Assembly: GCA_947629525.1 (NCBI GenBank)
Contig: CANREB010000009.1
Coordinates: forward strand, 1 to 64,000
DNA length: 64,000 nt
Direction: 5' to 3'
From: an uncultured Lachnospiraceae bacterium
Lineage (GTDB): Bacteria > Bacillota > Clostridia > Lachnospirales > Lachnospiraceae
Shown here: positions 1 to 64,000 of the stretch, piece by piece
Layout: the number at the start of each line of letters is the position of its first letter
Position numbering within the stretch: the stretch's first letter is position 1
Made by a program: the position numbers and the translations under genes
The notes under the pieces: model-generated
Told to the model about the DNA's origin: nothing
The model's input: only the letters and a program-made list of their open reading frames with translations
Database searches by the model: none

Positions 1-177
1 TAAAGGCAAACGGGCTATTGCAGATTAAAATAGCGCCAATAAAACCGCCTGCCAATGTATTTATTGTCGCTGATATGCGCCGCCAATTTTTATTATATAC
101 ATACAATCTGAAAAACACAAATTATAATTTTTTATAAAGCTTTTTCCAGTAGCAGATTCGCATAAAGATTTGATATT

Positions 178-210
178 AATTTTTACATTTCACGCGAATT
201 TTTACATTTC
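178..210. repeat. 14-bp direct repeat, two copies
   Basis: The 14-mer AATTTTTACATTTC occurs at 178-191 and again at 197-210, a period of 19 bp. It sits exactly where similarity to the downstream nuclease family seems to begin. It may mark the junction of the deletion that removed the front of that gene, or it may be chance in AT-rich sequence. The first 165 bases of the window contain no gene I can support. Confidence 0.6.
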
Positions 211-228
211 GATTGGCGAAACCGTTCC

Positions 229-744
229 GTGTCATATATATGCCGTTCTTATGACAACCTGAATAGGGGCGGGAAATATAAAGACGCCAAGCCTGTCATA
301 CATATCGGCTTTCTTGATTTTTCATTGGAGGGAGCAGAACCTGAATTTTATGCTACATATAAGCTTGCAAATGTCAAAACAGGGCAGATTTATAGTGACA
401 ACGTTACTCTTTGTGTGGTAGACTTAAATAAAATAGAGCTTGCCACAGATGAAGACAAAAAATATGGCATTGACAAATGGGCGAAGCTTTTTAAAGCAAA
501 GACATGGGAGGCGGTAAAAATGTTGGCGGAGGAAGATGTTTATATCAACGAGGCTTCTAAGACAATCTATGAATTGTGTGCAGACTTTGAAGTTAAGAAA
601 CGCTGCTGGGAGCGGGAAGAATTTGAGGACTATGCCGAGAGGCTCGCCGAGGCAGAAGCTAAGCTTGCCCAAAAGGATGCGGCGCTTGAACAGGCGGAAA
701 AATACCGCAAATGGGCGTTAGCACACGGTTATAGGGAAGACTAA
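229..744 (+). pseudogene. C-terminal remnant of an Rpn-family PD-(D/E)XK nuclease
   Basis: The product resembles the middle and end of Rpn-type recombination-promoting nucleases (the PDDEXK_2 'putative transposase' family), which are abundant in Lachnospiraceae. The recognisable core includes KPVIHIGFLDFSL, IELATDEDKKYGIDKWAKLF and a charged coiled-coil tail rich in Glu and Ala. The family is normally about 280-320 residues; only about 171 are present, and the N-terminal catalytic part is missing. The frame stays open upstream to base 166, and family-like residues (RNRSV) precede the GTG at 229, so that GTG is probably not a true start. I see no ribosome binding site. I read it as a decayed gene; a short domesticated protein is possible but less likely. 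Confidence 0.6.
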
Positions 745-794
745 ATAAATTAGGGTATCTCTACACTGAGCGTATGAACAAAAGTCTGCAAATT

Positions 795-829
795 GGGCTG
801 AAGGCTCTTCTTTGACGAGCTTCCAGCCC
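795..829 (+). terminator. Stem-loop terminator after the nuclease remnant
   Basis: GGGCTG at 795-800 pairs with CAGCCC at 824-829, and the inner AAGGCTC and GAGCTTC extend the stem. A T-rich tract (TTTGTTTGA) follows on the plus strand. It lies between two convergent genes. Confidence 0.5.
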
Positions 830-869
830 TTTGTTTGACTGTTTCATACAATCCATTTTTGCCATTATC

Positions 870-2312
870 TTACTTAAGCGCCACAACCTCCGCCCTCGTT
901 TTGTAAAACACCGCCCTTGAAACCTTGCTTTTTTCCAAATATCCGTTTGCTTCAAGATTTTGAAGCACCTTCCTGCGCAGATAGGTCGAATTGCTGACTC
1001 CGAGATACTCTGCAATCTCCAAAACTTTCCGCGCCTTATAATAACAGAAAGACAAAACCCTTCCGTCAAGCTCCGTACCGTTCGGCACAGGCACATAATC
1101 AAGCTCCGGAATGCTGCTGTCCTCAACTCCGCGGTCATATGTCAAATCAGGAAGCACTAACGTAAAATGGTCTGATGAAGAATATATATACGGCTTATGT
1201 GGCAAGTCAGCCTCCATATATTCCTCCGTTATTTTGTCAAAACCTGTTCCCGCAGCTTCCATTACATTACAGGCAACAAGCACATTGGATATCAATTCAT
1301 TTCTTCTTTTGGATATGACACCTGACAAATCATAAGTTTTCCCCAGCTTCTCTCCCCTGTAAAATCCCCCTGGCGACGATATCTCCAATCTGTCTTTAAA
1401 CATATCTATTTGTATTTGCGTGCCGTCCAAAAAATAATCCCTATGCGCAACAGCATTTATAACTCCTTCAAACAGCGCGCGCTTGGGGTAAGCATCAACA
1501 TTCTTTCTGGCATTATCTAATTTAACCACGGAATGATTCATTCTCTGATTTACAAAATCCATAATGTAATTGATGACCGCCGTAATATTTCCGCTAAACC
1601 TGTTTATCGTCACTATTCTCTCGCTTCCTTTATTGAAGCCCGAAAAAACAGAACACTGAACCTGAGTTTTTTTATCACTGTAATCGTCCGAAAACAAGAC
1701 AGCGCCATTCAGCAGATAGCCCTCGGCATTATAAAATCCCATCGACTGCAGAGCCTTTTCTTTCAGTTCTCTGCCGTCATTATGCTCAGAATAAAAAGCC
1801 CTCAGTGCCGAAAATTTTGACGCGTCATATTTTGTGCCTGAAACCAAAACATCATACTGTGTGTTTTTGCTTTTCACGCTCATTTCAATAATTTCCTCAT
1901 ATGTAGCGCCGTTTGTAAATCCATCCCTTCGCATAAAAATAGAGGGAATACCCTTATATTTCAAAATAATCGGCTTAATCGGCGATTCATCAACACTGAC
2001 CTTGATTATAAAACGCTCACTCTGATTTATCTCATAGCGGACAAACGAAAGCTTCATTTGCGGTCTTGGGACTAAATGCTCATTGACCTGATTATTAAAG
2101 TAATTCCGCTCGTTATCGGCAGACTTTCTGTCAAATCCAATCAGTTTATTCGTCTTATCTTCAACTCCGATGTAAAAATCTCCTCCGCCTGCATTGGCAA
2201 ATCCTGCTATGCTTTTGAGCCAGCCGACAACATCGTCACGGTTCAGCACGCTTTTACATTCAAATTTATCGCTTTCAAGCTGCAAATCGCCTATAATTTC
2301 TTCCAAATACAT
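870..2312 (-). CDS. AlbA_2 (Schlafen-type) / HATPase domain transcriptional regulator
   Basis: A 480-residue member of the COG2865 group, often named 'ATP-binding protein' or 'putative RecG-like regulator'. The N-terminal AlbA_2 domain (about residues 10-135) has the family pattern FECKSVLN... IAGFANAGGGDFYIGVED. A GHKL-type ATP-binding region (about 265-400) shows EGVINAVAHRDYF and DRLEISSPGGF. The C-terminal 55 residues look like a winged helix (VLEIAEYLGVSNSTYLRRKV). The combination suggests a cytoplasmic DNA-binding regulator; its target is unknown. ATG is preceded by AGGGTGG. It stands alone, and its promoter carries an extensive TTGAA array that suggests autoregulation. Confidence 0.85.
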   Translation of the reverse strand: MYLEEIIGDLQLESDKFECKSVLNRDDVVGWLKSIAGFANAGGGDFYIGVEDKTNKLIGFDRKSADNERNYFNNQVNEHLVPRPQMKLSFVRYEINQSERFIIKVSVDESPIKPIILKYKGIPSIFMRRDGFTNGATYEEIIEMSVKSKNTQYDVLVSGTKYDASKFSALRAFYSEHNDGRELKEKALQSMGFYNAEGYLLNGAVLFSDDYSDKKTQVQCSVFSGFNKGSERIVTINRFSGNITAVINYIMDFVNQRMNHSVVKLDNARKNVDAYPKRALFEGVINAVAHRDYFLDGTQIQIDMFKDRLEISSPGGFYRGEKLGKTYDLSGVISKRRNELISNVLVACNVMEAAGTGFDKITEEYMEADLPHKPYIYSSSDHFTLVLPDLTYDRGVEDSSIPELDYVPVPNGTELDGRVLSFCYYKARKVLEIAEYLGVSNSTYLRRKVLQNLEANGYLEKSKVSRAVFYKTRAEVVALK

Positions 2313-2338
2313 AAAACCACCCTGTCATTTTTAATTAA

Positions 2339-2422
2339 TTCAATAATACTTCAATATCAGTTCAATGTCAACTTCAACATTACTTCAATTATAACTTCAA
2401 TATATGTTCAAGTAAGTTTCAA
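2339..2422 (-). promoter_or_regulatory. Phased array of eight TTGAA half-sites over a consensus promoter
   Basis: On the minus strand TTGAA occurs eight times in the same direction. On the plus strand its TTCAA complements start at 2339, 2350, 2361, 2373, 2384, 2396, 2407 and 2418, so the spacing is 11 or 12 bp, about one helical turn. Most copies extend to TTGAAGT or TTGAAGTT. A ninth copy, inverted, lies at 2428. The array covers the promoter of the AlbA_2 regulator and would put a protein on one face of the helix. It is a plausible cooperative operator for that regulator. Bases 2430-2684 otherwise show nothing I recognise. Confidence 0.75.
2343..2371 (-). promoter_or_regulatory. Sigma-A promoter of the AlbA_2 regulator
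   Basis: On the minus strand TTGACA (2366-2371) is followed by a 17-base spacer and TATTAT (2343-2348), nearly a perfect vegetative promoter. Transcription would start near 2336, giving a leader of about 25 nt. Both elements are embedded in the TTGAA array. Confidence 0.75.
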
Positions 2423-2684
2423 TTTCTTTGAATTATCAAAAGTATTTCACATACAGCCGCGCTTTATGCAATTTAAATTCCTTCCCGCCTCTTTCATAAT
2501 CATCTTTTTTCATCATTATCCTGTCCCATCCCTATACTTTTTCAAACTGAAACGTAAATAGAAATAGCGGGCGATAAGAAAAGCGTCCATTGGTTTTCTC
2601 CCAACAAGCGCTCTCCTGCCTTAAATACCTATTTTGTTTTACTGTTGTCTTATTCAAATCCTGCTTTGACTTTTATTTTACACC

Positions 2685-3731
2685 TCAATAGACTTCTGCC
2701 CCATACTCAATGTCAATTCCTTTATGTTCGTTCAGGACATAATCCTTCCCGCCTATTGTCACCGTCTGTCCCGGCTGGAATTTATCAAGCTGAAATGTCT
2801 TTCCGCTGATAAGCGCATTATACCGTTTGTCATATGTTTCCTTATCGAAAAGCGTCATGGCGTCCTCGTTGGCGGACAAATAATAACTTTGAGAGCGATT
2901 TCCCACCGTCACAGTGAAAAAACCGTTCTGAATACCAACATCCGTCAATTTCTGCCTGATTTCTTTCTGACTGTAACGCTGTTCAATGCTCCATACATTC
3001 CCATGCGCCACATCCTCCCAAAACTCCGCATACTCCACTGCTTCCTTGTCAATGCGTTCTTTCCCAAAATTGGCAAAGGTGCCTGCGTTTAATGAAGATC
3101 CCATCGAAAGCACAGTATGGTTTCTGCCGTCCTTCCCCTTGAACTGATAATACGAATAGCTGTCAAAACGCACCTCGTTATCCTTTACGGACATCTGTTT
3201 GGGATTGTGGATTCCCAGCGCATTATTGACATCATCTGGATTAAAATACATCTTTTCACCAACGGGATGGCTTCCGGCGTACTTGCCATTGCTTCTATAT
3301 ACATTCTCGCGCCCCTGAAAATAAGTTGATCTTCCGTCATATCCAAGCGTATAGCTGTCATATTTTTTGATTGCATCCAGTATTTGCTGCCCTGAATAAA
3401 ACGGTCTTCTTTGGTTCGGTCTTGCGCCCGCCAAAGTTCCCTGCCTTGTATAAAGCTTCGATTCTGTACGGTTTCCTCTGTGGTAAAGGACACCGTCCTT
3501 CATATATGTTTTGGAATACTTATTGACGCGGTTTCTGTCCGCATTTTTGTTTCCTACGTGGTAAAGGACGCCGTCCTTCATATATGTTTTGGAATATTTA
3601 TTGACGTGATTCCAGTCCGGCATATTCGCACTCCCGACATTTCTTCTTCCAAACATTCCTGACACTGTGGAATGTCGGTTAAAAAAGCTGCTGCCCATAA
3701 AATTATTAAAGAAATTTCCATTGATTCTCAT
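2685..3731 (-). CDS. Hypothetical protein with a tandem 26-residue repeat
   Basis: I do not recognise a family. The 348-residue product has no signal peptide and no membrane segment. Residues near 43-95 contain two copies of a 26-residue unit sharing VNKYSKTYMKDGVLYH, and the DNA repeats with a 78-bp period. The rest is rich in Tyr, Asn, Gly and charged residues (SYTLGYDGRSTYF, DSYSYYQFKGKDG). The start MRINGNFF resembles the MTINGISG and MEITNNYN starts of its two upstream neighbours. RBS GGAGGG lies 8 bases before ATG. It is the last gene of the three-gene operon next to the LytTR system and shares their duplicated leader. Confidence 0.75.
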   Translation of the reverse strand: MRINGNFFNNFMGSSFFNRHSTVSGMFGRRNVGSANMPDWNHVNKYSKTYMKDGVLYHVGNKNADRNRVNKYSKTYMKDGVLYHRGNRTESKLYTRQGTLAGARPNQRRPFYSGQQILDAIKKYDSYTLGYDGRSTYFQGRENVYRSNGKYAGSHPVGEKMYFNPDDVNNALGIHNPKQMSVKDNEVRFDSYSYYQFKGKDGRNHTVLSMGSSLNAGTFANFGKERIDKEAVEYAEFWEDVAHGNVWSIEQRYSQKEIRQKLTDVGIQNGFFTVTVGNRSQSYYLSANEDAMTLFDKETYDKRYNALISGKTFQLDKFQPGQTVTIGGKDYVLNEHKGIDIEYGAEVY

Positions 3732-3740
3732 AGCTTTTCC

Positions 3741-3776
3741 CTCCTTGCGCTTTACGGCTTGAAATCCATTTCCTAA
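3741..3776 (-). repeat. Shared 5' leader element, copy 3
   Basis: Read on the minus strand the leader runs GGAAATGGATTTCAAGC, then about 10 bases, then AAGGAGGG, just before the start of the 348-aa gene. The same arrangement precedes the FlxA-like and DUF6033 genes (copies at 4721-4757 and 5592-5627). The three copies probably came from duplication of a leader plus ribosome binding site. Confidence 0.6.
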
Positions 3777-3789
3777 CTTGCATCAAAGC

Positions 3790-4617
3790 TTACAGCCTTA
3801 CGTCTACATGTGCATATACAGCGCTCTGCTGCTCTGCGGGGACTTCTGCGTCCGAAAGGGGTTCGGAAACGTCTGTGTCTTTATCGGTTTTATTGCTGTC
3901 CGCATGAACGCTGTCTGGCTGCTCATTTTTTGATACATTGTCTTTTGCCTTTTCTTCTTCGGCACCTGTCGCCTTGGTGTCTTTGTCTGTTGCCTGTTCG
4001 TCGGCTTTCTTGGCTTCCTCTAATGCCTTATTCGCTTCGCCAAGCGTTTCTGCCTGCGCCTTGGTAACATCCATTGCTTTCTGTTCCACTTCGGCAAGTT
4101 CCGCTTTCTTTCCCTCTGTATTAGCTGTCTTCCCGCCTGTCGCGCGGGCTTCATCAAGTTTAATTTCTATTTCAAGAACTCCCGCCCTGCCCTCAAAGGC
4201 TGATGCGACATTGCCTTGGATTTTTGCCTGCTTTAAGGATGTATCCGCTGAAATCATCGCTGCCATATTTGCCTGAGAAATTCCTGCGCTCCTGCTATCC
4301 GCATTTGCGCTCTTGCCGCCAAGCATATCGTCTACGGAAGAACCTTTTGCCTGCTGCTTTTCTGAGCGTTCCGCCCTGCGTTGTTCTATCTGGTGCTGTC
4401 TGAACTGCATATTCAGGTCGCTTATCTGCTGCTGTATTTCCTGACGCTTTTTCATCTTTTCTTCCAGTGTCATTTCTTCGTTGGAAGAAAGCTCCTGCAA
4501 CTGTTTCTGCGCATTGGCAATTTGGTTTTGAATGTTCCTGCTGTATGAGTCCATTGCCTGATTCATTCCCATCTGCGCCGTCTGCGTGTTTGCTCCGCTG
4601 ATTCCGTTAATTGTCAT
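3790..4617 (-). CDS. FlxA-like family coiled-coil protein
   Basis: A 275-residue protein. The N-terminal part matches the FlxA-like pattern: MTINGISGANTQTAQMG, then long Gln/Glu/Arg helices with NQIANAQKQLQELSS and EEKMKKRQEIQQQISDL. A middle region (DMLGGKSANADSRSAGIS) leads to a highly acidic, Ala/Glu/Lys/Asp-rich tail with little predicted fold. No signal peptide or membrane segment is seen. I start at the ATG with GAGGAGG ten bases upstream; the frame stays open further upstream, but only through hairpin repeats with no usable start. FlxA-like proteins have no established function in clostridia. It is the second gene of the putative LytTR-controlled operon. Confidence 0.75.
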   Translation of the reverse strand: MTINGISGANTQTAQMGMNQAMDSYSRNIQNQIANAQKQLQELSSNEEMTLEEKMKKRQEIQQQISDLNMQFRQHQIEQRRAERSEKQQAKGSSVDDMLGGKSANADSRSAGISQANMAAMISADTSLKQAKIQGNVASAFEGRAGVLEIEIKLDEARATGGKTANTEGKKAELAEVEQKAMDVTKAQAETLGEANKALEEAKKADEQATDKDTKATGAEEEKAKDNVSKNEQPDSVHADSNKTDKDTDVSEPLSDAEVPAEQQSAVYAHVDVRL

Positions 4618-4635
4618 TGTCAATCCTCCTCGTTT

Positions 4636-4726
4636 TCCGAAGGAAAATGCGAGCCCTGCGAGCAGAGGATTTTCCTCCTTGTCCTCCGAAGGAAAATGTG
4701 CGCCTTGCGGCAGAGGATTTTCCTCC
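4636..4726 (-). repeat. Tandem pair of palindromic (REP-like) hairpins
   Basis: Two copies of an imperfect palindrome of about 42 bp lie head to tail with a 49-bp period (4636-4678 and 4685-4726). Each has GGAAAAT and ATTTTCC arms around a GC-rich centre (CGAGCCCTGCGAGCAG or TGCGCCTTGCGGCAG). They separate the duplicated leader from the FlxA-like start codon. In RNA they would form two stable stems between the DUF6033 and FlxA-like genes, which could affect processing or relative expression. Confidence 0.75.
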
Positions 4727-4757
4727 ATGAATTTGATAGCTTGAAATCCGTTTCCTG
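4721..4757 (-). repeat. Shared 5' leader element, copy 2
   Basis: On the minus strand it reads GGAAACGGATTTCAAGC, about 10 bases, then TGGAGGAAAA. It is the same element found before the two flanking genes. Here its GGAGG is cut off from the start codon by the two hairpin units, and the FlxA-like gene uses a second GGAGG. Confidence 0.6.
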
Positions 4758-4775
4758 TTTTCAATTCAAAAGCTT

Positions 4776-5582
4776 TTATATCTGCACATCAAAATTGTTA
4801 CCTGCCACAACAGGATTTTTTACCTTATCGGGCTGTTCCTGCGCTTCTTCTTTTGCCGCATTGATGATTGTCTGCATATCGTCATTGTCAAGATATATTT
4901 TTCCGTCGTCCGCATTTTGCAACTTTTCCGAAAGCAGATTTTCAGCCTTATCCTGTGCCGTATCAGATTTGACAACAATAATGCTGCCCTGATTTTGACT
5001 GTCTTCCGTCTTTTTTGCTTCTTCGGCTTTTTCTTCTAACTGTTCCGTAAGCTGCTCTGCCTTTTTACGGGCATTTTCGCGGTTTTTTTCTATCTGCTTT
5101 TTAGCATTTTCCTCTGCTTCCTTGCGAAGTTTTTCATTTGCCAAATCTTTTTTTACAACAACAGCAAAATGCGAAAATTTTCCATTTTCATCTATATAGC
5201 TATGGCTACACACAACGGTATGTCCCATTGATTTTGAAAAATTATCTGCAAATTTCAGAGCATTTTCTACATCTTTCAGACGTTGTGTGTATTCCTTAGC
5301 TGCGACAGGATCACTCTGCATTTTTTCCAAAAGTTTCGGGTTAATATCTACAGTGTTTACTTTACCATCATTTTGTAGGTTAATCCCCTGTCCAACTTGC
5401 AGCTTCATATATGGCACTTGCTTCTGCAAACTTTTAAGATATTCCTCATTGCTGGATTTCTTGACAGTGCTTTCTTTGACTTCTGTGTTTTCATCCGCCT
5501 TCTTCTGACTATCAACCGCTTTCTTTTGTGCCGCATAGGTATTCTCATATGCGTTGTAATTGTTTGTAATTTCCATTGCCAT
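4776..5582 (-). CDS. DUF6033 family protein
   Basis: A 268-residue protein that fits DUF6033, a clostridial family of unknown function. The start MAMEITNNYNAYENTYAAQ is typical. A globular middle (about residues 47-150) includes VPYMKLQVGQGINLQ, DINPKLLEKMQ and GKFSHFAVVVKKD, followed by a long Glu/Lys-rich coiled coil (150-190) and an acidic tail. There is no signal peptide. RBS AAGGAGG is eight bases before ATG. It is the first gene of the three-gene operon, 164 bp downstream of the histidine kinase, with a LytTR-type direct repeat in that gap. This points to control by the adjacent two-component system. Confidence 0.75.
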   Translation of the reverse strand: MAMEITNNYNAYENTYAAQKKAVDSQKKADENTEVKESTVKKSSNEEYLKSLQKQVPYMKLQVGQGINLQNDGKVNTVDINPKLLEKMQSDPVAAKEYTQRLKDVENALKFADNFSKSMGHTVVCSHSYIDENGKFSHFAVVVKKDLANEKLRKEAEENAKKQIEKNRENARKKAEQLTEQLEEKAEEAKKTEDSQNQGSIIVVKSDTAQDKAENLLSEKLQNADDGKIYLDNDDMQTIINAAKEEAQEQPDKVKNPVVAGNNFDVQI

Positions 5583-5591
5583 AAATTTCGT

Positions 5592-5627
5592 CCTCCTTGA
5601 ATTTTATTGATTTGAACTCCGTTTCCA
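5592..5627 (-). repeat. Shared 5' leader element, copy 1
   Basis: On the minus strand it reads GGAAACGGAGTTCAA, about 12 bases, then CAAGGAGGA, directly ahead of the DUF6033 start codon. It matches the leaders of the two downstream genes. Confidence 0.55.
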
Positions 5628-5707
5628 TTTTCCCATTGCTGCCACTTGCCATAATGTCACCCTTCTGTAAAATTTATCGGAGGGAATTTACCGAAATTAA
5701 CAAACTT

Positions 5708-5738
5708 GTTGTGAACAGCCCTTTTTATGTTGTGAACA
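5708..5738 (-). promoter_or_regulatory. LytTR-type direct repeat upstream of the DUF6033 operon
   Basis: GTTGTGAACA occurs at 5708-5717 and 5729-5738, a period of 21 bp, two helical turns. LytTR response regulators bind direct repeats with this spacing. The same core is found in front of the response regulator gene itself (7934-7963). I infer that the regulator activates the three-gene operon from here; no clear -10 hexamer is visible downstream. Confidence 0.6.
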
Positions 5739-5746
5739 ATCTTTTT

Positions 5747-7093
5747 TTATTCAATCTGAAGCATAATGCTCACAATCACTTCGCCTTCCCGCTGTTCAAA
5801 AGATACGTCTCCCATATATTTTCTTGCAACCCTGCGTATATTTTTCAATCCTATGCCATGTTCCCCGCTCTTTTTTGTTGTAAATGGCAGTCCGCTTTCC
5901 GAATCGATGTACAATTTACCCTGAAAGCTGTTTCGGATAATCAGCGTATATACACTGTTTTGGCGGAAGGAATATATCCTTATATACGGCTTATCTCCAT
6001 TTGCCGACTCCATACAATTATTGAGCGCATTATATAAAATAATGCTGAAGTCAAACGCATTCAGCTTCGTGTTTTCAGGATAATGGAAATCACAGCCGAA
6101 CGCGATTCCCGCTTTCTCGGCTTCTTTCTTCTTTTCCAGCAAAATGATATCGGTGACAGGATTGCCTGTTTTTAATTCGGGCGTAAGCTCTTTCCATTCA
6201 TCACTTAGCCTTTCCAAATATGCGCGGGTTTCCCCGCTGTTCTCAGTGCCGATAAGACGCTCCAATACCTGAATATGGTTTCCCATATCATGGCGTATGG
6301 AACGGATGTCGCTATAAAGCCTTTCCACCCCTTCAATGTGGATTTTCATATCATTTATCTGGCTTGCAATAAGCTCCCTGTCCGACTGTTCCTCCTGCGA
6401 TGTTTTCAGGCTTTGAAAAACAAAAATCATAACAAGGATTGCTGTTATAGATATGAGGTAATACAATATGCACAGTACATCATATATCCCCGCCATTCCG
6501 GATTTGACCTGATAAAACCTGAATATCGCGCTGCCAATCACCTCTGACAGCGACGGGACAATCAATAAAAGCAGCTCCCTTATTCCCATGTACCTGTTTT
6601 TGCTCTCATATGTCCTATTAACTGTCCTGACTGACAGATATAAAAAGAGCGTGCAGAGAAAGATATTTAAAATCCTTACTGACACATAGACTCCATACCA
6701 CAGCCATTCCATTGCCGCGATTTTCTCACTCATAATCAACGGCTCAAAAAAAAGACTGTCTATTTTCCCAGACAAGGCAGACGACAGCTCACATAAAGAA
6801 AAAAATGTAACCGAAAGGAAAATTTTCTGGTTTATATTTTTCCTGTCCTCTATGCACATTACGATAAAAACTGCCAATATGCCCGCAAAATAAGCAAAAA
6901 AGTTATTTACATGTACAGGCAGCCTATATAAGAAGACCATCACAGCCAAATAGACTATTCCGACACTGAAGGCTTTTTTCCGCTCCCACAAATAAGGCAA
7001 AACATATATAATCAGGCACGCTGCCACGAAAATAAGCTGGATAATATCCGCGGCATAAGATGTGCCGTTCCACCATAGCTCCAGTCGGCTCAT
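5747..7093 (-). CDS. GHKL-type sensor histidine kinase (AgrC/VirS-like)
   Basis: A 448-residue membrane kinase. The first half (about residues 15-230) has six or so hydrophobic segments, such as IIQLIFVAACLIIYVLPYL and YYLISITAILVMIFVF. The cytoplasmic half has the phospho-acceptor motif SIRHDMGNHIQ with His at about residue 268, an N-box (ILYNALNNCMESA) and a G-box (GEHGIGLKNIRR). This is the class that pairs with LytTR regulators and usually senses peptides or envelope signals. Its start codon overlaps the response regulator stop by 4 bp (ATGA), so the two are translationally coupled. No signal-peptide precursor gene is obvious nearby. Confidence 0.9.
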   Translation of the reverse strand: MSRLELWWNGTSYAADIIQLIFVAACLIIYVLPYLWERKKAFSVGIVYLAVMVFLYRLPVHVNNFFAYFAGILAVFIVMCIEDRKNINQKIFLSVTFFSLCELSSALSGKIDSLFFEPLIMSEKIAAMEWLWYGVYVSVRILNIFLCTLFLYLSVRTVNRTYESKNRYMGIRELLLLIVPSLSEVIGSAIFRFYQVKSGMAGIYDVLCILYYLISITAILVMIFVFQSLKTSQEEQSDRELIASQINDMKIHIEGVERLYSDIRSIRHDMGNHIQVLERLIGTENSGETRAYLERLSDEWKELTPELKTGNPVTDIILLEKKKEAEKAGIAFGCDFHYPENTKLNAFDFSIILYNALNNCMESANGDKPYIRIYSFRQNSVYTLIIRNSFQGKLYIDSESGLPFTTKKSGEHGIGLKNIRRVARKYMGDVSFEQREGEVIVSIMLQIE

Positions 7094-7860
7094 TTGATTT
7101 CCATACCTTTCTTTGTAGTGTATTTCAAATATTTTTTCACAAAATCCGAATAATTCGGCTTTGCAATCGGCACTGTTCCAATGCCCATTTCTACAGATGA
7201 AGCATCATATTTCTGTACATATTTAAAATGTATCAGGTACGACCTGTGCGGTCTGAAAAAATCTTCTCCCGCCTTTTTCTCCAAATCTGAAATTTTTCCA
7301 TAATACTCAACCGCGCCGTCCACCATATGTACAACGATTTTTCTATTGAACACTTCAGCGTATATTATCTTTGCCAGCGAAAGCTTTGTATGGATTCCCG
7401 ACATCTGCACCATAATATATTCTTCCTCATCAGCTTCCGCCAGCTTTCTGCCCTCGACCTTTTTTACTGCCTTTTTCAAAACGTCAAGAAATTTATCATC
7501 TGAAAAGGGTTTGACAATATAATTGAGCGCATCGACATCAAATGCCTGAAAAACGTATTCTTCAATCGCCGTGACAAATATAATGAGCGTGCTGTTATGC
7601 TGTTCCCGCAAAGCCCTTGCGGTTTCCATTCCATCAATTCCCGACATCTGTATGTCTAAAAACAGGATGTCTATATGAAACGCACTGTTCAGCAGCTCAT
7701 TTCCTGAAGAAAATTTGCGTACCACTGCATTAGGCAATGCAGCTTTTATTTTTTCCTCAAGCATATCACACATAATCTGCTCGTCGTCGCAAACCGCTAT
7801 GTAGACGGTATCATTGCTTATCAGTCTGACCGAAGCGCTTTTGGTGAAATTGTGATCCAT
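7090..7860 (-). CDS. LytTR-family response regulator
   Basis: A 256-residue regulator. The receiver domain (about residues 19-135) has the acidic pair CDDE at 24-27, phospho-acceptor Asp69 in ILFLDIQMSGIDG, and the conserved Lys in YIVKPF. The C-terminal LytTR DNA-binding domain (about 148-250) includes FFRPHRSYLIHFKYVQ, typical of the family. RBS AGGAGG lies 11 bases before ATG. It is the first gene of the regulator-kinase operon. A direct repeat about 75-105 bp upstream matches the one before the DUF6033 operon, so autoregulation is likely. The first 15 residues extend beyond the usual domain start. Confidence 0.92.
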   Translation of the reverse strand: MDHNFTKSASVRLISNDTVYIAVCDDEQIMCDMLEEKIKAALPNAVVRKFSSGNELLNSAFHIDILFLDIQMSGIDGMETARALREQHNSTLIIFVTAIEEYVFQAFDVDALNYIVKPFSDDKFLDVLKKAVKKVEGRKLAEADEEEYIMVQMSGIHTKLSLAKIIYAEVFNRKIVVHMVDGAVEYYGKISDLEKKAGEDFFRPHRSYLIHFKYVQKYDASSVEMGIGTVPIAKPNYSDFVKKYLKYTTKKGMEIK

Positions 7861-7933
7861 AAATGCATTGTCCTCCTGCTGTAGTTTCCTTAATATTTGA
7901 TTATATCATATATTTTCGGATTTCATTGTGCAT

Positions 7934-7963
7934 GTTGTGAATTATACTTTGTTTTGTTGTGAA
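7934..7963 (-). promoter_or_regulatory. LytTR-type direct repeat upstream of the response regulator
   Basis: GTTGTGAA occurs at 7934-7941 and 7956-7963, a period of 22 bp. The core is identical to the repeat ahead of the three-gene operon. I infer an autoregulatory binding site for the adjacent LytTR protein. Confidence 0.6.
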
Positions 7964-8061
7964 AATTTTGTTATCGTTTATTGAATATCAACTTTTGTTC
8001 GTATATAGGCATAAAATATTTACATTTTATAGAAAATGATTAGGAACTTTTTAAACTAACT

Positions 8062-8109
8062 AAAAAAGCTGCCAAACATAGCACATCTTGCTATGCTCCG
8101 CCGCTTTTT
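8062..8109 (-). terminator. Rho-independent terminator downstream of the methyltransferase
   Basis: CATAGCA (8077-8083) pairs with TGCTATG (8089-8095), and outer GC/A-T pairs (AAAAAGC with GCTTTTT) close the stem. The minus strand then continues in TTTTTT. It ends transcripts from the methyltransferase gene, about 180 bases downstream of the stop codon. Confidence 0.7.
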
Positions 8110-8290
8110 ATTTCTTACGATTATTCCGCCTTCTTGCCCCTTTCTTTTTCTGATTTGCCTGAGGCACCTGTCCATGATAATAACATCCAAACGCAAATCA
8201 TAATTCTGCGCTATATCGCCAAAATCATGTAACTTCTGTGGCTTAAAATTTACCTTACCTATACTTATTTTCTCCTTCAAAAGTAAAAAA

Positions 8291-9088
8291 TTATCTCTTT
8301 CTTCCCACGATTACCGCGTGATTGCTCATATCTATTATTGTTTTTTCTGAACATACTGACAGATGATAATTTAACCATGTCGCAAACTGCTCATCATTCC
8401 AACTGTCTACTTTATTATGAAACAACGGCGCCAAGCCGTCCTGCGCAAAATGGTCTACTATTTCCATGCCGTTTTCCATATACATTTTCTGCATCTCATC
8501 AAATGATGAATAATATGTATCAGTCCAAAAGCATTTTGGATCGTCATGCAGCAGGACACCTGTGTCCCTGATTTGGCATAGCAAGTCTTTGTCTAAATAT
8601 TTATTGTCCGACACAGCCATCATCTGATTAAGATACAGTCTTGGAATGTATGCGGTAATAAGATACCCGCCTTTCTTTAGGACTCTTAAAGACTCGCTTA
8701 AACATTTTTTCCTTGCTTCCTCTTTTGTCAAGTGATAGAACGGTCCCATATTTAAAACCACATCAAACATTTCATCTTGGAAACAACTCATATCAGTTGC
8801 GTCCAATACTTTTGTTTCCATTGAGTATGTCTTGCTTTCCAGTTGAGCGTCAATTATTTTGATATGCCGCGGGGTTATGTCTGTCGCGGTTAATTTATGT
8901 CCTTTATCAGCCAGATAAAAAGCGTATGCTCCTGTTCCAGCGGCACAGTCTAAAATATTAAGGCTCCCTTTTAACAAATCATCAAATTTTTTTATTGTTG
9001 TGAGAAACTCTATTCTTCTTGCGTTATTTGTTGTAATTCTGTCTTCTTCACGGTAGTTTTCATAATAGTTTATTACTTCATTGCTCAT
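8291..9088 (-). CDS. Class I SAM-dependent methyltransferase
   Basis: A 265-residue soluble methyltransferase with the Rossmann-type SAM fold. Motif I is ILDCAAGTGAYAFYL (about residues 43-57), motif II includes LTATDITPRHI, and the post-I region has FDVVLNMGPFYHL and LRVLKKGGYLITAYI. The substrate cannot be read from sequence; the arrangement resembles small-molecule (UbiE/Tam-like) methyltransferases. A purine-rich AAGGA lies upstream of ATG. It is 14 bp downstream of the AAA-ATPase/nuclease gene, so the two are probably cotranscribed. Confidence 0.9.
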   Translation of the reverse strand: MSNEVINYYENYREEDRITTNNARRIEFLTTIKKFDDLLKGSLNILDCAAGTGAYAFYLADKGHKLTATDITPRHIKIIDAQLESKTYSMETKVLDATDMSCFQDEMFDVVLNMGPFYHLTKEEARKKCLSESLRVLKKGGYLITAYIPRLYLNQMMAVSDNKYLDKDLLCQIRDTGVLLHDDPKCFWTDTYYSSFDEMQKMYMENGMEIVDHFAQDGLAPLFHNKVDSWNDEQFATWLNYHLSVCSEKTIIDMSNHAVIVGRKR

Positions 9089-9102
9089 ATCAATTCCTTA
9101 CG

Positions 9103-10797
9103 TTATCCCTCATCTATCAGAACTTCTTTACCTTTAAATGCAAAACCGTACCTGCGTATTTTTTCGACAGGTATGCCCTCCGCTGCCAATCCTGACGCAT
9201 ACCCTTTTTCTTCTATCTGATTTAATGCCGCCTTTAGGGTATCATCAAGCGTCTTGTCTCTGCGCGTGTTAAAGACTTTAAATTCTATTATGATAGCGTC
9301 GTCCTGCATATTTTTTGGTTTCAGCATCACGTCATATCTGCCAAAACCGCTTTCTCGGTTTGATGTTATCACATACCTGTCCTTTAGCTCCACTATAAGC
9401 CCTAATACAAAGCCATGATAAAAGCGCTCTGGTTCAGTGCGCTCAGAGCTGCGACCGCCCGTGTCAAAGCTGCTGAATATCTCCTCCGATACTCTGTTCA
9501 TGTATTCGTTCATCGCATCAATATCCCCAAGCAGCAGCGCTTCCACAAACTCTCCGTAGCCTGACGCCTGCCTGAACCACCCTCGTATCATTTTTTCAAA
9601 CATAATTGTGACTTCATGGTTTGTCAGTACCAGCTCATACTCCTGATTTTCGTCCTCGCCAACGTCGCCATAGCCTTTATAACTTTTGACACGCAGATAT
9701 CCCGACGCAAGCATAAGACTCCACAATGTTTCGGGACTGCCGTCAAGCTGATTATATACAAGCTGCTCGTCTATATCCGTCAGTATAGAGCCACCGCCAA
9801 GCAGGACTTCAAAAAGTTTTTTCGTTCCCGCACCCGACTCGCGTACCTGCTTGTTTATAAGGCTGTTGGAACTGGTGTCCGCCCAGTAAGTTGTGAACTT
9901 CTTCTTGTCTAAGTAATTCAATATAGACCATGGATTATAAATATCGCTTATGTTTCCAAATGTAAATCCATCATACCATAATTTCACGCTCTCTTTGTCT
10001 GTCAAGCCAAATTCATCCATTGCGCAGAATACTTCCTGCTCAGTAAAACCAAATACATCTGCATATTTGTCAGAAGTGGTCGTTACAACCTCTAAATTGT
10101 TCAAATCAGAAAAAATCGACTCCTTACTAACCCGCGTAATCCCTGTCATTATGCCGCGTTCAAGCCATGGGTTTGTCTTAAAGGTAGAGTTAAACAAACT
10201 TCGTGTAAACGAAACAAATTCATCCCAATAGCCGTCAACATATGCTTCTTGCATTGGTGTATCATATTCGTCTAAAAGTATTATCACCTTTTTACCATAA
10301 TAACGCGACAAAAAGCAGGACAGCTGCTTGATTGCCATAGTCGCGACAGATAAGCTCATATCAAGTGATACCATGTCAAAAATCTGCCTGTCTGTTTCCG
10401 ACATATCATCACTGTTTTTTATAAACGAATACTGCATGTAAAGGTTTATGATAAGCTGATAAATTTTCTCGACTGCCGCTTTGCAGCTTTTCTCTTTTAT
10501 GTCGGCAAAACTCAGACTTATTACAGGATAAGTCCCCTGCAGCTTGCGATATTTCTCATCACCCCAAATATTCAACCCCTCAAAAATACTACCTTTTCCC
10601 GTATAATTCACAGAAAAAAATCTCTCCACCATGCTCATAGTGATTGTTTTCCCGAAACGGCGCGGACGCGTGATAAGCGTCACACTGTCATTGCTCTCCC
10701 ACCAGTCCTTGATAAAGTCTGTCTTGTCTATATAAAAACAATTTCTTGATATGATTGTCTCAAAATCCTGTATTCCTATACCTACTGTTCTTGCCAT
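9103..10797 (-). CDS. AAA-ATPase-like protein with C-terminal PD-(D/E)XK nuclease domain
   Basis: A 564-residue member of the AAA-ATPase_like/PDDEXK_9 family, very common in gut clostridia and Bacteroidetes. The Walker A is RPRRFGKTIT (about residues 40-50) and the Walker B is KVIILLDEYDTP. The C-terminal quarter has GRYDVMLKP and AIIIEFKVF, the D and ExK elements of a nuclease core. Function is unproven; a mobile or defence role has been suggested for the family. I start at MARTVGIG because AGGAGG lies just before it; a further eight codons upstream lack a site. Confidence 0.85.
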   Translation of the reverse strand: MARTVGIGIQDFETIISRNCFYIDKTDFIKDWWESNDSVTLITRPRRFGKTITMSMVERFFSVNYTGKGSIFEGLNIWGDEKYRKLQGTYPVISLSFADIKEKSCKAAVEKIYQLIINLYMQYSFIKNSDDMSETDRQIFDMVSLDMSLSVATMAIKQLSCFLSRYYGKKVIILLDEYDTPMQEAYVDGYWDEFVSFTRSLFNSTFKTNPWLERGIMTGITRVSKESIFSDLNNLEVVTTTSDKYADVFGFTEQEVFCAMDEFGLTDKESVKLWYDGFTFGNISDIYNPWSILNYLDKKKFTTYWADTSSNSLINKQVRESGAGTKKLFEVLLGGGSILTDIDEQLVYNQLDGSPETLWSLMLASGYLRVKSYKGYGDVGEDENQEYELVLTNHEVTIMFEKMIRGWFRQASGYGEFVEALLLGDIDAMNEYMNRVSEEIFSSFDTGGRSSERTEPERFYHGFVLGLIVELKDRYVITSNRESGFGRYDVMLKPKNMQDDAIIIEFKVFNTRRDKTLDDTLKAALNQIEEKGYASGLAAEGIPVEKIRRYGFAFKGKEVLIDEG

Positions 10798-11016
10798 ATT
10801 TGCCTCCTGTATATGCTGCATGACGTTCGATACTTTTACCTATTTTAGCATATACCGCGTATAATTTAAACAAATTTCACATATTTTGATTTCAAAACCG
10901 CAATTAAGTCTCAAAACTCCATCATCATCGGGAAGCGCAAATGCCGACTGAATATAATTCAACCTCTAACTGTTTTCTCAGCCGTTTTCCCATTATATCC
11001 AAGAGCAAAAAACAGT

Positions 11017-11637
11017 TTATTTTGTCAATTTGCGGTTCATATACTTTGGGTTAATATAAATAAGATATAGAGCCGCAGCAGCAATGATGACAGCCATACC
11101 CGCTAATCCCATTTCAAATCGAATAGTAAGTAAAGCAATTCCTGCCTGTATACAACAATAGATTAGTTCTATCTTTATATTTTTTCGCCTTTGAGCCACA
11201 TCTGCTTCATACAGATGATTGGCGGACATCCAAATGGATGCCGATAACAATAATACAAGGGTAAAGAAAAATTCACCTCTGTATATCCTTTTGTTTAGAT
11301 GATCCGCATGTTGAAACAGGTATATTGCCTGTGTAACGGCAATAAGAAAAGCCGCCTGCATCGTAATTGCAATTCTTGTAAGATTTGCACGAAGAATTGG
11401 ATTTGGTTTTCTTTTTTCAATTGCCTTTTTTGATGTGTATTCCTTCGGATCAACAAGTTCTGACAGTCCGATTTCAAAAACATTCGCCAACTCGACAAGA
11501 TTACTTGCTGTTGGTTCAGATTTCCCGGTTTCCCATTTTGAAACTGCCTGGCGGCTTACACCCAACCGCTCTGCAACATATTCCTGAGACAGTTTCAGTT
11601 CTTCCCGCTTCTTTCTAATATTTTCACCCAAACTCAT
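11017..11637 (-). CDS. XRE-family regulator with four C-terminal membrane helices
   Basis: A 206-residue protein. The N-terminal HTH_3 domain (residues 3-58) reads GENIRKKREELKLSQEYVAE... VSRQAVSKWETGKSEPT. After a charged linker come four hydrophobic stretches (about residues 82-100, 120-140, 152-170, 177-195), so the DNA-binding domain is tethered to the membrane. Such regulators are common in Firmicutes and usually act locally; the ligand is unknown. The start was set by GGAGG nine bases before ATG. A GGTAT-N7-ATACC dyad over the -10 suggests autorepression. Confidence 0.88.
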   Translation of the reverse strand: MSLGENIRKKREELKLSQEYVAERLGVSRQAVSKWETGKSEPTASNLVELANVFEIGLSELVDPKEYTSKKAIEKRKPNPILRANLTRIAITMQAAFLIAVTQAIYLFQHADHLNKRIYRGEFFFTLVLLLSASIWMSANHLYEADVAQRRKNIKIELIYCCIQAGIALLTIRFEMGLAGMAVIIAAAALYLIYINPKYMNRKLTK

Positions 11638-11659
11638 ATCAAAACCTCCTTGTGTAATT

Positions 11660-11676
11660 GGTATCCTCATTATACC
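11660..11676 (-). promoter_or_regulatory. -10 element and dyad operator of the XRE regulator
   Basis: The minus strand reads GGTATAATGAGGATACC. A perfect TATAAT lies inside a GGTAT-N7-ATACC inverted repeat 23 bp upstream of the start codon. A bound dimer would block the promoter. The -35 is not clear. Confidence 0.5.
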
Positions 11677-11701
11677 CAAAAACACAGTTGCACTCCACCA
11701 A

Positions 11702-12223
11702 CTATATGTCAACCAGCAGTTGCAGATTGGTTTTTTCCATCAGAAAAAATCTGCCCTTTCTCCAATCGGCAATACCGACTTTAGAATATCCACTGTCAGC
11801 ATACAGTTTCAGTGCATAGGGATTTCCAGAAAATACATCTAACCGAACAGCCTTTATACCGCAGCATTTTAACTGGTTTTCAATATATTGCAGCGTCATC
11901 CGCGCAATGCCCTTGTTCTGATAAGTTAGCGCAACGCATAATCTGTGGATTACACAATAGTCTTCGCCAATGTACCGCCACTCTCCGTTTTGATACTGTG
12001 CGTCACATTCTTTGTTTAAAGCATATACAACTGCAATTTCATTATGAAACTCACCTATATACAATTCGTTTTTTCTGATATCTGCAATGAAATCCTCTTT
12101 AGCAGGATAAATCTCGTCCCATTGCTCGATACCGCATCTCTCCATTTGCCTGACAGCACCTTCGACCAAACGGAAAATTTCATCTATATCAGTCATCTCA
12201 GCTTTTTTATATATTATTTTCAT
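11702..12223 (-). CDS. GNAT-family N-acetyltransferase
   Basis: A 173-residue acetyltransferase. Motif A reads CVIHRLCVALTYQNKGIARMTLQYIE, with the QNKGIA acetyl-CoA pyrophosphate loop at about residues 103-109. Motif B follows with VRLDVFSGNPYALKLYADSGYSKVG. The acceptor is unknown. It stands 64 bp upstream of the XRE regulator on the same strand, and the regulator's promoter lies partly next to its stop codon, so the two may be linked. Confidence 0.88.
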   Translation of the reverse strand: MKIIYKKAEMTDIDEIFRLVEGAVRQMERCGIEQWDEIYPAKEDFIADIRKNELYIGEFHNEIAVVYALNKECDAQYQNGEWRYIGEDYCVIHRLCVALTYQNKGIARMTLQYIENQLKCCGIKAVRLDVFSGNPYALKLYADSGYSKVGIADWRKGRFFLMEKTNLQLLVDI

Positions 12224-12343
12224 TTGCCCGTCCTCATTTAAAATTTCATACAGCCAAAAGCCGCAGCAAAATTTTTTTCTATTCTAGCATAAATCACTCG
12301 CTATTTAAAGGAATTTTATTCTATTAACTCTTTTTAGCCAAAA

Positions 12344-12811
12344 TCACAAAAAATCTCCTATACGCTTTCTGTAAATCCTTGACGGTTCTCCCTCCATATC
12401 GTTCATCATCTGATAAAACTCACATCCATACTTTTCATACAGCCCGATATGATTTGTAGATATAAAAATATCCTGCACATTTTGGGACTGCGCGATTTTT
12501 TCAATTTCACCAAGCAACCTGCCAAAGTAATGATGCCCTCTGTACTGCGGAAATGTATACACAAAACCTATCCATGGCGTCAGCGTCGTCGGCTGTATAT
12601 CGTCTTTTTCCGCATATGTGCAGAATGAAACAAGCTCATCTCCGTCAACAAGCATCAGTACCTTGGAATTTTCCCCTACTGTTTTCTTAAATGTATTTTC
12701 TCTCAACAGTTCATACAGAAACTGCCCCGCGCTCCAGTCGCTTTTACTTATCTGCTCCAGCCAGTGCTGCTGCCTGTCACAGGCATAGTAATCTATCACT
12801 TGCATTTTCAT
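12344..12811 (-). CDS. GNAT-family N-acetyltransferase
   Basis: A 155-residue acetyltransferase. The core contains WIGFVYTFPQYRGHHYFGRLL, where QYRGHHY is the acetyl-CoA loop, followed by ISTNHIGLYEKYGCEF, the usual 'x-LYEKxGF' ending. The acceptor is unknown. The ATG overlaps the stop of the upstream methyltransferase by 4 bp (ATGA) and is preceded by AAAGGGGG, so the two are translationally coupled. An ATG six codons upstream is possible but lies inside the methyltransferase. Confidence 0.85.
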   Translation of the reverse strand: MKMQVIDYYACDRQQHWLEQISKSDWSAGQFLYELLRENTFKKTVGENSKVLMLVDGDELVSFCTYAEKDDIQPTTLTPWIGFVYTFPQYRGHHYFGRLLGEIEKIAQSQNVQDIFISTNHIGLYEKYGCEFYQMMNDMEGEPSRIYRKRIGDFL

Positions 12812-13509
12812 TTTCCCCCTTTCCGGCACACAATAATCGCGGCATCCTCATCCAATATTTTTTCAACCGCAAATCCTGCCTCTTCAATCAAATCCTTCTC
12901 ATGCTCCATATTCAGCGGAATATCAAAATGGACAAAACAGTCATCCGGAATATCAGACTGTTTCCTGCGCTCCAAATAAACAGTGCGCAGAAGCTCTTCT
13001 TCCTCATCGCAGCAGGCAATGTAATCCCCTAAAACAAAAACGCCGTCCGTCCTCAAGCTGCTGTAAATTTTTGAATACAATCCCTTTTTCCTCTCCGGCA
13101 GAAAATGATGAAAGCTTTCAAATGAAATAACGGCATCCCACTGTTCATTTCCAAAATCGTATTTAAAATAGTCCTGACACACCGGGGTAAATCGCTTGTC
13201 AGAGTGTTTCTCCACCAGTTTTTCAAGCATACCTTGGCACAAATCCACGCCTGTCACTTCTATATCCGGATTTTTCTTCCAAATCCTATCCAGTTCCAAG
13301 CCTGTGCCGCATCCTAAATCCAAGATTTTTTGACACTCGGACGGTATTAACTGCGCAAACAGCTTATAGGATTTCTCCCAAACAGACATACGCTCCTCAT
13401 AATCGCTTAAACGATTGTCGAAAAAGGATGCCATTTCCTCCAACGGGACGTCTGCCGTATCGCAAAGCCACTGTCTTAATCCCTGCAAATATTCTTTCTG
13501 TGTTTTCAT
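12808..13509 (-). CDS. Class I SAM-dependent methyltransferase
   Basis: A 233-residue methyltransferase. Motif I is ILDLGCGTGLELDRIW (about residues 62-77), motif II is VTGVDLCQGMLEKL, and later motifs include WDAVISFESFHHFLPERKK. The substrate is unknown; the layout fits small-molecule methylation. RBS GGGGGAAAAATTATC precedes ATG. It is the first gene of a two-gene unit with the downstream GNAT, suggesting joint modification or resistance chemistry, but this is inference only. Confidence 0.88.
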   Translation of the reverse strand: MKTQKEYLQGLRQWLCDTADVPLEEMASFFDNRLSDYEERMSVWEKSYKLFAQLIPSECQKILDLGCGTGLELDRIWKKNPDIEVTGVDLCQGMLEKLVEKHSDKRFTPVCQDYFKYDFGNEQWDAVISFESFHHFLPERKKGLYSKIYSSLRTDGVFVLGDYIACCDEEEELLRTVYLERRKQSDIPDDCFVHFDIPLNMEHEKDLIEEAGFAVEKILDEDAAIIVCRKGGK

Positions 13510-13589
13510 GATAATTTTTCCCCCTATATGATTTTTTCATATAGAGTGTAACATGTCTCAAAAACGCTTTCCACCTCGCACTTTTTTAT

Positions 13590-13639
13590 AAAAAAATATG
13601 AGCCGATACCGGTGTAAGCTACGCAAGTATCAGCTCATA
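13590..13639 (-). terminator. Rho-independent terminator of the CD3324 gene
   Basis: TATGAGCCGATAC (13597-13609) pairs with GTATCAGCTCATA (13627-13639), a 13-bp stem with one mismatch. The minus strand then has TTTTTTT. The stem begins just after the CD3324 stop codon. Confidence 0.8.
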
Positions 13640-13642
13640 ACT

Positions 13643-13912
13643 TTATTTGCTCATTTTTCTCAGAATACGCTGTATGCTCTTTACCGACAGGAAATATTTG
13701 CAGGCTAATTCCGAAGTTTTGCTTCCTGCAAGGTACTCCGCGTAGATTTGCCTGTCGCGCTCCCAAAGCTCCTGCCTTATCTGCGTACCCGCGCCCCACT
13801 CCTGCCTGTTTGCCTGCTTGCGCGGAATGTAAATATTTTCTCCGTCAACATACTGCTGTACCAATTCCATTACTTCAATGGGCAGAATTTCTTCTGCTCT
13901 TATATAGCCCAT
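13643..13912 (-). CDS. CD3324-family small helix-turn-helix protein
   Basis: An 89-residue protein that matches the CD3324 family of small Mor-like regulators. Recognisable features are MGYIRAEEILPIEVMELVQQ, YVDGENIYIPRK, and a C-terminal HTH with SELACKYFLSVKSIQRILRK. Its targets are unknown. The start at MGYI is set by GGGAGG eight bases upstream; the open frame continues 34 codons further but lacks a site there. A 12-bp inverted repeat and a potential short leader peptide lie just upstream, hinting at post-transcriptional or autoregulatory control. Confidence 0.85.
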   Translation of the reverse strand: MGYIRAEEILPIEVMELVQQYVDGENIYIPRKQANRQEWGAGTQIRQELWERDRQIYAEYLAGSKTSELACKYFLSVKSIQRILRKMSK

Positions 13913-13944
13913 GTCTGCCTCCCTAAATAAATATTTTTTAGGAA

Positions 13945-14000
13945 TAGCATTGGCTACAGCAACCTTATGAACATAACTTTTATTGCAATAGCCAATGCTA
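13945..14000 (-). promoter_or_regulatory. 12-bp inverted repeat in the CD3324 leader
   Basis: TAGCATTGGCTA (13945-13956) and TAGCCAATGCTA (13989-14000) are exact reverse complements separated by 32 bp; a further GCAA/TTGC pairing extends the stem. It lies 33-88 bp upstream of the start codon. It could be an RNA attenuator or a widely spaced operator. Confidence 0.6.
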
Positions 14001-14024
14001 TGCAGACATAACATATCGTTTCAT
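13998..14024 (-). other. Possible eight-codon leader peptide ORF
   Basis: ATG at 14024 is preceded by AGGAGGG at good spacing and encodes MKRYVMSA before a TAG. That TAG is the first base triplet of the inverted repeat arm, so a ribosome finishing here would melt the stem. This geometry recalls leader-peptide attenuation. Bases 14040-14250 contain nothing else I recognise. Confidence 0.35.
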
Positions 14025-14251
14025 ATGAAAAATCCCTCCTTCTGTGATTTTCAAAAATGCAGTCTTCCAAATTATGCCATTTTATTTGTCTTCTTTTAAT
14101 AGGTTTAATATCTCTTCTTTATATACAGTGTTTCATAAGATGTACTATATCATCCACCAAGACAGATGACAAGCGATTTGTCAAAAATAGTGTCTGAAAT
14201 GTAAAAAATAGTACCTTTCCATAAAATCACCAATTAATACATATTTTTATG

Positions 14252-14281
14252 TTGCCCGGCAATCCGCGCTAATGGTATAAT
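14252..14281 (+). promoter_or_regulatory. Sigma-A promoter of the DUF1848 gene
   Basis: TTGCCC (14252-14257), an 18-base spacer and a perfect TATAAT (14276-14281). Transcription would start near 14288, about 30 nt before the ATG, with GAGG nine bases before the start codon. Confidence 0.65.
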
Positions 14282-14317
14282 ATTTCCACAAATAAGCAAA
14301 AACCGAGGACTATAACA

Positions 14318-15244
14318 ATGATACTAAGCGCAAGCCGCAGAACCGACATTCCAAACTATTATTCGGAATGGTTTTTCAACAGGATAAAAGAGGGATTTGT
14401 ATATGTCAGAAACCCAATGAACGCGCGTCAGGTAAGCAGGATTGACATATCACCGAAAGCAATCGACTGCATTGTATTTTGGACAAAAAATCCCGAACCG
14501 ATGCTTTGCCGATTAGACGAGCTTGCCCAATATAATTACTATTTCCAGTTTACACTGACAGGATACGGAAAAGATATCGAACCTAATGTCCCGCATAAAA
14601 AAGAGAAAATGCTCCCCCTATTTCAGAAGTTATCGCAAAAGCTTGGAACGAAAAGAGTGATATGGCGGTATGACCCTATCATTTTCACAAAAAGGTATAC
14701 ACCGGAATACCATTTAAAAGCATTCAGCCAAATTGCGACGACGCTTAGCGGTTACACAGAGAAATGCGTTATCAGCTTTGTTGACGTATATGCCAAAAAC
14801 AGAAAAAATATGGCTCAACTAAACGCATATGAGCTTGACAGAAATGAACTGACAGAGTTTGCAAAGAAGATATCCGAAATTGCAAACGAAAACGGCATAT
14901 CGGTAGGAAGCTGTGCTGAAAGCATAGATTTAAGTGCATGCAACATCAGTCACAATTGCTGCATTGACAAAGCCCTTATTGAAGATATACTCGGGCACAG
15001 GCTTAATGCCGCCAAAGATAAAAACCAACGCCAAGAATGCGGCTGCATCGAAAGCATAGATATCGGGGCATATAACACCTGCAAAAACGGGTGCATATAT
15101 TGTTATGCAAATTACGGCGAAGAAAACGCCGCCAAAAATTACGCCAAATATGACCCGAACTCGCCGATACTGTGTAGCATACTCACCGAGAATGATAAAA
15201 TAACGGAAAGAAAGATAAAATCGTCGGATTTCTACGGTCTGTAA
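14318..15244 (+). CDS. DUF1848 domain-containing protein
   Basis: A 308-residue protein. The start MILSASRRTDIPNYYSEWFF and VRNPMNARQVSRIDISPKAI identify DUF1848. Near the C-terminus a Cys cluster, CIESIDIGAYNTCKNGCIYC followed by YANYG, gives a CxxxCxxC-like arrangement that could hold an Fe-S cluster. The family is thought to be distantly related to radical SAM enzymes; its reaction is unknown. It is the only plus-strand gene in this part of the window and converges on the radical SAM gene, with 13 bp of overlap at the 3' ends. Confidence 0.85.
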   Translation: MILSASRRTDIPNYYSEWFFNRIKEGFVYVRNPMNARQVSRIDISPKAIDCIVFWTKNPEPMLCRLDELAQYNYYFQFTLTGYGKDIEPNVPHKKEKMLPLFQKLSQKLGTKRVIWRYDPIIFTKRYTPEYHLKAFSQIATTLSGYTEKCVISFVDVYAKNRKNMAQLNAYELDRNELTEFAKKISEIANENGISVGSCAESIDLSACNISHNCCIDKALIEDILGHRLNAAKDKNQRQECGCIESIDIGAYNTCKNGCIYCYANYGEENAAKNYAKYDPNSPILCSILTENDKITERKIKSSDFYGL

Positions 15245-16047
15245 TTCTCCAAAATATTGCTTATGCTGTCCCGATAAACATTTCCGCCAAGCACATCTGC
15301 GTTTGGCGAAAAGCTGATTGTCCTGATATCTTTCGGGTTTTCCTCATAAGGATTAAGGTATTCCTTGTCCTTGTCAAAATACTCGGCAAAATATTTAGCG
15401 GCATTTCCTTCCGGAAATATGACATTTCCCTCCCTTACCGGAATATCCATACAATCAAACTGACTTATTATCTCCCTTGTGCGCACATTATACGGATTAC
15501 CGTCTTTTTCGCCCACAAGCCACGCAGGATTAAGACTTATAAAAACCCCTGCCGCTTTAACACATTCCGCAAAATATTTTACAGTCTCAAGCGGTATCGT
15601 TTCCTGATGAAAAGCATCGACAGAGAGCAGAATACCCGTTATTCCGCTCTCTGCCAACATATCGGCTGTTTTTCTGATTTGCACTTTATCCCTGCTGAAA
15701 AAACCGTTTGTAATCAGGCTTCTTTTTTCTATGTTCATAGCTGTCGCAGCCTTATGTATCTCACACACAACATCAGGGTACAGCAGTGGTTCCCCGCCGA
15801 ATGTCATTAAAGACTTTATCTTATAGCTTTTGCATACCTCATATACCGCGTTCACTGCTGCATCCGCGTCAATATGTCCCGTATATGCACTGTGGTCGCC
15901 TTCTGAGCAATGCCTGCACTTTCCCGTGCAAGCCATCGTAACGACAAACTCAATCCTGTTCAAATTCTTTACATACTCATTCAAAGATTTCTCTATCCCT
16001 CCTTGTGCGTCACGACACTTTTTTTCATCACAGCATCCCTTCGACAA
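15232..16047 (-). CDS. Radical SAM protein
   Basis: A 271-residue protein with the CxxxCxxC motif CTGKCRHC at about residues 40-47, plus MTFGGEPLLYPDV (the GGE motif) and LLSVDAFHQE. It therefore binds a 4Fe-4S cluster and cleaves SAM; the substrate is not evident and there is no clear SPASM extension. The start is uncertain: TTG at the given end overlaps the upstream GNAT by 20 bp, but a TTG at 15984 has AGGAGGG upstream. Last gene of the lipoprotein / secreted protein / GNAT operon. Confidence 0.85.
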   Translation of the reverse strand: MSKGCCDEKKCRDAQGGIEKSLNEYVKNLNRIEFVVTMACTGKCRHCSEGDHSAYTGHIDADAAVNAVYEVCKSYKIKSLMTFGGEPLLYPDVVCEIHKAATAMNIEKRSLITNGFFSRDKVQIRKTADMLAESGITGILLSVDAFHQETIPLETVKYFAECVKAAGVFISLNPAWLVGEKDGNPYNVRTREIISQFDCMDIPVREGNVIFPEGNAAKYFAEYFDKDKEYLNPYEENPKDIRTISFSPNADVLGGNVYRDSISNILENYRP

Positions 16048-16792
16048 TCTCTTTCGGCTTCGCGGTCATTTCCACCCACGCGGGGATAAATCCGCTTTTG
16101 ACCGCATTCCTCACCGAGCGGATATTTGACCATGCCGAACAGTAAAACGGGACTTTTCCTCTTTTTAATATTTCTATTGCCAAACGGCTTGTCAACGCTG
16201 AAGCTATTCCCTTTCGCCTGTACTCGGGAAGCACGTCAATTCCAATCTGCCACATAGTATCGCAGTCCGCCGAACAACCCGACAGTCCTACAAGCTTTCC
16301 GTCCAAATATGCCCCCGCGCCCAAAACATCTAATTCCCTCCTGTCCGCGCACAGCGCATTTCCCCATTCAGACGTGTACAATTCGCCAAAATCAGGCGGC
16401 TCCAAAATCTTAATCTCAAAGTCACACGACAAAATTTGCAATTTCTCTATATCAGGCAGATAATATTCTGCCATAAAGCACACCTTCTGCCCTCTCTGCG
16501 ATAGCCGCTCGTCAAGCCAGTGCATATTCGGCGTCTCAAAACAGTGATAAAATTCAAACTTATTTATATATTCTTCGACTATTTCCCTATATTCGTCACG
16601 AACAGACGCGACAATATTATTACCATATGAAACAAGATTGCAGGCTATAGGTTCCTTATAATATTTCCGCGCGCCCACACCTACATCCGACTTGACGATA
16701 ACGTTTTTATCACATAAAAAATCGGACGCTTTGCAGTTTATATCCACCGCGGACTGTTCCATTGCAATTTGAAGTATTTCTTGGTTTGTCAT
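16028..16792 (-). CDS. GNAT-family N-acetyltransferase with extra N-terminal domain
   Basis: A 254-residue protein. The C-terminal half is a GNAT domain with MWQIGIDVLPEYRRKGIASAL (acetyl-CoA loop YRRKGIAS) and WSNIRSVRNAVKSGF. The N-terminal 120 residues form an extra domain with FLCDKNVIVKSD and HCFETPNMHWLDERL, seen in some clostridial GNATs. I start at MTNQEI because GGAG lies ten bases before it; a GTG nine codons upstream would overlap the previous stop. Acceptor unknown. Confidence 0.82.
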   Translation of the reverse strand: MTNQEILQIAMEQSAVDINCKASDFLCDKNVIVKSDVGVGARKYYKEPIACNLVSYGNNIVASVRDEYREIVEEYINKFEFYHCFETPNMHWLDERLSQRGQKVCFMAEYYLPDIEKLQILSCDFEIKILEPPDFGELYTSEWGNALCADRRELDVLGAGAYLDGKLVGLSGCSADCDTMWQIGIDVLPEYRRKGIASALTSRLAIEILKRGKVPFYCSAWSNIRSVRNAVKSGFIPAWVEMTAKPKEIVEGML

Positions 16793-16815
16793 AAATTTAT
16801 TTCTCCATATTTCGT

Positions 16816-17688
16816 TCACATAAAATAAAACTCCGCTTTAAAAAAATTTTCGTTTTCCAACAGCAACGGAACATAATCAATGAGTAAGTCCATCAACCCT
16901 TTCGAATAATCATGATACTGTTCAAAATTTGCCTCATTTATACCGCCTCTCACCGCAACAAGACTTCGGGCTTGAATTGCCATATTATCAAGTTCCTGCA
17001 TAAAAGAGGAATAAGTTGCACTATTCTTTTGACTTGAAAACAATATTTCGCAATATGTTTTTATTTCCCAAAAAACATCAGGGTTATCCTCATATGCATG
17101 TTCTCTTGCCAATGGAATAGTCAAATCGTTGACTTTATAACTGTCACTTGCAATATGGTCTCCCAAAATATGAACATAATAAATTAAAGCACTAAAACTA
17201 TTACATTGTCCACAGACTTTTCCAAACAACTCATTCCCTAAGCCAAAATCAAAAACCTTATTAACAGTCGAACATAGTAGTTTCTTTCTTACCTGCCAGT
17301 TAGCTTTATCGTGTTTTTCGCCTTTCTGTATCGTATATACATAATTCCATCCTCGATGAGTATAATTTCGATGATTACCAAAGAAAATATCTGTTAAAGC
17401 AAATTCTTCAAGTTGGGGAAGATTTTTTACTTTCTGTTTTTTTAAAAATTTTAACTCATCTGCTCCTTTGCTTCCACATTGGTCTACGGCAAGATACGAA
17501 GCATATTCTAACATTTGTATTTTTTCCTTAATCGATTCCGTCTGTGAGTCCTTAAAATCACACGTTCCAAACAAAACCTGTTCCAAGTATGAATCATGTT
17601 CATCGGCATCGAACGCATACACTCGTATAGACAAAGTCGAAATAACCAAGATAACTACAATCGCAAAAGACACTATCCGCTTTGTCAT
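16816..17688 (-). CDS. Secreted protein, possibly zinc phospholipase C / nuclease P1-like
   Basis: A 290-residue protein with a classical signal peptide (positively charged MTKR, hydrophobic AIVVILVISTLS, cleavage near VYA-FD at about 25). The mature part has His31 near its new N-terminus, a His pair in GNHRNYTHRGWN (106 and 111) and YVHILGDHIASD (His173, Asp177, His178). The last resembles the HxxxD metal site of zinc-dependent phospholipase C and P1 nucleases, which also use an N-terminal metal ligand. I do not recognise the family firmly. Its ATG overlaps the lipoprotein stop by 4 bp, so the two are coupled. Confidence 0.7.
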   Translation of the reverse strand: MTKRIVSFAIVVILVISTLSIRVYAFDADEHDSYLEQVLFGTCDFKDSQTESIKEKIQMLEYASYLAVDQCGSKGADELKFLKKQKVKNLPQLEEFALTDIFFGNHRNYTHRGWNYVYTIQKGEKHDKANWQVRKKLLCSTVNKVFDFGLGNELFGKVCGQCNSFSALIYYVHILGDHIASDSYKVNDLTIPLAREHAYEDNPDVFWEIKTYCEILFSSQKNSATYSSFMQELDNMAIQARSLVAVRGGINEANFEQYHDYSKGLMDLLIDYVPLLLENENFFKAEFYFM

Positions 17689-19748
17689 TTTTCTGCCCTT
17701 TCAAATCGAACTCCGGGAATATACTTTCCTTTACCCACAACATCATATGTCAGTTCAATAACATTGTCAGGCAATTCGATTACCGGAATTATTTTGACTA
17801 TAACCTGCATTCCCTCAGAATACTTAAACTTATCCGCTGTTTTGCTTTCATAAGATGCCATAAAATCAGTATATTCAGCATTTTTCTTTCGCGTGACTTC
17901 ACTTATAGTCCAATCATCAAGTACAGTTTCGCTTCCTGCGTTATTTACTATCACACTGATTAATGAATTTAATGACATATATGATGCCGGAATATCAAGT
18001 TTCTCTCCGTTAAAAGATATATCGGTCTCATCAATTTTCAAATCTTCATTTTTATTGAACCAAAAACGTTCATCAATAAACTGCATTAAAAAAATAGGAT
18101 TTCCATTTTCATGTAAAATATTGTCAATTTCACTTTTTTCTTTTGACGATATATTTAATTCATCAGCCAGAGAAAACAGCAGGTCACAATTTAAATATAA
18201 AGCCTCACTAATAGGTGGAAGCGCCGTTTTCCGCTCTGCCTTTAACATTTTATTATATTGTTTGATTTCCTCTTTCTCGCGTTTTTCAGCATTTTGAGGT
18301 ACTTCTGTTTTAACTACGTCAGCAAGATACTTTTCATTCAAATCCTTCTGTTCGTCAATAAGATAATTTACATTGTCATACGCAATTTCATATGACTTTT
18401 CCGCATATTGTTTATCATTAGTACGCGCATACAAATCTAAATAAACCTGAGCAACATAATATGTAATCGTCCAATCCGTATTATCGCAATTATCTAAAAT
18501 AATTCCTGCATATCGTTCAGCAGTTTCCATATACTTGTCGTTTTCATAAACTTCGTTGGCAGCAATAATCCCAATGGCAAGCGCCTTTGCATAATCATAA
18601 TCCTTTCTGAAAATTCGAGATGATATCTCTTCATATTTTTTTATTGCATCTAAGCACTTTTCATATTCATTATACTCATAATAACTCTCTGCCAAAGTAA
18701 GCCAATATGTGCCAAATGCCTCATACGTTGACTGATTTGATTCCAAAAATGATATTCTGCGGGCAACATTGGTATTATTTTTCCATGTTACAAATTCCTG
18801 AACAGCATCTTCATTTAACGCATAATCACCCGGAATAGCATTGTCTCTAACCATGTTCATCATATAAGCAAACGCCTGTTTTCTACTGCTATGAAGCTCA
18901 GCAGCTTCCTCGTCATCCAGTTCCCATCCCTCTTGCAAATACTGCAAGTCAATCTGCTCAATATAATTTGAATAACTTGTGTATGAGTCAACTGCCATAT
19001 ATACTACTGAGGCAGCGGCTTTTAACAAATTTTTCGACTGCACAACATTAAGAACACTCATAGGACTTGGTATAGCCTGTTTAATAGCTTGAGCACGATT
19101 TTGCTCATAAATGTACGCCAAACGTTCGCGTTTTACATCCACCATCCGATATCCTTCAAGCGTGTCCAAAATATTTAGAAGCTGAGCCTGTGTCCTTGAA
19201 TCAACCGCATTGGGAAATGTATTATTCAATAAAGAAGAATAGGCATTTTCGATATATAGTCTGCTTCCCTTAGAAGCGTTTATTTCCTGAGTAAGAACCG
19301 TAATGAAATTCATCATATTAAGAGAATTTCTTTGAGTATCAGTCATACTGTCATTGGCATTAGCAGTGACATCTGTCTCTTTTGTCGGCTGTCCTGCAAT
19401 AATGTTTTCCTTTTCCGGCTCTTTAACGACGACAGATGAAGACGCGACAGTATAATCATCTTCTATTAGCTGTTCCACTGCGGTACTCTCCGCGCTTTGA
19501 CCGGTTATCGTTTCTGTTTCATATTCTTTGATATCAGAAGATGTCGTGACATCAGGGTCTGTATTTTCCTCAGTTTCTTCATCTAAAACCGTTTCCGTTA
19601 CGGAAGCAGACTCATCGTAAATATTTTCAGCCATAACCGCACTTGACTCATCAGATGTATCACTTTGTTCTCCGCATCCTGCTAAAGCCATCAGCACTAT
19701 ACCAATAAGGATTGACAAACTCAATAATCTGCGCTTTTTTTTATCCAT
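17685..19748 (-). CDS. Large lipoprotein of unknown function
   Basis: A 687-residue lipoprotein. The signal ends in the lipobox LAGC with Cys25 as the acylated residue. A Ser/Thr/Glu-rich linker (about residues 28-135) would span the cell wall. The rest is mostly helical and includes TPR-like stretches (YEAFGTYWLTLAESYYEYNE, KCLDAIKKYEEISS) and a beta-rich end (ISVIVNNAGSETVLDDWTI). No enzyme motif is visible, so a scaffold or binding role at the membrane surface is plausible. It is the first gene of an operon with the secreted protein, GNAT and radical SAM genes; the coupling to the next gene is an ATGA overlap. Confidence 0.8.
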   Translation of the reverse strand: MDKKKRRLLSLSILIGIVLMALAGCGEQSDTSDESSAVMAENIYDESASVTETVLDEETEENTDPDVTTSSDIKEYETETITGQSAESTAVEQLIEDDYTVASSSVVVKEPEKENIIAGQPTKETDVTANANDSMTDTQRNSLNMMNFITVLTQEINASKGSRLYIENAYSSLLNNTFPNAVDSRTQAQLLNILDTLEGYRMVDVKRERLAYIYEQNRAQAIKQAIPSPMSVLNVVQSKNLLKAAASVVYMAVDSYTSYSNYIEQIDLQYLQEGWELDDEEAAELHSSRKQAFAYMMNMVRDNAIPGDYALNEDAVQEFVTWKNNTNVARRISFLESNQSTYEAFGTYWLTLAESYYEYNEYEKCLDAIKKYEEISSRIFRKDYDYAKALAIGIIAANEVYENDKYMETAERYAGIILDNCDNTDWTITYYVAQVYLDLYARTNDKQYAEKSYEIAYDNVNYLIDEQKDLNEKYLADVVKTEVPQNAEKREKEEIKQYNKMLKAERKTALPPISEALYLNCDLLFSLADELNISSKEKSEIDNILHENGNPIFLMQFIDERFWFNKNEDLKIDETDISFNGEKLDIPASYMSLNSLISVIVNNAGSETVLDDWTISEVTRKKNAEYTDFMASYESKTADKFKYSEGMQVIVKIIPVIELPDNVIELTYDVVGKGKYIPGVRFERAEK

Positions 19749-19775
19749 ATATTTTACAGCCCTTTCTTATCCTTC

Positions 19776-20771
19776 TTAACGTTCCGCCCCAAGCGTAGCC
19801 GCAATCACAGCCTTAATAGTGTGCATACGGTTTTCCGCTTCGTCAAAGACAAGCGACTGCTCTGACTCAAATACCTCGTCCGTTACCTCCAAATCCTTAA
19901 AGCCGTATTTCTCACCCTGCTCCCTGCCTATAGTCGTCTTTAAATCATGGAAAGCCGGCAGACAATGCAGGAATATCGCCTGTTTCCCCGCATTCTCCAT
20001 TATCTGTTTTGTTACTTTGTACGGTGAGAGCGCCTTTATACGCTCCGCCCATATATGCTCAGGCTCGCCCATCGACACCCACACATCCGTATAAATGACA
20101 TCAGCGCCTTTCGTTCCCGCAGCCGCATCCTCCGTAAGCGTGATAGTCGCCCCCGTCTGCTTCGCATACCCTTTGCACTCCTCTACTAAAGCCTTATTGG
20201 GGAAATACTCCTTTGCCGTGCAAGCCGTAAAGTGCATGCCAAGCTTAGAGCATGCTATCATGAGCGAGTTGCCCATATTGTAACGCGCATCTCCCATATA
20301 TGTAAGCTTTATACCTTCAAGCTTCCCAAAATGTTCCCTTATCGTAAGCATATCCGCAAGCATCTGAGTAGGATGATACTCATTAGTAAGACCGTTCCAA
20401 ACAGGCACGCCCGCATATTTTGCAAGCTCCTCGACAATGCTCTGTTCAAAACCTCTGTACTCAATGCCCTCATACATCCTGCCAAGCACCCTTGCCGTAT
20501 CGGCTATCGACTCTTTCTTGCCTATCTGCGAACCCATCGGGTCGAGGTAAGTCGTACCCATTCCCAAATCATGTGCCGCCACTTCAAAAGAACAGCGCGT
20601 GCGCGTGCTCGTCTTCTCAAATATAAGCGCTATATTCTTTCCGCGCAGGGTATCGTGCGGTATTCCTTTCTTTTTCTTTTCCTTATACTCAGCCGCCAAA
20701 TCAAGCAGATAAATTATCTCCTCGCTCGAAAAGTCCCGTAATGTTAAAAAATTTCTTCCTCTTAAGTCCAT
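19776..20771 (-). CDS. argF: Ornithine carbamoyltransferase
   Basis: Transfers the carbamoyl group from carbamoyl phosphate to ornithine, giving citrulline in arginine synthesis (or the reverse in the deiminase pathway). Diagnostic motifs are [12 protein letters not shown] (carbamoyl-phosphate binding STRTR), [25 protein letters not shown] and [10 protein letters not shown], the HCLP ornithine site. The length of 331 residues is normal. ATG is preceded by AGAGGT; a start eight codons upstream is weaker. No other arg gene is adjacent, so whether it is anabolic or catabolic cannot be told from context. Confidence 0.96.
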
Positions 20772-20854
20772 CTTTACCTCTTTTCCGCCCTGCAATATAC
20801 AGCGCTTTTAAAATCTTTTCATTTATTCTACTACTTTTTTATCCCATAAGCAAC

Positions 20855-20888
20855 AAAAAGCGCTTATGCTCTCACATAAACGCTTTTC
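20855..20888 (-). terminator. Rho-independent terminator of the SleB-like hydrolase gene
   Basis: AAAAGCGCTTATG (20856-20868) pairs with CATAAACGCTTTT (20875-20887), with one mismatch and a six-base loop. The minus strand ends in TTTTT. It separates the hydrolase from argF. Confidence 0.75.
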
Positions 20889-20902
20889 ATATGATCTTAT
20901 TC

Positions 20903-22066
20903 CTACCAGAATACGTGGTTTCCTATTACGATGCCGTTCCTGCCGTCATTTCTTCTAAAGTGAAGCGCATCGCCTACATTAGTAGTCCCGTTTATAACTT
21001 CCTGAGCCGCCTGTACGCATGATGCCTTGATATTGCCGCTCAATACAAGCGATTCCATTCTGCCTTTTGCCGCAGGTGCAAACTGACCTGACGCATATAT
21101 GACATCGGTGATGGTGTTAGGATATGCCCCGCATCTTACACGGTTCATAACTACCGAACCGACTGCAACCTGACCGTCATAAGCCTCTCCGCCTGCTTCA
21201 CACTGTATAAGCGCCGCAAGTATGCTCAGCTCATCTCCTGAAGCAAGCACAGCCTCTTTCTTCGCGACACGCTCCGCTTCGGCTTTTTCTCTTGCTTTCT
21301 CTTTTTCAGCTTCTATTCTTGCATTGATCGCTTCAATCGACTCAGCCGTGTCAAGTTCAAACTTTACATTTACAAACTCGGATGAAACATATCCTGTCTC
21401 GCCCTCATAGCTCACGCTTACCCAGTCGCCTTCTTCGGCTATCGCTTCAAGCGCCTCGCCCTTTGAGAGAAGTCCCAATACGGATGCGTCCGTATTTGCC
21501 TCTTTCCTTACCCTAAGTGTCTCTGTATTGGCGTATGCAGTAAGTATTCCGACGTCCTTTGCCAGTTCTTCTGCCTCGTTCCCGAAATAAAGATATTCGT
21601 TGCTCACCCATCCTGTGACATCGCCCGACTTTATCTTCGTCCAGTCGCCTTTCTGTTCTATCACGTCGCCGCCGCAGTCTTTGTAAAGCACTCCTACCTT
21701 TGCCGATTCCTGTGAATCGCTTTCTCTGATGTTCACATATTGGTTGACCTTTGCCATCACAAGCGTGCCTTCAAGCTTTTTCTCTTCCTGCTTCTGCTCT
21801 GCTTCCTCAGACGCCGCATTTTCATCCATGAGCTTCTTTATCTCAGATTCTTCAATAAGTATATCTGCATCCAGTATGACCGATGCCCCTGCTGTCGTGT
21901 TGTTTGAATTCATCTTGTCTGCAGTGGTTTCTTTCGTCTTGATATCATTATCCGTTATCTTTGTCTTGGTGTCCGCGGCATATACGCTCTGCGGAACAGC
22001 GGAAAATGAAACCGCGACTGCTGTAGTAATAAGCAGGTATTTCCACTTTTTACAATTTGTCTCCAT
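20903..22066 (-). CDS. Secreted cell wall hydrolase (SleB-like) with two SH3 domains
   Basis: A 387-residue exported protein. A signal peptide (KKWKYLLITTAVAVSFSAVP ending near VYA-AD) leads to a low-complexity linker, two bacterial SH3 domains (about residues 110-165 with NQYVNIRESDSQESAKVG and 180-240 with TLRVRKEANTDASVLG), a coiled-coil hinge and a C-terminal hydrolase_2 domain. That domain has LAALIQCEAGGEAYDGQVAV, with the probable catalytic Glu in CEAGGE. It likely cleaves peptidoglycan glycan strands, in spores or vegetative walls. Start set by GGAGG before METNCKK. A WalR-like box lies upstream. Confidence 0.88.
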   Translation of the reverse strand: METNCKKWKYLLITTAVAVSFSAVPQSVYAADTKTKITDNDIKTKETTADKMNSNNTTAGASVILDADILIEESEIKKLMDENAASEEAEQKQEEKKLEGTLVMAKVNQYVNIRESDSQESAKVGVLYKDCGGDVIEQKGDWTKIKSGDVTGWVSNEYLYFGNEAEELAKDVGILTAYANTETLRVRKEANTDASVLGLLSKGEALEAIAEEGDWVSVSYEGETGYVSSEFVNVKFELDTAESIEAINARIEAEKEKAREKAEAERVAKKEAVLASGDELSILAALIQCEAGGEAYDGQVAVGSVVMNRVRCGAYPNTITDVIYASGQFAPAAKGRMESLVLSGNIKASCVQAAQEVINGTTNVGDALHFRRNDGRNGIVIGNHVFW

Positions 22067-22178
22067 AACTACCTCCATGTGAAAAAGATTTGTCATTTCA
22101 CATTATTTCCGTCATTTTTGGCAAGAAATTAATTAAAAATAACAATTTTTCGTTAATTTCTTACAATTTTGTTTTAAA

Positions 22179-22195
22179 TGTTACGTAATTGTTAC
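22179..22195. promoter_or_regulatory. WalR-like direct repeat upstream of the cell wall hydrolase
   Basis: TGTTAC-N5-TGTTAC matches the WalR (YycF) consensus TGTWAH-N5-TGTWAH. It is about 115 bp upstream of the hydrolase start, on the opposite strand to the gene. WalRK controls peptidoglycan hydrolases in Firmicutes, so a role is plausible. An AAGAAATTAA/TTAATTTCTT inverted repeat also lies in this leader. Confidence 0.35.
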
Positions 22196-22271
22196 GTCCA
22201 TTGTGACTGTATATTAACAAATAATTAATCACTTGTCAAGTTATGGAAGCAAATATTTTAATTTTTCCTTT

Positions 22272-23069
22272 TTATACGCCCTTAGCCTTGTCCACGCATG
22301 CTGTGACTGCATCTATGACTGCCGCGCGGAAGCCTTTCTCCTCAAGAGTCTTTACCGCCTCTATAGTAGTTCCGGCAGGGGAACATACCATATCTTTAAG
22401 CTCTCCCGGGTGCATTTTTGTCTCAAGCATCAGCTTAGCGCTCCCGAGAACTGACTGTGCGGCAAATTCATATGCCTGTTTTCTCGGCATTCCCGCCGCG
22501 ACTGCTCCGTCAGCCATCGCTTCTATAAACATAAAAACATATGCGGGTGAACTGCCTGCCACGCCTATAAACGCATCCATAAGTCTTTCAGGAAGCACGC
22601 TCGCTTTGCCAAAGCTGCCCATAACAGCCATTGCCGTTTCCTTATCCTGTTGTGCCGCATCATCCTTAAAGCATACGCAGGTACATGCTTCCCCCACCAT
22701 CGCAGGCGTGTTTGGCATGCAGCGGACGAGCCTTATCGGCGCCTTAAACTGCTCTTCTATCCATTTGATCGTTTTGCCCGCGGCTATCGAAATAACAAGC
22801 TTGTTTTCCCTTACCACGATATCCCTTATCTCGTCGATAACTTCCGGAAAAAATACAGGTTTTACGGCAAGTATTATTACGTCTGCACCACTTGCTGTCT
22901 TAATGTTGTCCGTTCCTGTCCCAATGCCGTATTTTTCGAATATCCGCTGTGCTGTCTGAGCGGTTTTTGAAGACCCTGTTATCTCGTCTTTTGTGCATAG
23001 ACCTTTTCCCAAAATGCCGCCTATCATGGCTGTTGCCATATTGCCCAAACCTATAAATCCCAATCTCAT
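22272..23069 (-). CDS. proC: Pyrroline-5-carboxylate reductase
   Basis: Reduces pyrroline-5-carboxylate to proline with NAD(P)H. The N-terminal Rossmann motif is GFIGLGNMATAMIGG; further signatures are VILAVKPVFFPEV, RCMPNTPAMVGEA, and the C-terminal block GVAGSSPAYVFMFIEAMADG with MPRKQAYEFAAQ. Length 265 is standard. Its ATG overlaps the stop of the rRNA methylase gene by 4 bp, so it is the last gene of that unit. The glutamate kinase and phosphate reductase genes (proBA) are not in the window. Confidence 0.96.
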   Translation of the reverse strand: MRLGFIGLGNMATAMIGGILGKGLCTKDEITGSSKTAQTAQRIFEKYGIGTGTDNIKTASGADVIILAVKPVFFPEVIDEIRDIVVRENKLVISIAAGKTIKWIEEQFKAPIRLVRCMPNTPAMVGEACTCVCFKDDAAQQDKETAMAVMGSFGKASVLPERLMDAFIGVAGSSPAYVFMFIEAMADGAVAAGMPRKQAYEFAAQSVLGSAKLMLETKMHPGELKDMVCSPAGTTIEAVKTLEEKGFRAAVIDAVTACVDKAKGV

Positions 23070-23881
23070 ATCTTATTTCCTCTCTTTCTCACCCGCGCCG
23101 CCTCATATACAAGTATCGCGGCTGCTATTGCCGCATTAAGCGATTCAACCTGCCCTGCCATAGGTATGCTTATGCTTTGGTCGGCAAGTTTGACTGTTTC
23201 ATCCTTCAGCCCGTTTCCCTCATTCCCTATGAGAAACGCCGACGGTTTAGAATAGTCAGCCTCATCATAATCCACGCTTTTTTCGGGCGCCGCCGCATAT
23301 ACGGATATTCCCGCGTCTTTCAGCATCCCAATCGCGCCGCGAAGATCGTCCACTATAAAAAACGGCACTCTGTAGACAGAACCCATCGTTGAGCGTATTA
23401 CCTTGGGATTAAAAATATCAGCCGTATTATCCGTCATAATGATTCCGTCTGCTCCCGCACCTTCACACACACGCAGTATCGTCCCCAAATTCCCGGGATC
23501 CTGAATATCCTCAAGTATAACAAAAAGCGGATTTGAGCCGCCGATTTTCGCAACGGCATCCTCAAGACTGTAATGCGGCTGCTTCAACACGCTCAATATG
23601 CCCTGCGGTGTACGCGTATCGGAAATTTTCGCAAAGACTTCGTCGGAAACGACTTCATACTTTACTTGCGAAAGCGCGCTCATAATATCGTCCTTTCCGC
23701 CTTTTTTGAGTTTCGCCATAAATGACTCCGATACATATACTTCCCTTAACCAGTTTTTCGGCGCCTCGATAAACAGTTTTATCCCTTCCGCGACAAAAGC
23801 ATCTTCTTCCCACCGTGCCTTTGCCCTGTTACACAGCGCCGCGACTCTTTTTACCCTGCTGTTTGACAAACTTGTGATCAA
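23066..23881 (-). CDS. TrmH-family RNA 2'-O-methyltransferase
   Basis: A 271-residue SPOUT enzyme that methylates ribose in rRNA or tRNA. The N-terminal substrate-binding domain (about residues 1-95) includes FVAEGIKLFIEA. The knotted SAM domain has motif 1 LEDIQDPGNLGTILRV, motif 2 AFLIGNEGNGL and motif 3 SIPMAGQVESLNAAIAAAIL. The exact target nucleotide cannot be assigned. It starts with TTG, set by AGGAGG eight bases upstream. It lies 12 bp after ktrA and overlaps proC. Confidence 0.92.
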   Translation of the reverse strand: MITSLSNSRVKRVAALCNRAKARWEEDAFVAEGIKLFIEAPKNWLREVYVSESFMAKLKKGGKDDIMSALSQVKYEVVSDEVFAKISDTRTPQGILSVLKQPHYSLEDAVAKIGGSNPLFVILEDIQDPGNLGTILRVCEGAGADGIIMTDNTADIFNPKVIRSTMGSVYRVPFFIVDDLRGAIGMLKDAGISVYAAAPEKSVDYDEADYSKPSAFLIGNEGNGLKDETVKLADQSISIPMAGQVESLNAAIAAAILVYEAARVRKRGNKI

Positions 23882-23893
23882 ATCCGCATCCTC

Positions 23894-24571
23894 CTAATTT
23901 TTCACAAACCGCTTTTTATTACGGTTCACCAAATCTTCCGCAACATCGTTTGAAGCCATTATCATAAGATGATCCTTATTTGTGATCACATAGTCCGCAG
24001 ACGGCATAACGCTCATCTCAGTATCATGTTTTTTCTTTATACCCAGTATCGATACCTTGTATTTTGCCGCTATGTTTGATTCGCGTATGCTTTTTCCTAT
24101 CCATTCCTCAAGCGGAAGCATCTCGTATATGCCGAACCCGCCGGGCAGGGCGATATAATCAAATATGTTGTCGAGGCTGTAGCGCTCCGCCCATTTCTGC
24201 GCAATATCCTTTTCCGGATATATCACTTCGTCCGCCCCGTTCCTCAGAAGGAATTTTGCCTGTATATCCCTTGTAGCCTTGCTTATGACGCGTCTTGCCC
24301 CAAAATCTTTTAAGAGGCTTGTTACTTCGAGACTGCTTTGGAAATTAGTCCCGATACACACAAAGACAACATCAAAGTTCTTAATTCCAAGGCTCTTTAA
24401 GACATCCTCCTTTGTACAGTCCCCGATGCTTGTGCTTGTCGCATACGGTACCATATCCGCTACTTTTTCCTCGTCTTCGTCAACGATCATAACGTCGTGC
24501 CCATTGTCCAGAAAATTTTTGGCAAGATGATGTCCGAATTCTCCCATTCCGATAACCAAAATAGATTTCAT
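23894..24571 (-). CDS. ktrA: Potassium uptake regulatory subunit, RCK/TrkA_N type
   Basis: A 225-residue cytoplasmic gating ring protein of the Ktr potassium channel complex. The RCK_N domain starts with the nucleotide-binding GMGEFGHHLAKNFLDNGHDV, with acidic residues DEDEEK at the end of strand 2, and continues to about residue 135. The C-terminal RCK_C domain (about 140-220) includes GKSIRESNIAAKYKVSILGI and in relatives binds c-di-AMP. It lies 39 bp after ktrB, its membrane partner. Confidence 0.93.
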   Translation of the reverse strand: MKSILVIGMGEFGHHLAKNFLDNGHDVMIVDEDEEKVADMVPYATSTSIGDCTKEDVLKSLGIKNFDVVFVCIGTNFQSSLEVTSLLKDFGARRVISKATRDIQAKFLLRNGADEVIYPEKDIAQKWAERYSLDNIFDYIALPGGFGIYEMLPLEEWIGKSIRESNIAAKYKVSILGIKKKHDTEMSVMPSADYVITNKDHLMIMASNDVAEDLVNRNKKRFVKN

Positions 24572-24610
24572 TATGTCTCCAATCCGCCCTGTATTTCAGG
24601 GCTGTATTTT

Positions 24611-25963
24611 TTAACCGACTATTATCTTTTCCTGCGGAAGCCGCAGCGAATTTGCAGAACCTTTTTTTGCAAACACAAGCGCAAAAGACAGGCTTCCAAG
24701 CCTTCCGCAGTACATCAGCAGTATGATAATAAGCTTTGATATCACGTTCAGATCTCTTGTTATCCCTGTCGTCATTCCCACTGTGCCGATTGCCGAAAGC
24801 ACTTCAAACACTACATCAGAAATCGGCAGTAAAGGCTGCATTGCCATTATTACCATTGCAGCGGCTACGGCGAGCGTAAAATTTATCATCACAACGGCAT
24901 TTGCCTTCTTTATCACATCATCCGTAAGCCTTCTGCCAAACATATTTATATCTTCCCGATTTAATACCATGGCGACCGCGTAGAAAAACAGCGCTATTAC
25001 CGTGGTGGTTTTTACACCGCCCGCCGTAGAGCCGGGACTTCCCCCGATAAACATATATACCATGGTCAGCAGTTTTCCTGAATTTGAAAGCGCCGCTGTG
25101 TCTACAGTGTTAAAACCCGCTGTTCTCGGTGTGACCGATGAAAAAAACGCGCCAATAATCTTCTGCTCAATGCTCATATCCGCGAAGACACCGTCATTTT
25201 CAAATATGAGAAAAAGTATCGTACCTGCAGCGGTCAGCGCTATAGTTACAGTAAGCACTATCTTTGTATGAAGAAGATACCGCTTTACATGCCATTTATT
25301 CCTTGCCACATCATCCCACACTATAAATCCTATGCCGCCCGTAAGTATAAGCGCGCTTACCACAAGGTTTACAAGTATATCACCCTCAAACATGCTTAAC
25401 GATGAATATGCCTCATTAATTCCCATAAGGTCAAAGCCCGCATTGCAAAAAGATGATATCGAATGAAATATTGAAAAATATATCCCATTGGCAATGCCGA
25501 ATTTCGGTATAAAACGTATCGCCAGCAGGACGGCGCCAAAAAACTCTATCAGAAGCGTCCCCTTCACAATGTTTTTGGCAAGCCTTACTACTCCGGCAAT
25601 CGCCAGAGTATTTACGCTTTCATGCAGTGTTTCTCTTTCCTGAAGACCTATCCGGCGTTTTAAAAGCACGGATATATAGACGCCTATCGTCATAAATCCA
25701 AGACCGCCTGTCTGTATCAGGCATAATATGACAAGCTGCCCAAAAAGCGTCCAGTTCTGATAAGTATCTGCCGCCGCAAGTCCGGTAACGCATGTCGCCG
25801 ATGTCGCCGTAAAAAGTGATGTGAGTATATTTGGTGAACCCGAGCGCGTCGCTATCGGAAGGCTCAGCAGTACGGTACCCGCAAGTATTATCAGTGCAAA
25901 TCCAAGCGCGATAAGCCTTGTCGTCGAAATTCTGTCTCTTTTTTTTGTTTTTATTACTGACAT
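24611..25963 (-). CDS. ktrB: Potassium uptake membrane subunit, TrkH/KtrB family
   Basis: A 450-residue integral membrane protein that carries K+ (with Na+) across the membrane, gated by KtrA. It has eight or so transmembrane helices arranged as four M1-P-M2 repeats; the selectivity-loop signatures are SATCVTGLAA, SSFCNAGFDLM, TPRTAGFNT and GTVGMTTGI. Start set at MSVIKTKK by GGGAG upstream; a longer reading lacks a site. It lies 69 bp after pfkA on the same strand, so the two may share a transcript. Confidence 0.94.
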   Translation of the reverse strand: MSVIKTKKRDRISTTRLIALGFALIILAGTVLLSLPIATRSGSPNILTSLFTATSATCVTGLAAADTYQNWTLFGQLVILCLIQTGGLGFMTIGVYISVLLKRRIGLQERETLHESVNTLAIAGVVRLAKNIVKGTLLIEFFGAVLLAIRFIPKFGIANGIYFSIFHSISSFCNAGFDLMGINEAYSSLSMFEGDILVNLVVSALILTGGIGFIVWDDVARNKWHVKRYLLHTKIVLTVTIALTAAGTILFLIFENDGVFADMSIEQKIIGAFFSSVTPRTAGFNTVDTAALSNSGKLLTMVYMFIGGSPGSTAGGVKTTTVIALFFYAVAMVLNREDINMFGRRLTDDVIKKANAVVMINFTLAVAAAMVIMAMQPLLPISDVVFEVLSAIGTVGMTTGITRDLNVISKLIIILLMYCGRLGSLSFALVFAKKGSANSLRLPQEKIIVG

Positions 25964-26032
25964 TCTCTGCTCCCTGTCCGTGCATAATAAATGCGGAAAT
26001 ACAAGGCTGTACTCCCGCATCTGTTATTGTTA

Positions 26033-27007
26033 TTATTGTGACAATTTTCTGCAGACCTCATACTGATAATCGTCAATGCCCTTCTGCATATTAAGTGCCT
26101 CCTCAATATCGTAATCAACGAACTCGCCATGCTTGTACGCCACTACACGGTTTGATTTGCCCGCGCACAGTATATCAGCCGCATATGCGCCCATTATAGA
26201 AGCATAATACCTGTCCTTGCAGGTCGGATTGCCGCCGCGCTGCAGATATCCCAAAATGGTAGCTCTCGTCTCAATACCTGTCGCTGCCTCTATACGCTTA
26301 GCCATCGAAGTTGAATGTCCTATTCCCTCGGCATTGATTATGATGTGATGCGTCTTGCCGCGTTTCCTGCTCTTAACGATATTGTTGATAAGCTCCTGTT
26401 CATTATAATCATATTTCTCGGGAAGAAGGATATCCTCCGCGCCTGTCGCAACGCCTGACCAAAGAGCTATATATCCCGCATTTCTTCCCATAACTTCGAT
26501 TATTGAGCAGCGCTCATGGGAAGACGATGTATCTCTTACTTTATCTATAGCTTCCATAGCAGTATTTATCGCGGTATCAAAACCTATGGTATACTCGGTA
26601 CATGCTATGTCAAGGTCGATCGTACCCGGAATGCCTATTGTATTGATCCCGTTTCTTGCAAGCGCCTGAGCGCCTCTGTATGAACCGTCGCCGCCGATCA
26701 CGACAAGACCGTCTATACCATGCTTACGGCATATCTCAGCTCCTTTTGCCTGAACCTCGGGTTCTTTAAACTCCAGACATCTTGCGGTACCGAGTATCGT
26801 GCCGCCTGTCTGTATGATATCGGATACGCTCTTTCTGTCCATATCAAAGATTTCTTCGTTGAGAAGTCCGAGATATCCTCTCTTTATACCTTTAACGCTT
26901 ACACCGTTGGTAATTGCCTTTCTGACAACAGCACGCGTCGCCGCATTCATTCCGGGGGCGTCGCCGCCGCTTGTCATTACGCCGATTGTTTTTATTACGT
27001 CAGACAT
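26033..27007 (-). CDS. pfkA: ATP-dependent 6-phosphofructokinase
   Basis: Phosphorylates fructose 6-phosphate to the 1,6-bisphosphate, the committed step of glycolysis. Motifs are GVMTSGGDAPGMNAA, GGDGSYRGA (Gly after the second Asp favours ATP over PPi), GIPGTIDLDIACTEYTIGFDTA with the catalytic Asp, and IIEVMGRNAGYIALWS. Length 324 is typical. One variation: TIDLD stands where E. coli has TIDND. Start set at MSDVIK by GGAGG upstream. A dyad-containing promoter region precedes it, separating it from dnaE. Confidence 0.96.
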   Translation of the reverse strand: MSDVIKTIGVMTSGGDAPGMNAATRAVVRKAITNGVSVKGIKRGYLGLLNEEIFDMDRKSVSDIIQTGGTILGTARCLEFKEPEVQAKGAEICRKHGIDGLVVIGGDGSYRGAQALARNGINTIGIPGTIDLDIACTEYTIGFDTAINTAMEAIDKVRDTSSSHERCSIIEVMGRNAGYIALWSGVATGAEDILLPEKYDYNEQELINNIVKSRKRGKTHHIIINAEGIGHSTSMAKRIEAATGIETRATILGYLQRGGNPTCKDRYYASIMGAYAADILCAGKSNRVVAYKHGEFVDYDIEEALNMQKGIDDYQYEVCRKLSQ

Positions 27008-27087
27008 TTTATCATACTCCTCCATTCTGTCATAGATCTTACCGCAAACCCACTCCGGATTTACACTGATACCATTTTAAACCATTT

Positions 27088-27116
27088 TTTTTATTATTAC
27101 AATAATAAATTGTCAA
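27088..27116 (-). promoter_or_regulatory. Possible promoter with dyad upstream of pfkA
   Basis: On the minus strand TTGACA (27111-27116) is followed by a 17-base spacer and a weak TAAAAA (27088-27093). A TTATTAT-N4-ATAATAA dyad (27091-27108) fills the spacer, which could be an operator. An alternative TTGTAA-17-TAAAAT pair overlaps it. I cannot choose between them. Confidence 0.4.
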
Positions 27117-27137
27117 TATTTTGTCAGGAAAACTGTT

Positions 27138-30100
27138 TTATGTCACACGCACGTTTTCTTCGCCGAACATCCCTTTGAGCCTTTCGAGCAGTCCGGCGTC
27201 TGCATTGATGTTTTTATTCGGCGGAAGCTGTTTCTTCTGATGTGTTTCTTCTATATAAATTATCACGCTGTCGTTTCCCTCAGACTCAAATATCGCGTCA
27301 AACAGTTCCTGCTCTTTCTGTGTATACAGATTTATATCCGGGAAACGAAGCCATACCTTTCTCGGCAGTTCGTCAAACGATGTGATCTTTTCACAGATGA
27401 GTTTGCCGTCGCGCTCCTCCTCAACCGAAACTCTGCCCTCTATAAATACTTTGTTATCCTCAACAAGCTTTGCGGAATATTTCTCATAGCTTTGCGGAAA
27501 TACAATGACCTCAATACTGCCGACCAAATCTTCCACGTTGATAAACGCCATTATCTTGTCGTTTTTTGTATATTTGATTTTTTTATCGGTGATCATACCG
27601 CCTATTACCGCACGGCTTCCGTCTGCCAGTTTGACGTTGCCCGTCTCATCATCCAAAAAGAAATCCGATGTCTTCGCTGTGATATGCTTTTCCCACAACG
27701 CCCTGTACTCCTGCATCGGATGACCGCTGATATAAAAACCAAGCACCTCTTTTTCAAAGCTCAGTATCAGCTCTTTTGTATATTCTCCTACATCGGGAAG
27801 TTTTATTTCAAATTCGTTCTTCTGTTCGTCCGAAACTATATCAAGCAGAGACATCTGTCCCGCCGTAATACCGCGTTTACTGTGCGTTATTCCGTCCAAA
27901 ATCTGCATGTATACGCTCATATGCTGCTTGCGTGTCGCGCCAAAGCTGTCAAACGCGCCTGATTTTATAAAATTTTCTATAGCGCGCTTATTTATATCAA
28001 GCGACTGCGTTCTTTCCATAAAATCTTTCAGGTTCTGATAATAACCATGTTTTTTTCGTTCCTCCACAATACCTTCAATGATGGGTCTTCCTATGCTTTT
28101 TATCGCCGTAAGCGCATATCTGATAGCGCCGTTTGACACGGAAAATCCCACCTCGCCTTCGTTTATGTCGGGGGGAAGTATTTCTATTTCCATATTTCGG
28201 CATACCATAATATACTCCGACACCTTGGCAGGCGCATCTATGACTGATGTAAGCAGCGCCGCCATAAATTCGACAGGATAATAATATTTCAGATACGCAG
28301 TCTGATAAGCCACTACTGCATAACATGCGGCATGCGACTTGTTGAAAGCATAATTTGCAAAATCCATCATCGTATCGTATATATGCTCCGCCACTGCCTC
28401 CGGAATGCCGTTTGCAACGCACCCCGGCACGCCCTCCTGTGCATTTCCGTGAACAAAATTTTCGCGCTCCTTTTCCATGACATATGCTTTTTTCTTGCTC
28501 ATCGCGCGGCGCACGAGGTCGCTCCTGCCCATAGTATAACCGCCAAGTTCACGCACTATCTGCATAACCTGCTCCTGATAAACTATGCAGCCATAAGTGG
28601 GCGCTAAAATAGGTTCAAGCTGCGGACATTCGTATGTCACTGAGGCGTGGTTGTTTTTTCCCTTTATATAGGTAGGAATAAAATCCATAGGTCCCGGACG
28701 GTACAGCGAGATGCCCGCTATCACATCCTCAAGATTTTGCGGCTTAAGCTCCTTCATAAAGTTTTTCATGCCTTGGCTTTCAAGCTGGAACACACCGTCA
28801 GTCCTGCCTGTGCCAAGCGAAGCAAGCACTTTTTTATCGTCATAGTCAATGTCGTCCACATTTATACGGCTGCCTGTAGTCTTCTCGATATTGTCAACGG
28901 CATTTTTTATGACCGTCAGCGTGCGCAGCCCGAGGAAGTCCATTTTTAAAAGTCCCAGTTCTTCTATAGTCGTCATCGTAAACTGTGTCGTAATCGAACC
29001 GTCGCTTCCCCTTGACAGCGGCACAAACTCATCCGCAGGCTTCTGACAGATAACGACACCCGCCGCATGCATTGAAGTATGGCGCGGAAGCCCTTCCAAA
29101 CGCTTGCTCATATCTATAAGGTTTCTGACCTGTTCGTCATCCTGATAAAGATTTCTGAGTTCCGGATTCATTTCAAGCGCGCGTGAAATGCTTACGGGAA
29201 AATTATTCTCGTTCGGTATCATCTTTGCTATGCTGTCAACATAATTGTACGGCAGGTCAAGCGCACGTCCGACATCGCGTATAACGCCTTTTGCCGCCAT
29301 TGTACCGAATGTCACTATCTGCACTACTTTGTCATGCCCGTATTTTTCACTTACGTATTCTATGACCTCCTGCCTGCGTTCAAAACAGAAGTCAATGTCG
29401 ATATCGGGCATTGAAACACGCTCGGGATTTAAAAAACGCTCAAACAGCAGATTGTATTTTATCGGATCTATATTCGTAATATGCAGACAATACGATACTA
29501 TGCTTCCCGCCGCGCTGCCGCGTCCCGGACCTACAGGTATGCCGTTTTTGCGCGCCCAGTTAATAAAGTCCCACACGATAAGGAAATAATCTACGTACCC
29601 CATATTTTTTATTACGCCAAGCTCATAGTCCATCTTTTGGGCAAGCTCGCCGTCATCGTCAGGATATCGCTCTTTCAGCCCGTCGCTGCAGAGCTTATTC
29701 AGGTACGTCCATGAGTCATAGCCCTCCGGCACGTCAAAATGAGGAAGTTTTGTGACGCCAAACTCAATTTCGACATTGCACCTGTCGGCAATTTTCGCCG
29801 TATTGTCAATTGCTTCCTGCGCATAGGTGAAAAGCTCACGCATCTCCATCTCGCTCTTTACATAATACTGACCGCCCTCATAGCGCATCCTGTCCTGATC
29901 CGTCACCTTTTTTGCCGTCTGTATGCACAAAAGTATGTCATGCGAGGCTGCGTCCTCCGCATATGTGTAATGGATATCATTCGTCGCTACAAGCGGAATG
30001 TCAAGTTCCTTGCTAAGGCGCAGCAGCGCGGCATTCACCGTCTTCTGCTCAGGTATACCGTGGTCTTGAAGTTCAAGAAAATAATTGCCATTTCCGAAAC

Positions 30101-30593
30101 AGTCAAGGTACTTTTGGGCGCACTTTTTCGCCTCCTGATACAGTCCTTTTTCTATAAGGCGCGGCACCTCTCCCGCAAGACACGCCGACAGCGCGATAAT
30201 TCCCTCGTGGTATTGGTTCAATACTTCCATATCCACACGCGGGCGGTAATAATACCCCTCAGTGAAGCCTTTGCTGACTATTTTCATAAGGTTTGCGTAG
30301 CCCTTGTTGTTCTCCGCAAGCAGGACAAGGTGGTGGTATCTCTCCTCGCCTCCGCCTATTTCCTTGTCAAATCGCGAATTTGGCGCGACATAGACCTCGC
30401 ATCCGAGAATAGGCTTTATCCCGTTTGCCTTTGCTTCCTTATAAAAATCGATCACGCCGTACATAACGCCGTGGTCTGTGATAGCGCCGCTGTCCATGCC
30501 AAGCTCTTTAAGGCGCTTGACATATTCCTTTATTTTATTTGAACCGTCCAAAAGACTGTATTCCGTATGCACATGAAGATGTGTAAATGCCAT
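27138..30593 (-). CDS. dnaE: DNA polymerase III alpha subunit, DnaE type
   Basis: Replicative polymerase of 1151 residues. The N-terminal PHP domain begins FTHLHVHTEYSLLDGSNKI. The palm has VGPGRGSAAGSIVSYCL and the catalytic aspartates in MPDIDIDFCFERR (about residue 395-405). Later come the tau-interacting/finger region (YRPGPMDFIPTYI), a helix-hairpin-helix (about 830) and an OB fold (IGGMITDKKIKYTKNDKIM). In Firmicutes DnaE works beside PolC and extends RNA primers, mainly on the lagging strand. It probably shares a transcript with nothing upstream; pfkA follows after 130 bp. Confidence 0.97.
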   Translation of the reverse strand: MAFTHLHVHTEYSLLDGSNKIKEYVKRLKELGMDSGAITDHGVMYGVIDFYKEAKANGIKPILGCEVYVAPNSRFDKEIGGGEERYHHLVLLAENNKGYANLMKIVSKGFTEGYYYRPRVDMEVLNQYHEGIIALSACLAGEVPRLIEKGLYQEAKKCAQKYLDCFGNGNYFLELQDHGIPEQKTVNAALLRLSKELDIPLVATNDIHYTYAEDAASHDILLCIQTAKKVTDQDRMRYEGGQYYVKSEMEMRELFTYAQEAIDNTAKIADRCNVEIEFGVTKLPHFDVPEGYDSWTYLNKLCSDGLKERYPDDDGELAQKMDYELGVIKNMGYVDYFLIVWDFINWARKNGIPVGPGRGSAAGSIVSYCLHITNIDPIKYNLLFERFLNPERVSMPDIDIDFCFERRQEVIEYVSEKYGHDKVVQIVTFGTMAAKGVIRDVGRALDLPYNYVDSIAKMIPNENNFPVSISRALEMNPELRNLYQDDEQVRNLIDMSKRLEGLPRHTSMHAAGVVICQKPADEFVPLSRGSDGSITTQFTMTTIEELGLLKMDFLGLRTLTVIKNAVDNIEKTTGSRINVDDIDYDDKKVLASLGTGRTDGVFQLESQGMKNFMKELKPQNLEDVIAGISLYRPGPMDFIPTYIKGKNNHASVTYECPQLEPILAPTYGCIVYQEQVMQIVRELGGYTMGRSDLVRRAMSKKKAYVMEKERENFVHGNAQEGVPGCVANGIPEAVAEHIYDTMMDFANYAFNKSHAACYAVVAYQTAYLKYYYPVEFMAALLTSVIDAPAKVSEYIMVCRNMEIEILPPDINEGEVGFSVSNGAIRYALTAIKSIGRPIIEGIVEERKKHGYYQNLKDFMERTQSLDINKRAIENFIKSGAFDSFGATRKQHMSVYMQILDGITHSKRGITAGQMSLLDIVSDEQKNEFEIKLPDVGEYTKELILSFEKEVLGFYISGHPMQEYRALWEKHITAKTSDFFLDDETGNVKLADGSRAVIGGMITDKKIKYTKNDKIMAFINVEDLVGSIEVIVFPQSYEKYSAKLVEDNKVFIEGRVSVEEERDGKLICEKITSFDELPRKVWLRFPDINLYTQKEQELFDAIFESEGNDSVIIYIEETHQKKQLPPNKNINADAGLLERLKGMFGEENVRVT

Positions 30594-30676
30594 TTTTTAT
30601 ACCCCTTGTCTGCTGTGTGATATTTCCGTCTCGCCGTTTTGCCATTAAATTTATTTTAGCATAATGATGATGTTTT

Positions 30677-31288
30677 TCAAGGTATGCTGTTTATTTTCCG
30701 CAGCAATTCTTCCTCAAGCGCCGCCACATCCTGATGATACACTATCCCGTCCATTCCCATACGCATACCTGCCTCAATGTTCGCGGGCGAATCATCTATA
30801 AAAATGCACTCTGCCGGCAAAAGCCCGAATGTGTCAAAAAAGCTTAGATACGCCTCTCTTTCAGGCTTCAAAAATCCGTGTTCACACGATATCCATATGC
30901 CGTCCATATACGCGATCGAGGCGATATTTTTTGAAAATCTGCGAAATCTTTGCGACGTATTTGAAAACAAAAACAGCTTATAGCCTTCATTTTTAAGTCG
31001 ATGTACTAAATCTTCCATAGGCGGATTGGGCTCCTGCTCCATGCGAAACTCTGATACAAAACGCTTTATGTTTTCATGAAGTTCGTACGGCACGCGCTTT
31101 TTTATCGAGTTTACGGCATCGTTATCGCTGAGCGTGCCTCTGTCCATTTTTATCCACTCGACTGACGAGCAGACCTCATTTTTAATTATATCAAACTCCC
31201 TTTGCGATTTTGCATACTTTCTTATGTAATCCGGCAGGCTGTACCTAGTCAGCACATTTCCCATATCGAAGACTATATTTTTTATCAT
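30677..31288 (-). CDS. HAD-superfamily hydrolase
   Basis: A 203-residue phosphatase-like protein. HAD motif I is NIVFDMGNVLTRYS with nucleophile FDMGN (D then G replacing the second Asp), motif II is LFLFSNTSQRF, and motif IV is CIFIDDSPANIEAG with the metal-binding DD. The second Asp of motif I, normally the acid/base, is Gly in this subgroup (epoxide hydrolase-like/YihX), which dephosphorylates sugar phosphates such as glucose 1-phosphate. RBS AGGAGGG precedes ATG. Confidence 0.87.
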   Translation of the reverse strand: MIKNIVFDMGNVLTRYSLPDYIRKYAKSQREFDIIKNEVCSSVEWIKMDRGTLSDNDAVNSIKKRVPYELHENIKRFVSEFRMEQEPNPPMEDLVHRLKNEGYKLFLFSNTSQRFRRFSKNIASIAYMDGIWISCEHGFLKPEREAYLSFFDTFGLLPAECIFIDDSPANIEAGMRMGMDGIVYHQDVAALEEELLRKINSIP

Positions 31289-31404
31289 AATACCCCTCCT
31301 ACGCTAATTTTCGCAACAACCGCGCGGCCCATACCCGACAAAAATATAAAGCTCCCAAAATATATAATCTATACATTCCGAAGCTTTTACTCCACATTAT
31401 GTCA

Positions 31405-31758
31405 TTATTCATTTTTATCAGATGCTGTGCTTAATATTTCATTTAGTTGAACCCGTAAAGTCGGGAAATCAGATTTAACCGTATTGTAAACATCTTCCAT
31501 ACGTAATGTCTGGTATTTATGCGCCGCTATATCTCTCATTCCCGCGATTGCTTTCCATGGAACATTTGCATAATCCTTTCTTGTTTCTTCTGTAATATTC
31601 TTAATCAATTCACCAATATTTATAACAGTCATTCCAACTGCGCGTTTTAATTTTTCATCCGAAATAAACTCATCTAATGATGACGTTCCCAACATATCCA
31701 AACCGATTTTTATTTCCGATAATACCTTTTGAATAACAATCTTATCTCTATGCTGCAT
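31405..31758 (-). CDS. hepT: HepT-family toxin (DUF86)
   Basis: A 117-residue HEPN RNase of the type VII MntA/HepT toxin-antitoxin system. The catalytic RX4HXY motif is RDIAAHKY (Arg75, His80, Tyr82). In studied systems MntA adds AMP to the Tyr and silences the toxin. It follows mntA with an 11-bp overlap, the usual order of antitoxin then toxin. Name is by family; activity is inferred. Confidence 0.9.
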   Translation of the reverse strand: MQHRDKIVIQKVLSEIKIGLDMLGTSSLDEFISDEKLKRAVGMTVINIGELIKNITEETRKDYANVPWKAIAGMRDIAAHKYQTLRMEDVYNTVKSDFPTLRVQLNEILSTASDKNE

Positions 31759-32029
31759 ATAATTCTACCACCTTGCCTATTTCAAGCAGATCTGTTTCCT
31801 GCAATGGTCCATGTACCAAGTCAACATCAACACCTAAAATTTCTTCTAACTGAATACGCATCCGCGAAAGCGTCAGTAAGGTTATAGGCGAAAAAAACTC
31901 AACAATTAAATCCACATCACTTTCCGCACCGTTGCTTCCCGTAGCCCGCGAACCAAAAAGCACAATTTTTTTAATCGGGTATTCATTAACTATTGTAATC
32001 ACTTTTTTTCTTATATCATCTATTGTCAA
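31748..32029 (-). CDS. mntA: MntA-family nucleotidyltransferase antitoxin
   Basis: A 93-residue minimal nucleotidyltransferase. The GSX10DXD signature is intact: Gly26-Ser27 in KIVLFGSRATGS and Asp38/Asp40 in SDVDLIVE; the third catalytic Asp is in LGVDVDLVH. In characterised pairs it neutralises HepT by polyadenylylating it. First gene of the pair, transcribed away from metK. Confidence 0.9.
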   Translation of the reverse strand: MTIDDIRKKVITIVNEYPIKKIVLFGSRATGSNGAESDVDLIVEFFSPITLLTLSRMRIQLEEILGVDVDLVHGPLQETDLLEIGKVVELYAA

Positions 32030-32153
32030 TTATTTCACCACTCTCTTAAAACTTCTTATTTGCATACTTTATCTTTTACCCCATTGTACCATAATCTCTC
32101 TCATTTTCCTACCACATTTTCATTTTTCAACTGTACATCGCCAATTACTGCAT

Positions 32154-32188
32154 AAAAAAAGACTATAACATCTCTGTTATAGCCTTTT
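32154..32188 (-). terminator. Rho-independent terminator of metK
   Basis: CTATAACA (32163-32170) pairs with TGTTATAG (32175-32182) around a TCTC loop, flanked by A/T-rich outer pairs. The minus strand ends in TTTTTTT. Confidence 0.85.
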
Positions 32189-32204
32189 CGATAGTTAAGC
32201 AATT

Positions 32205-33410
32205 TTATAAATATTTCTTCAATGCGTCAACCTTGTCCAGTTTCTCCCACGGAAGATCAAGATCGTTACGTCCGAAATGTCCGTAAGCTGCCGTCTGCTT
32301 GTAAATAGGTCTTCTGAGATCAAGCATCTTGATAATGCCTGCAGGACGCAGGTCAAAGTTCTCGCGCACGATCTCAACAAGCTTCTCGCTCGAAAGCTTT
32401 CCCGTGCCGAAAGTATCTACATTTATTGATGTAGGCTGCGCTACGCCGATAGCATATGAAAGCTGTATCTCACACTTGTCAGCAAGTCCTGCCGCTACGA
32501 TATTCTTCGCAACATATCTTGCCGCATATGCACCGCTCCTGTCAACCTTTGTGCAGTCCTTTCCTGAGAAAGCGCCGCCGCCGTGACGCGCATATCCGCC
32601 GTAAGTATCTACTATGATCTTGCGCCCCGTAAGTCCCGCATCACCGTGAGGTCCGCCGATAACGAAACGACCTGTAGGGTTGATAAAGAACTTGGTATCA
32701 GCGTCGATAAGCTCCTTTGGAAGAATAACGTCAAACACATGCTTCTTGATGTCCTCGTGAATCTGCTCCTGCGTAACATCAGGATCATGCTGCGTTGAAA
32801 GCACTACAGCCTCCAGTCTCTTTGGCTTGCCGTTCTCATCGTACTCTACGGAAACCTGTGTCTTGCCGTCCGGTCTTAAATACTTTAATGTGCCGTTCTT
32901 ACGAATCTTTGTAAGCTGCAGGGCAAGCTTGTGCGCCAGAGAGATAGGATAAGGCATATACTCCTCTGTCTCATTTGTTGCATATCCGAACATCATACCC
33001 TGATCACCCGCGCCGATAGCCTCTATCTCCGCGTCGCTCATTTTATTCTCTGAATTGTCTTTAGACAATTTGGCTTCCAGTGCTTTGTCAACACCCATTG
33101 CAATATCGCTTGACTGCTCATCGATTGCCGTAAGCACCGCACAGGTATTGCCGTCAAAACCGTATTCGGACTTGTCATATCCAATTTCCTTGACTGTCTC
33201 ACGGACAATCTTGGCAATGTCAACATACGCCTTTGTAGTGATCTCGCCCGTGACAAGCACAAAGCCTGTACATGTAGCAGTTTCGCATGCTACGCGGCTC
33301 ATCGGATCCTGCTCCATAAGCGCGTCCAAAATGGCGTCCGAAATGGCATCGCACACTTTGTCGGGATGTCCTTCCGTGACTGATTCAGAAGTAAACAGTA
33401 ATTTTTCCAT
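32205..33410 (-). CDS. metK: S-adenosylmethionine synthetase
   Basis: Makes SAM from methionine and ATP. Signatures are [37 protein letters not shown] (hexapeptide GAGDQG), [20 protein letters not shown] and [16 protein letters not shown]. Length 401 is standard. Start at MEKLLF is set by AGGAGG upstream. Expression is controlled by an S-box riboswitch and its terminator in the leader, so high SAM shuts it off. Confidence 0.97.
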
Positions 33411-33454
33411 TTGTAAATCCTCCTTGTTTTCCGAACTTTCCTCTTTTAAATGCA

Positions 33455-33488
33455 CTAAAAAATCCGCTTATCTTCAATAAGCGGATTT
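33455..33488 (-). terminator. Riboswitch-controlled terminator of metK
   Basis: AAATCCGCTTAT (33460-33471, plus strand) and ATAAGCGGATTT (33477-33488) form a perfect 12-bp stem with a five-base loop; the minus strand continues in TTTTTT. Its 5' strand can instead pair with AATAAGAGGATTT at the 3' end of the aptamer, giving the antiterminator. Confidence 0.9.
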
Positions 33489-33510
33489 CATCAGTTTCAT
33501 TGATAATCAA

Positions 33511-33628
33511 ATCCTCTTATTGTTCGACTTATCATACGACATTAATTCGCTCAGGTTGGCACCTTCCATATCGGGGTTGCCGTGGCTTCTCAGGTCCTCT
33601 GTACCTCCACCACTCTGAATAAGAGTAA
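33511..33628 (-). promoter_or_regulatory. SAM-I (S-box) riboswitch
   Basis: The minus strand shows the conserved S-box core: CTTATTCAGAG, GGTGGAGG, GAGAAGCCACGGCAACC and GGTGCCAACCTGAGCG. P1 forms from CTCTTATT (plus strand complement at 33618-33625) and AATAAGAG (33514-33521). SAM binding stabilises P1 and frees the terminator; without SAM the 3' P1 strand joins the antiterminator. It belongs to metK. Confidence 0.95.
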
Positions 33629-33658
33629 AGTTCAAATATTAAGTTATCACACTTCTAT

Positions 33659-33687
33659 ATAGTATACCTATGCTGCCTGCTTGTCAA
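33659..33687 (-). promoter_or_regulatory. Sigma-A promoter of metK
   Basis: On the minus strand TTGACA (33682-33687), 17 bases, then TACTAT (33659-33664). Transcription would start near 33652, about 25 nt before the riboswitch P1. Confidence 0.7.
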
Positions 33688-33701
33688 CTGTTATTGTAAA
33701 T

Positions 33702-34997
33702 TTATCCTACTTTTAATTTAAATTTTGTCAATTCCTTATCGGAATCGATTTTTTCTATTATCGCGCCAAGGCTTTGAAGTTTGACTTCAAAATCTTCATA
33801 TCCGCGTTCGATATATTTTATGTCCTCTACCGTGCTTAGTCCCTCAGCCGCAAGGCACGCCAGCACAAGCGCCGCGCCCGCGCGCAGATCCGGGGCTGAA
33901 AGATTAGCGCTTGTAAGACGCTCCACCCCTTCTATTACAGCGGTATTGCCGCCTTCTACCTTTATATTGGCTCCCATCTTCACAAGTTCATCAACATATT
34001 TGAAACGATTGTCAAAAATACTCTCCGTAACGATACTTGTTCCCTCCGCTATACCGAGAGCGACCGTTATCTGCGGCTGCATATCCGTCGGAAATCCCGG
34101 ATATGGCAGTGTCTTTACGTGGGTATTCTCAAGCCTCTTTGAAGCCGTCACACGCACTGCGTCGTCAGACTCCTCTATCTGACATCCCATCTCGATAAGT
34201 TTTGCTGTTATCGACTCCAGATGCTTAGGTATTACATTCTTAACAGTCACATCACCCTTGGTTATCGCCGCACCGAACATAAAGGTTCCCGCCTCTATCT
34301 GATCGGGAATGATCGAGTAATTCGACGCATGAAGTTTCTTTACCCCGTTTATTCTCACCACATCAGTACCGGCACCCTTGATATTAGCACCCATAGAGTT
34401 TAAAAAATTCGCAACATCAACGACATGCGGTTCCTTTGCCGCATTCTCTATAATAGTCTTGCCTTCTGCAAGAACAGCGGCAAGCATAATATTTATGGTC
34501 GCTCCCACGGAAACAGTGTCGAGATATATGTGCGCTCCCTTTAACTGTTTGGCATCTGCAATGATAAGACCATGTTCTATCTTGACCTGTGCCCCGAGCG
34601 CCTTAAACCCTTTGATATGAAGGTCTATCTTTCTGCTTCCGATATTGCATCCGCCCGGAAGTGCCACTTCGGCATGCTTATACTTACCGAGAAGCGCGCC
34701 AAGCAGATAATAAGAAGCCCTTATCTTCTTGATATAGTCATCCTCTATCACAAGTCCCGAAATCATGGAAGCATTTATCCTGACCGTGTGCCTGTCTGTC
34801 CTGTATACCATAACTCCGATACTTTCCATAGCTTGAAGCAGGACATTGATATCCCTGACATCAGGCAGGTTCTCAACAATTGTCATCTCATCGGTCATGA
34901 TAGCCGCAGCCAGCACACCCAGCGCCGCGTTTTTAGCGCCTCCTATTTCTACTTCGCCAACTAATGGGTTTCCGCCTTTAATCGCGTATCGTTCCAT
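33702..34997 (-). CDS. murA: UDP-N-acetylglucosamine 1-carboxyvinyltransferase
   Basis: Catalyses the first committed step of peptidoglycan synthesis, transferring enolpyruvate from PEP to UDP-GlcNAc; the target of fosfomycin. The active-site Cys is present in ALPGGCNIGSRKIDLH. Other signatures are GGAKNAALGVLAAAI, DQIEAGTFM, and PGFPTDMQPQ. Length 431 is slightly longer than the usual 418. Start at MERYAI is set by GAGGTGG upstream. Firmicutes often have two murA genes; I cannot tell which paralogue this is. Confidence 0.95.
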   Translation of the reverse strand: MERYAIKGGNPLVGEVEIGGAKNAALGVLAAAIMTDEMTIVENLPDVRDINVLLQAMESIGVMVYRTDRHTVRINASMISGLVIEDDYIKKIRASYYLLGALLGKYKHAEVALPGGCNIGSRKIDLHIKGFKALGAQVKIEHGLIIADAKQLKGAHIYLDTVSVGATINIMLAAVLAEGKTIIENAAKEPHVVDVANFLNSMGANIKGAGTDVVRINGVKKLHASNYSIIPDQIEAGTFMFGAAITKGDVTVKNVIPKHLESITAKLIEMGCQIEESDDAVRVTASKRLENTHVKTLPYPGFPTDMQPQITVALGIAEGTSIVTESIFDNRFKYVDELVKMGANIKVEGGNTAVIEGVERLTSANLSAPDLRAGAALVLACLAAEGLSTVEDIKYIERGYEDFEVKLQSLGAIIEKIDSDKELTKFKLKVG

Positions 34998-35083
34998 CGT
35001 CCACCTCATCAAATGTTTAAAATTATCGTTCAAATTTCTTAAACTTTACTGATTATATACCTTTTTTAAGGATTTGTAAACAC

Positions 35084-36664
35084 TTATCCGTTAAGATAAT
35101 TCAACGGATTTACCGCGCTTCCGTTAATACGTATCTCAAAATGAATATGCGGTCCTGTAGTTATGCCTGTGTTTCCGCTGAGCGCTATACGCTCACCCTG
35201 CGAAACTCTCTGTCCCGGCTTTACAAGCACTTTGCTCAGATGTCCGTATCGGGTCTGTTTGCCGTCATCGTGATTGATATAGACTGCATATCCGTATCCG
35301 CTTGTCCATCCTGCCGTTACTACCGTACCGGTATTTGATGCCATGACCGTTGTACCGATAGGCGTAGCCCAGTCAATACCCTTATGATATGTCGATGCAC
35401 CCTTAGTCGGCGCGCTTCTTGCGCCAAAACCTGAGCTTAACCGTCCGCCTGAAATAGGCTTGATATAAGTCGGCGGTATCTTCGTACCGCGCTCAACGAC
35501 TTTTGCCACTGCCTCCGCATACACTTCTTCTTTTAATATTTCACGATCTGTCTCGCTGTTATTTTTATATTCTATCAATGCCGCAACTTTGCGCCTGCCT
35601 GCTGAAGGCGCCTGAAGCGTCACTGTCTGCGTGGTATACCATTCGTCATTTGGAATATATTGCACCTCAGCTTCATAGTCCTCGACATATACCTGTTCCT
35701 GAGTCCATATTATCGAAAGATCAGGTTCCGGCACGGTGAGTACAAGCTCCTGCCCGACGCGTATCGTGGTATTCTCATTTTCGAGTGCATCGTTCATAGC
35801 GATAAGCTCTTCCATCGGTATATTATTTTCAAGTGATATCTCCGAAAGCGTGTCGCCCGCAGCCACTTCATATATTACCTGTGTTTCCTGTTCTTTCGTC
35901 ACAAGGTTTACCGCCTCGTCAACTGTTTGAAGTTCGCTTTCCATAAGATACGCTTCCACTACTTCTATAGGATCGGCATACCTAAGTCCCACAAGCCCCT
36001 GTTCGTAGTCCTCAAAATCCCTGTCGCCCGCAGGTTCCAAGTCGGTAAACATAAGCCCGATAGCGTTCTCCACACCTGCCGTAGTCTGTACCGCTTCCTC
36101 CTCGTCCGCGGCTTCACTGCTTATAATATCCGCCTCAAGCACATTCACTTTTCTTTCGCTGTCAAGCGTAAGTTCAACATCATACTTCCCCTCGGGGTCA
36201 TATGGCGCGATCGCCTGCCTAAGCAGTTCATGAACCTCTTCATATGACCCGAGGTTCACGGATACGTCATTTATTTTTACCGTGTATGAACGGTGCAGTG
36301 TTTCTCTTGTGCTGTCTTTCATCACAGCCGCCATATTGGCTATGATATCATCATCGCTGTCAGCAACGCCCCAGATGACTTCCTTTCCTTCCGTCTCAAG
36401 CTGCAAGTCCATAAAGATCAGGTCGTCGCTTCCGATCTCCGCTGCTGCCTGCCGCCTTGCCTTATCTTCAAGTCTCTCAGCCCTGTCCGGTGAGCCGACA
36501 TATCCCACTTCAACTCCGTTTAAGATTACCTTGAAAAAGTTATCTCCGCTTTTTTTGTACAGTTCCAGTGACGGCAGCAGAAATATGCACACAAACAGAG
36601 TGATCAGTGCCGCTTCCATATAGCACAGCTTTAATTTTTTTAAGTATTTATGCTTTTTATCCAT
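35084..36664 (-). CDS. M23 peptidase with LysM and G5 domains
   Basis: A 526-residue envelope protein. After a short charged start comes one membrane anchor (YMEAALITLFVCIFLLPSL, about residues 15-33). LysM lies near 267-311 (YEVAAGDTLSEISLENNIPM), a G5 domain near 320-395 (TVTLQAPSAGRRKVAALIEY) and the M23 metallopeptidase near 420-520 with HKGIDW, YGHLSK and HIHFEIRING, so all zinc ligands and catalytic His are present. It likely cuts peptide cross-links in peptidoglycan from the outer face of the membrane. It lies 86 bp upstream of murA on the same strand. Confidence 0.92.
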   Translation of the reverse strand: MDKKHKYLKKLKLCYMEAALITLFVCIFLLPSLELYKKSGDNFFKVILNGVEVGYVGSPDRAERLEDKARRQAAAEIGSDDLIFMDLQLETEGKEVIWGVADSDDDIIANMAAVMKDSTRETLHRSYTVKINDVSVNLGSYEEVHELLRQAIAPYDPEGKYDVELTLDSERKVNVLEADIISSEAADEEEAVQTTAGVENAIGLMFTDLEPAGDRDFEDYEQGLVGLRYADPIEVVEAYLMESELQTVDEAVNLVTKEQETQVIYEVAAGDTLSEISLENNIPMEELIAMNDALENENTTIRVGQELVLTVPEPDLSIIWTQEQVYVEDYEAEVQYIPNDEWYTTQTVTLQAPSAGRRKVAALIEYKNNSETDREILKEEVYAEAVAKVVERGTKIPPTYIKPISGGRLSSGFGARSAPTKGASTYHKGIDWATPIGTTVMASNTGTVVTAGWTSGYGYAVYINHDDGKQTRYGHLSKVLVKPGQRVSQGERIALSGNTGITTGPHIHFEIRINGSAVNPLNYLNG

Positions 36665-36746
36665 TTTATATCAAATACTCCGCATTCAGGTAAAAAATAT
36701 CGTTCACAACACATCTACCTTACCACACCCCGCCTGTATTGTAAAG

Positions 36747-37688
36747 TTAAATCAGCAAATACACAAAATACGCGGCATACGCGGCGATAAAGATAATGCC
36801 GTCACGCCTTGAAAGTCTGTCGTCGTCTTTTGACAGGATATATAATAGTATAACAGTAGCTATGTTAATTATTCCATCAACGACAAACGATATTGAAAAT
36901 TCTATAGGCGATATCAGAGCAACCGTTCCAAGCACAAAGAGAATGTTAAATACATTGCTGCCGAGGATATTTCCCACAGCTATATCGGCATTCCCTTTCC
37001 TTGCCGCAATGACCGATGTCATAAGCTCGGGAAGCGATGTACCGAAAGCCACTATCGTAAGACCTATAAGCCTGTCGTCCATTCCAAGCATTGACGCTAT
37101 GATCTTGGCATTATCAACAGCCAGATTACTGCCGATCACCACTGCTGCAAGTCCCCCTATGATATATATTATAAGAAGAAACGCGTTTTTCTGCATGACG
37201 GATACTTCTTCTTCGTCACCGCCATCGCCGTTTTTTATCCCTCTCAAAAGATGCACTATAAAAAATATCAGAAGCGCCCAGAATATCACGCCCGCTATCC
37301 TGTTAAGCGAATGGAATGCCATGCCCAACACAACAAGTATGACCGTAATGACAAAATTAAAAGGTATATCAAATTTTATGCTTGATTTTTTGATATTGAG
37401 TGGTACGATAACAGATGCAATTCCAAGGATGAGCAATATGTTCATCAGATTGCTTCCAAGGATATTTCCGATCGCGATACCTGTTGTCCCTCTCAAAGCC
37501 GCCGATATACTTATCGCCGCTTCCGGGGCGCTCGTACCGAACGCTACTATGGTAAGACCTATAACTATCTGCGGGATCTTAAATTTCGCCGCTATACCTG
37601 ATGCGCCGTCAACAAAAAAATCCGCGCCTTTTATCAGTATAACAAACCCCACTATCATTAAAACAACACTTTTTACAGCCAAAAACAT
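36747..37688 (-). CDS. Calcium/sodium antiporter, CaCA (YrbG-like) family
   Basis: A 313-residue membrane exchanger with ten predicted helices. The two inverted alpha repeats are intact: GTSAPEAAISISAALRGTTG with IAIGNILGSNLMNI, and GTSLPELMTSVIAARKGNAD with IAVGNILGSNVFNI. An acidic cytoplasmic loop (GDGGDEEE) separates the halves. Likely exports Ca2+ in exchange for Na+ or H+. It follows telA by 18 bp, so it is probably part of the yceG-telA operon. Confidence 0.92.
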   Translation of the reverse strand: MFLAVKSVVLMIVGFVILIKGADFFVDGASGIAAKFKIPQIVIGLTIVAFGTSAPEAAISISAALRGTTGIAIGNILGSNLMNILLILGIASVIVPLNIKKSSIKFDIPFNFVITVILVVLGMAFHSLNRIAGVIFWALLIFFIVHLLRGIKNGDGGDEEEVSVMQKNAFLLIIYIIGGLAAVVIGSNLAVDNAKIIASMLGMDDRLIGLTIVAFGTSLPELMTSVIAARKGNADIAVGNILGSNVFNILFVLGTVALISPIEFSISFVVDGIINIATVILLYILSKDDDRLSRRDGIIFIAAYAAYFVYLLI

Positions 37689-37706
37689 ATTTTCTCCTCT
37701 TTTCTC

Positions 37707-38780
37707 TTACTTTTGCGAAACGCCGAACTTCTGCTCAAACTCGGCTTTTATAGTCTCAAGCTTTGCCTGATCCTCGATCCGTTGATGCTTAGCTTCTTCC
37801 TGAATCTGCCTCGTCTCATTGATACCGTCCACAATAGTCTTCCATGTACTCTCAAGTGTTTCTATTTTAATCGATGTCCCCGATGCAAGCTGCGCTGTGA
37901 TTTTGGACTGTTCCATAGTGTTCTGCGCATTCCTGATAAGCATTTCGTTTGTCCTCTCATCAAGCGCCGCTATCGCGTCAGCCTGAATACGCTGTCGTTT
38001 GAGCAGTACTGCCTGCGCTATTCCCTGCTTAAACACAGGCAGAGTGATGATGAACGCGGAATTTATCTTGCGGACAAGGTTCATATTGCTGAATTCCATT
38101 GTTTTTATCATAGGAACAGACTGCATCGCAACATTTTCCGCCATCCTCAGATCCTGTATCCTCTGCTCAAGCATAACAAGTGTTTGGCGAAGTGATTGTA
38201 TCTCAAACCTGATGGAACTGTCCCCCGTCCTTTCAAGCTCGCTTTCACGCTGCGCTATGCGCTCCTCAAGTTCCCGGCATACTTTCTCGCCCGCAATTAT
38301 ATATTTGATAAGCTCATGATAATATTTCACATTCGCCTCAAACATATCATCAAGTTTACGGTTTGACTGTTTGATATCGGACTCATACTGCTTTAGCTGC
38401 ACATATATCTTATCGACCTCTTCGCCCATGGTATGGTACTTGGCAATAAGCTTATCAAGCTGTCTTTTCATATTACCGAAAACCTTGTCAAAAAACCCCT
38501 TGTTATCTTTCAGTTCATCAATGTTGAATTTTTCCATTATTTTTGACAGTGCCGTCAGCATGCGGCTTGAATCATCAAGCTGCGTCATATCCATACTGTT
38601 TAAAATAACATCTGATGCTTTTGAGATTTCTTCCGCCGCCTCAGCTCCAAAAGACACGACTGACTCCATATCGCCATAATCTATCGTACCTGCAATCGCT
38701 TTTACCTCCGGCGAGTTCGCAAGTTTTTCGCTCATACGTGTTCTGTCGGCTATAATGTCATAATTTTCCATAGGTTCCAT
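37707..38780 (-). CDS. TelA/YceH toxic anion resistance protein
   Basis: A 357-residue cytoplasmic, largely helical protein of the TelA family (PF05816). Matching segments are IEELKDN-type spacing, MKRQLDKLIAKYHTMGEEVDKI, RELEERIAQRESELE, AENVAMQSVPMIKTMEFSN and the Gln-rich AVLLKRQRIQADAIAALDERT. Family members accompany tellurite and envelope-stress operons and probably act at the membrane; the mechanism is not settled. It begins 3 bp after the yceG stop with GGAGGG before ATG, matching the yceG-yceH order in Bacillus. Confidence 0.9.
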   Translation of the reverse strand: MEPMENYDIIADRTRMSEKLANSPEVKAIAGTIDYGDMESVVSFGAEAAEEISKASDVILNSMDMTQLDDSSRMLTALSKIMEKFNIDELKDNKGFFDKVFGNMKRQLDKLIAKYHTMGEEVDKIYVQLKQYESDIKQSNRKLDDMFEANVKYYHELIKYIIAGEKVCRELEERIAQRESELERTGDSSIRFEIQSLRQTLVMLEQRIQDLRMAENVAMQSVPMIKTMEFSNMNLVRKINSAFIITLPVFKQGIAQAVLLKRQRIQADAIAALDERTNEMLIRNAQNTMEQSKITAQLASGTSIKIETLESTWKTIVDGINETRQIQEEAKHQRIEDQAKLETIKAEFEQKFGVSQK

Positions 38781-38782
38781 GT

Positions 38783-41056
38783 TTAATCCCTCCTCTTAAA
38801 AATTATATCGCGCAGGGAACGCCTCCCGTTTACATTTATCTTTTCAAAATCGGGCACTTCAAGATCATACATATATTCGCCGATCTGATGTTCCTCTATA
38901 ACATTGCCGTTAAAATATTTCTCAACACATCTGTAACCCGTGGGGACAAAAAACACAACGTCAAAACCGACAAGGTTCAAAAAAGCCGCCAAAATACTGT
39001 CCTCAAGCGACAAAATCTCTTCAGATGTATTTATATATATAAGCTTAGGATTAAGCTTTGTAAAATCAAAGCGCTGTATAAGCCTCAGAATACTGCGGTC
39101 CATATTAAGCACGGTAGCTATAATCGTATACTCCGTTCCGTTTTCGTACGTGCCGTCGATCATATTGACATCCAGCAGCATCTGCAGCTTATCAAGTATA
39201 TGTTCCTGTACCTCGTCGCGCAAAAAGCCGTAGCCGTAACTCTTATGCGCCTTAACAGCGTTTTTTTGCAGCTTTTTGTTTCTCAGAAACGATGCCGCCT
39301 CAGACTTAAACGGGTTTTCGTCATCACCGCGTATAAACGGCGCGCCTTTTATAATAACAGTATCGGGTGTTATTAATTTTTTTATTTCGATCCAGTAATC
39401 AGACACTTTGCCGTCCTTAACACCTGATACCTTTGAAAAAATAACCGGCACGGACACTATCGAATCGGTTATGTCAAAGTTTGGTCTGAAACGTATTTCT
39501 TCTTTCCACAGTATAGCAATCTCCTCATATATGGAACGCAGCGTCACCGATATCGCCCGCTGATACTGACGGCTGCGGTACATTCCCGTGTCCTGATACA
39601 TTACATTGTCAAGTTCGCGCTCAGCGTGGTATGCCGCCGTTCCGATCTGCATATTTGAGTTTTCGCGCGGAATGCTGTCAAGCTTTAAATATTCCGTATA
39701 CCGTAATTCATATAGATTATCTGCTTTTAATATGCACTTGTCATTCTTATCCGGTATAAGTATCAAAACATCCACGGGAAGCAGACTGAGCATCTTAACA
39801 AATAACGCTTCGCTCTCCCCCCGGCATCCGCCCAGATATATAAAGCATGAAATATCGGGTGCTTTCCAATTTTTAAACAGCAGGATCTGATAGCGTCTCA
39901 GCCAGCACAGTATGTATGCCGCCTTGTCGGCAAGCCGTTCAACGGTATCGCCCGTTATTTTAGCATTCTCAAGCATAACGTCTATAAATGCCTTTTTCAT
40001 CAGTCTGCAAAGCTCATCATCCGGGTCATATATACTGTTTGCTGACATATTCTCTATCATGCCGTTGAGCGTATCGTAACTGCACCTGTGTATTATCTTA
40101 AGCTCCTCATCTGTCGGCTGCGGTATCTTACGTTCGACGATCACAAATTTCCGCCCGCCCGCTTTAAGCTCCATATAGAATTTATGCAGGTCATTTAAAT
40201 ATGTATATTTATCCTCAACGCCTTTCATCCGTATAAAACAATTGTAAAAAAATCTCGCGTCCGTCCCGCGCTGTTTCGGAATCGTCAGTATATCCGCAAG
40301 TCCTCTGCCGCTTATCCATGCATTGGTACAGTTTATAAGCGACGGCGGTTCTTTATATAATTTACGTGTATCCCGGCGCTCTTGTGCCTTAGTCCTGAGC
40401 CATTTTATGTCAAATCCTCCGGGGAACGCGCTCATCCTCGCTGCTTTAAGTTCATACGAAAGCCCAAGTCCGCCGTCTGCTTCACGGTACGCATCGTCGC
40501 CATCGTATTGTAACAGTACTATATCACAGCCTGCGCCTGACAGTATGGTAAACATCTTAAGTTCATAGCTGCTTATATTCCCCTCATATAATATCTTGGG
40601 AACAGCGCTGCCGCCGAGCGTGTTTGCAATGCGCTCAAAACGGTAATACAGCCAGCACATAAACTTAATATACGCATTTTTGAGGATATTTTCGCCCTTG
40701 CCGTCCTTTTGCATCTGCAAAAGAGTATCATAAACAGCTTCGGCAACATTTTCCCGCCCGCGCTCATCCATCCGGGGAAGCCATTTTTTAAGGTTAAATG
40801 ATATAAAACCGACACTCAGGCGGAAATCCGATCCCATCATATCAACATAATGAGCCAAATCATTCTCGTCGGGATTTTCAAGTTTTCCCTCGATGACCGC
40901 TCCCGACTTCTGTGCCGCCTCATAATATTTCAAAAGAAATTCCATTATTTCATCATTGCAGCCGTTAATTCTGTAAAAATATACATAATCGCCCCTGCGT
41001 TCATCATGCTTTAGGAAAAAATCGTCTAAGCTTTTAAGCGCCCTATGCTCAAACAT
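38783..41056 (-). CDS. yceG: YceG-family protein (tellurite/stress operon component)
   Basis: A 757-residue cytoplasmic protein of the YceG family (PF14266), proposed as part of a 'biosynthetic module' in Ter-type stress operons. Recognisable blocks include LYYRFERIANTLGGSAVPKI, LLQYDGDDAYR, SRQYQRAISVTLRSIYEEIAILWKEE, VPVIFSKVSGVKDGK and AAFLNLVGFDVVFFVPTGY. Bacillus YceG is nearer 540 residues, so this is a long form. I start at MFEHRA because AGGTG lies 12 bases before it; an upstream GTG has poorer spacing. First gene of the yceG-telA-antiporter operon. Confidence 0.85.
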   Translation of the reverse strand: MFEHRALKSLDDFFLKHDERRGDYVYFYRINGCNDEIMEFLLKYYEAAQKSGAVIEGKLENPDENDLAHYVDMMGSDFRLSVGFISFNLKKWLPRMDERGRENVAEAVYDTLLQMQKDGKGENILKNAYIKFMCWLYYRFERIANTLGGSAVPKILYEGNISSYELKMFTILSGAGCDIVLLQYDGDDAYREADGGLGLSYELKAARMSAFPGGFDIKWLRTKAQERRDTRKLYKEPPSLINCTNAWISGRGLADILTIPKQRGTDARFFYNCFIRMKGVEDKYTYLNDLHKFYMELKAGGRKFVIVERKIPQPTDEELKIIHRCSYDTLNGMIENMSANSIYDPDDELCRLMKKAFIDVMLENAKITGDTVERLADKAAYILCWLRRYQILLFKNWKAPDISCFIYLGGCRGESEALFVKMLSLLPVDVLILIPDKNDKCILKADNLYELRYTEYLKLDSIPRENSNMQIGTAAYHAERELDNVMYQDTGMYRSRQYQRAISVTLRSIYEEIAILWKEEIRFRPNFDITDSIVSVPVIFSKVSGVKDGKVSDYWIEIKKLITPDTVIIKGAPFIRGDDENPFKSEAASFLRNKKLQKNAVKAHKSYGYGFLRDEVQEHILDKLQMLLDVNMIDGTYENGTEYTIIATVLNMDRSILRLIQRFDFTKLNPKLIYINTSEEILSLEDSILAAFLNLVGFDVVFFVPTGYRCVEKYFNGNVIEEHQIGEYMYDLEVPDFEKINVNGRRSLRDIIFKRRD

Positions 41057-41170
41057 ACCGTTATATGTCACCTTTCCAATTCTTTGTCAAATGCCTGCCT
41101 TTTGTGATTAAGCATTTTTATCATATCATAAAACAGTAAAACAATCTATCAATATTTGTCAGCGCAACAT

Positions 41171-41209
41171 AAAAACACCGGATTTTCCTTATGGGAAGAT
41201 CCGATGTTT
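41171..41209 (-). terminator. Rho-independent terminator of the flavin reductase gene
   Basis: AAACACCGGAT (41173-41183) pairs with ATCCGATGTTT (41199-41209), one mismatch, with inner TTCC/GGAA pairing. The minus strand ends in TTTTT. The stop codon lies in the stem base. Confidence 0.75.
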
Positions 41210-41768
41210 ATTTTCGTATGCTGTAGCCGAACCTGCCTAAGCTGCTGCCCAGCATAAAATATTCTCCATGCGAATAGACGATTGGCTGTGCATTTTCCAA
41301 ATGAAATCCGCCACGCTCATCCATGTATTTTTCTTCAACCTGCACTGCCACTACTTTAGCCACGAACATGTCATGCGAACCGAGATTTTCCACGCGCTCC
41401 ACCTGACATTCAATATTGACAGGCGACTCAGCTATCGATGGCGCTTTTACCTTTTGTGATGGTATGGGGGTAAGGTTCATTTTCTTCCATTTGTTTACGT
41501 CTCTTCCGCTTTTTACACCGCAGTAATCAGTCGCACGCACCAGTTCTTTCGTAGTGAGATTAATGACAAACTCTCCCGTCTCCATGATCATATGATGCGA
41601 ATAGCGGCTTGGACGCACCGAAATGCTGACCATGGGCGGATTCGTGCATATGGTGCCCGCCCATGCAACCGTTATTATATCCGTCTCTTTGCTGCCATCG
41701 GCGACGCTGACAAGAACCACCGGAAGCGGATAGAGCATATTTCCTGCCTTAAAAGAAATCTTCGACAT
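41208..41768 (-). CDS. Flavin reductase family protein
   Basis: A 186-residue FMN-binding split-barrel protein. Typical family features are LYPLPVVLVSVADG, ITVAWAGTICTNPPMVSISVRPSRYSH and GEFVINLTTKELVRATDYCG. Members reduce flavin or act as flavoredoxins for a partner enzyme; the partner is unknown here. I start at MSKISF, two bases after the upstream stop, because the family begins close to this point. It is the second gene after the coiled-coil membrane protein. Confidence 0.88.
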   Translation of the reverse strand: MSKISFKAGNMLYPLPVVLVSVADGSKETDIITVAWAGTICTNPPMVSISVRPSRYSHHMIMETGEFVINLTTKELVRATDYCGVKSGRDVNKWKKMNLTPIPSQKVKAPSIAESPVNIECQVERVENLGSHDMFVAKVVAVQVEEKYMDERGGFHLENAQPIVYSHGEYFMLGSSLGRFGYSIRK

Positions 41769-41770
41769 AC

Positions 41771-42385
41771 CTAAAACAGCCTTATTCCCATTGCAGTAAG
41801 CAGCGTCAGCACACATACGGCTACCGTGCCTAAAGACACTATTATGGAAACGATGCTTACAGTAACGACAGCGCTGAGTTTTGACTTAATATTTGCGTTC
41901 TCCCGCTCAACCAACTCGCTCTGGCGTTTTATCTCATCAACCACAACTGCCTGTACATTGCGGTAAACCTTTACATTTTCCTTATGTACAAAATCCTCTG
42001 ACTCCTTAAACTTTTCGTCAAGCATACCGTTCATCGTGTCTGCATCGACCGCTTTTTTTTCCTGTTCACGTTCAAGGCGCTCCTGCTCCATACGCGCAAG
42101 CTCCGCTTCACGGTTTCTTGTCTGTTCGTCAGTCAGATCCCTCAGTGTGGTTATAAGCTTTTGTTCATCTTCTTTTAACTCGCCAAACTTCGTGCCATCG
42201 TTTATAAGAGCTTCCATCTTTTCTGAAAGTTCCGCGTTTTGGGAATTGACCCTGCGCATCTCCTGAAGAAGCTTATCATACTCTGAAAGCTGGGCACGCA
42301 TGCGTTTTGAGTCCGCCTCCGAATTTGCTCTTGCTGTCTCCTGCGTACCAAACCTATGGGCAAGCTTGTCTATAAAATTATCCAC
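41771..42385 (-). CDS. Hypothetical tail-anchored coiled-coil protein
   Basis: A 204-residue protein not assigned to a characterised family. Residues 10-150 are strongly helical and charged (EARMEQERLEREQEKK-type), forming a long coiled coil. A single hydrophobic segment near 172-198 (VVTVSIVSIIVSLGTVAVCVL) anchors it at the C-terminus, with only a few residues beyond. This layout suggests a membrane-tethered scaffold on the cytoplasmic side. Start is GTG with AGGAGG upstream. Confidence 0.75.
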   Translation of the reverse strand: MDNFIDKLAHRFGTQETARANSEADSKRMRAQLSEYDKLLQEMRRVNSQNAELSEKMEALINDGTKFGELKEDEQKLITTLRDLTDEQTRNREAELARMEQERLEREQEKKAVDADTMNGMLDEKFKESEDFVHKENVKVYRNVQAVVVDEIKRQSELVERENANIKSKLSAVVTVSIVSIIVSLGTVAVCVLTLLTAMGIRLF

Positions 42386-42555
42386 TGTACTCCTCCTGTC
42401 CTTTATACTACTAAATATTATTTTAACGGATAGCCATATTGTAGCATAAGCGGCTTATTTTTTCAATCTTTTTCCATATTGTTGGTTTTGTAGATTTTGT
42501 ATATATTCATTTTGTTTTCAGTGTCCGCTATATGCACTTTTTACAATATACTTAC

Positions 42556-42577
42556 ACTTTGTTCATACTTTGTTCAT
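42556..42577 (+). repeat. Tandem 11-bp repeat in the gap before the 88-aa gene
   Basis: ACTTTGTTCAT occurs twice with no spacer (42556-42566 and 42567-42577). It lies about 140 bp upstream of the next start codon. It could be a direct-repeat operator one helical turn apart; no convincing -35/-10 pair is seen around it. The rest of 42386-42600 shows nothing I recognise. Confidence 0.5.
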
Positions 42578-42640
42578 ATTCAAATGGTAGTATTTATTTA
42601 TAGCAGATAGGTGATTAAAGATAAATTTTTTCATAATAGC

Positions 42641-42662
42641 CTCGGCACAGAAATGTGTCGGG
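42641..42662 (+). other. GNRA-capped RNA hairpin in a 5' leader
   Basis: CTCGGCACA pairs with TGTGTCGGG (one G-U) around a GAAA tetraloop, a nine-base-pair stem. It lies 57-78 bases upstream of the 88-aa gene. A second small CGCC-TTT-GGCG hairpin lies just before the ribosome binding site. No T-tract follows, so it is not a terminator. Confidence 0.6.
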
Positions 42663-42718
42663 GCACTCCTCATTTTTAGGGGGAATTTTTTTAACCGCCT
42701 TTGGCGTAAGGAGGCAGT

Positions 42719-42985
42719 ATGTTCAGATTATGGGCAAGAATATTTAAAGATAACCGCTTGCTGCGCGATACAGTCATATGCGACGACAGTTCCGACACCA
42801 GGACGCACAAAATTTTTCACGCTCTTGAAAAAGTATGTTACGAATTTGACTTGAGCAGCCCTATTTGGCTCGACTCAACGGTTTCGGAATTTAAAAAACA
42901 CGATAAAGCGCGGTTTCGGGCTGATAATTTTATAGAAACGATAGATTTTGATTATCTCGAAATACAAGTTATTGAAGAAGATTGA
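42719..42985 (+). CDS. Small conserved hypothetical protein
   Basis: An 88-residue basic-then-acidic protein: MFRLWARIFKDNRLLRDTVI, DDSSDTRTHKIFHALEKVCY, EFDLSSPIWLDSTVSEFKKH, ending in acidic EIQVIEED. It resembles small uncharacterised clostridial proteins. No signal or membrane segment. RBS AAGGAGG gives good spacing to ATG. The structured leader in front suggests post-transcriptional control. The next gene has its own promoter. Confidence 0.75.
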   Translation: MFRLWARIFKDNRLLRDTVICDDSSDTRTHKIFHALEKVCYEFDLSSPIWLDSTVSEFKKHDKARFRADNFIETIDFDYLEIQVIEED

Positions 42986-42995
42986 ATATTTACTC

Positions 42996-43024
42996 TTGAC
43001 ATATGCAATAATAAGTCGTAGTAT
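42996..43024 (+). promoter_or_regulatory. Sigma-A promoter of the hemolysin III gene
   Basis: TTGACA (42996-43001), a 17-base spacer and TAGTAT (43019-43024). Transcription starts near 43031 with a leader of about 90 nt that includes a GACTTG/CAAGTC hairpin. Confidence 0.75.
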
Positions 43025-43121
43025 TATAGTTGTTGATAAGTAGTTTTTAAAACTATGTGTTGAAATTTTATTAGTGTTTCGACTTGTTATCAAGTCTGTC
43101 AAACGCAGAATCGAGGTAAAT

Positions 43122-43763
43122 ATGCAGCTTACAATAAGAGAACCCGGCAGTGCTATCACCCATTTTATAGCCTGCCTTATGACCGCCATAGCGGCATCAC
43201 CTTTACTGATAAAAGCGCAGAGCGGAATAACCACCGTAGCGCTTACCGTATTTGCGGCAAGCATGATACTTTTGTACGGTGCGAGCGCACTTTACCACAC
43301 CGTAAATGTATCAGGACACCTGCTGCGCATTTTTCAAAAATTAGACCATATGATGATCTTCGTGCTTATAGCAGGTTCATATACTCCCGTATGCCTTATC
43401 GTACTCGGCGGAAATATGGGATATTCGCTTTTGGCGCTTGTATGGGGCGTCGCTATTGTCGGGATGTTCATCAATATGGTATGGATAAACTGTCCCAAAT
43501 GGTTTTCTTCACTCATCTATATCGCTATGGGATGGCTGTGTCTTTTAGTCTTTGGAACACTTTGGAACGTACTTCCTCATGCAGCGTTCGGATGGCTTCT
43601 GGCAGGCGGCATAATCTATACTATAGGCGGTATAATCTATGCGCTCAAGCTTCCTGTTTTTAACTCTATGCACAAATATTTCGGCTCACATGAGATTTTC
43701 CACCTGTTTGTAATGGGCGGAAGCATCTGTCATTTCATATTCATGTATGTATATGTTGCCTAA
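43122..43763 (+). CDS. Hemolysin III / PAQR family membrane protein
   Basis: A 213-residue protein with seven predicted membrane helices. PAQR signatures are GAITHFIA-type start (GSAITHFIACLM), YGASALYHTV with Ser and His, FQKLDHMMIFVLIAGSYTPVC, and HEIFHLFVMGGSICH, so the zinc-binding Ser/Asp/His set is present. Known relatives include TrhA, linked to membrane homeostasis. Start at MQLTIRE set by GAGGT upstream. Confidence 0.92.
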   Translation: MQLTIREPGSAITHFIACLMTAIAASPLLIKAQSGITTVALTVFAASMILLYGASALYHTVNVSGHLLRIFQKLDHMMIFVLIAGSYTPVCLIVLGGNMGYSLLALVWGVAIVGMFINMVWINCPKWFSSLIYIAMGWLCLLVFGTLWNVLPHAAFGWLLAGGIIYTIGGIIYALKLPVFNSMHKYFGSHEIFHLFVMGGSICHFIFMYVYVA

Positions 43764-43791
43764 AACAATTTTATCGCTTTTAATTTGAGCA

Positions 43792-43830
43792 AAAGAAGAT
43801 AGATTTCTTGTCTATCTTCTTTACTTTTTT
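43792..43830 (+). terminator. Rho-independent terminator of the hemolysin III gene
   Basis: AAAGAAGATAGA (43792-43803) pairs perfectly with TCTATCTTCTTT (43811-43822), followed by ACTTTTTTG. Confidence 0.85.
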
Positions 43831-43838
43831 GTCTGTTA

Positions 43839-43868
43839 TTGTTAAAATGGATATGAGTATCCTATAAT
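43839..43868 (+). promoter_or_regulatory. Sigma-A promoter of the GGDEF gene
   Basis: TTGTTA (43839-43844), an 18-base spacer and TATAAT (43863-43868), about 45 nt before the start codon, which has GGAGGG at good spacing. Confidence 0.6.
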
Positions 43869-43913
43869 GGAATATTCTATTTACGCTGTCAATGTGCAGT
43901 ATGGAGGGATAAT

Positions 43914-45707
43914 ATGATAGAAGCTAATTTTGATATAACATATCCTGCGGGAAGGTTCGATATGACCCTTAACTTAAAAGAGGGTAATCCTTATATGTAT
44001 CGTTTTTTTGGCTCCAACATTTATTTCTCAATTTTGAAGATCATCAGCGAAGATGAACAGCAGAAGCTTTTGGATGCCATAGAGCTTTGCCGTAAGTCGC
44101 CGCAGCTTAAGATCGACCACAGCATACACGTCGCCAACAAAAGCGGCGGACAGGATTGCTATCTGCTCACCATGCAGCTTTCCGATGAGCCTGATTTTCT
44201 CGATGTTGAGCTTATCAACGTGACTGACAGTAAGTCCCATATTGATATGCTTAACAAAAGACTTATGCTCGCAAGGAATTTCATAACGCTCAACGGGGCT
44301 GCCGTATTTATATATACGCCGTCAACCGGCAACATGGAACTTTCGTATGTAAAGAACGAACAGACTGCCGTATTTTACGATATGAATATCGACGAATGGG
44401 CAAAGCGCCTCTATGACGAAAATCGTATAGTACCTGAGGACAGAGATATTTTTGACACTTTCTGCGCCATAGTAAAAAAGGCTGACGAGAGCCGCAGCGT
44501 CATCTTCCGCGGAAGCGTTATCGGTGATAAGAACCGCGTTGAAACATACCGCGTCACGTTCGGCATACATAAGTATGGAAATGACGAACCTGTAGTCACC
44601 GGCACGTGGGCAATCGTAAACCAGGCTACAAATGATAATAACAGCTCATACTTTGAGGACACATATATAGATTCACTTACCGGGCTTCTCAACAAAGGGG
44701 CTATAATGTCATATGCGGAAAATGCCGTAAACAGCGGTAATCACGATAATGTCGCACTCGCCATCATGGATATCGACAACTTCAAGGGTGTAAACGATAA
44801 TTACGGTCATATGTTTGGCGATAAAGTCATCAAAGCTGTCGCCGACGTAATCAAAAACGCTGTAAATACAGACGCCGTAGCAGGACGTATGGGCGGCGAT
44901 GAGTTCCTTATAGTATTTGAAAAGTGTCAGGATGAACTTGAATACCGGAACATCTTAAGATGTATAAAGACAAATGTCCAGACCGTGTATCAGGGCGAAA
45001 TGGGGGACAATACCCTCTCATGCTCCATTGGTCTTGCACGGTACGGATTCGGTCCGGGTTCGACAAACTACCATGACCTGTTCAGGATCGCTGACAGAGC
45101 TCTCTATCTTGCAAAGCAGAAAGGCAAAAACCGCTATATAATCTACAAACCCGAGATACATGGCGATTACAGTTCAAAAGGCGATAACGCTGATATGGTC
45201 AATATATCAAACAGCTATTATTCCGTGGAAGAAGTTGCCAAACTCCATACGCTGATGTCCAAGGTGATAATAGAGGGTGCAGGCATAATACCGTCGCTGC
45301 TTGACCAATTTGCCATTGCTTTTAAGCTTGACCGCGTAAGCCTGTTTTGCAACGATGAGACTTCCCCAAGATACACAAGTAATTACACGGGTGATATATG
45401 TCCTGCCAATCCCGCGGTCATAAAGGATACCGGTTATCTTGGACTGTTCAACAAGGATCTGATGACTCTGAGCAACGTACATGCTGTTGAGTATTCTGTT
45501 CCTGATGTTTATCAGATATTCCTTGACACGCATATTTCAAGCACGATACAGTTTCTTCTGCGTGACAGCGAACATAACGTGGCGGGCCTTATAACCTCCG
45601 ACATATTTGGTCTTCCGATAGCTTTTCCGAAGACGATAGGTCAGGTATACCAAAATATGTGCAGTATCATTAACGCTGTTCTCATCCGCGAAAAAATATT
45701 AAAATAA
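43914..45707 (+). CDS. Diguanylate cyclase (GGDEF) with N-terminal sensor and C-terminal GAF-like domains
   Basis: A 597-residue soluble protein. The first 250 residues look like two PAS-like sensor domains. The GGDEF domain (about 255-420) has DSLTGLLNKGA, MDIDNFKGVNDNYGHMFGD and the active site GRMGGDEFLIVFE, so it should make c-di-GMP. The RxxD inhibitory site just before GGDEF is absent. The last 170 residues resemble a GAF domain (LHTLMSKVIIEGAGIIPSLL, DRVSLFCNDE). No EAL domain is present. Monocistronic, between two terminators. Confidence 0.9.
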   Translation: MIEANFDITYPAGRFDMTLNLKEGNPYMYRFFGSNIYFSILKIISEDEQQKLLDAIELCRKSPQLKIDHSIHVANKSGGQDCYLLTMQLSDEPDFLDVELINVTDSKSHIDMLNKRLMLARNFITLNGAAVFIYTPSTGNMELSYVKNEQTAVFYDMNIDEWAKRLYDENRIVPEDRDIFDTFCAIVKKADESRSVIFRGSVIGDKNRVETYRVTFGIHKYGNDEPVVTGTWAIVNQATNDNNSSYFEDTYIDSLTGLLNKGAIMSYAENAVNSGNHDNVALAIMDIDNFKGVNDNYGHMFGDKVIKAVADVIKNAVNTDAVAGRMGGDEFLIVFEKCQDELEYRNILRCIKTNVQTVYQGEMGDNTLSCSIGLARYGFGPGSTNYHDLFRIADRALYLAKQKGKNRYIIYKPEIHGDYSSKGDNADMVNISNSYYSVEEVAKLHTLMSKVIIEGAGIIPSLLDQFAIAFKLDRVSLFCNDETSPRYTSNYTGDICPANPAVIKDTGYLGLFNKDLMTLSNVHAVEYSVPDVYQIFLDTHISSTIQFLLRDSEHNVAGLITSDIFGLPIAFPKTIGQVYQNMCSIINAVLIREKILK

Positions 45708-45729
45708 AAAGGAGCGTAAGCTCCTTTTT
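45706..45729. terminator. Bidirectional terminator between the GGDEF gene and spoVT
   Basis: AAAAAGGAGC (45706-45715) pairs with GCTCCTTTTT (45720-45729) around GTAA. A- and T-runs on both sides let it work on either strand for the two convergent genes. Confidence 0.88.
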
Positions 45730-46276
45730 ATTGTTCCATTTGTTTGCCCAAAAAACCTGCCGCCGACTGGGCAAGCTTCACTTCAACCTCGTTCATTTCA
45801 TCTCCCGTCTTAGCTGACAATAGAACTACAGCGCCAATTATATCGCCTTGCGTAATTATAGGAATAATTACTTCATGCTGGTATTCGTCATCTTCATTGT
45901 CAACAACGCTGACATAACTCTTTTCACCCTTAGAGGCGCACACGGCTTCTCTCGAATTCATTTTGTCTTCAAGCTCTTTGCTGACACTTTTCCCTAAAAT
46001 CTGCTTACTGTTGTTTCCCGCTGCCGCTATTATCTGGTCCCTGTCGGCTATCAGCGCCACATGACCCGACACCTGAGAAAGGCTTTCAGCATACTGCTTT
46101 GCGAAGTCTCCAAGCTCTCCGATAGGTGAATACTTTTTCAAAATTATCGCGCCCTCATTATTGGTGAATATTTCCAGTGGGTCGGCTTCCCTTATTCTCA
46201 GCGTCCTCCGTATTTCCTTTGGGATCACAACTCGTCCGAGGTCGTCAATCCTACGCACTATTCCCGTAGCCTTCAC
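45728..46276 (-). CDS. spoVT: Stage V sporulation protein T
   Basis: A 182-residue AbrB-type regulator that tunes forespore gene expression. The N-terminal swapped-hairpin DNA-binding domain reads KATGIVRRIDDLGRVVIPKE IRRTLRIREADPLEIF (about residues 2-50); the C-terminal half is a GAF domain. I start at GTG because GGAGG lies eight bases before it and the product then begins exactly like other SpoVT proteins; an ATG five codons upstream would overlap that site. It indicates a spore-forming lineage. Confidence 0.95.
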   Translation of the reverse strand: MKATGIVRRIDDLGRVVIPKEIRRTLRIREADPLEIFTNNEGAIILKKYSPIGELGDFAKQYAESLSQVSGHVALIADRDQIIAAAGNNSKQILGKSVSKELEDKMNSREAVCASKGEKSYVSVVDNEDDEYQHEVIIPIITQGDIIGAVVLLSAKTGDEMNEVEVKLAQSAAGFLGKQMEQ

Positions 46277-46369
46277 AGATATATCCTCCATTTCAAAACT
46301 AGTATTTGCACGGCTTTCATCTCTCAAGCTGTAACTCTAGTATTTGTAAATATTGGCTTTTTATACCGA

Positions 46370-47731
46370 TTAAAGCTTTAAAATATTTATAAGCAAAATC
46401 CACGCCAGTCCATAATACGTAACAACACCGACTAAATCGTTCACTGTAGTAATAAGAGGACCTGACGCAACCGCCGGATCAACTTTAATTTTATGGAAAA
46501 AGATAGGAACTATCGTACCCACAAGGCTGGATATTGTCATGGCGACTATCAGCGCCGCTCCCGCGCAGCCTGATATGGCAAACGCCTGCATTAATGCCCT
46601 GCCCTTGAACACGGACAAATACAAGCCTATCAGCACAAACGACAGCGCGCCAAGTATAATGCCGTTAAAAAAACCGATGCGCATTTCGTTGAGCACTATC
46701 ATAAATTTCTGCTTTGCGCCAAGGTTTTCATCCATTAAAAGCCTTATCGTCACGGCAAGCGACTGCGTTCCCACGTTTCCCGCCATATCAAGCACCACTG
46801 ACTGAAAGCTTGCGATAATAACAAGCTGCGAGATAACCCCCTCAAAAAGCCCTGTCACGGAAGATACCGCAATCCCCAGCGCCAGCAGCACCAGAAGCCA
46901 CGGGAGACGTTTCTTGATACTCTCCGCAAGCGACTCCTCAAGTTCCGCCTCCTCGGTCATACCGGCAAGCTTTGCATAGTCCTCGCCCATTTCATCGTCT
47001 ACAGCCTCCACAACGTCCTGAGCAGTAATTACGCCGATAAGCCTGTTTTCATCATTTAAGACAGGTATATAATCCTCAGAATATTCCTTCAGCTTGTCAA
47101 TAGACTCGCCGATATCGTCGGTATCTTTTACATACGGAAACGAATGTGTTATCAGCGTTTCAAGCTCGACATAATTCCTTGCAATAATCAAATCCTTTAA
47201 ATCGATCGCTCCGTAAAATGTACCGTCATCATCACGCACAAAAATCGTCGTAATATTATCATTGTCCTCCGCCTGCGCAATCAAAGCACGCATTGCCTGC
47301 TTTATGGTAAGCCGCCGCTCTATCTCTATGAAATTAGTAGTCATCCGGCTGCCTATCTCGTTATCCTTGTATGAAAGGATTAGGTTTATATCCTCCTTTG
47401 ACTCATCATCGATCAAATCAATAAGCTGATTTCTGGTTGCCTCGTCCATTTCCTCGAGGACATCGACCGCGTCGTCGGCATCCATCTTTTCGATGATATC
47501 AGCCGCCTGCTCAGGCTCAAGCTCACCCAAATACTTCTGCGGATCGTCAAGATATGCAAATATCTCCGACACGCGTTCGATTCCCAGTATATGATAAAGG
47601 ACTCTGCGCTCTTTCTCGTCAAGCTCATCCAGAATATTCGATATATCATTGTCATGATAATCATTAAGCTTCTCCGCAATGACATTTGAAGCATTGCCGC
47701 TGCGTATCAGCTCTACGATCTCATTTCCCAC
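46370..47731 (-). CDS. mgtE: Magnesium transporter MgtE
   Basis: A 453-residue Mg2+ channel. The cytoplasmic N domain (about 1-135, superhelical, LDELDEKERRVLYHIL, DADDAVDVLEEMDEATR) is followed by two CBS domains (about 135-255) that sense Mg2+, and five membrane helices (about 285-450) with SVVLDMAGNVGTQSLAVTIR and GPLITTVNDLVGVVTYY, the pore and selectivity region. The start is GTG, overlapping the HAD phosphatase gene by 11 bp. No M-box leader is possible in that arrangement. Confidence 0.95.
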   Translation of the reverse strand: MGNEIVELIRSGNASNVIAEKLNDYHDNDISNILDELDEKERRVLYHILGIERVSEIFAYLDDPQKYLGELEPEQAADIIEKMDADDAVDVLEEMDEATRNQLIDLIDDESKEDINLILSYKDNEIGSRMTTNFIEIERRLTIKQAMRALIAQAEDNDNITTIFVRDDDGTFYGAIDLKDLIIARNYVELETLITHSFPYVKDTDDIGESIDKLKEYSEDYIPVLNDENRLIGVITAQDVVEAVDDEMGEDYAKLAGMTEEAELEESLAESIKKRLPWLLVLLALGIAVSSVTGLFEGVISQLVIIASFQSVVLDMAGNVGTQSLAVTIRLLMDENLGAKQKFMIVLNEMRIGFFNGIILGALSFVLIGLYLSVFKGRALMQAFAISGCAGAALIVAMTISSLVGTIVPIFFHKIKVDPAVASGPLITTVNDLVGVVTYYGLAWILLINILKL

Positions 47732-48416
47732 ACAAACACCCCGCTTCTTTTCTAACTCTGCTCTTTACTCCTATTATTATATCTGCCAACCCTGTCAAAT
47801 CATCCGCTACCGCATACAGCATCGGCAAGACCTCATTGTCGGGCTGCGTAAGGTCAGGCACCATTACAGGCTTGCAGCCTGCGGCATATGCCGATCTTAT
47901 CCCGTTCGGCGAGTCCTCAACGGCAATACAGTCTTTAGGGCGCTCACCTATCTGCTCACAGGCATACAGATATACATCGGGCGCGGGCTTGCCGTTTTTT
48001 ACCTGCTTTGCGCTCACTATTTTGTCGAATTTATCCCTCACACCTATTTTTTCAAGATGCTTAAGCGTAAGCTCGATGGGCGTCGCCGTCGCTACCGCCG
48101 TCTTAATTCCTCTCTCATGCAAAAACGCGAGTATCTCATCGATACCCGTCTTTTTTTCAAGTCCGTATTTTTCTAAGCGCTCGGCGACAAGACTGCGCCT
48201 TACCTCACGTATTGCATAGTAGTCAAAATCTTTTCCGAATATCTTTACCATAAGTTCTGATGCAAGCCTTGCGTCAAGGCTTCTGAGCATCAGCGCATGT
48301 TCTTTGGTAAAGCTGTCAAATCCCGCGCGCCTTGCGGCTTCACACCAAGCCGCGTTGTAGTGCTTCTCCGTGTCGATCAGCACACCGTCCATATCAAATA
48401 TCACGGCATTAACCAT
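47721..48416 (-). CDS. HAD phosphatase, beta-phosphoglucomutase-like
   Basis: A 231-residue HAD subfamily IA protein. Motif I is AVIFDMDGVLIDTE with both Asp, a helical cap follows, motif II is TAVATATPIE (Thr/Ser), and the metal-binding motif IV is CIAVEDSPNGIRSAYAAG. The layout resembles beta-phosphoglucomutases and sugar-phosphate phosphatases; substrate unknown. It overlaps the upstream BrxD-like gene by 8 bp and mgtE by 11 bp, so the three are cotranscribed. Confidence 0.9.
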   Translation of the reverse strand: MVNAVIFDMDGVLIDTEKHYNAAWCEAARRAGFDSFTKEHALMLRSLDARLASELMVKIFGKDFDYYAIREVRRSLVAERLEKYGLEKKTGIDEILAFLHERGIKTAVATATPIELTLKHLEKIGVRDKFDKIVSAKQVKNGKPAPDVYLYACEQIGERPKDCIAVEDSPNGIRSAYAAGCKPVMVPDLTQPDNEVLPMLYAVADDLTGLADIIIGVKSRVRKEAGCLCGK

Positions 48417-49668
48417 ACAGTATTTCCTCCTTGGGAACGTTTTGGTTTTGCTGCAGCAGGTTCAAGAGCGTAACATAATTTTTTATCATATCCCTCGGCG
48501 TGATGCTGTTGTCTGCACCCGCCTTGGCGTACTGTTTTTTGAGGAAATATATATAATCATCATGTTCCAAAGACGGCTTATAGTTATACAGCACACCATG
48601 TATCCGTGAAAGCTTCTCAAGAAGCACATACATCTCCCCGGGATTTAACGTGTCAAGCTCGATTATGGGCGATGCCATATCGCGAAGTTTTTTGTCGCCG
48701 CCCTGCTCATATCCCGGCATGCCAAGTCTTGACTTTAACGGTTCAAAACTGAATACGCCGCGCACCGGGTCTTCCATTGCCTCCTTGGTGACGCTCACGA
48801 TTATGCCAAGATTTGACGCCTTACCCTGAAGCGCGTCATTATAAATAGAAAGAAGCCTGTTATAATTATACTCACGCCCCACACGGCTTGGAATGTCATA
48901 TAGGGTGGCAAGCTCGTCCATACACACATAAAGCCCCGCATATCCCGCCTTAACTACAAAATCCGCAAACAGTTTAATAAAATCATACCAGTTGTCGTCG
49001 GTGATTATAAGATTGACGCCAAGTTCGCTCTTTGCCTCAGTCCGCGTCCTGTACTCACCGCACAGCCAGCGCAGCGCGGATTTTTGAAGTTCCGTGTCGC
49101 CTGTTCTGTGACCTTTGTAATAGGCGGCAAGCACCTTGCCAAAATCAAATCCGTTGACGCGCTCTTCCATTGACGATGTTATCTTATATATTTTCTGGCT
49201 GACCCTCACGTCAAATACTTCATGTCCCGGAACCAGCCCTTCAAACTGGACTACTTCATTTTCAAGAGAGCCTATCCACTTGTCGAGAATAAGCTGCAGC
49301 GCTCCGCTGTCAGGGCATGCATGCGTAGACATATTCCGGATAAGCTCTTTATATGTCGCAAGCCCCTGTCCTTTGTTGCCCACAAGACGCCGCTCGACCG
49401 AAAGCTCAACATCCGTGACGACAAAGTCCTTTTCCATTACATGGTTTCTGAGAGCATGCATAAGAAACGTCTTACCGCTTCCGTACTTACCCTCGATAAA
49501 GCGGAAAGCTGCTCCTCCCTGCTCAATAATGGAAACATCCTGAAGAAGAGCCTGAATTTCACTGCGTCTGCCGACTGTGATATATTCAAGCCCTACTCTG
49601 GGCACAACACCGCTTTTTAATGAATTTAAAACCGTGGCAGCTACTGCCGAAGATATCTCATTCTCCAT
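48409..49668 (-). CDS. BrxD-like P-loop ATPase (DUF2791 family)
   Basis: A 419-residue ATPase resembling BrxC/BrxD (PF10923, formerly DUF2791). Walker A is FIEGKYGSGKTFLMHAL (about residues 56-72); the Walker B-like acidic motif is GLYVCMDELATLYDI. Other family features are RRSEIQALLQDV, VTKEAMEDPVRGVFS and ITPRDMIKNYV. In BREX and Ter-linked islands such ATPases occur with helicases and methylases, none of which are here. It follows the DUF4391-like gene by 39 bp and is coupled to the HAD gene. Role in this setting is unknown. Confidence 0.8.
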   Translation of the reverse strand: MENEISSAVAATVLNSLKSGVVPRVGLEYITVGRRSEIQALLQDVSIIEQGGAAFRFIEGKYGSGKTFLMHALRNHVMEKDFVVTDVELSVERRLVGNKGQGLATYKELIRNMSTHACPDSGALQLILDKWIGSLENEVVQFEGLVPGHEVFDVRVSQKIYKITSSMEERVNGFDFGKVLAAYYKGHRTGDTELQKSALRWLCGEYRTRTEAKSELGVNLIITDDNWYDFIKLFADFVVKAGYAGLYVCMDELATLYDIPSRVGREYNYNRLLSIYNDALQGKASNLGIIVSVTKEAMEDPVRGVFSFEPLKSRLGMPGYEQGGDKKLRDMASPIIELDTLNPGEMYVLLEKLSRIHGVLYNYKPSLEHDDYIYFLKKQYAKAGADNSITPRDMIKNYVTLLNLLQQNQNVPKEEILYG

Positions 49669-49707
49669 TGATACGCTCCCTTTATGATATCTTTATATTA
49701 TCCTTTG

Positions 49708-50361
49708 TCACGCGGGGTCTTTTTTGACTACGCTGAGCTGCGACTGCACAAAATCCGCGTCCTCTCTTATTTTGTCGAGATTTTCAAGGCTGAACTCAAA
49801 CGAAAGTATCTCGTTGTCCGTATCAGTCCTAGGGTCAAGCTGCTCATAAGCTTTCTCGATCATTATTATGTGCTTTTGGCTGCGTATAGTCGCAAAGATC
49901 CGCCTGTGTATCTGATCCACATTCCTGTTGCTGTCCTTTTCAAAATCCATAAGCTCGATCATGCGGTTCATGTCATACGGGTAAAAATCAGTAGAGCACA
50001 TCCTGCCCGTAGTCCCTCTGCCCATCGGGATAAAAGTACCCATTGAAAGTTCTCCGTCGCACAAATATACCATTACTATGGGACGCTGCAGAAGCCCTGA
50101 AAAAACCTCTGTCAAAAGATCAGGGTCTATCTTCTGCTTAAGAGATACTTCAAATACCGACAGCCCCGGTTCTTTCACAAGTTCGGGTATGCCCGATATG
50201 CCCTCTTTGTCAACCAAATGATATTTCCATGTAACGCTTTCGATCTCTACTGTAAATATACGATGGCATTTAGGATCGTCGATTCTTTGGAACAGTGCCT
50301 CCAATGGCATGCCTTTATCGACCTTGTACTGCTTTGGAATGTTATATCTTCCTTCGTTCAT
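49708..50361 (-). CDS. DUF4391-like protein
   Basis: A 217-residue protein that resembles DUF4391, found near SNF2-type helicases and restriction-like systems. Matching parts are the start YNIPKQYKVDKGMPLEALFQ, EIESVTWKYHLV, a beta-strand run around LSVFEVSLKQKIDPDLLTEV and PIVMVYLCDGELSMG. The C-terminal part is helical (MNRMIELMDFEKDSNRNVDQ). No catalytic motif is seen. It is the first gene of a four-gene run with the BrxD-like ATPase, HAD and mgtE genes. Confidence 0.65.
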   Translation of the reverse strand: MNEGRYNIPKQYKVDKGMPLEALFQRIDDPKCHRIFTVEIESVTWKYHLVDKEGISGIPELVKEPGLSVFEVSLKQKIDPDLLTEVFSGLLQRPIVMVYLCDGELSMGTFIPMGRGTTGRMCSTDFYPYDMNRMIELMDFEKDSNRNVDQIHRRIFATIRSQKHIIMIEKAYEQLDPRTDTDNEILSFEFSLENLDKIREDADFVQSQLSVVKKDPA

Positions 50362-50455
50362 GTCAAACCCCCGTAAACAAAAACAAACCAGTTTTAATCG
50401 GTCTTAATTATAATATATTATAAAAAAAATATCTACATATTTAGCTAATTTATTT

Positions 50456-53400
50456 CTAATTTGTATAATTTTCCGGTGCGCCCGTGTCAGACGAATAGAG
50501 CATTTCCATGTCCGCAAGCACGCTGCCTGTATGCTGTATCAGAAGCTGCGCCTCCTTTTCAAGAAGCCCGTATTTTTTATATTTCAGCACAAAACGCGGT
50601 GTCCCTTTCGCCGAAAAGTCAAGTGCGCCGTTATACTTCTCGATGAGCTTTGGAAGTTTCTCCACCTGTACGGGGGCATACGGCTCCATATGAAATGTTA
50701 TCTCCCCAACTTTACCCTTAATCTCAGTGACATATCTTTGATGCGCCGTCACGCGTATCAGTGAGATCTGCATCAGATTTTCGACAGACTTTGGTATGCT
50801 GCCAAAGCGATCCTTGAGTTCCACACGCATGTCTTCACACTCGTCCTCGTTTTCAATACCGGCTATCCTCTTGTAAATGTCAAGCTTCTGCACTTCATTC
50901 ACAATATATTCCGCCGGAATGAACGCGTCAACATCCATATCAACATAAGTGTTAAAGTCATCATCGATACGTTTTGTGCCTTTCAGCGTTTTCACGGCTT
51001 CGTTTAGCATTTTGCAGTACAGGTCATATCCTACCGCTTCCATATGCCCATGCTGGCGCTCGCCGAGCAGATTGCCCGCTCCTCTTATTTCCAAATCGCG
51101 CATTGAAATCTTATATCCGCTGCCAAGATCCGTAAACTCCTTAATAGCCTGAAGTCTCTTTTCCGCTACCTCTTTTAACATTTTATCTTTCCTGTACATC
51201 AAAAATGCGTATGAGGTGCGGTTGGAACGTCCCACACGACCGCGAAGCTGATAAAGCTGTGACAGTCCCATATTATCGGAATCGTGTATGATCATAGTGT
51301 TTACGTTTGATATGTCAAGCCCTGTCTCTATTATCGTGGTGGAAACAAGCACATCTATTTCGCCGTTGATAAATTCATACATTATTTTTTCAAGCTCATT
51401 TTCTTTCATCCGTCCGTGCGCAAATGCCACTGTCGCTTCCGGCACAAGCGCGGCTATTCTGTTTGTGATATCGACAATGCTGTTTATACGGTTATACACA
51501 TAGTATACCTGTCCATGGCGCGATATTTCCCTTACTATTGCTTCCCTGACCATCTCTTCATTGTATTCCATGACATATGTCTGTATCGGGCGGCGCTCGT
51601 CGGGTGCTTCCTCAAGCACGCTCATGTCGCGTATTCCGACAAGGCTCATATGAAGCGTCCTCGGTATCGGCGTCGCCGTGAGCGTAAGCACATCGACATT
51701 ATCCTTTATCTGCTTTATCTTTTCCTTGTGGCGCACGCCGAAACGCTGCTCCTCATCAATTATCAGAAGTCCCAAATCCTTATACTTTACATCTTCCGAT
51801 AAAAGCCTGTGCGTGCCTATCACAATATCGACCATGCCTTTTCTTAAATCCTTGAGCGTCTGCCTTTGTTCCGCCGGGGTTCTGAAACGCGAAAGCATAT
51901 CTATCCTGACCGGGAAGTCTTTCATACGCTGTATGAACGTATTGTAATGCTGCTGCGCAAGTATCGTGGTCGGTACAAGGTATGCCACCTGCTTGTTGTC
52001 CTGAACTGCTTTAAACGCCGCGCGTATCGCTATCTCCGTCTTGCCAAAACCCACATCGCCGCAGATGAGCCTATCCATTATACGCGGACTTTCCATATCG
52101 TTTTTTGTGGCCTCTATGGCAAGAAGCTGGTCAGTTGTCTCCTCAAACGGGAACATCTCCTCAAACTCTCTCTGCCACACAGTGTCTTTGCCAAACATAA
52201 AACCTTGTTTTTCCCGGCGTATGGCGTACAGCTCCACAAGGTCTTTAGCCACTTCATTGACCGCGGTCTTTACGCGCGACTTTGTCTTTGTCCATTCCTG
52301 TGTGCCAAGTTTATTAAGCTTCGGCTTCTTATCGGCATCAGCCGAAGCGTACTTTTGAACAGCGTTAAAGCCTGTGGCAAGTATATAAAGGTTGCCCCCG
52401 TCCCGGTACTCTATCTTCATATAGTCCCTTACTACCTTGTCAACCTCCACTTTTTCGATACCGCGGTAAATGCCAAGCCCATGGTCTTCATGCACTACAT
52501 AGTCGCCAACTTTAAGATCATTGAAATCATGTATCTTCTGACCTTCAAAATGTTTCTTCTTTTTCTTTTTGTTAGTCTGTCTGCCAAAAATATCCGTTTC
52601 GGAAATGACTATGAACTTTATCAGAGGATATTCAAAACCTTTCAGCACACTGCCATGGTATGTCATTATCTCTCCCGGCTGCAGTTCTCTATCCGAGTCT
52701 TCCGAATAAAAAGCATTAAGCCCTTTGTCCATCAGATCGGCGGCAAGGCGCCCTGCCCTTGTCGCCGATGCCGACAAAAGCAGCACACGATAACCGCGTT
52801 TCTTAAAGTCTTTAAGATCCTTGACAAGCTCGGCAAAACTTTTGTTATATGAAGCTACATTGCGCGTGTTTACCGCGAAACGATTGGCAAATTTAATCGA
52901 AAATCCTTTATATTCCATGGTCGAAAGCGCCATAAGGCGTCTGCCCTCAAGCTTCGCCATGATCTCTGTCACGCCAAAAAGCACTTCCATCTGCTTGGGA
53001 AGTATGTACCCTTTTTCCGCACGGCTTGCCATACTCTCCCTGAATTCAAGCTCCACAGCCCTTGCATGCTCTTCTATACGCATAGGCTCATCAAGATAAA
53101 AGCAGCACCTCCTGCCGTCAAAAAAATCTATAAGCGAAATCGTATCTTCATAAAAATATCCGATATAGCTTTCCAAATTAACATAACTTTGGAACTGCAT
53201 TACCTGTTCTCCAAGTTCTTTAACACATTCTTCAATGCGGTGAGCCTCCTCAGGCATCGCATTGCCGCGAAAATATTTCGCGCGTTCTCTCCCGTCCTTT
53301 TGTATCGCACTGATGCCATCCTTAAGCTTTGACCGGGAAAGTATAAGTTCAGTCGCAGGGTATATCGACACGCTAGTCATATTCTCTTCGATCGAACGCT

Positions 53401-54025
53401 GGCTGAGTATATCAAATGAACGTATCGACTCTATCTCGTCGCCCCACAATTCAATACGTACAGGATTTTCGGCAGTCAGATCAAATATGTCGATTATCCC
53501 TCCGCGTATTGAAAACTGCCCCGGGGCTTCAACCTGATAATTTTTCTCATACCCCATAGCGACAAGTTTCCCCGCAAGCGCCTGCTCCTCAATAACGTTC
53601 TCAAGACTTATGCTGATAACATTTTCCCTAAGCACATCAAGCGGAAGCTGATGTGCCATAAGCGCGGCAAATGTGGTCACTATCGTGACCGGACCTCCTT
53701 CAAGGATGTGCCTTTGCACCTCGATGCGCTCTTTGGTAAGCTGATTGCCGTGGACATCCGCCTGATAAAAGATAAGATCTTTTGCCGGATAAAAATATGA
53801 GTCACGACAATAAAGCCTACAGTCATCTAAAAGCTCTCTCGCTTTTATATCGCTGTAGGTCACGATAACTTTTACATCAAAATCAACATCAGTCCCATAT
53901 ATCATATGGATTTTCTGAGAATCCACACAGCCGCTTATTCCCGCTTTGCCCGCTTCCTTGCCCAAAGCACTTATAATGCTGTCATAATCGCCAAGTTCCG
54001 CAAGCGGCTTCAACAATGTATTCAC
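50456..54025 (-). CDS. mfd: Transcription-repair coupling factor
   Basis: An 1189-residue DNA translocase that removes stalled RNA polymerase and recruits UvrA. The N-terminal UvrB-like module is followed by the RNA polymerase interaction domain (GDYVVHEDHGLGIYRGIEK, about 505-570), the RecG-like motor with Walker A GDVGFGKTEIA, DEEQ box LLIIDEEQRFG and TATPIPRTL, motifs V-VI including IHDSDNMGLSQLYQLRGRVG, and the C-terminal TRCF domain. GTG start with GGAGGT nine bases upstream. It lies 24 bp after pth, the order seen in Bacillus. Confidence 0.97.
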   Translation of the reverse strand: MNTLLKPLAELGDYDSIISALGKEAGKAGISGCVDSQKIHMIYGTDVDFDVKVIVTYSDIKARELLDDCRLYCRDSYFYPAKDLIFYQADVHGNQLTKERIEVQRHILEGGPVTIVTTFAALMAHQLPLDVLRENVISISLENVIEEQALAGKLVAMGYEKNYQVEAPGQFSIRGGIIDIFDLTAENPVRIELWGDEIESIRSFDILSQRSIEENMTSVSIYPATELILSRSKLKDGISAIQKDGRERAKYFRGNAMPEEAHRIEECVKELGEQVMQFQSYVNLESYIGYFYEDTISLIDFFDGRRCCFYLDEPMRIEEHARAVELEFRESMASRAEKGYILPKQMEVLFGVTEIMAKLEGRRLMALSTMEYKGFSIKFANRFAVNTRNVASYNKSFAELVKDLKDFKKRGYRVLLLSASATRAGRLAADLMDKGLNAFYSEDSDRELQPGEIMTYHGSVLKGFEYPLIKFIVISETDIFGRQTNKKKKKKHFEGQKIHDFNDLKVGDYVVHEDHGLGIYRGIEKVEVDKVVRDYMKIEYRDGGNLYILATGFNAVQKYASADADKKPKLNKLGTQEWTKTKSRVKTAVNEVAKDLVELYAIRREKQGFMFGKDTVWQREFEEMFPFEETTDQLLAIEATKNDMESPRIMDRLICGDVGFGKTEIAIRAAFKAVQDNKQVAYLVPTTILAQQHYNTFIQRMKDFPVRIDMLSRFRTPAEQRQTLKDLRKGMVDIVIGTHRLLSEDVKYKDLGLLIIDEEQRFGVRHKEKIKQIKDNVDVLTLTATPIPRTLHMSLVGIRDMSVLEEAPDERRPIQTYVMEYNEEMVREAIVREISRHGQVYYVYNRINSIVDITNRIAALVPEATVAFAHGRMKENELEKIMYEFINGEIDVLVSTTIIETGLDISNVNTMIIHDSDNMGLSQLYQLRGRVGRSNRTSYAFLMYRKDKMLKEVAEKRLQAIKEFTDLGSGYKISMRDLEIRGAGNLLGERQHGHMEAVGYDLYCKMLNEAVKTLKGTKRIDDDFNTYVDMDVDAFIPAEYIVNEVQKLDIYKRIAGIENEDECEDMRVELKDRFGSIPKSVENLMQISLIRVTAHQRYVTEIKGKVGEITFHMEPYAPVQVEKLPKLIEKYNGALDFSAKGTPRFVLKYKKYGLLEKEAQLLIQHTGSVLADMEMLYSSDTGAPENYTN

Positions 54026-54049
54026 TTTTGCTGTACCTCCGCATACAAA

Positions 54050-54622
54050 TTACATTATTTTTTTGTTATATTCATTCATCGCAGCGTCAACCTTGTCCTG
54101 AATCATAAGGTTTACAGCCGCGTCTACCCGTTCAAGGCTCTCTGACATTACTTTAAGTTCTTCATCGCTAAAGCGTCCGAGAACGTAGTCTGCAAGGTCA
54201 TATCCTTTTGGCTTTGCGCCGACTCCTATCTTTATACGGTTAAAGTTGTCATGTCCCAAATTGGTAATTATGTTTTTTATGCCGTTATGACCACCCGCGC
54301 TTCCTTTCTTTCTTATACGAAGCTGACCCACATCAAGATTTATATCGTCATAGATAACGATAAGCTCACTCTCCTCGTCCGCTTTGTAATAATCGACTAC
54401 AGCGCGTATCGCCTCACCGCTCAGGTTCATATATGTCAACGGCTTGACCAGTATCACTTTCGTACCGTTTATAATGCCCTTTCCCAAAAGTGCCTTATGC
54501 TTACAGTCGTTGACAGCAATACCGTATTTGTCCGCAAGTGCGTCTATTGCCATAAAGCCTATATTGTGCCTTGTGTTTTCATATTCCCGTGTCGGATTTC
54601 CCAAACCTGCTATTATATACAT
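54050..54622 (-). CDS. pth: Peptidyl-tRNA hydrolase
   Basis: Cleaves peptidyl-tRNA released from stalled ribosomes. Signatures are AGLGNPTREYENTRHNIGF with the catalytic His, KPLTYMNLSGEAI, DDINLDVGQLRIRKKGSAGG and HNGIKNII with the second conserved site; 190 residues is standard. Start at MYIIAGLGNP, as in relatives, with AGGTG upstream; a GTG four codons earlier is an alternative. It sits between spoVG and mfd (spoVC in Bacillus). Confidence 0.96.
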   Translation of the reverse strand: MYIIAGLGNPTREYENTRHNIGFMAIDALADKYGIAVNDCKHKALLGKGIINGTKVILVKPLTYMNLSGEAIRAVVDYYKADEESELIVIYDDINLDVGQLRIRKKGSAGGHNGIKNIITNLGHDNFNRIKIGVGAKPKGYDLADYVLGRFSDEELKVMSESLERVDAAVNLMIQDKVDAAMNEYNKKIM

Positions 54623-54665
54623 TAATTTCTTCACACCTCATTTTACAGTATATGCACCTTCCCTT

Positions 54666-54693
54666 AAAAAGAGGCACCATTTCTGATGCCTCT
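54666..54693 (-). terminator. Rho-independent terminator of spoVG
   Basis: AGAGGCA (54670-54676) and TGCCTCT (54687-54693) pair around a ten-base loop; the minus strand ends in TTTTT. It separates spoVG from pth. Confidence 0.8.
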
Positions 54694-54722
54694 CTAACCC
54701 ACATTTTGTAAATATTTCTATT

Positions 54723-54998
54723 CTATACTTCCTCGTCAGGCTCTAAGAGTGCTTTCTCATAGCTTTCGAGAATGGTTTTCTGAATAGTTTCTCTCGTATT
54801 TGAGTTGATAGGATGTGCAATATCCCTGTACTCACCATCAGCAGATTTCTTGCTGGGCATAGCTATAAAAAGCCCTTTCTCGCCCTCAATAACCTTAATG
54901 TCGTGTACTACGAACTCATCATCAAGAGTTATTGATACTACTGCTTTCATCTTACCTTCTTTGGTAATTTTACGAACTCGAACATCAGTTATCCTCAT
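54723..54998 (-). CDS. spoVG: Regulator SpoVG
   Basis: A 91-residue nucleic-acid-binding regulator. The sequence [11 protein letters not shown], then [40 protein letters not shown] and [11 protein letters not shown], is nearly invariant in Firmicutes. In relatives it affects sporulation septation, capsule and virulence genes. Start at MRITDV set by GGGGG upstream. It lies 55 bp after glgD and is followed by its own terminator. Confidence 0.97.
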
Positions 54999-55052
54999 TC
55001 TTTTGTTCCCCCTTTGCAAGTCATATAATTTTTCTTAAAACACAAACATCAC

Positions 55053-56171
55053 TTATAAAACATACCTTTCATTCTTTTCCACTACGACTTTTATACCTGT
55101 TTCGCCTACGTGGTGAGAATTAGCACGGATGGTATCACGGCTTTCTACTATACAGTTTTCAATGTGGGTATTGTCGCCCAGATACACATCATTTAAAATG
55201 ATTGAGTTTTTGATGGTACAATTGTTTCCCACGAATACTTCCTTAAACAAAACAGAATTTTCAACTGTTCCGTTTATGATACATCCGCTGGAAATAAGGC
55301 TGTTTTTAACACGTGCCCCGGGATTGTATTTCGCCGGAGGCAGATCGTCAACCTTAGAGTATATATCAGGATACTGCTTAAAGAAATAATCCCGGATATC
55401 TTTCTTAAGAAAATCCATATTGGTACCATAGTAATCGTCAACAGACGCTATGTTTCTCCAATACGAATCAATCTTATATCCGTATATCCTTTTTATGTCT
55501 TTATAGCGTATAAGAATATCCTGTACTAAATCGTACCGTCCTTCCTCCGCGCTTTTTTCAAGCAGCTCTATAAGCTGTCTGCGCCTAATAACATAAATAC
55601 CGCACGACACGGTTCTCGACTTAGCCACCATGGGCTTTTCTTCAAATTCTTCGATACGGCTGTCCTCGTTCATTTTAACGACTCCGTATCTGTCTATATT
55701 GACATTTTCCGGCATATCCTTAACAACAACTGTGATATCCGCTTTCTTAGCTATATGATACTCAAGTACCTTGTTATAATCCATTTTATATATGCAGTCG
55801 CCCGTAGCAATAACAATATACGGCTCGTGGCTGCGCTTTAAGAACGTAATGTTCTGATAGATGCTGTCCGCAGTACCCCTGTACCAGTTGCTGTTGTCGG
55901 GAGTCACTGTCGGGGTGAAAGTATACAGACCACCCTGCTTACGTCCAAAATCCCACCACTTTGAAGAGCTTAAATGCTCATGAAGGCTTCGCGAATTATA
56001 TTGCGTAATGACAGCTACTCTCTGAATATGCGAATTTGACATATTACTCAGGACAAAATCTATGCTTCTGTAGCTTCCCGCTATAGGCATAGCCGAAATC
56101 GCCCTCTTATGGGAAAGCTCGCCCATCCTTCTGCTGTTTCCGCCCGCCAGAACAATTCCTAATGCTCTCAT
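55053..56171 (-). CDS. glgD: Glucose-1-phosphate adenylyltransferase regulatory subunit
   Basis: A 372-residue GlgC homologue that partners GlgC in clostridial glycogen synthesis. The N-terminal nucleotidyltransferase fold begins [20 protein letters not shown]; the catalytic-subunit GGxGxRL loop is altered to [10 protein letters not shown], consistent with a regulatory role. The C-terminal part is a left-handed beta helix ([20 protein letters not shown]). Its ATG overlaps the glgC stop by 4 bp, so the subunits are made together. Confidence 0.95.
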
Positions 56172-57442
56172 TGCGCTTCACCCGCCTTTATCAAAGTTTT
56201 GCCGCTGTCCAGCATGCCGTCCTGATAGTCGCCTGCAGCCGTATTGCCCATGATCACGGTATTTTTACCTATCTTAACATTATCGGGTATTACCGTGTGA
56301 TCGCCTATCGTAACAAGCCCGCTGTTATAAATATCAGGTCTTGTGTCATTATCCTTCTCATCCATAAGCCCCAGCTCCACATTATCGCCTATCTGAGAAT
56401 ACTCGTCAATAATGGCTTTCTCGATAGTACACTTGCTGCCGATCTGAGCCTGATTCATTATGATCGAATTGCGTACAACAGTCCCCTCGCCTATCACAAC
56501 GCCGCAGCCTATGACTGAATTATAAGCCTGTCCGTATATTTCCGAACCTTCGCCTATTATACAGCGCTCGATAACGCTGTCCGATGAGACGAACTGCGGC
56601 GGAAGTATATCGCTCTTAGTATAAATCTTCCAATATTCCTCGTAAAGATTAAATTCCGGTACGATATCTATAAGCTCCATATTGGCTTCCCAATATGAAC
56701 TTAACGTCCCTACATCCTTCCAGTAGCCTGTAAATTCATATGAATACATCAGTACGCCGTTCTCATGGCAATAGGGAATGACATGTTTTCCAAAGTCAAG
56801 ATTTGGCTGGTCTGCTTTTGCTATCAGCGCCTCCTTAAGGGTCTTCCAGTTAAATATGTAAATACCCATAGACGCAAGATTGCTTCTTGGATTTTCGGGT
56901 TTCTCCTCAAAGTCGACTATTTTCTTGTTTTCATCCGTGATAACAATACCGAAACGCTTCGCTTCATCAAGCGGAACCGGCATAGCCGCTATCGTGACCT
57001 CGGAGCCGCTCTCCTTGTGGAAATCAAGCATCACTTCATAATCCATCTTATATATATGGTCGCCTGAGAGTATCAAAACATAATCGGGATTATATGTCTC
57101 CATATATTCGATATTCTGGAAAATGGCATTCGCCGTACCTGTATACCATTCACTCTCACCACTCTTCTCATATGGCGGAAGCACGGTAACTCCACCGATG
57201 TTCCTGTCAAGATCCCAAGGAATACCGATGCCGATATGCGTATTAAGCTTTAACGGCTGATACTGCGTAAGAACGCCGACTGTGTCAATGCCCGAATTGA
57301 TACAATTGCTTAAAGGGAAGTCTATTATCCTGTACTTGCCGCCAAAAGCAACCGCGGGCTTTGCCATTCTCGATGTCAGGACGCCCAGCCTCGAGCCCTG
57401 TCCACCTGCCAAAAGCATGGCAATCATCTCTTTTTTAATCAT
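56168..57442 (-). CDS. glgC: Glucose-1-phosphate adenylyltransferase catalytic subunit
   Basis: Makes ADP-glucose from glucose 1-phosphate and ATP, the first committed step of glycogen synthesis. Signatures are [34 protein letters not shown], the catalytic region [11 protein letters not shown] and [10 protein letters not shown], and the beta-helix C-terminus. Length 424 is normal. Its start has AGGAG upstream. Glycogen synthase and branching enzyme genes are not in the window. It is divergent from murC. Confidence 0.96.
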
Positions 57443-57495
57443 GTTGTCACTCCTATATTACATAATGCGATCATTGTATTTACAAACCCAAAATC

Positions 57496-57501
57496 ATTAT
57501 A
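57496..57501 (-). promoter_or_regulatory. Extended -10 of the glgC promoter
   Basis: The minus strand shows TGTTATAAT, an extended -10 (TG-N-TATAAT), about 55 bases before the glgC start. The -35 is weak. It probably drives glgC-glgD and perhaps spoVG. Confidence 0.45.
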
Positions 57502-57689
57502 ACATAAACTTTTTATAAATGGAACAATAAAATTTGGTTATTTTTAAATTTTATGGCAATTTTTAGAGGGTTTTTTTGGCTATTTTAACCATTGTTTTTT
57601 TTATACTATTTCAGTGGAAAATTTAACTGCTTAGGTGTATTATGGTATTATCTATGTATAAAATTATAAGAAAGGATCGTATTTTAGCC

Positions 57690-59066
57690 ATGTATCAGAT
57701 AAATTTCAGCGAACCCGTCTATGTCCACTTTATAGGAATAGGAGGAATAAGCATGTCGGGACTTGCGCAGATATTGATCAGTGCAGGTTTCACCGTAAGC
57801 GGTTCAGATGCAAAACGCTCGCCGCTGACGATCCGTCTTGAAGAAATGGGAGCAAAGATAGGCTATCCCCAAAGTGAGGAGAACATCACGGACGATATCG
57901 ACCTTGTAGTCTATACCGCCGCCATCAGTGAAGATAATCCCGAATATGCGGCGGCAGTGCATAAGAATATGCCTATGATGACACGCGCAGCTCTTTGGGG
58001 GCAGATCATGAAAAATTATAAGATCCCTATCGCCGTAAGCGGCACACATGGCAAGACTACCACCACATCGATGATATCGGAAGTGCTTCTTGCGGCAGAC
58101 ACCGATCCCACCTTATCGATAGGCGGTATATTAAAATCGATAAGCGGCAATATACGCATCGGCAAATCCGAATACTTCGTAACTGAAGCGTGCGAATATA
58201 CTAACTCATTTTTGAGTTTTTTCCCACGCATAAGCATCATACTTAATATAGAAGAAGACCATCTTGATTTCTTTAAGGATATCAACGATATACGCAATTC
58301 ATTCAGAAAATTTGCCGAGCTTCTTCCCGAGGACGGCACACTTATCATAAACGGCAATATCGACTCTCTTTCCGAGATCACAGAGGGACTTAAATGCCAA
58401 GTGATAAGCTTCGGCAATGATAAATCCAAATACAGTTATACAGATGCCTCATACGATGAAATGGGACGCGCGTCATACACGCTCCTGGAAAACGGCACTG
58501 CGACTATGAGAGTTTCGCTGGGAGTAGTCGGTGAGCACAATATCCTGAACTCACTCGCCGTCATCGCACTGGGTGATATCCTCGGACTGGATCGCGGCAC
58601 CGTGTTAAATACTCTTGCAGGTTTTCATGGCACTGACAGGCGTTTTGAGCTCAAAGGAACGCTTGGGGGCATAACGATATTTGACGACTATGCCCACCAT
58701 CCGACGGAAATCACAGCTACTTTAAAGGCTGCCGCAAAATACCCTCACAAACGTATTTGGTGTGTGTTCCAGCCGCATACGTATACAAGGACAAAAGCGT
58801 TTTTAAAAGACTTTGCCAAAGCGCTCTCACTCGCAGATCATGTAATACTCACGGATATATACGCTGCGCGTGAAAAGAACACTATCGGCATATCGTCTCT
58901 CGACCTTAAGGCGGAACTTGACAGCCTTGGAACAGAATGTGAATATTTCAAAAGTTTTGATGCAGTTGAAAATTTTTTACTGGAAAATTGTATCGACGGC
59001 GATTTGTTGATAACCATGGGCGCAGGAGATGTCGTAAAAATAGGTGAAAATCTTCTCGGAGCATAA
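57690..59066 (+). CDS. murC: UDP-N-acetylmuramate--L-alanine ligase
   Basis: Adds L-alanine to UDP-MurNAc, starting the stem peptide of peptidoglycan. The N-terminal domain begins YVHFIGIGGISMSGLAQIL; the ATP loop is VSGTHGKTTTTSMI, followed by EACEYTNSFL, LNIEEDHLDFF, and the ligase C-domain DDYAHHPTEI. 458 residues. I start at MYQINF, as in relatives, although its spacing from AAAGGA (13 bases) is long; an earlier ATG adds 12-16 residues. It is divergent from glgC. Confidence 0.95.
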   Translation: MYQINFSEPVYVHFIGIGGISMSGLAQILISAGFTVSGSDAKRSPLTIRLEEMGAKIGYPQSEENITDDIDLVVYTAAISEDNPEYAAAVHKNMPMMTRAALWGQIMKNYKIPIAVSGTHGKTTTTSMISEVLLAADTDPTLSIGGILKSISGNIRIGKSEYFVTEACEYTNSFLSFFPRISIILNIEEDHLDFFKDINDIRNSFRKFAELLPEDGTLIINGNIDSLSEITEGLKCQVISFGNDKSKYSYTDASYDEMGRASYTLLENGTATMRVSLGVVGEHNILNSLAVIALGDILGLDRGTVLNTLAGFHGTDRRFELKGTLGGITIFDDYAHHPTEITATLKAAAKYPHKRIWCVFQPHTYTRTKAFLKDFAKALSLADHVILTDIYAAREKNTIGISSLDLKAELDSLGTECEYFKSFDAVENFLLENCIDGDLLITMGAGDVVKIGENLLGA

Positions 59067-59084
59067 TTATCCACAATATCCACA
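59067..59084 (+). promoter_or_regulatory. Two adjacent DnaA-box-like 9-mers after murC
   Basis: TTATCCACA (59067-59075), a perfect DnaA box, is directly followed by ATATCCACA (59076-59084). Both point the same way. The second also forms the left arm of the murC terminator. Confidence 0.7.
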
Positions 59085-59130
59085 TTTTTTTGAAGTCATT
59101 TTGACGAAAAAAAGTGTGGATATTTTTTTA
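59076..59130 (+). terminator. Terminator of murC built on DnaA-box-like arms
   Basis: ATATCCACATTTTTTT (from 59076) pairs with AAAAAAAGTGTGGATAT (ending 59123), with one bulge and a GAAGTCATTTTGACG loop. A run of T follows. The arms are the 9-mer ATATCCACA and its complement, so the same sequence could bind DnaA in duplex DNA. Confidence 0.65.
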
Positions 59131-59209
59131 TTTCTTCCACATTGGCGATAATTAAACTCCACTTGTTATTAATGTTGACCTTCAAGGGATTGAGTTTTTT
59201 ATTTAACCC

Positions 59210-59260
59210 CTGTCCACAATATCCACACTATCCACAGGCGCTTCCTCACCTGTTTCCACA
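59210..59260 (+). promoter_or_regulatory. DnaA-box-like array upstream of dnaD
   Basis: Three contiguous 9-mers, CTGTCCACA (59210-59218), ATATCCACA (59219-59227) and CTATCCACA (59228-59236), lie head to tail with exact 9-bp period, and TTTCCACA follows at 59253-59260. They sit 24 bp upstream of the probable -35 of the dnaD operon, so DnaA could couple primosome gene expression to replication. The gap contains no gene. Confidence 0.65.
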
Positions 59261-59283
59261 AGGCTTTCAAGGCTGCGGGGGAC

Positions 59284-59311
59284 TTGCTTTTTTGGTCAGG
59301 TATGATAAAAT
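59284..59311 (+). promoter_or_regulatory. Probable promoter of the dnaD-dnaI-prs operon
   Basis: TTGCTT (59284-59289), a 16-base spacer and TAAAAT (59306-59311), with TG one base before the -10 (extended -10). It lies just downstream of the DnaA-box-like array and gives a leader of about 80 nt. Confidence 0.5.
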
Positions 59312-59395
59312 ACATATACCACATATAAATTGTCCTAAGGCTTCACAGGCTGAGGGCACATTTACATGAAATATTAACAGGACAGGTGAAAAACT

Positions 59396-60445
59396 ATGAA
59401 TCGCGTCAACATTTATCGTTCAGCTTCCAAAAATCAGACTTCCGTGCCGAACTTATTTATTGACGAATATATGAAAGATGCAAACGATGCACAGGTCAAA
59501 ATCTATCTTTTCCTTATCCGCATGATGAACGCAGACCTTCCCACAAGTGTCACGGATATCGCGGACAAGTTTAATTATACGGAAAAAGATGTACTGCGCG
59601 CGCTTATGTACTGGGAGTCAAAACAGCTTCTTAGCCTTGACTATGATGCTTCAAACAATTTAACAGGCATCCAGATACTGCCTGTCGAATGCCTTGGCGA
59701 GCAGCAGCGCGCATCGGAACGTATAACTCCTGTCCTGCCTTTTGCCGCTCAGGAGCCTGAAAAGCCTGTAAAAGCGCCTATCTCTGCATCGGACAAGCCT
59801 GCGTATTCTCTTGACGAGCTGAAAGCTTTCAGAAACAATGAAGAGATCGAGCAGCTCCTTATGGTGACAGAGCAGTATATAGGCAAACCGCTTACGCGCA
59901 ACGATATTGAAACTATATTTTTCATGTATGACCGCCTCGGCTTTTCGACTGACCTTATAGACTATCTCGTACAGCACTGCGTGGAACACGGCAAAAAAAG
60001 TTTACGTTATATGGAAAAAGTCGCGCTCTCATGGCATGAGCAGGGAATAATATCCCCGGAAGACGCGAAAAACTCATCGCGTAAACACGATAAGATCGTC
60101 TACAGCATTATGAAATCGCTCGGCAAAACGTCAGATCCCGCTCCAAAGGAGCTTGAATACATAAATAAATGGACTGAGGAGTACGGCTTTTTGCTCGATG
60201 TAATACAGGAAGCGTGTGACAAGACAGTTATGACTACGGACTCCCACCGTTTCGCATATGCCGACGGCATACTGAGCAAGTGGTACAAAGCCGGGGTGCA
60301 TTCAAAGGCTGACATTCCGCTCGCCGACTCTTCATACAGGCGCAGCGCACAGCCACAGGTAAAAAATACAAAAAACAAATTTAACAATTTTTCGCAGAAT
60401 AATTACGATTTTGAAAAATTGGAAAAAAATATACTCAGCAACTAA
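59396..60445 (+). CDS. DnaD-domain primosome protein
   Basis: A 349-residue protein of the DnaB/DnaD family that remodels DNA and helps load the replicative helicase in Firmicutes. The N-terminal winged helix (about residues 15-100) includes DANDAQVKIYLFLIRMMN and DIADKFNYTEKDVLRALMYW. Two DnaD-like (DnaB_2) domains follow (about 135-205 with LLMVTEQYIGKPLTRNDIET, and 215-300 with YINKWTEEYGFLLDVIQEAC). The C-terminal tail is Asn/Lys-rich, typical of a DNA-binding extension. First gene of an operon with the helicase loader and prs. Confidence 0.92.
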   Translation: MNRVNIYRSASKNQTSVPNLFIDEYMKDANDAQVKIYLFLIRMMNADLPTSVTDIADKFNYTEKDVLRALMYWESKQLLSLDYDASNNLTGIQILPVECLGEQQRASERITPVLPFAAQEPEKPVKAPISASDKPAYSLDELKAFRNNEEIEQLLMVTEQYIGKPLTRNDIETIFFMYDRLGFSTDLIDYLVQHCVEHGKKSLRYMEKVALSWHEQGIISPEDAKNSSRKHDKIVYSIMKSLGKTSDPAPKELEYINKWTEEYGFLLDVIQEACDKTVMTTDSHRFAYADGILSKWYKAGVHSKADIPLADSSYRRSAQPQVKNTKNKFNNFSQNNYDFEKLEKNILSN

Positions 60446-60459
60446 AAGTGAGGTAAAAA

Positions 60460-61425
60460 ATGCGGCTTACGAACAGCCAGTATGATAGTATAATGCGCTC
60501 CTACGAAGAAAGGCGGCGCATATCAAGACAGACATTGGAAGACAGGACGCGCCTGATATATGAGAAAATCCCGGAATACGAGGAACTCGACAGGCGCATA
60601 GCTTCCTTTTCCATAGAAAATGTGCGCCTTCTGCTAAGCGGCACAGGCGCTTCACCCGACGAATTAAAAAAAGAAATAAGAAAATTATCCGCGCGAAAAT
60701 CCGCTCTTCTCACCCAAAACGGTTATCCCGCGGATTTTCTGGCGCCCGTATATAAATGCAGCAGGTGCCGCGACACAGGATATATCGGCGAAGACAAGTG
60801 TTCATGCTTTAAAGCTGCCGAAATCGACCTTATATATGAACAGTCGCACATAAAAAATCTGCTCCTTACCGAAAATTTTTCACAGCTTTCATATGACTAT
60901 TATGACGGAGATGACCTTGAAAAATTTACAAAAGCTGTGCAAATATGCCAAAATTTTATAGAAAATTTTGACAAAGACTACCATAATCTGTTTTTTTATG
61001 GTACAGTAGGTACTGGTAAGTCGTTTTTGTCATGCTGTGTCGCCAAGGAGCTTATAGACAGGGGGCATCTTGTTATATATTTAAGTTCCACACAGCTTTT
61101 TGAGGCATTTTCAAAAGATATGCGCGGCAAAGACAATCCCGACGCGGCATCCGGCATATCGGAAGATATATACGGCTGCGACCTTTTGATAATAGACGAC
61201 TTGGGAACCGAAATTCCCAGTTCATTTGTTTCATCCCAGCTTTTTTCCTGTCTTAACAACAGGATTTTGAGGGAGAAATCGACGATCATAAACACTAACA
61301 TTTCACTGGAGGAACTACGCAGCAGATATTCCGACAGAATATTTTCCCGCATAATGGGCTACTATGATGTGTGTAAACTTACAGGGAACGATATTCGCAT
61401 GAAAAAGAAAACGAACAGAAAGTGA
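60460..61425 (+). CDS. dnaI: Helicase loader, DnaI/DnaC-type AAA+ ATPase
   Basis: A 321-residue ATPase. The N-terminal region contains a zinc-binding cluster YKCSRCRDTGYIGEDKCSCF (about residues 97-116) that in DnaI contacts the helicase. The AAA+ module has Walker A FYGTVGTGKSFLS, Walker B LLIIDDLGTE and sensor region KSTIINTNISLEELRSRYSD with the Arg finger in RIFSRIMG. It follows dnaD by 14 bp. The symbol is by family and context; IstB-type proteins share the fold but lack the zinc cluster. Confidence 0.9.
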   Translation: MRLTNSQYDSIMRSYEERRRISRQTLEDRTRLIYEKIPEYEELDRRIASFSIENVRLLLSGTGASPDELKKEIRKLSARKSALLTQNGYPADFLAPVYKCSRCRDTGYIGEDKCSCFKAAEIDLIYEQSHIKNLLLTENFSQLSYDYYDGDDLEKFTKAVQICQNFIENFDKDYHNLFFYGTVGTGKSFLSCCVAKELIDRGHLVIYLSSTQLFEAFSKDMRGKDNPDAASGISEDIYGCDLLIIDDLGTEIPSSFVSSQLFSCLNNRILREKSTIINTNISLEELRSRYSDRIFSRIMGYYDVCKLTGNDIRMKKKTNRK

Positions 61426-61435
61426 GGATTTTTCC

Positions 61436-62620
61436 ATGTCAAGACGTGAGGAAAAAAGGAACCTTAATTCAATACCCGTAGGATCACTTGGCATCATTCC
61501 GATGCAAAGCTGTACGGAACTTGGAGACCGCGTTGACGAATATCTTGTAAAATGGAGAACCGAGCGCGAAAACGAGCACAAAGACTCGCTTGCCTTTTCG
61601 GGCTATCAGCGCGATTCATATATCTTAAAAACAAAAGTACCGCGTTTCGGCACGGGAGAGGCTAAGGGTATCATCCTTGAGTCTGTCCGCGGATATGATC
61701 TGTATATACTTGTCGATGTGACTAACTACAGTCTTTCATATTCACTGTGCGGTCACGAAAACCATATGTCGCCCGACGACCACTATCAGGATTTGAAACG
61801 CATCATTGCCGCGGTGGGAGGCAAAGCACGCCGTATAACGGTCATTATGCCGTTTCTGTATGAGAGCCGCCAGCATAAAAGAACAGCGCGTGAGTCGCTT
61901 GACTGTGCACTCGCATTACAGGAAATGGTCAGGATGGGCGTTGATAATTTTATTACATTTGACGCGCATGACCCAAGAGTGCAGAACGCTATCCCTCTCA
62001 ACGGTTTTGAAACGATACAGCCTACGTACCAGTTTATCAAGGGACTTTTAAATCATGTACCCGACCTTACCATCGACGCGGAGCATATGATGGTTGTAAG
62101 CCCGGATGAGGGTGGTATGAGCCGTGCCATATATATGGCTAACGTCATGGGTCTTGACATGGGTATGTTCTACAAAAGACGCGACTACACACGTATAGTA
62201 GACGGACGAAATCCAATAGTGGCGCATGAATTTCTTGGCAGCAATATAGCAGGCAAGGACATCATCATCGTTGACGATATGATCTCATCAGGGGACAGCG
62301 TGCTTGAAGTAGCCGCCGACTTAAAAAAGCGCAAAGCTAAACGCATTTTCATCGCGTCTACATTCGGTCTTTTCACCGGCGGATTAAAGAAATTTGACGA
62401 AGCGTTCAGAGATGGCACGATATACAGAATACTTACCACCAATCTTATATACCAGATGCCCGAACTGCTTAAGAAGGATTGGTATATAAGCTGCGATATG
62501 AGCAAATACATCGCATATATAATAGACACTCTCAACCACGATTCATCCATAAGCGATCTGCTCAATCCAAATGACAGGATACACAATATCATCCAAAGAT
62601 ATAAAGACGGAAAACTATAA
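61436..62620 (+). CDS. prs: Ribose-phosphate pyrophosphokinase, long divergent form
   Basis: Makes PRPP from ribose 5-phosphate and ATP for nucleotide, His and Trp synthesis. The PRPP loop is IIIVDDMISSGDSV, and other sites are DAHDPRVQNA and MVVSPDEGGMSRA. At 394 residues it is about 75 longer than canonical Prs, and the usual DLHxxQIQGFF and DDMxDTxGT motifs are altered, so it belongs to a divergent clostridial class. It is 10 bp after dnaI and shares its transcript. Confidence 0.9.
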   Translation: MSRREEKRNLNSIPVGSLGIIPMQSCTELGDRVDEYLVKWRTERENEHKDSLAFSGYQRDSYILKTKVPRFGTGEAKGIILESVRGYDLYILVDVTNYSLSYSLCGHENHMSPDDHYQDLKRIIAAVGGKARRITVIMPFLYESRQHKRTARESLDCALALQEMVRMGVDNFITFDAHDPRVQNAIPLNGFETIQPTYQFIKGLLNHVPDLTIDAEHMMVVSPDEGGMSRAIYMANVMGLDMGMFYKRRDYTRIVDGRNPIVAHEFLGSNIAGKDIIIVDDMISSGDSVLEVAADLKKRKAKRIFIASTFGLFTGGLKKFDEAFRDGTIYRILTTNLIYQMPELLKKDWYISCDMSKYIAYIIDTLNHDSSISDLLNPNDRIHNIIQRYKDGKL

Positions 62621-62634
62621 ATCCGTGCACATAC

Positions 62635-62662
62635 AAAGAGGCGCTCAGGGCGCCTCTTTTGT
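62635..62662. terminator. Terminator between prs and galE
   Basis: AAAGAGGCGC (62635-62644) pairs perfectly with GCGCCTCTTT (62650-62659); a T-rich tract follows on the plus strand. It serves prs and, less strongly, the convergent galE. Confidence 0.88.
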
Positions 62663-62678
62663 TTTCTTTTTTTCTGTT

Positions 62679-63695
62679 TCAGCCGTCATAACCGTTGGGG
62701 TTATTTGACTGCCATCTCCAGCTGTCCGCACACATATCCTTGATATCGTACTGCGCTGTCCATCCAAGCTCTTTTCTTGCCTTTGACGCGTCAGCATAGC
62801 AGGTTGCTATATCGCCCGCACGTCTCGGCTTGATCTCATAAGGTATCTTTACCCCTGTAGCTTCCTCAAAGTTTTTCACTATATCAAGCACGCTGTAGCC
62901 CTTACCCGTACCAAGGTTATAGATGCACAGCCCTGCTTTCTCTTCGATCTTCTTGAGCGCCTTGACATGACCTATCGCAAGGTCAACAACATGGATATAG
63001 TCTCTCACGCCTGTTCCGTCAGGTGTGTCATAATCATTACCGAATACCCCCAGCTTCTCAAGCTTGCCGACTGCTACCTGCGTTATATACGGCATAAGAT
63101 TGTTGGGAATGCCGTTAGGGTTCTCACCCATCGTACCGCTCTTATGCGCCCCTATCGGATTAAAGTAGCGCAGCAGGATAACATTCCACTCGGGATCAGC
63201 CTTCTGCATATCGGATAATATCTGCTCAAGCATGGATTTCGTCCAGCCATACGGGTTGGTGCACTGTCCTTTGGGGCACTCCTCCGTTATAGGTATGAAT
63301 GCCGGATCTCCGTAAACCGTCGCGGACGATGAAAAGATAATATTCTTGCAGTTATGCTTTCTCATAACATCTACAAGTGTAAGTGTCCCCGCGATATTAT
63401 TGTTATAATACTCCCACGGCTTGACAACAGATTCGCCTACAGCCTTAAGTCCCGCAAAATGTATGCAGGAATCTATCTTCTCTTTTGAAAAAATTTTCTC
63501 AAGCGCTTCTCTGTCAAGTATATCCGCCTTGTAAAAAGTGACCGGTTTCCCCGTTATCTTCTCTACGCGCTGAAGCGACTTAGCGCTCGCGTTTGACAGG
63601 TTATCGATCACAACCACGTCATATCCCGCATTCTGAAGTTCAACCACAGTATGGCTTCCTATAAAACCCGCGCCGCCTGTTACCAAAATTGCCAT
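62679..63695 (-). CDS. galE: UDP-glucose 4-epimerase
   Basis: Interconverts UDP-glucose and UDP-galactose, feeding galactose use and surface polysaccharide. The NAD-binding motif is [16 protein letters not shown], the catalytic Ser-Tyr-Lys set lies in SSSATVYG and [10 protein letters not shown], and [12 protein letters not shown] is conserved. Length 338 is standard. No gal or leloir partner genes are adjacent. The sequence upstream, to the window edge, holds a cluster of DnaA-box-like 9-mers. Confidence 0.96.
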
Positions 63696-63783
63696 AGACC
63701 TTACCTCCGTTAAATCGTTATCATTTACATATCTATATCATATATCTTTTGGAAAAATAAAACAATAGTCAAATTCAAAAATC

Positions 63784-63954
63784 TGTGGATATTGTGAATA
63801 AAAGTGTGGATATTGTCTGACAATTTAAAGTTAGCGACATGTTATCCACACAGTGATTTCTGCCTTTAAAGTCCCTTGAAACAGGACTTTTTTTATTATG
63901 ACACCGCTGTCATTATCCACAATCGGTCTGCGCTCTGCCACGAGGTTTTCCACA
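63784..63954. promoter_or_regulatory. Second cluster of DnaA-box-like 9-mers, upstream of galE
   Basis: On the plus strand TTATCCACA is perfect at 63842-63850 and 63913-63921, with TTTTCCACA at 63946-63954. On the minus strand ATATCCACA lies at 63784-63792 and 63805-63813, with TTATTCACA at 63793-63801. Six sites in 171 bp, in both orientations and in AT-rich DNA, form a probable DnaA binding region. Nothing else is recognisable in the last 305 bases. Confidence 0.7.
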
Positions 63955-64000
63955 ATTTTTGCCGTGTTTTTTGAGGCGACAGATGTGTCACATGTAAAAA

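Follow-up and report, generated by a model that had tools for sequence, protein, structure and literature searches.

Two dense clusters of DnaA boxes lie 4.7 kb apart towards the right end of the window (the whole 64,000-nucleotide stretch of contig C9 analysed here), one between murC and dnaD and the other upstream of galE. In relatives this locus is not a replication origin, and both clusters are probably non-origin DnaA-box clusters of the kind found in Bacillus subtilis, which would act on free DnaA, on nearby promoters, or on both. The interest of the locus rests mainly on the murC–dnaD cluster, whose geometry is kept across nearly all of the family Lachnospiraceae.

The clusters flank a short run of genes. 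On the forward strand murC (57642–59066) is followed by genes for a DnaD/DnaB-like primosomal protein with a PF07261 domain (59396–60445), a DnaC/DnaI-like helicase loader with an IstB/DnaA-type AAA+ domain (60460–61425) and a prs-like ribose-phosphate pyrophosphokinase (61436–62620); a galE-like UDP-glucose 4-epimerase gene, whose product is mostly 90–98% identical in congeners, lies on the reverse strand (62679–63695). Upstream of galE, the sequence-only reading had placed six DnaA boxes on both strands at 63784–63954, two of them perfect TTATCCACA and the others near matches, in AT-rich non-coding DNA. All six sites were confirmed as stated, each of the four near matches carrying a single mismatch, and the base composition agrees, with 35% GC from the galE start to the window end and 40% in the core of the cluster. 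This core comprises the first four boxes: ATATCCACA (63784–63792, reverse strand), conserved in the genus; TTATTCACA (63793–63801, reverse), which abuts it; a second ATATCCACA (63805–63813, reverse); and a perfect TTATCCACA (63842–63850, forward), placed 37 bp from the third box in nearly all congeners. The orientation is thus - - - +, with spacings of 9, 12 and 37 bp. The other perfect TTATCCACA (63913–63921, forward) and a box-like TTTTCCACA (63946–63954, forward) lie outside the core and are not kept in congeners. A chance origin is ruled out by 300 dinucleotide-preserving shuffles of the whole window, in which the densest 171 bp held one to three boxes and never six. The cluster begins 19 bp upstream of the -35 element of a probable galE promoter, recognised by eye on the reverse strand (63737–63765; -35 TTGTTT at 63765–63760, a 17-bp spacer, -10 TATGAT at 63742–63737). 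In alignment an ACAATAG motif and the -10 region of this putative promoter recur in many congeners; the promoter is absent from the list produced by a consensus promoter scan.

The murC–dnaD cluster, equally dense and missed in the sequence-only reading, occupies positions 59067–59236 of the intergenic region. It opens directly after the murC stop codon with an abutting pair, TTATCCACA-ATATCCACA (59067–59084, forward), continues with a reverse-strand ATATCCACA (59115–59123) and closes with three abutting forward boxes, CTGTCCACA (two mismatches), ATATCCACA and CTATCCACA (59210–59236). A further box at 59005 was left out, as it lies inside the murC coding region and the family-wide conservation of its place was put down to protein coding. 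Among 97 loci, from Lachnospiraceae and including the window, the murC–dnaD intergenic region has on average 5.5 boxes, where shuffles have 0.13, and box density there reaches 18.2 per kb compared with 0.49 elsewhere in the same loci. The arrangement is as regular as the count: measured from the murC stop codon, abutting forward boxes stand at +3 and +12 (a pair kept in most of the 97 loci), a reverse box near +51, often joined by another near +72, and then two or three abutting forward boxes that start between +90 and +170 in most family loci; beyond them the consensus shows a TATAAT-like element. The forward boxes that immediately follow murC also recur in nearly all of another 31 loci of the family, which come almost entirely from different genera. 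Two loci are without the cluster (L271 of genome G053 and L020 of G017), one having a boxless gap of 348 bp and the other a gap of only 72 bp. In other families of the class, all 33 genomes examined have at most one box within 500 bp upstream of dnaD, and no murC neighbour of dnaD was detected in any of them. The murC–dnaD cluster is a family-level feature tied to the murC–dnaD junction. Both clusters are conserved beyond their surroundings, this one nearly family-wide and the galE core within the genus.

At the scale of the genome, perfect boxes are threefold enriched (54, against 18 for the backwards control). In the window, consensus and near-consensus boxes group away from oriC more densely than chance would allow. 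The abutting pair TTATCCACA-ATATCCACA links the two clusters: allowing up to two mismatches, a whole-genome search finds it in five places, three in the murC–dnaD cluster (two of them overlapping), one in the galE cluster and one on contig C4, while with up to three mismatches there are 19 matches against three for the backwards control. As the search relied on this pair, clusters elsewhere in the genome that are devoid of it may have been missed.

Clusters of this general kind are already known. B. subtilis has six extra-oriC box clusters, the deletion of which causes early initiation (PMC13220808), and several of them are sites at which DnaA controls transcription (PMC4447404). They lie at sda/yqeG, ywlC, ywcI/vpr, yydA, trmE and gcp/ydiF (PMC4447404, PMC13220808). 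The window clusters resemble them as groups of near-consensus boxes that occupy intergenic DNA at a distance from oriC, in part beside promoters; the B. subtilis clusters bind DnaA and affect both initiation timing and transcription, and for those of the window such binding is predicted. The genes concerned differ, being murC/dnaD and galE here, and none of the strong B. subtilis regions consulted in PMC4447404 is at dnaD, dnaB or dnaI. Further differences are the head-to-tail abutting boxes at 9-bp spacing, the geometry fixed across a family and the inclusion of terminator arms in one of the two clusters. In Escherichia coli, one non-origin locus, datA, works with IHF. A likeness of function to datA, DARS1 and DARS2, which lie away from the origin and govern how much DnaA there is or what state it is in (PMC13220808), may be supposed for the window clusters.

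If the window clusters do act as their B. subtilis counterparts, cooperative binding of DnaA to the fixed four-box core ahead of the galE promoter would be expected. By analogy, the galE cluster would then sequester DnaA, especially once the locus has been replicated, and the bound protein could also alter transcription from the promoter 19 bp away. The murC–dnaD cluster would act likewise upstream of the helicase-loader operon and could tie loader expression to free DnaA. Since its place before this operon is invariable, feedback on initiation is attractive as a hypothesis. A more specific proposal, tentative and on balance doubtful, makes the murC–dnaD cluster a Lachnospiraceae-specific DnaA sensor and the galE cluster a more recent element, of genus level, that bears the same signature of abutting boxes. 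The family-wide cluster would form a rigid nucleoprotein platform, part of it doubling as the murC terminator, and this platform would set the level of the DnaD–DnaC helicase loader according to free DnaA, closing a feedback loop on initiation.

The distribution of the galE cluster is much narrower. About 18 of 30 congener galE loci carry the core or part of it upstream of the gene and 12 carry none, and no box cluster was found upstream of galE in any of the 29 other genera of the family examined; the cluster is limited to one genus. In a tree of MurC, DnaD, DnaC and Prs its absences group in clades (L149, L150, L152 and L154; L155, L157 and L158; and L166), a grouping that suggests loss, so that the cluster seems to have disappeared several times within the genus; L153, L156 and L165 are marked as negative on this tree only because galE lay outside the stretch examined. 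Confined to a genus and apparently lost repeatedly, it would therefore be dispensable, a point against the preferred reading, that of non-origin clusters acting on free DnaA or nearby promoters. These data bear on the idea that the galE cluster serves galE alone, as a dedicated operator through which DnaA would tie sugar-nucleotide supply to the replication cycle, and has no part in titration. Such an operator would suit a position upstream of the probable promoter, and the boxes do stay with the gene when it is elsewhere, which fits the preferred reading as well: in L151 and L164 the gap between prs and galE is wider by about 2 and 6 kb, with the boxes still immediately upstream of galE, although in L164 their arrangement is partly different. 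Yet among congeners the first core box lies anywhere between 88 and 345 bp from galE while the spacing inside the core stays fixed, which argues against a classical operator at the galE promoter, and galE genes without boxes are frequent in the genus and universal among the other genera examined. We therefore regard a dedicated operator as improbable, and the variable distance would favour a DnaA-binding module. The same variability also tells against the promoter-directed side of the preferred reading.

A further point against that preferred reading is that part of the murC–dnaD cluster coincides with a conserved hairpin (59075–59124, forward strand), in which the second box and the reverse box form the base, followed by an inner stem and a T-tract. 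The inner stem varies among species yet remains paired, with 5.9 of 7 positions matched on average compared with 3.9 (largest value 4.3) when arms are swapped between sequences. This covarying hairpin is probably the murC terminator. One could accordingly imagine that the boxes in general are by-products of RNA hairpins serving as transcription terminators and not DnaA sites. This holds for two boxes of the murC–dnaD cluster and not for the remaining ones: the first box and the downstream triplet have no hairpin partner and keep the TCCACA core nearly as strictly, positions 4–9 of the DnaA consensus being retained in roughly 88–97 of 97 sequences, where the triplet was placed by best match, which somewhat favours the consensus. 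No conserved inner stem stands out clearly in the galE cluster, with 4.25 of 7 positions paired against 3.80 with swapped arms in only eight sequences. A known RNA element was likewise rejected, no Rfam match being found in 57000–64000. Hairpin by-products are thus a very unlikely source of the clusters as a whole.

Least credible of all is the suggestion, made in the sequence-only reading, that the galE cluster flanks the chromosomal oriC on its left; it draws on the dense boxes, the AT-rich intergenic DNA and a cumulative GC skew on contig C9 that is lowest at 63962, and it fails on the position of dnaA and on the skew of relatives. The next 5 kb, where dnaA, dnaN and rpmH were to be looked for, are cut short as the contig ends at 64077, 77 bp past the window. 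The only strong DnaA match of the genome lies on contig C13 (17966–18457, within dnaA at 17432–18796), the weaker Bac_DnaA match on contig C9 (60934–61353) being the DnaC-like loader and not dnaA. As dnaA is at least 17 kb from both ends of contig C13, it cannot lie within 5 kb to the right of the window. Around it, neighbours identified by reading translations and sequence are those of a bacterial origin, with gyrA, gyrB, recF, dnaN and dnaA on one side and rnpA and rpmH on the other. Six boxes precede dnaA and another three lie about its 3' end and the start of dnaN, and the skew has a local minimum at 17.1 kb. The window clusters share with this oriC dense perfect and near-perfect boxes in AT-rich intergenic DNA, at 36–37% GC compared with 22% in the dnaA–dnaN gap of contig C13, but unlike it they adjoin neither dnaA, dnaN nor rpmH (the nearest genes being galE, prs, the dnaC-like gene, dnaD and murC) nor, judged from relatives, lie at a skew switch. 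A scan for DnaA-trios found none at the window clusters and none at the C13 oriC either, and so had no power.

The skew minimum at the window edge proved to be no more than a steady downward trend that the end of the contig interrupts: it falls at the right end because skew is negative over most of contig C9, rising towards zero at 58–62 kb, where the murC–prs operon runs opposite to most genes on its left. Nor does skew change sign at the dnaD locus in the two relatives in which it was followed. Over the 410 kb of contig C15 sampled in the congener G069, skew is mostly positive to the left and right of the locus and dips at the operon, and in the closed Lachnospiraceae genome AP018536 it is negative in every stretch sampled from 2.2 to 3.9 Mb; there the dnaD locus lies at 3.29 of 4.08 Mb and dnaA at 0.4 kb, about 0.79 Mb apart. 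A dense DnaA-box cluster at the GC-skew low point of a contig need not, then, be an origin. Of the broader proposal of an origin or DnaA-titration locus, the origin falls away, and a putative titration or regulatory locus stays the best reading.

Control of DnaA activity is poorly known in clostridia; for Clostridioides difficile, PMC7561715 reports that homologues of YabA, Rok, Hda and several further regulators of DnaA have not been identified. Lying ahead of the helicase-loader operon, the murC–dnaD cluster offers a concrete candidate for control of this kind in a dominant family of the gut, and the galE cluster is a relative of it with narrower distribution. Within a limited literature search, what is new here is the locations of the clusters and their family-wide fixed geometry. 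That search returned no work on DnaA boxes with the replication origin in Lachnospiraceae, none tying DnaA boxes to a DnaD or helicase-loader promoter in Clostridium and, among the matches listed, none linking DnaA boxes to galE.

Three minor observations concern other sites. Three perfect boxes fall within 1.9 kb on contig C3 of the same genome (G000:C3:71117-73012), in or beside a glycosyltransferase-like coding sequence, and do not form a tight cluster. On contig C4 (111.8 kb), the locus L167 (G000:C4:95000-107000) has a box cluster at locus positions 6185–6362 with an abutting pair like those of the window, in a stretch with few long open reading frames, where nearby ones read as NrdD, NrdG and dUTPase. 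For a 262-aa open reading frame about 1.2 kb from the cluster, neither a Pfam family above the cut-off nor a PHROGs family nor a plasmid match was obtained; the cluster may serve as origin to a plasmid or phage-like element. Finally, a strong hairpin, GGAACCGGCA/TGCCGGTTCC, with T-runs on its flanks, stands at the very end of contig C9 (63998–64030, partly past the window) and probably terminates a gene lying on its right.
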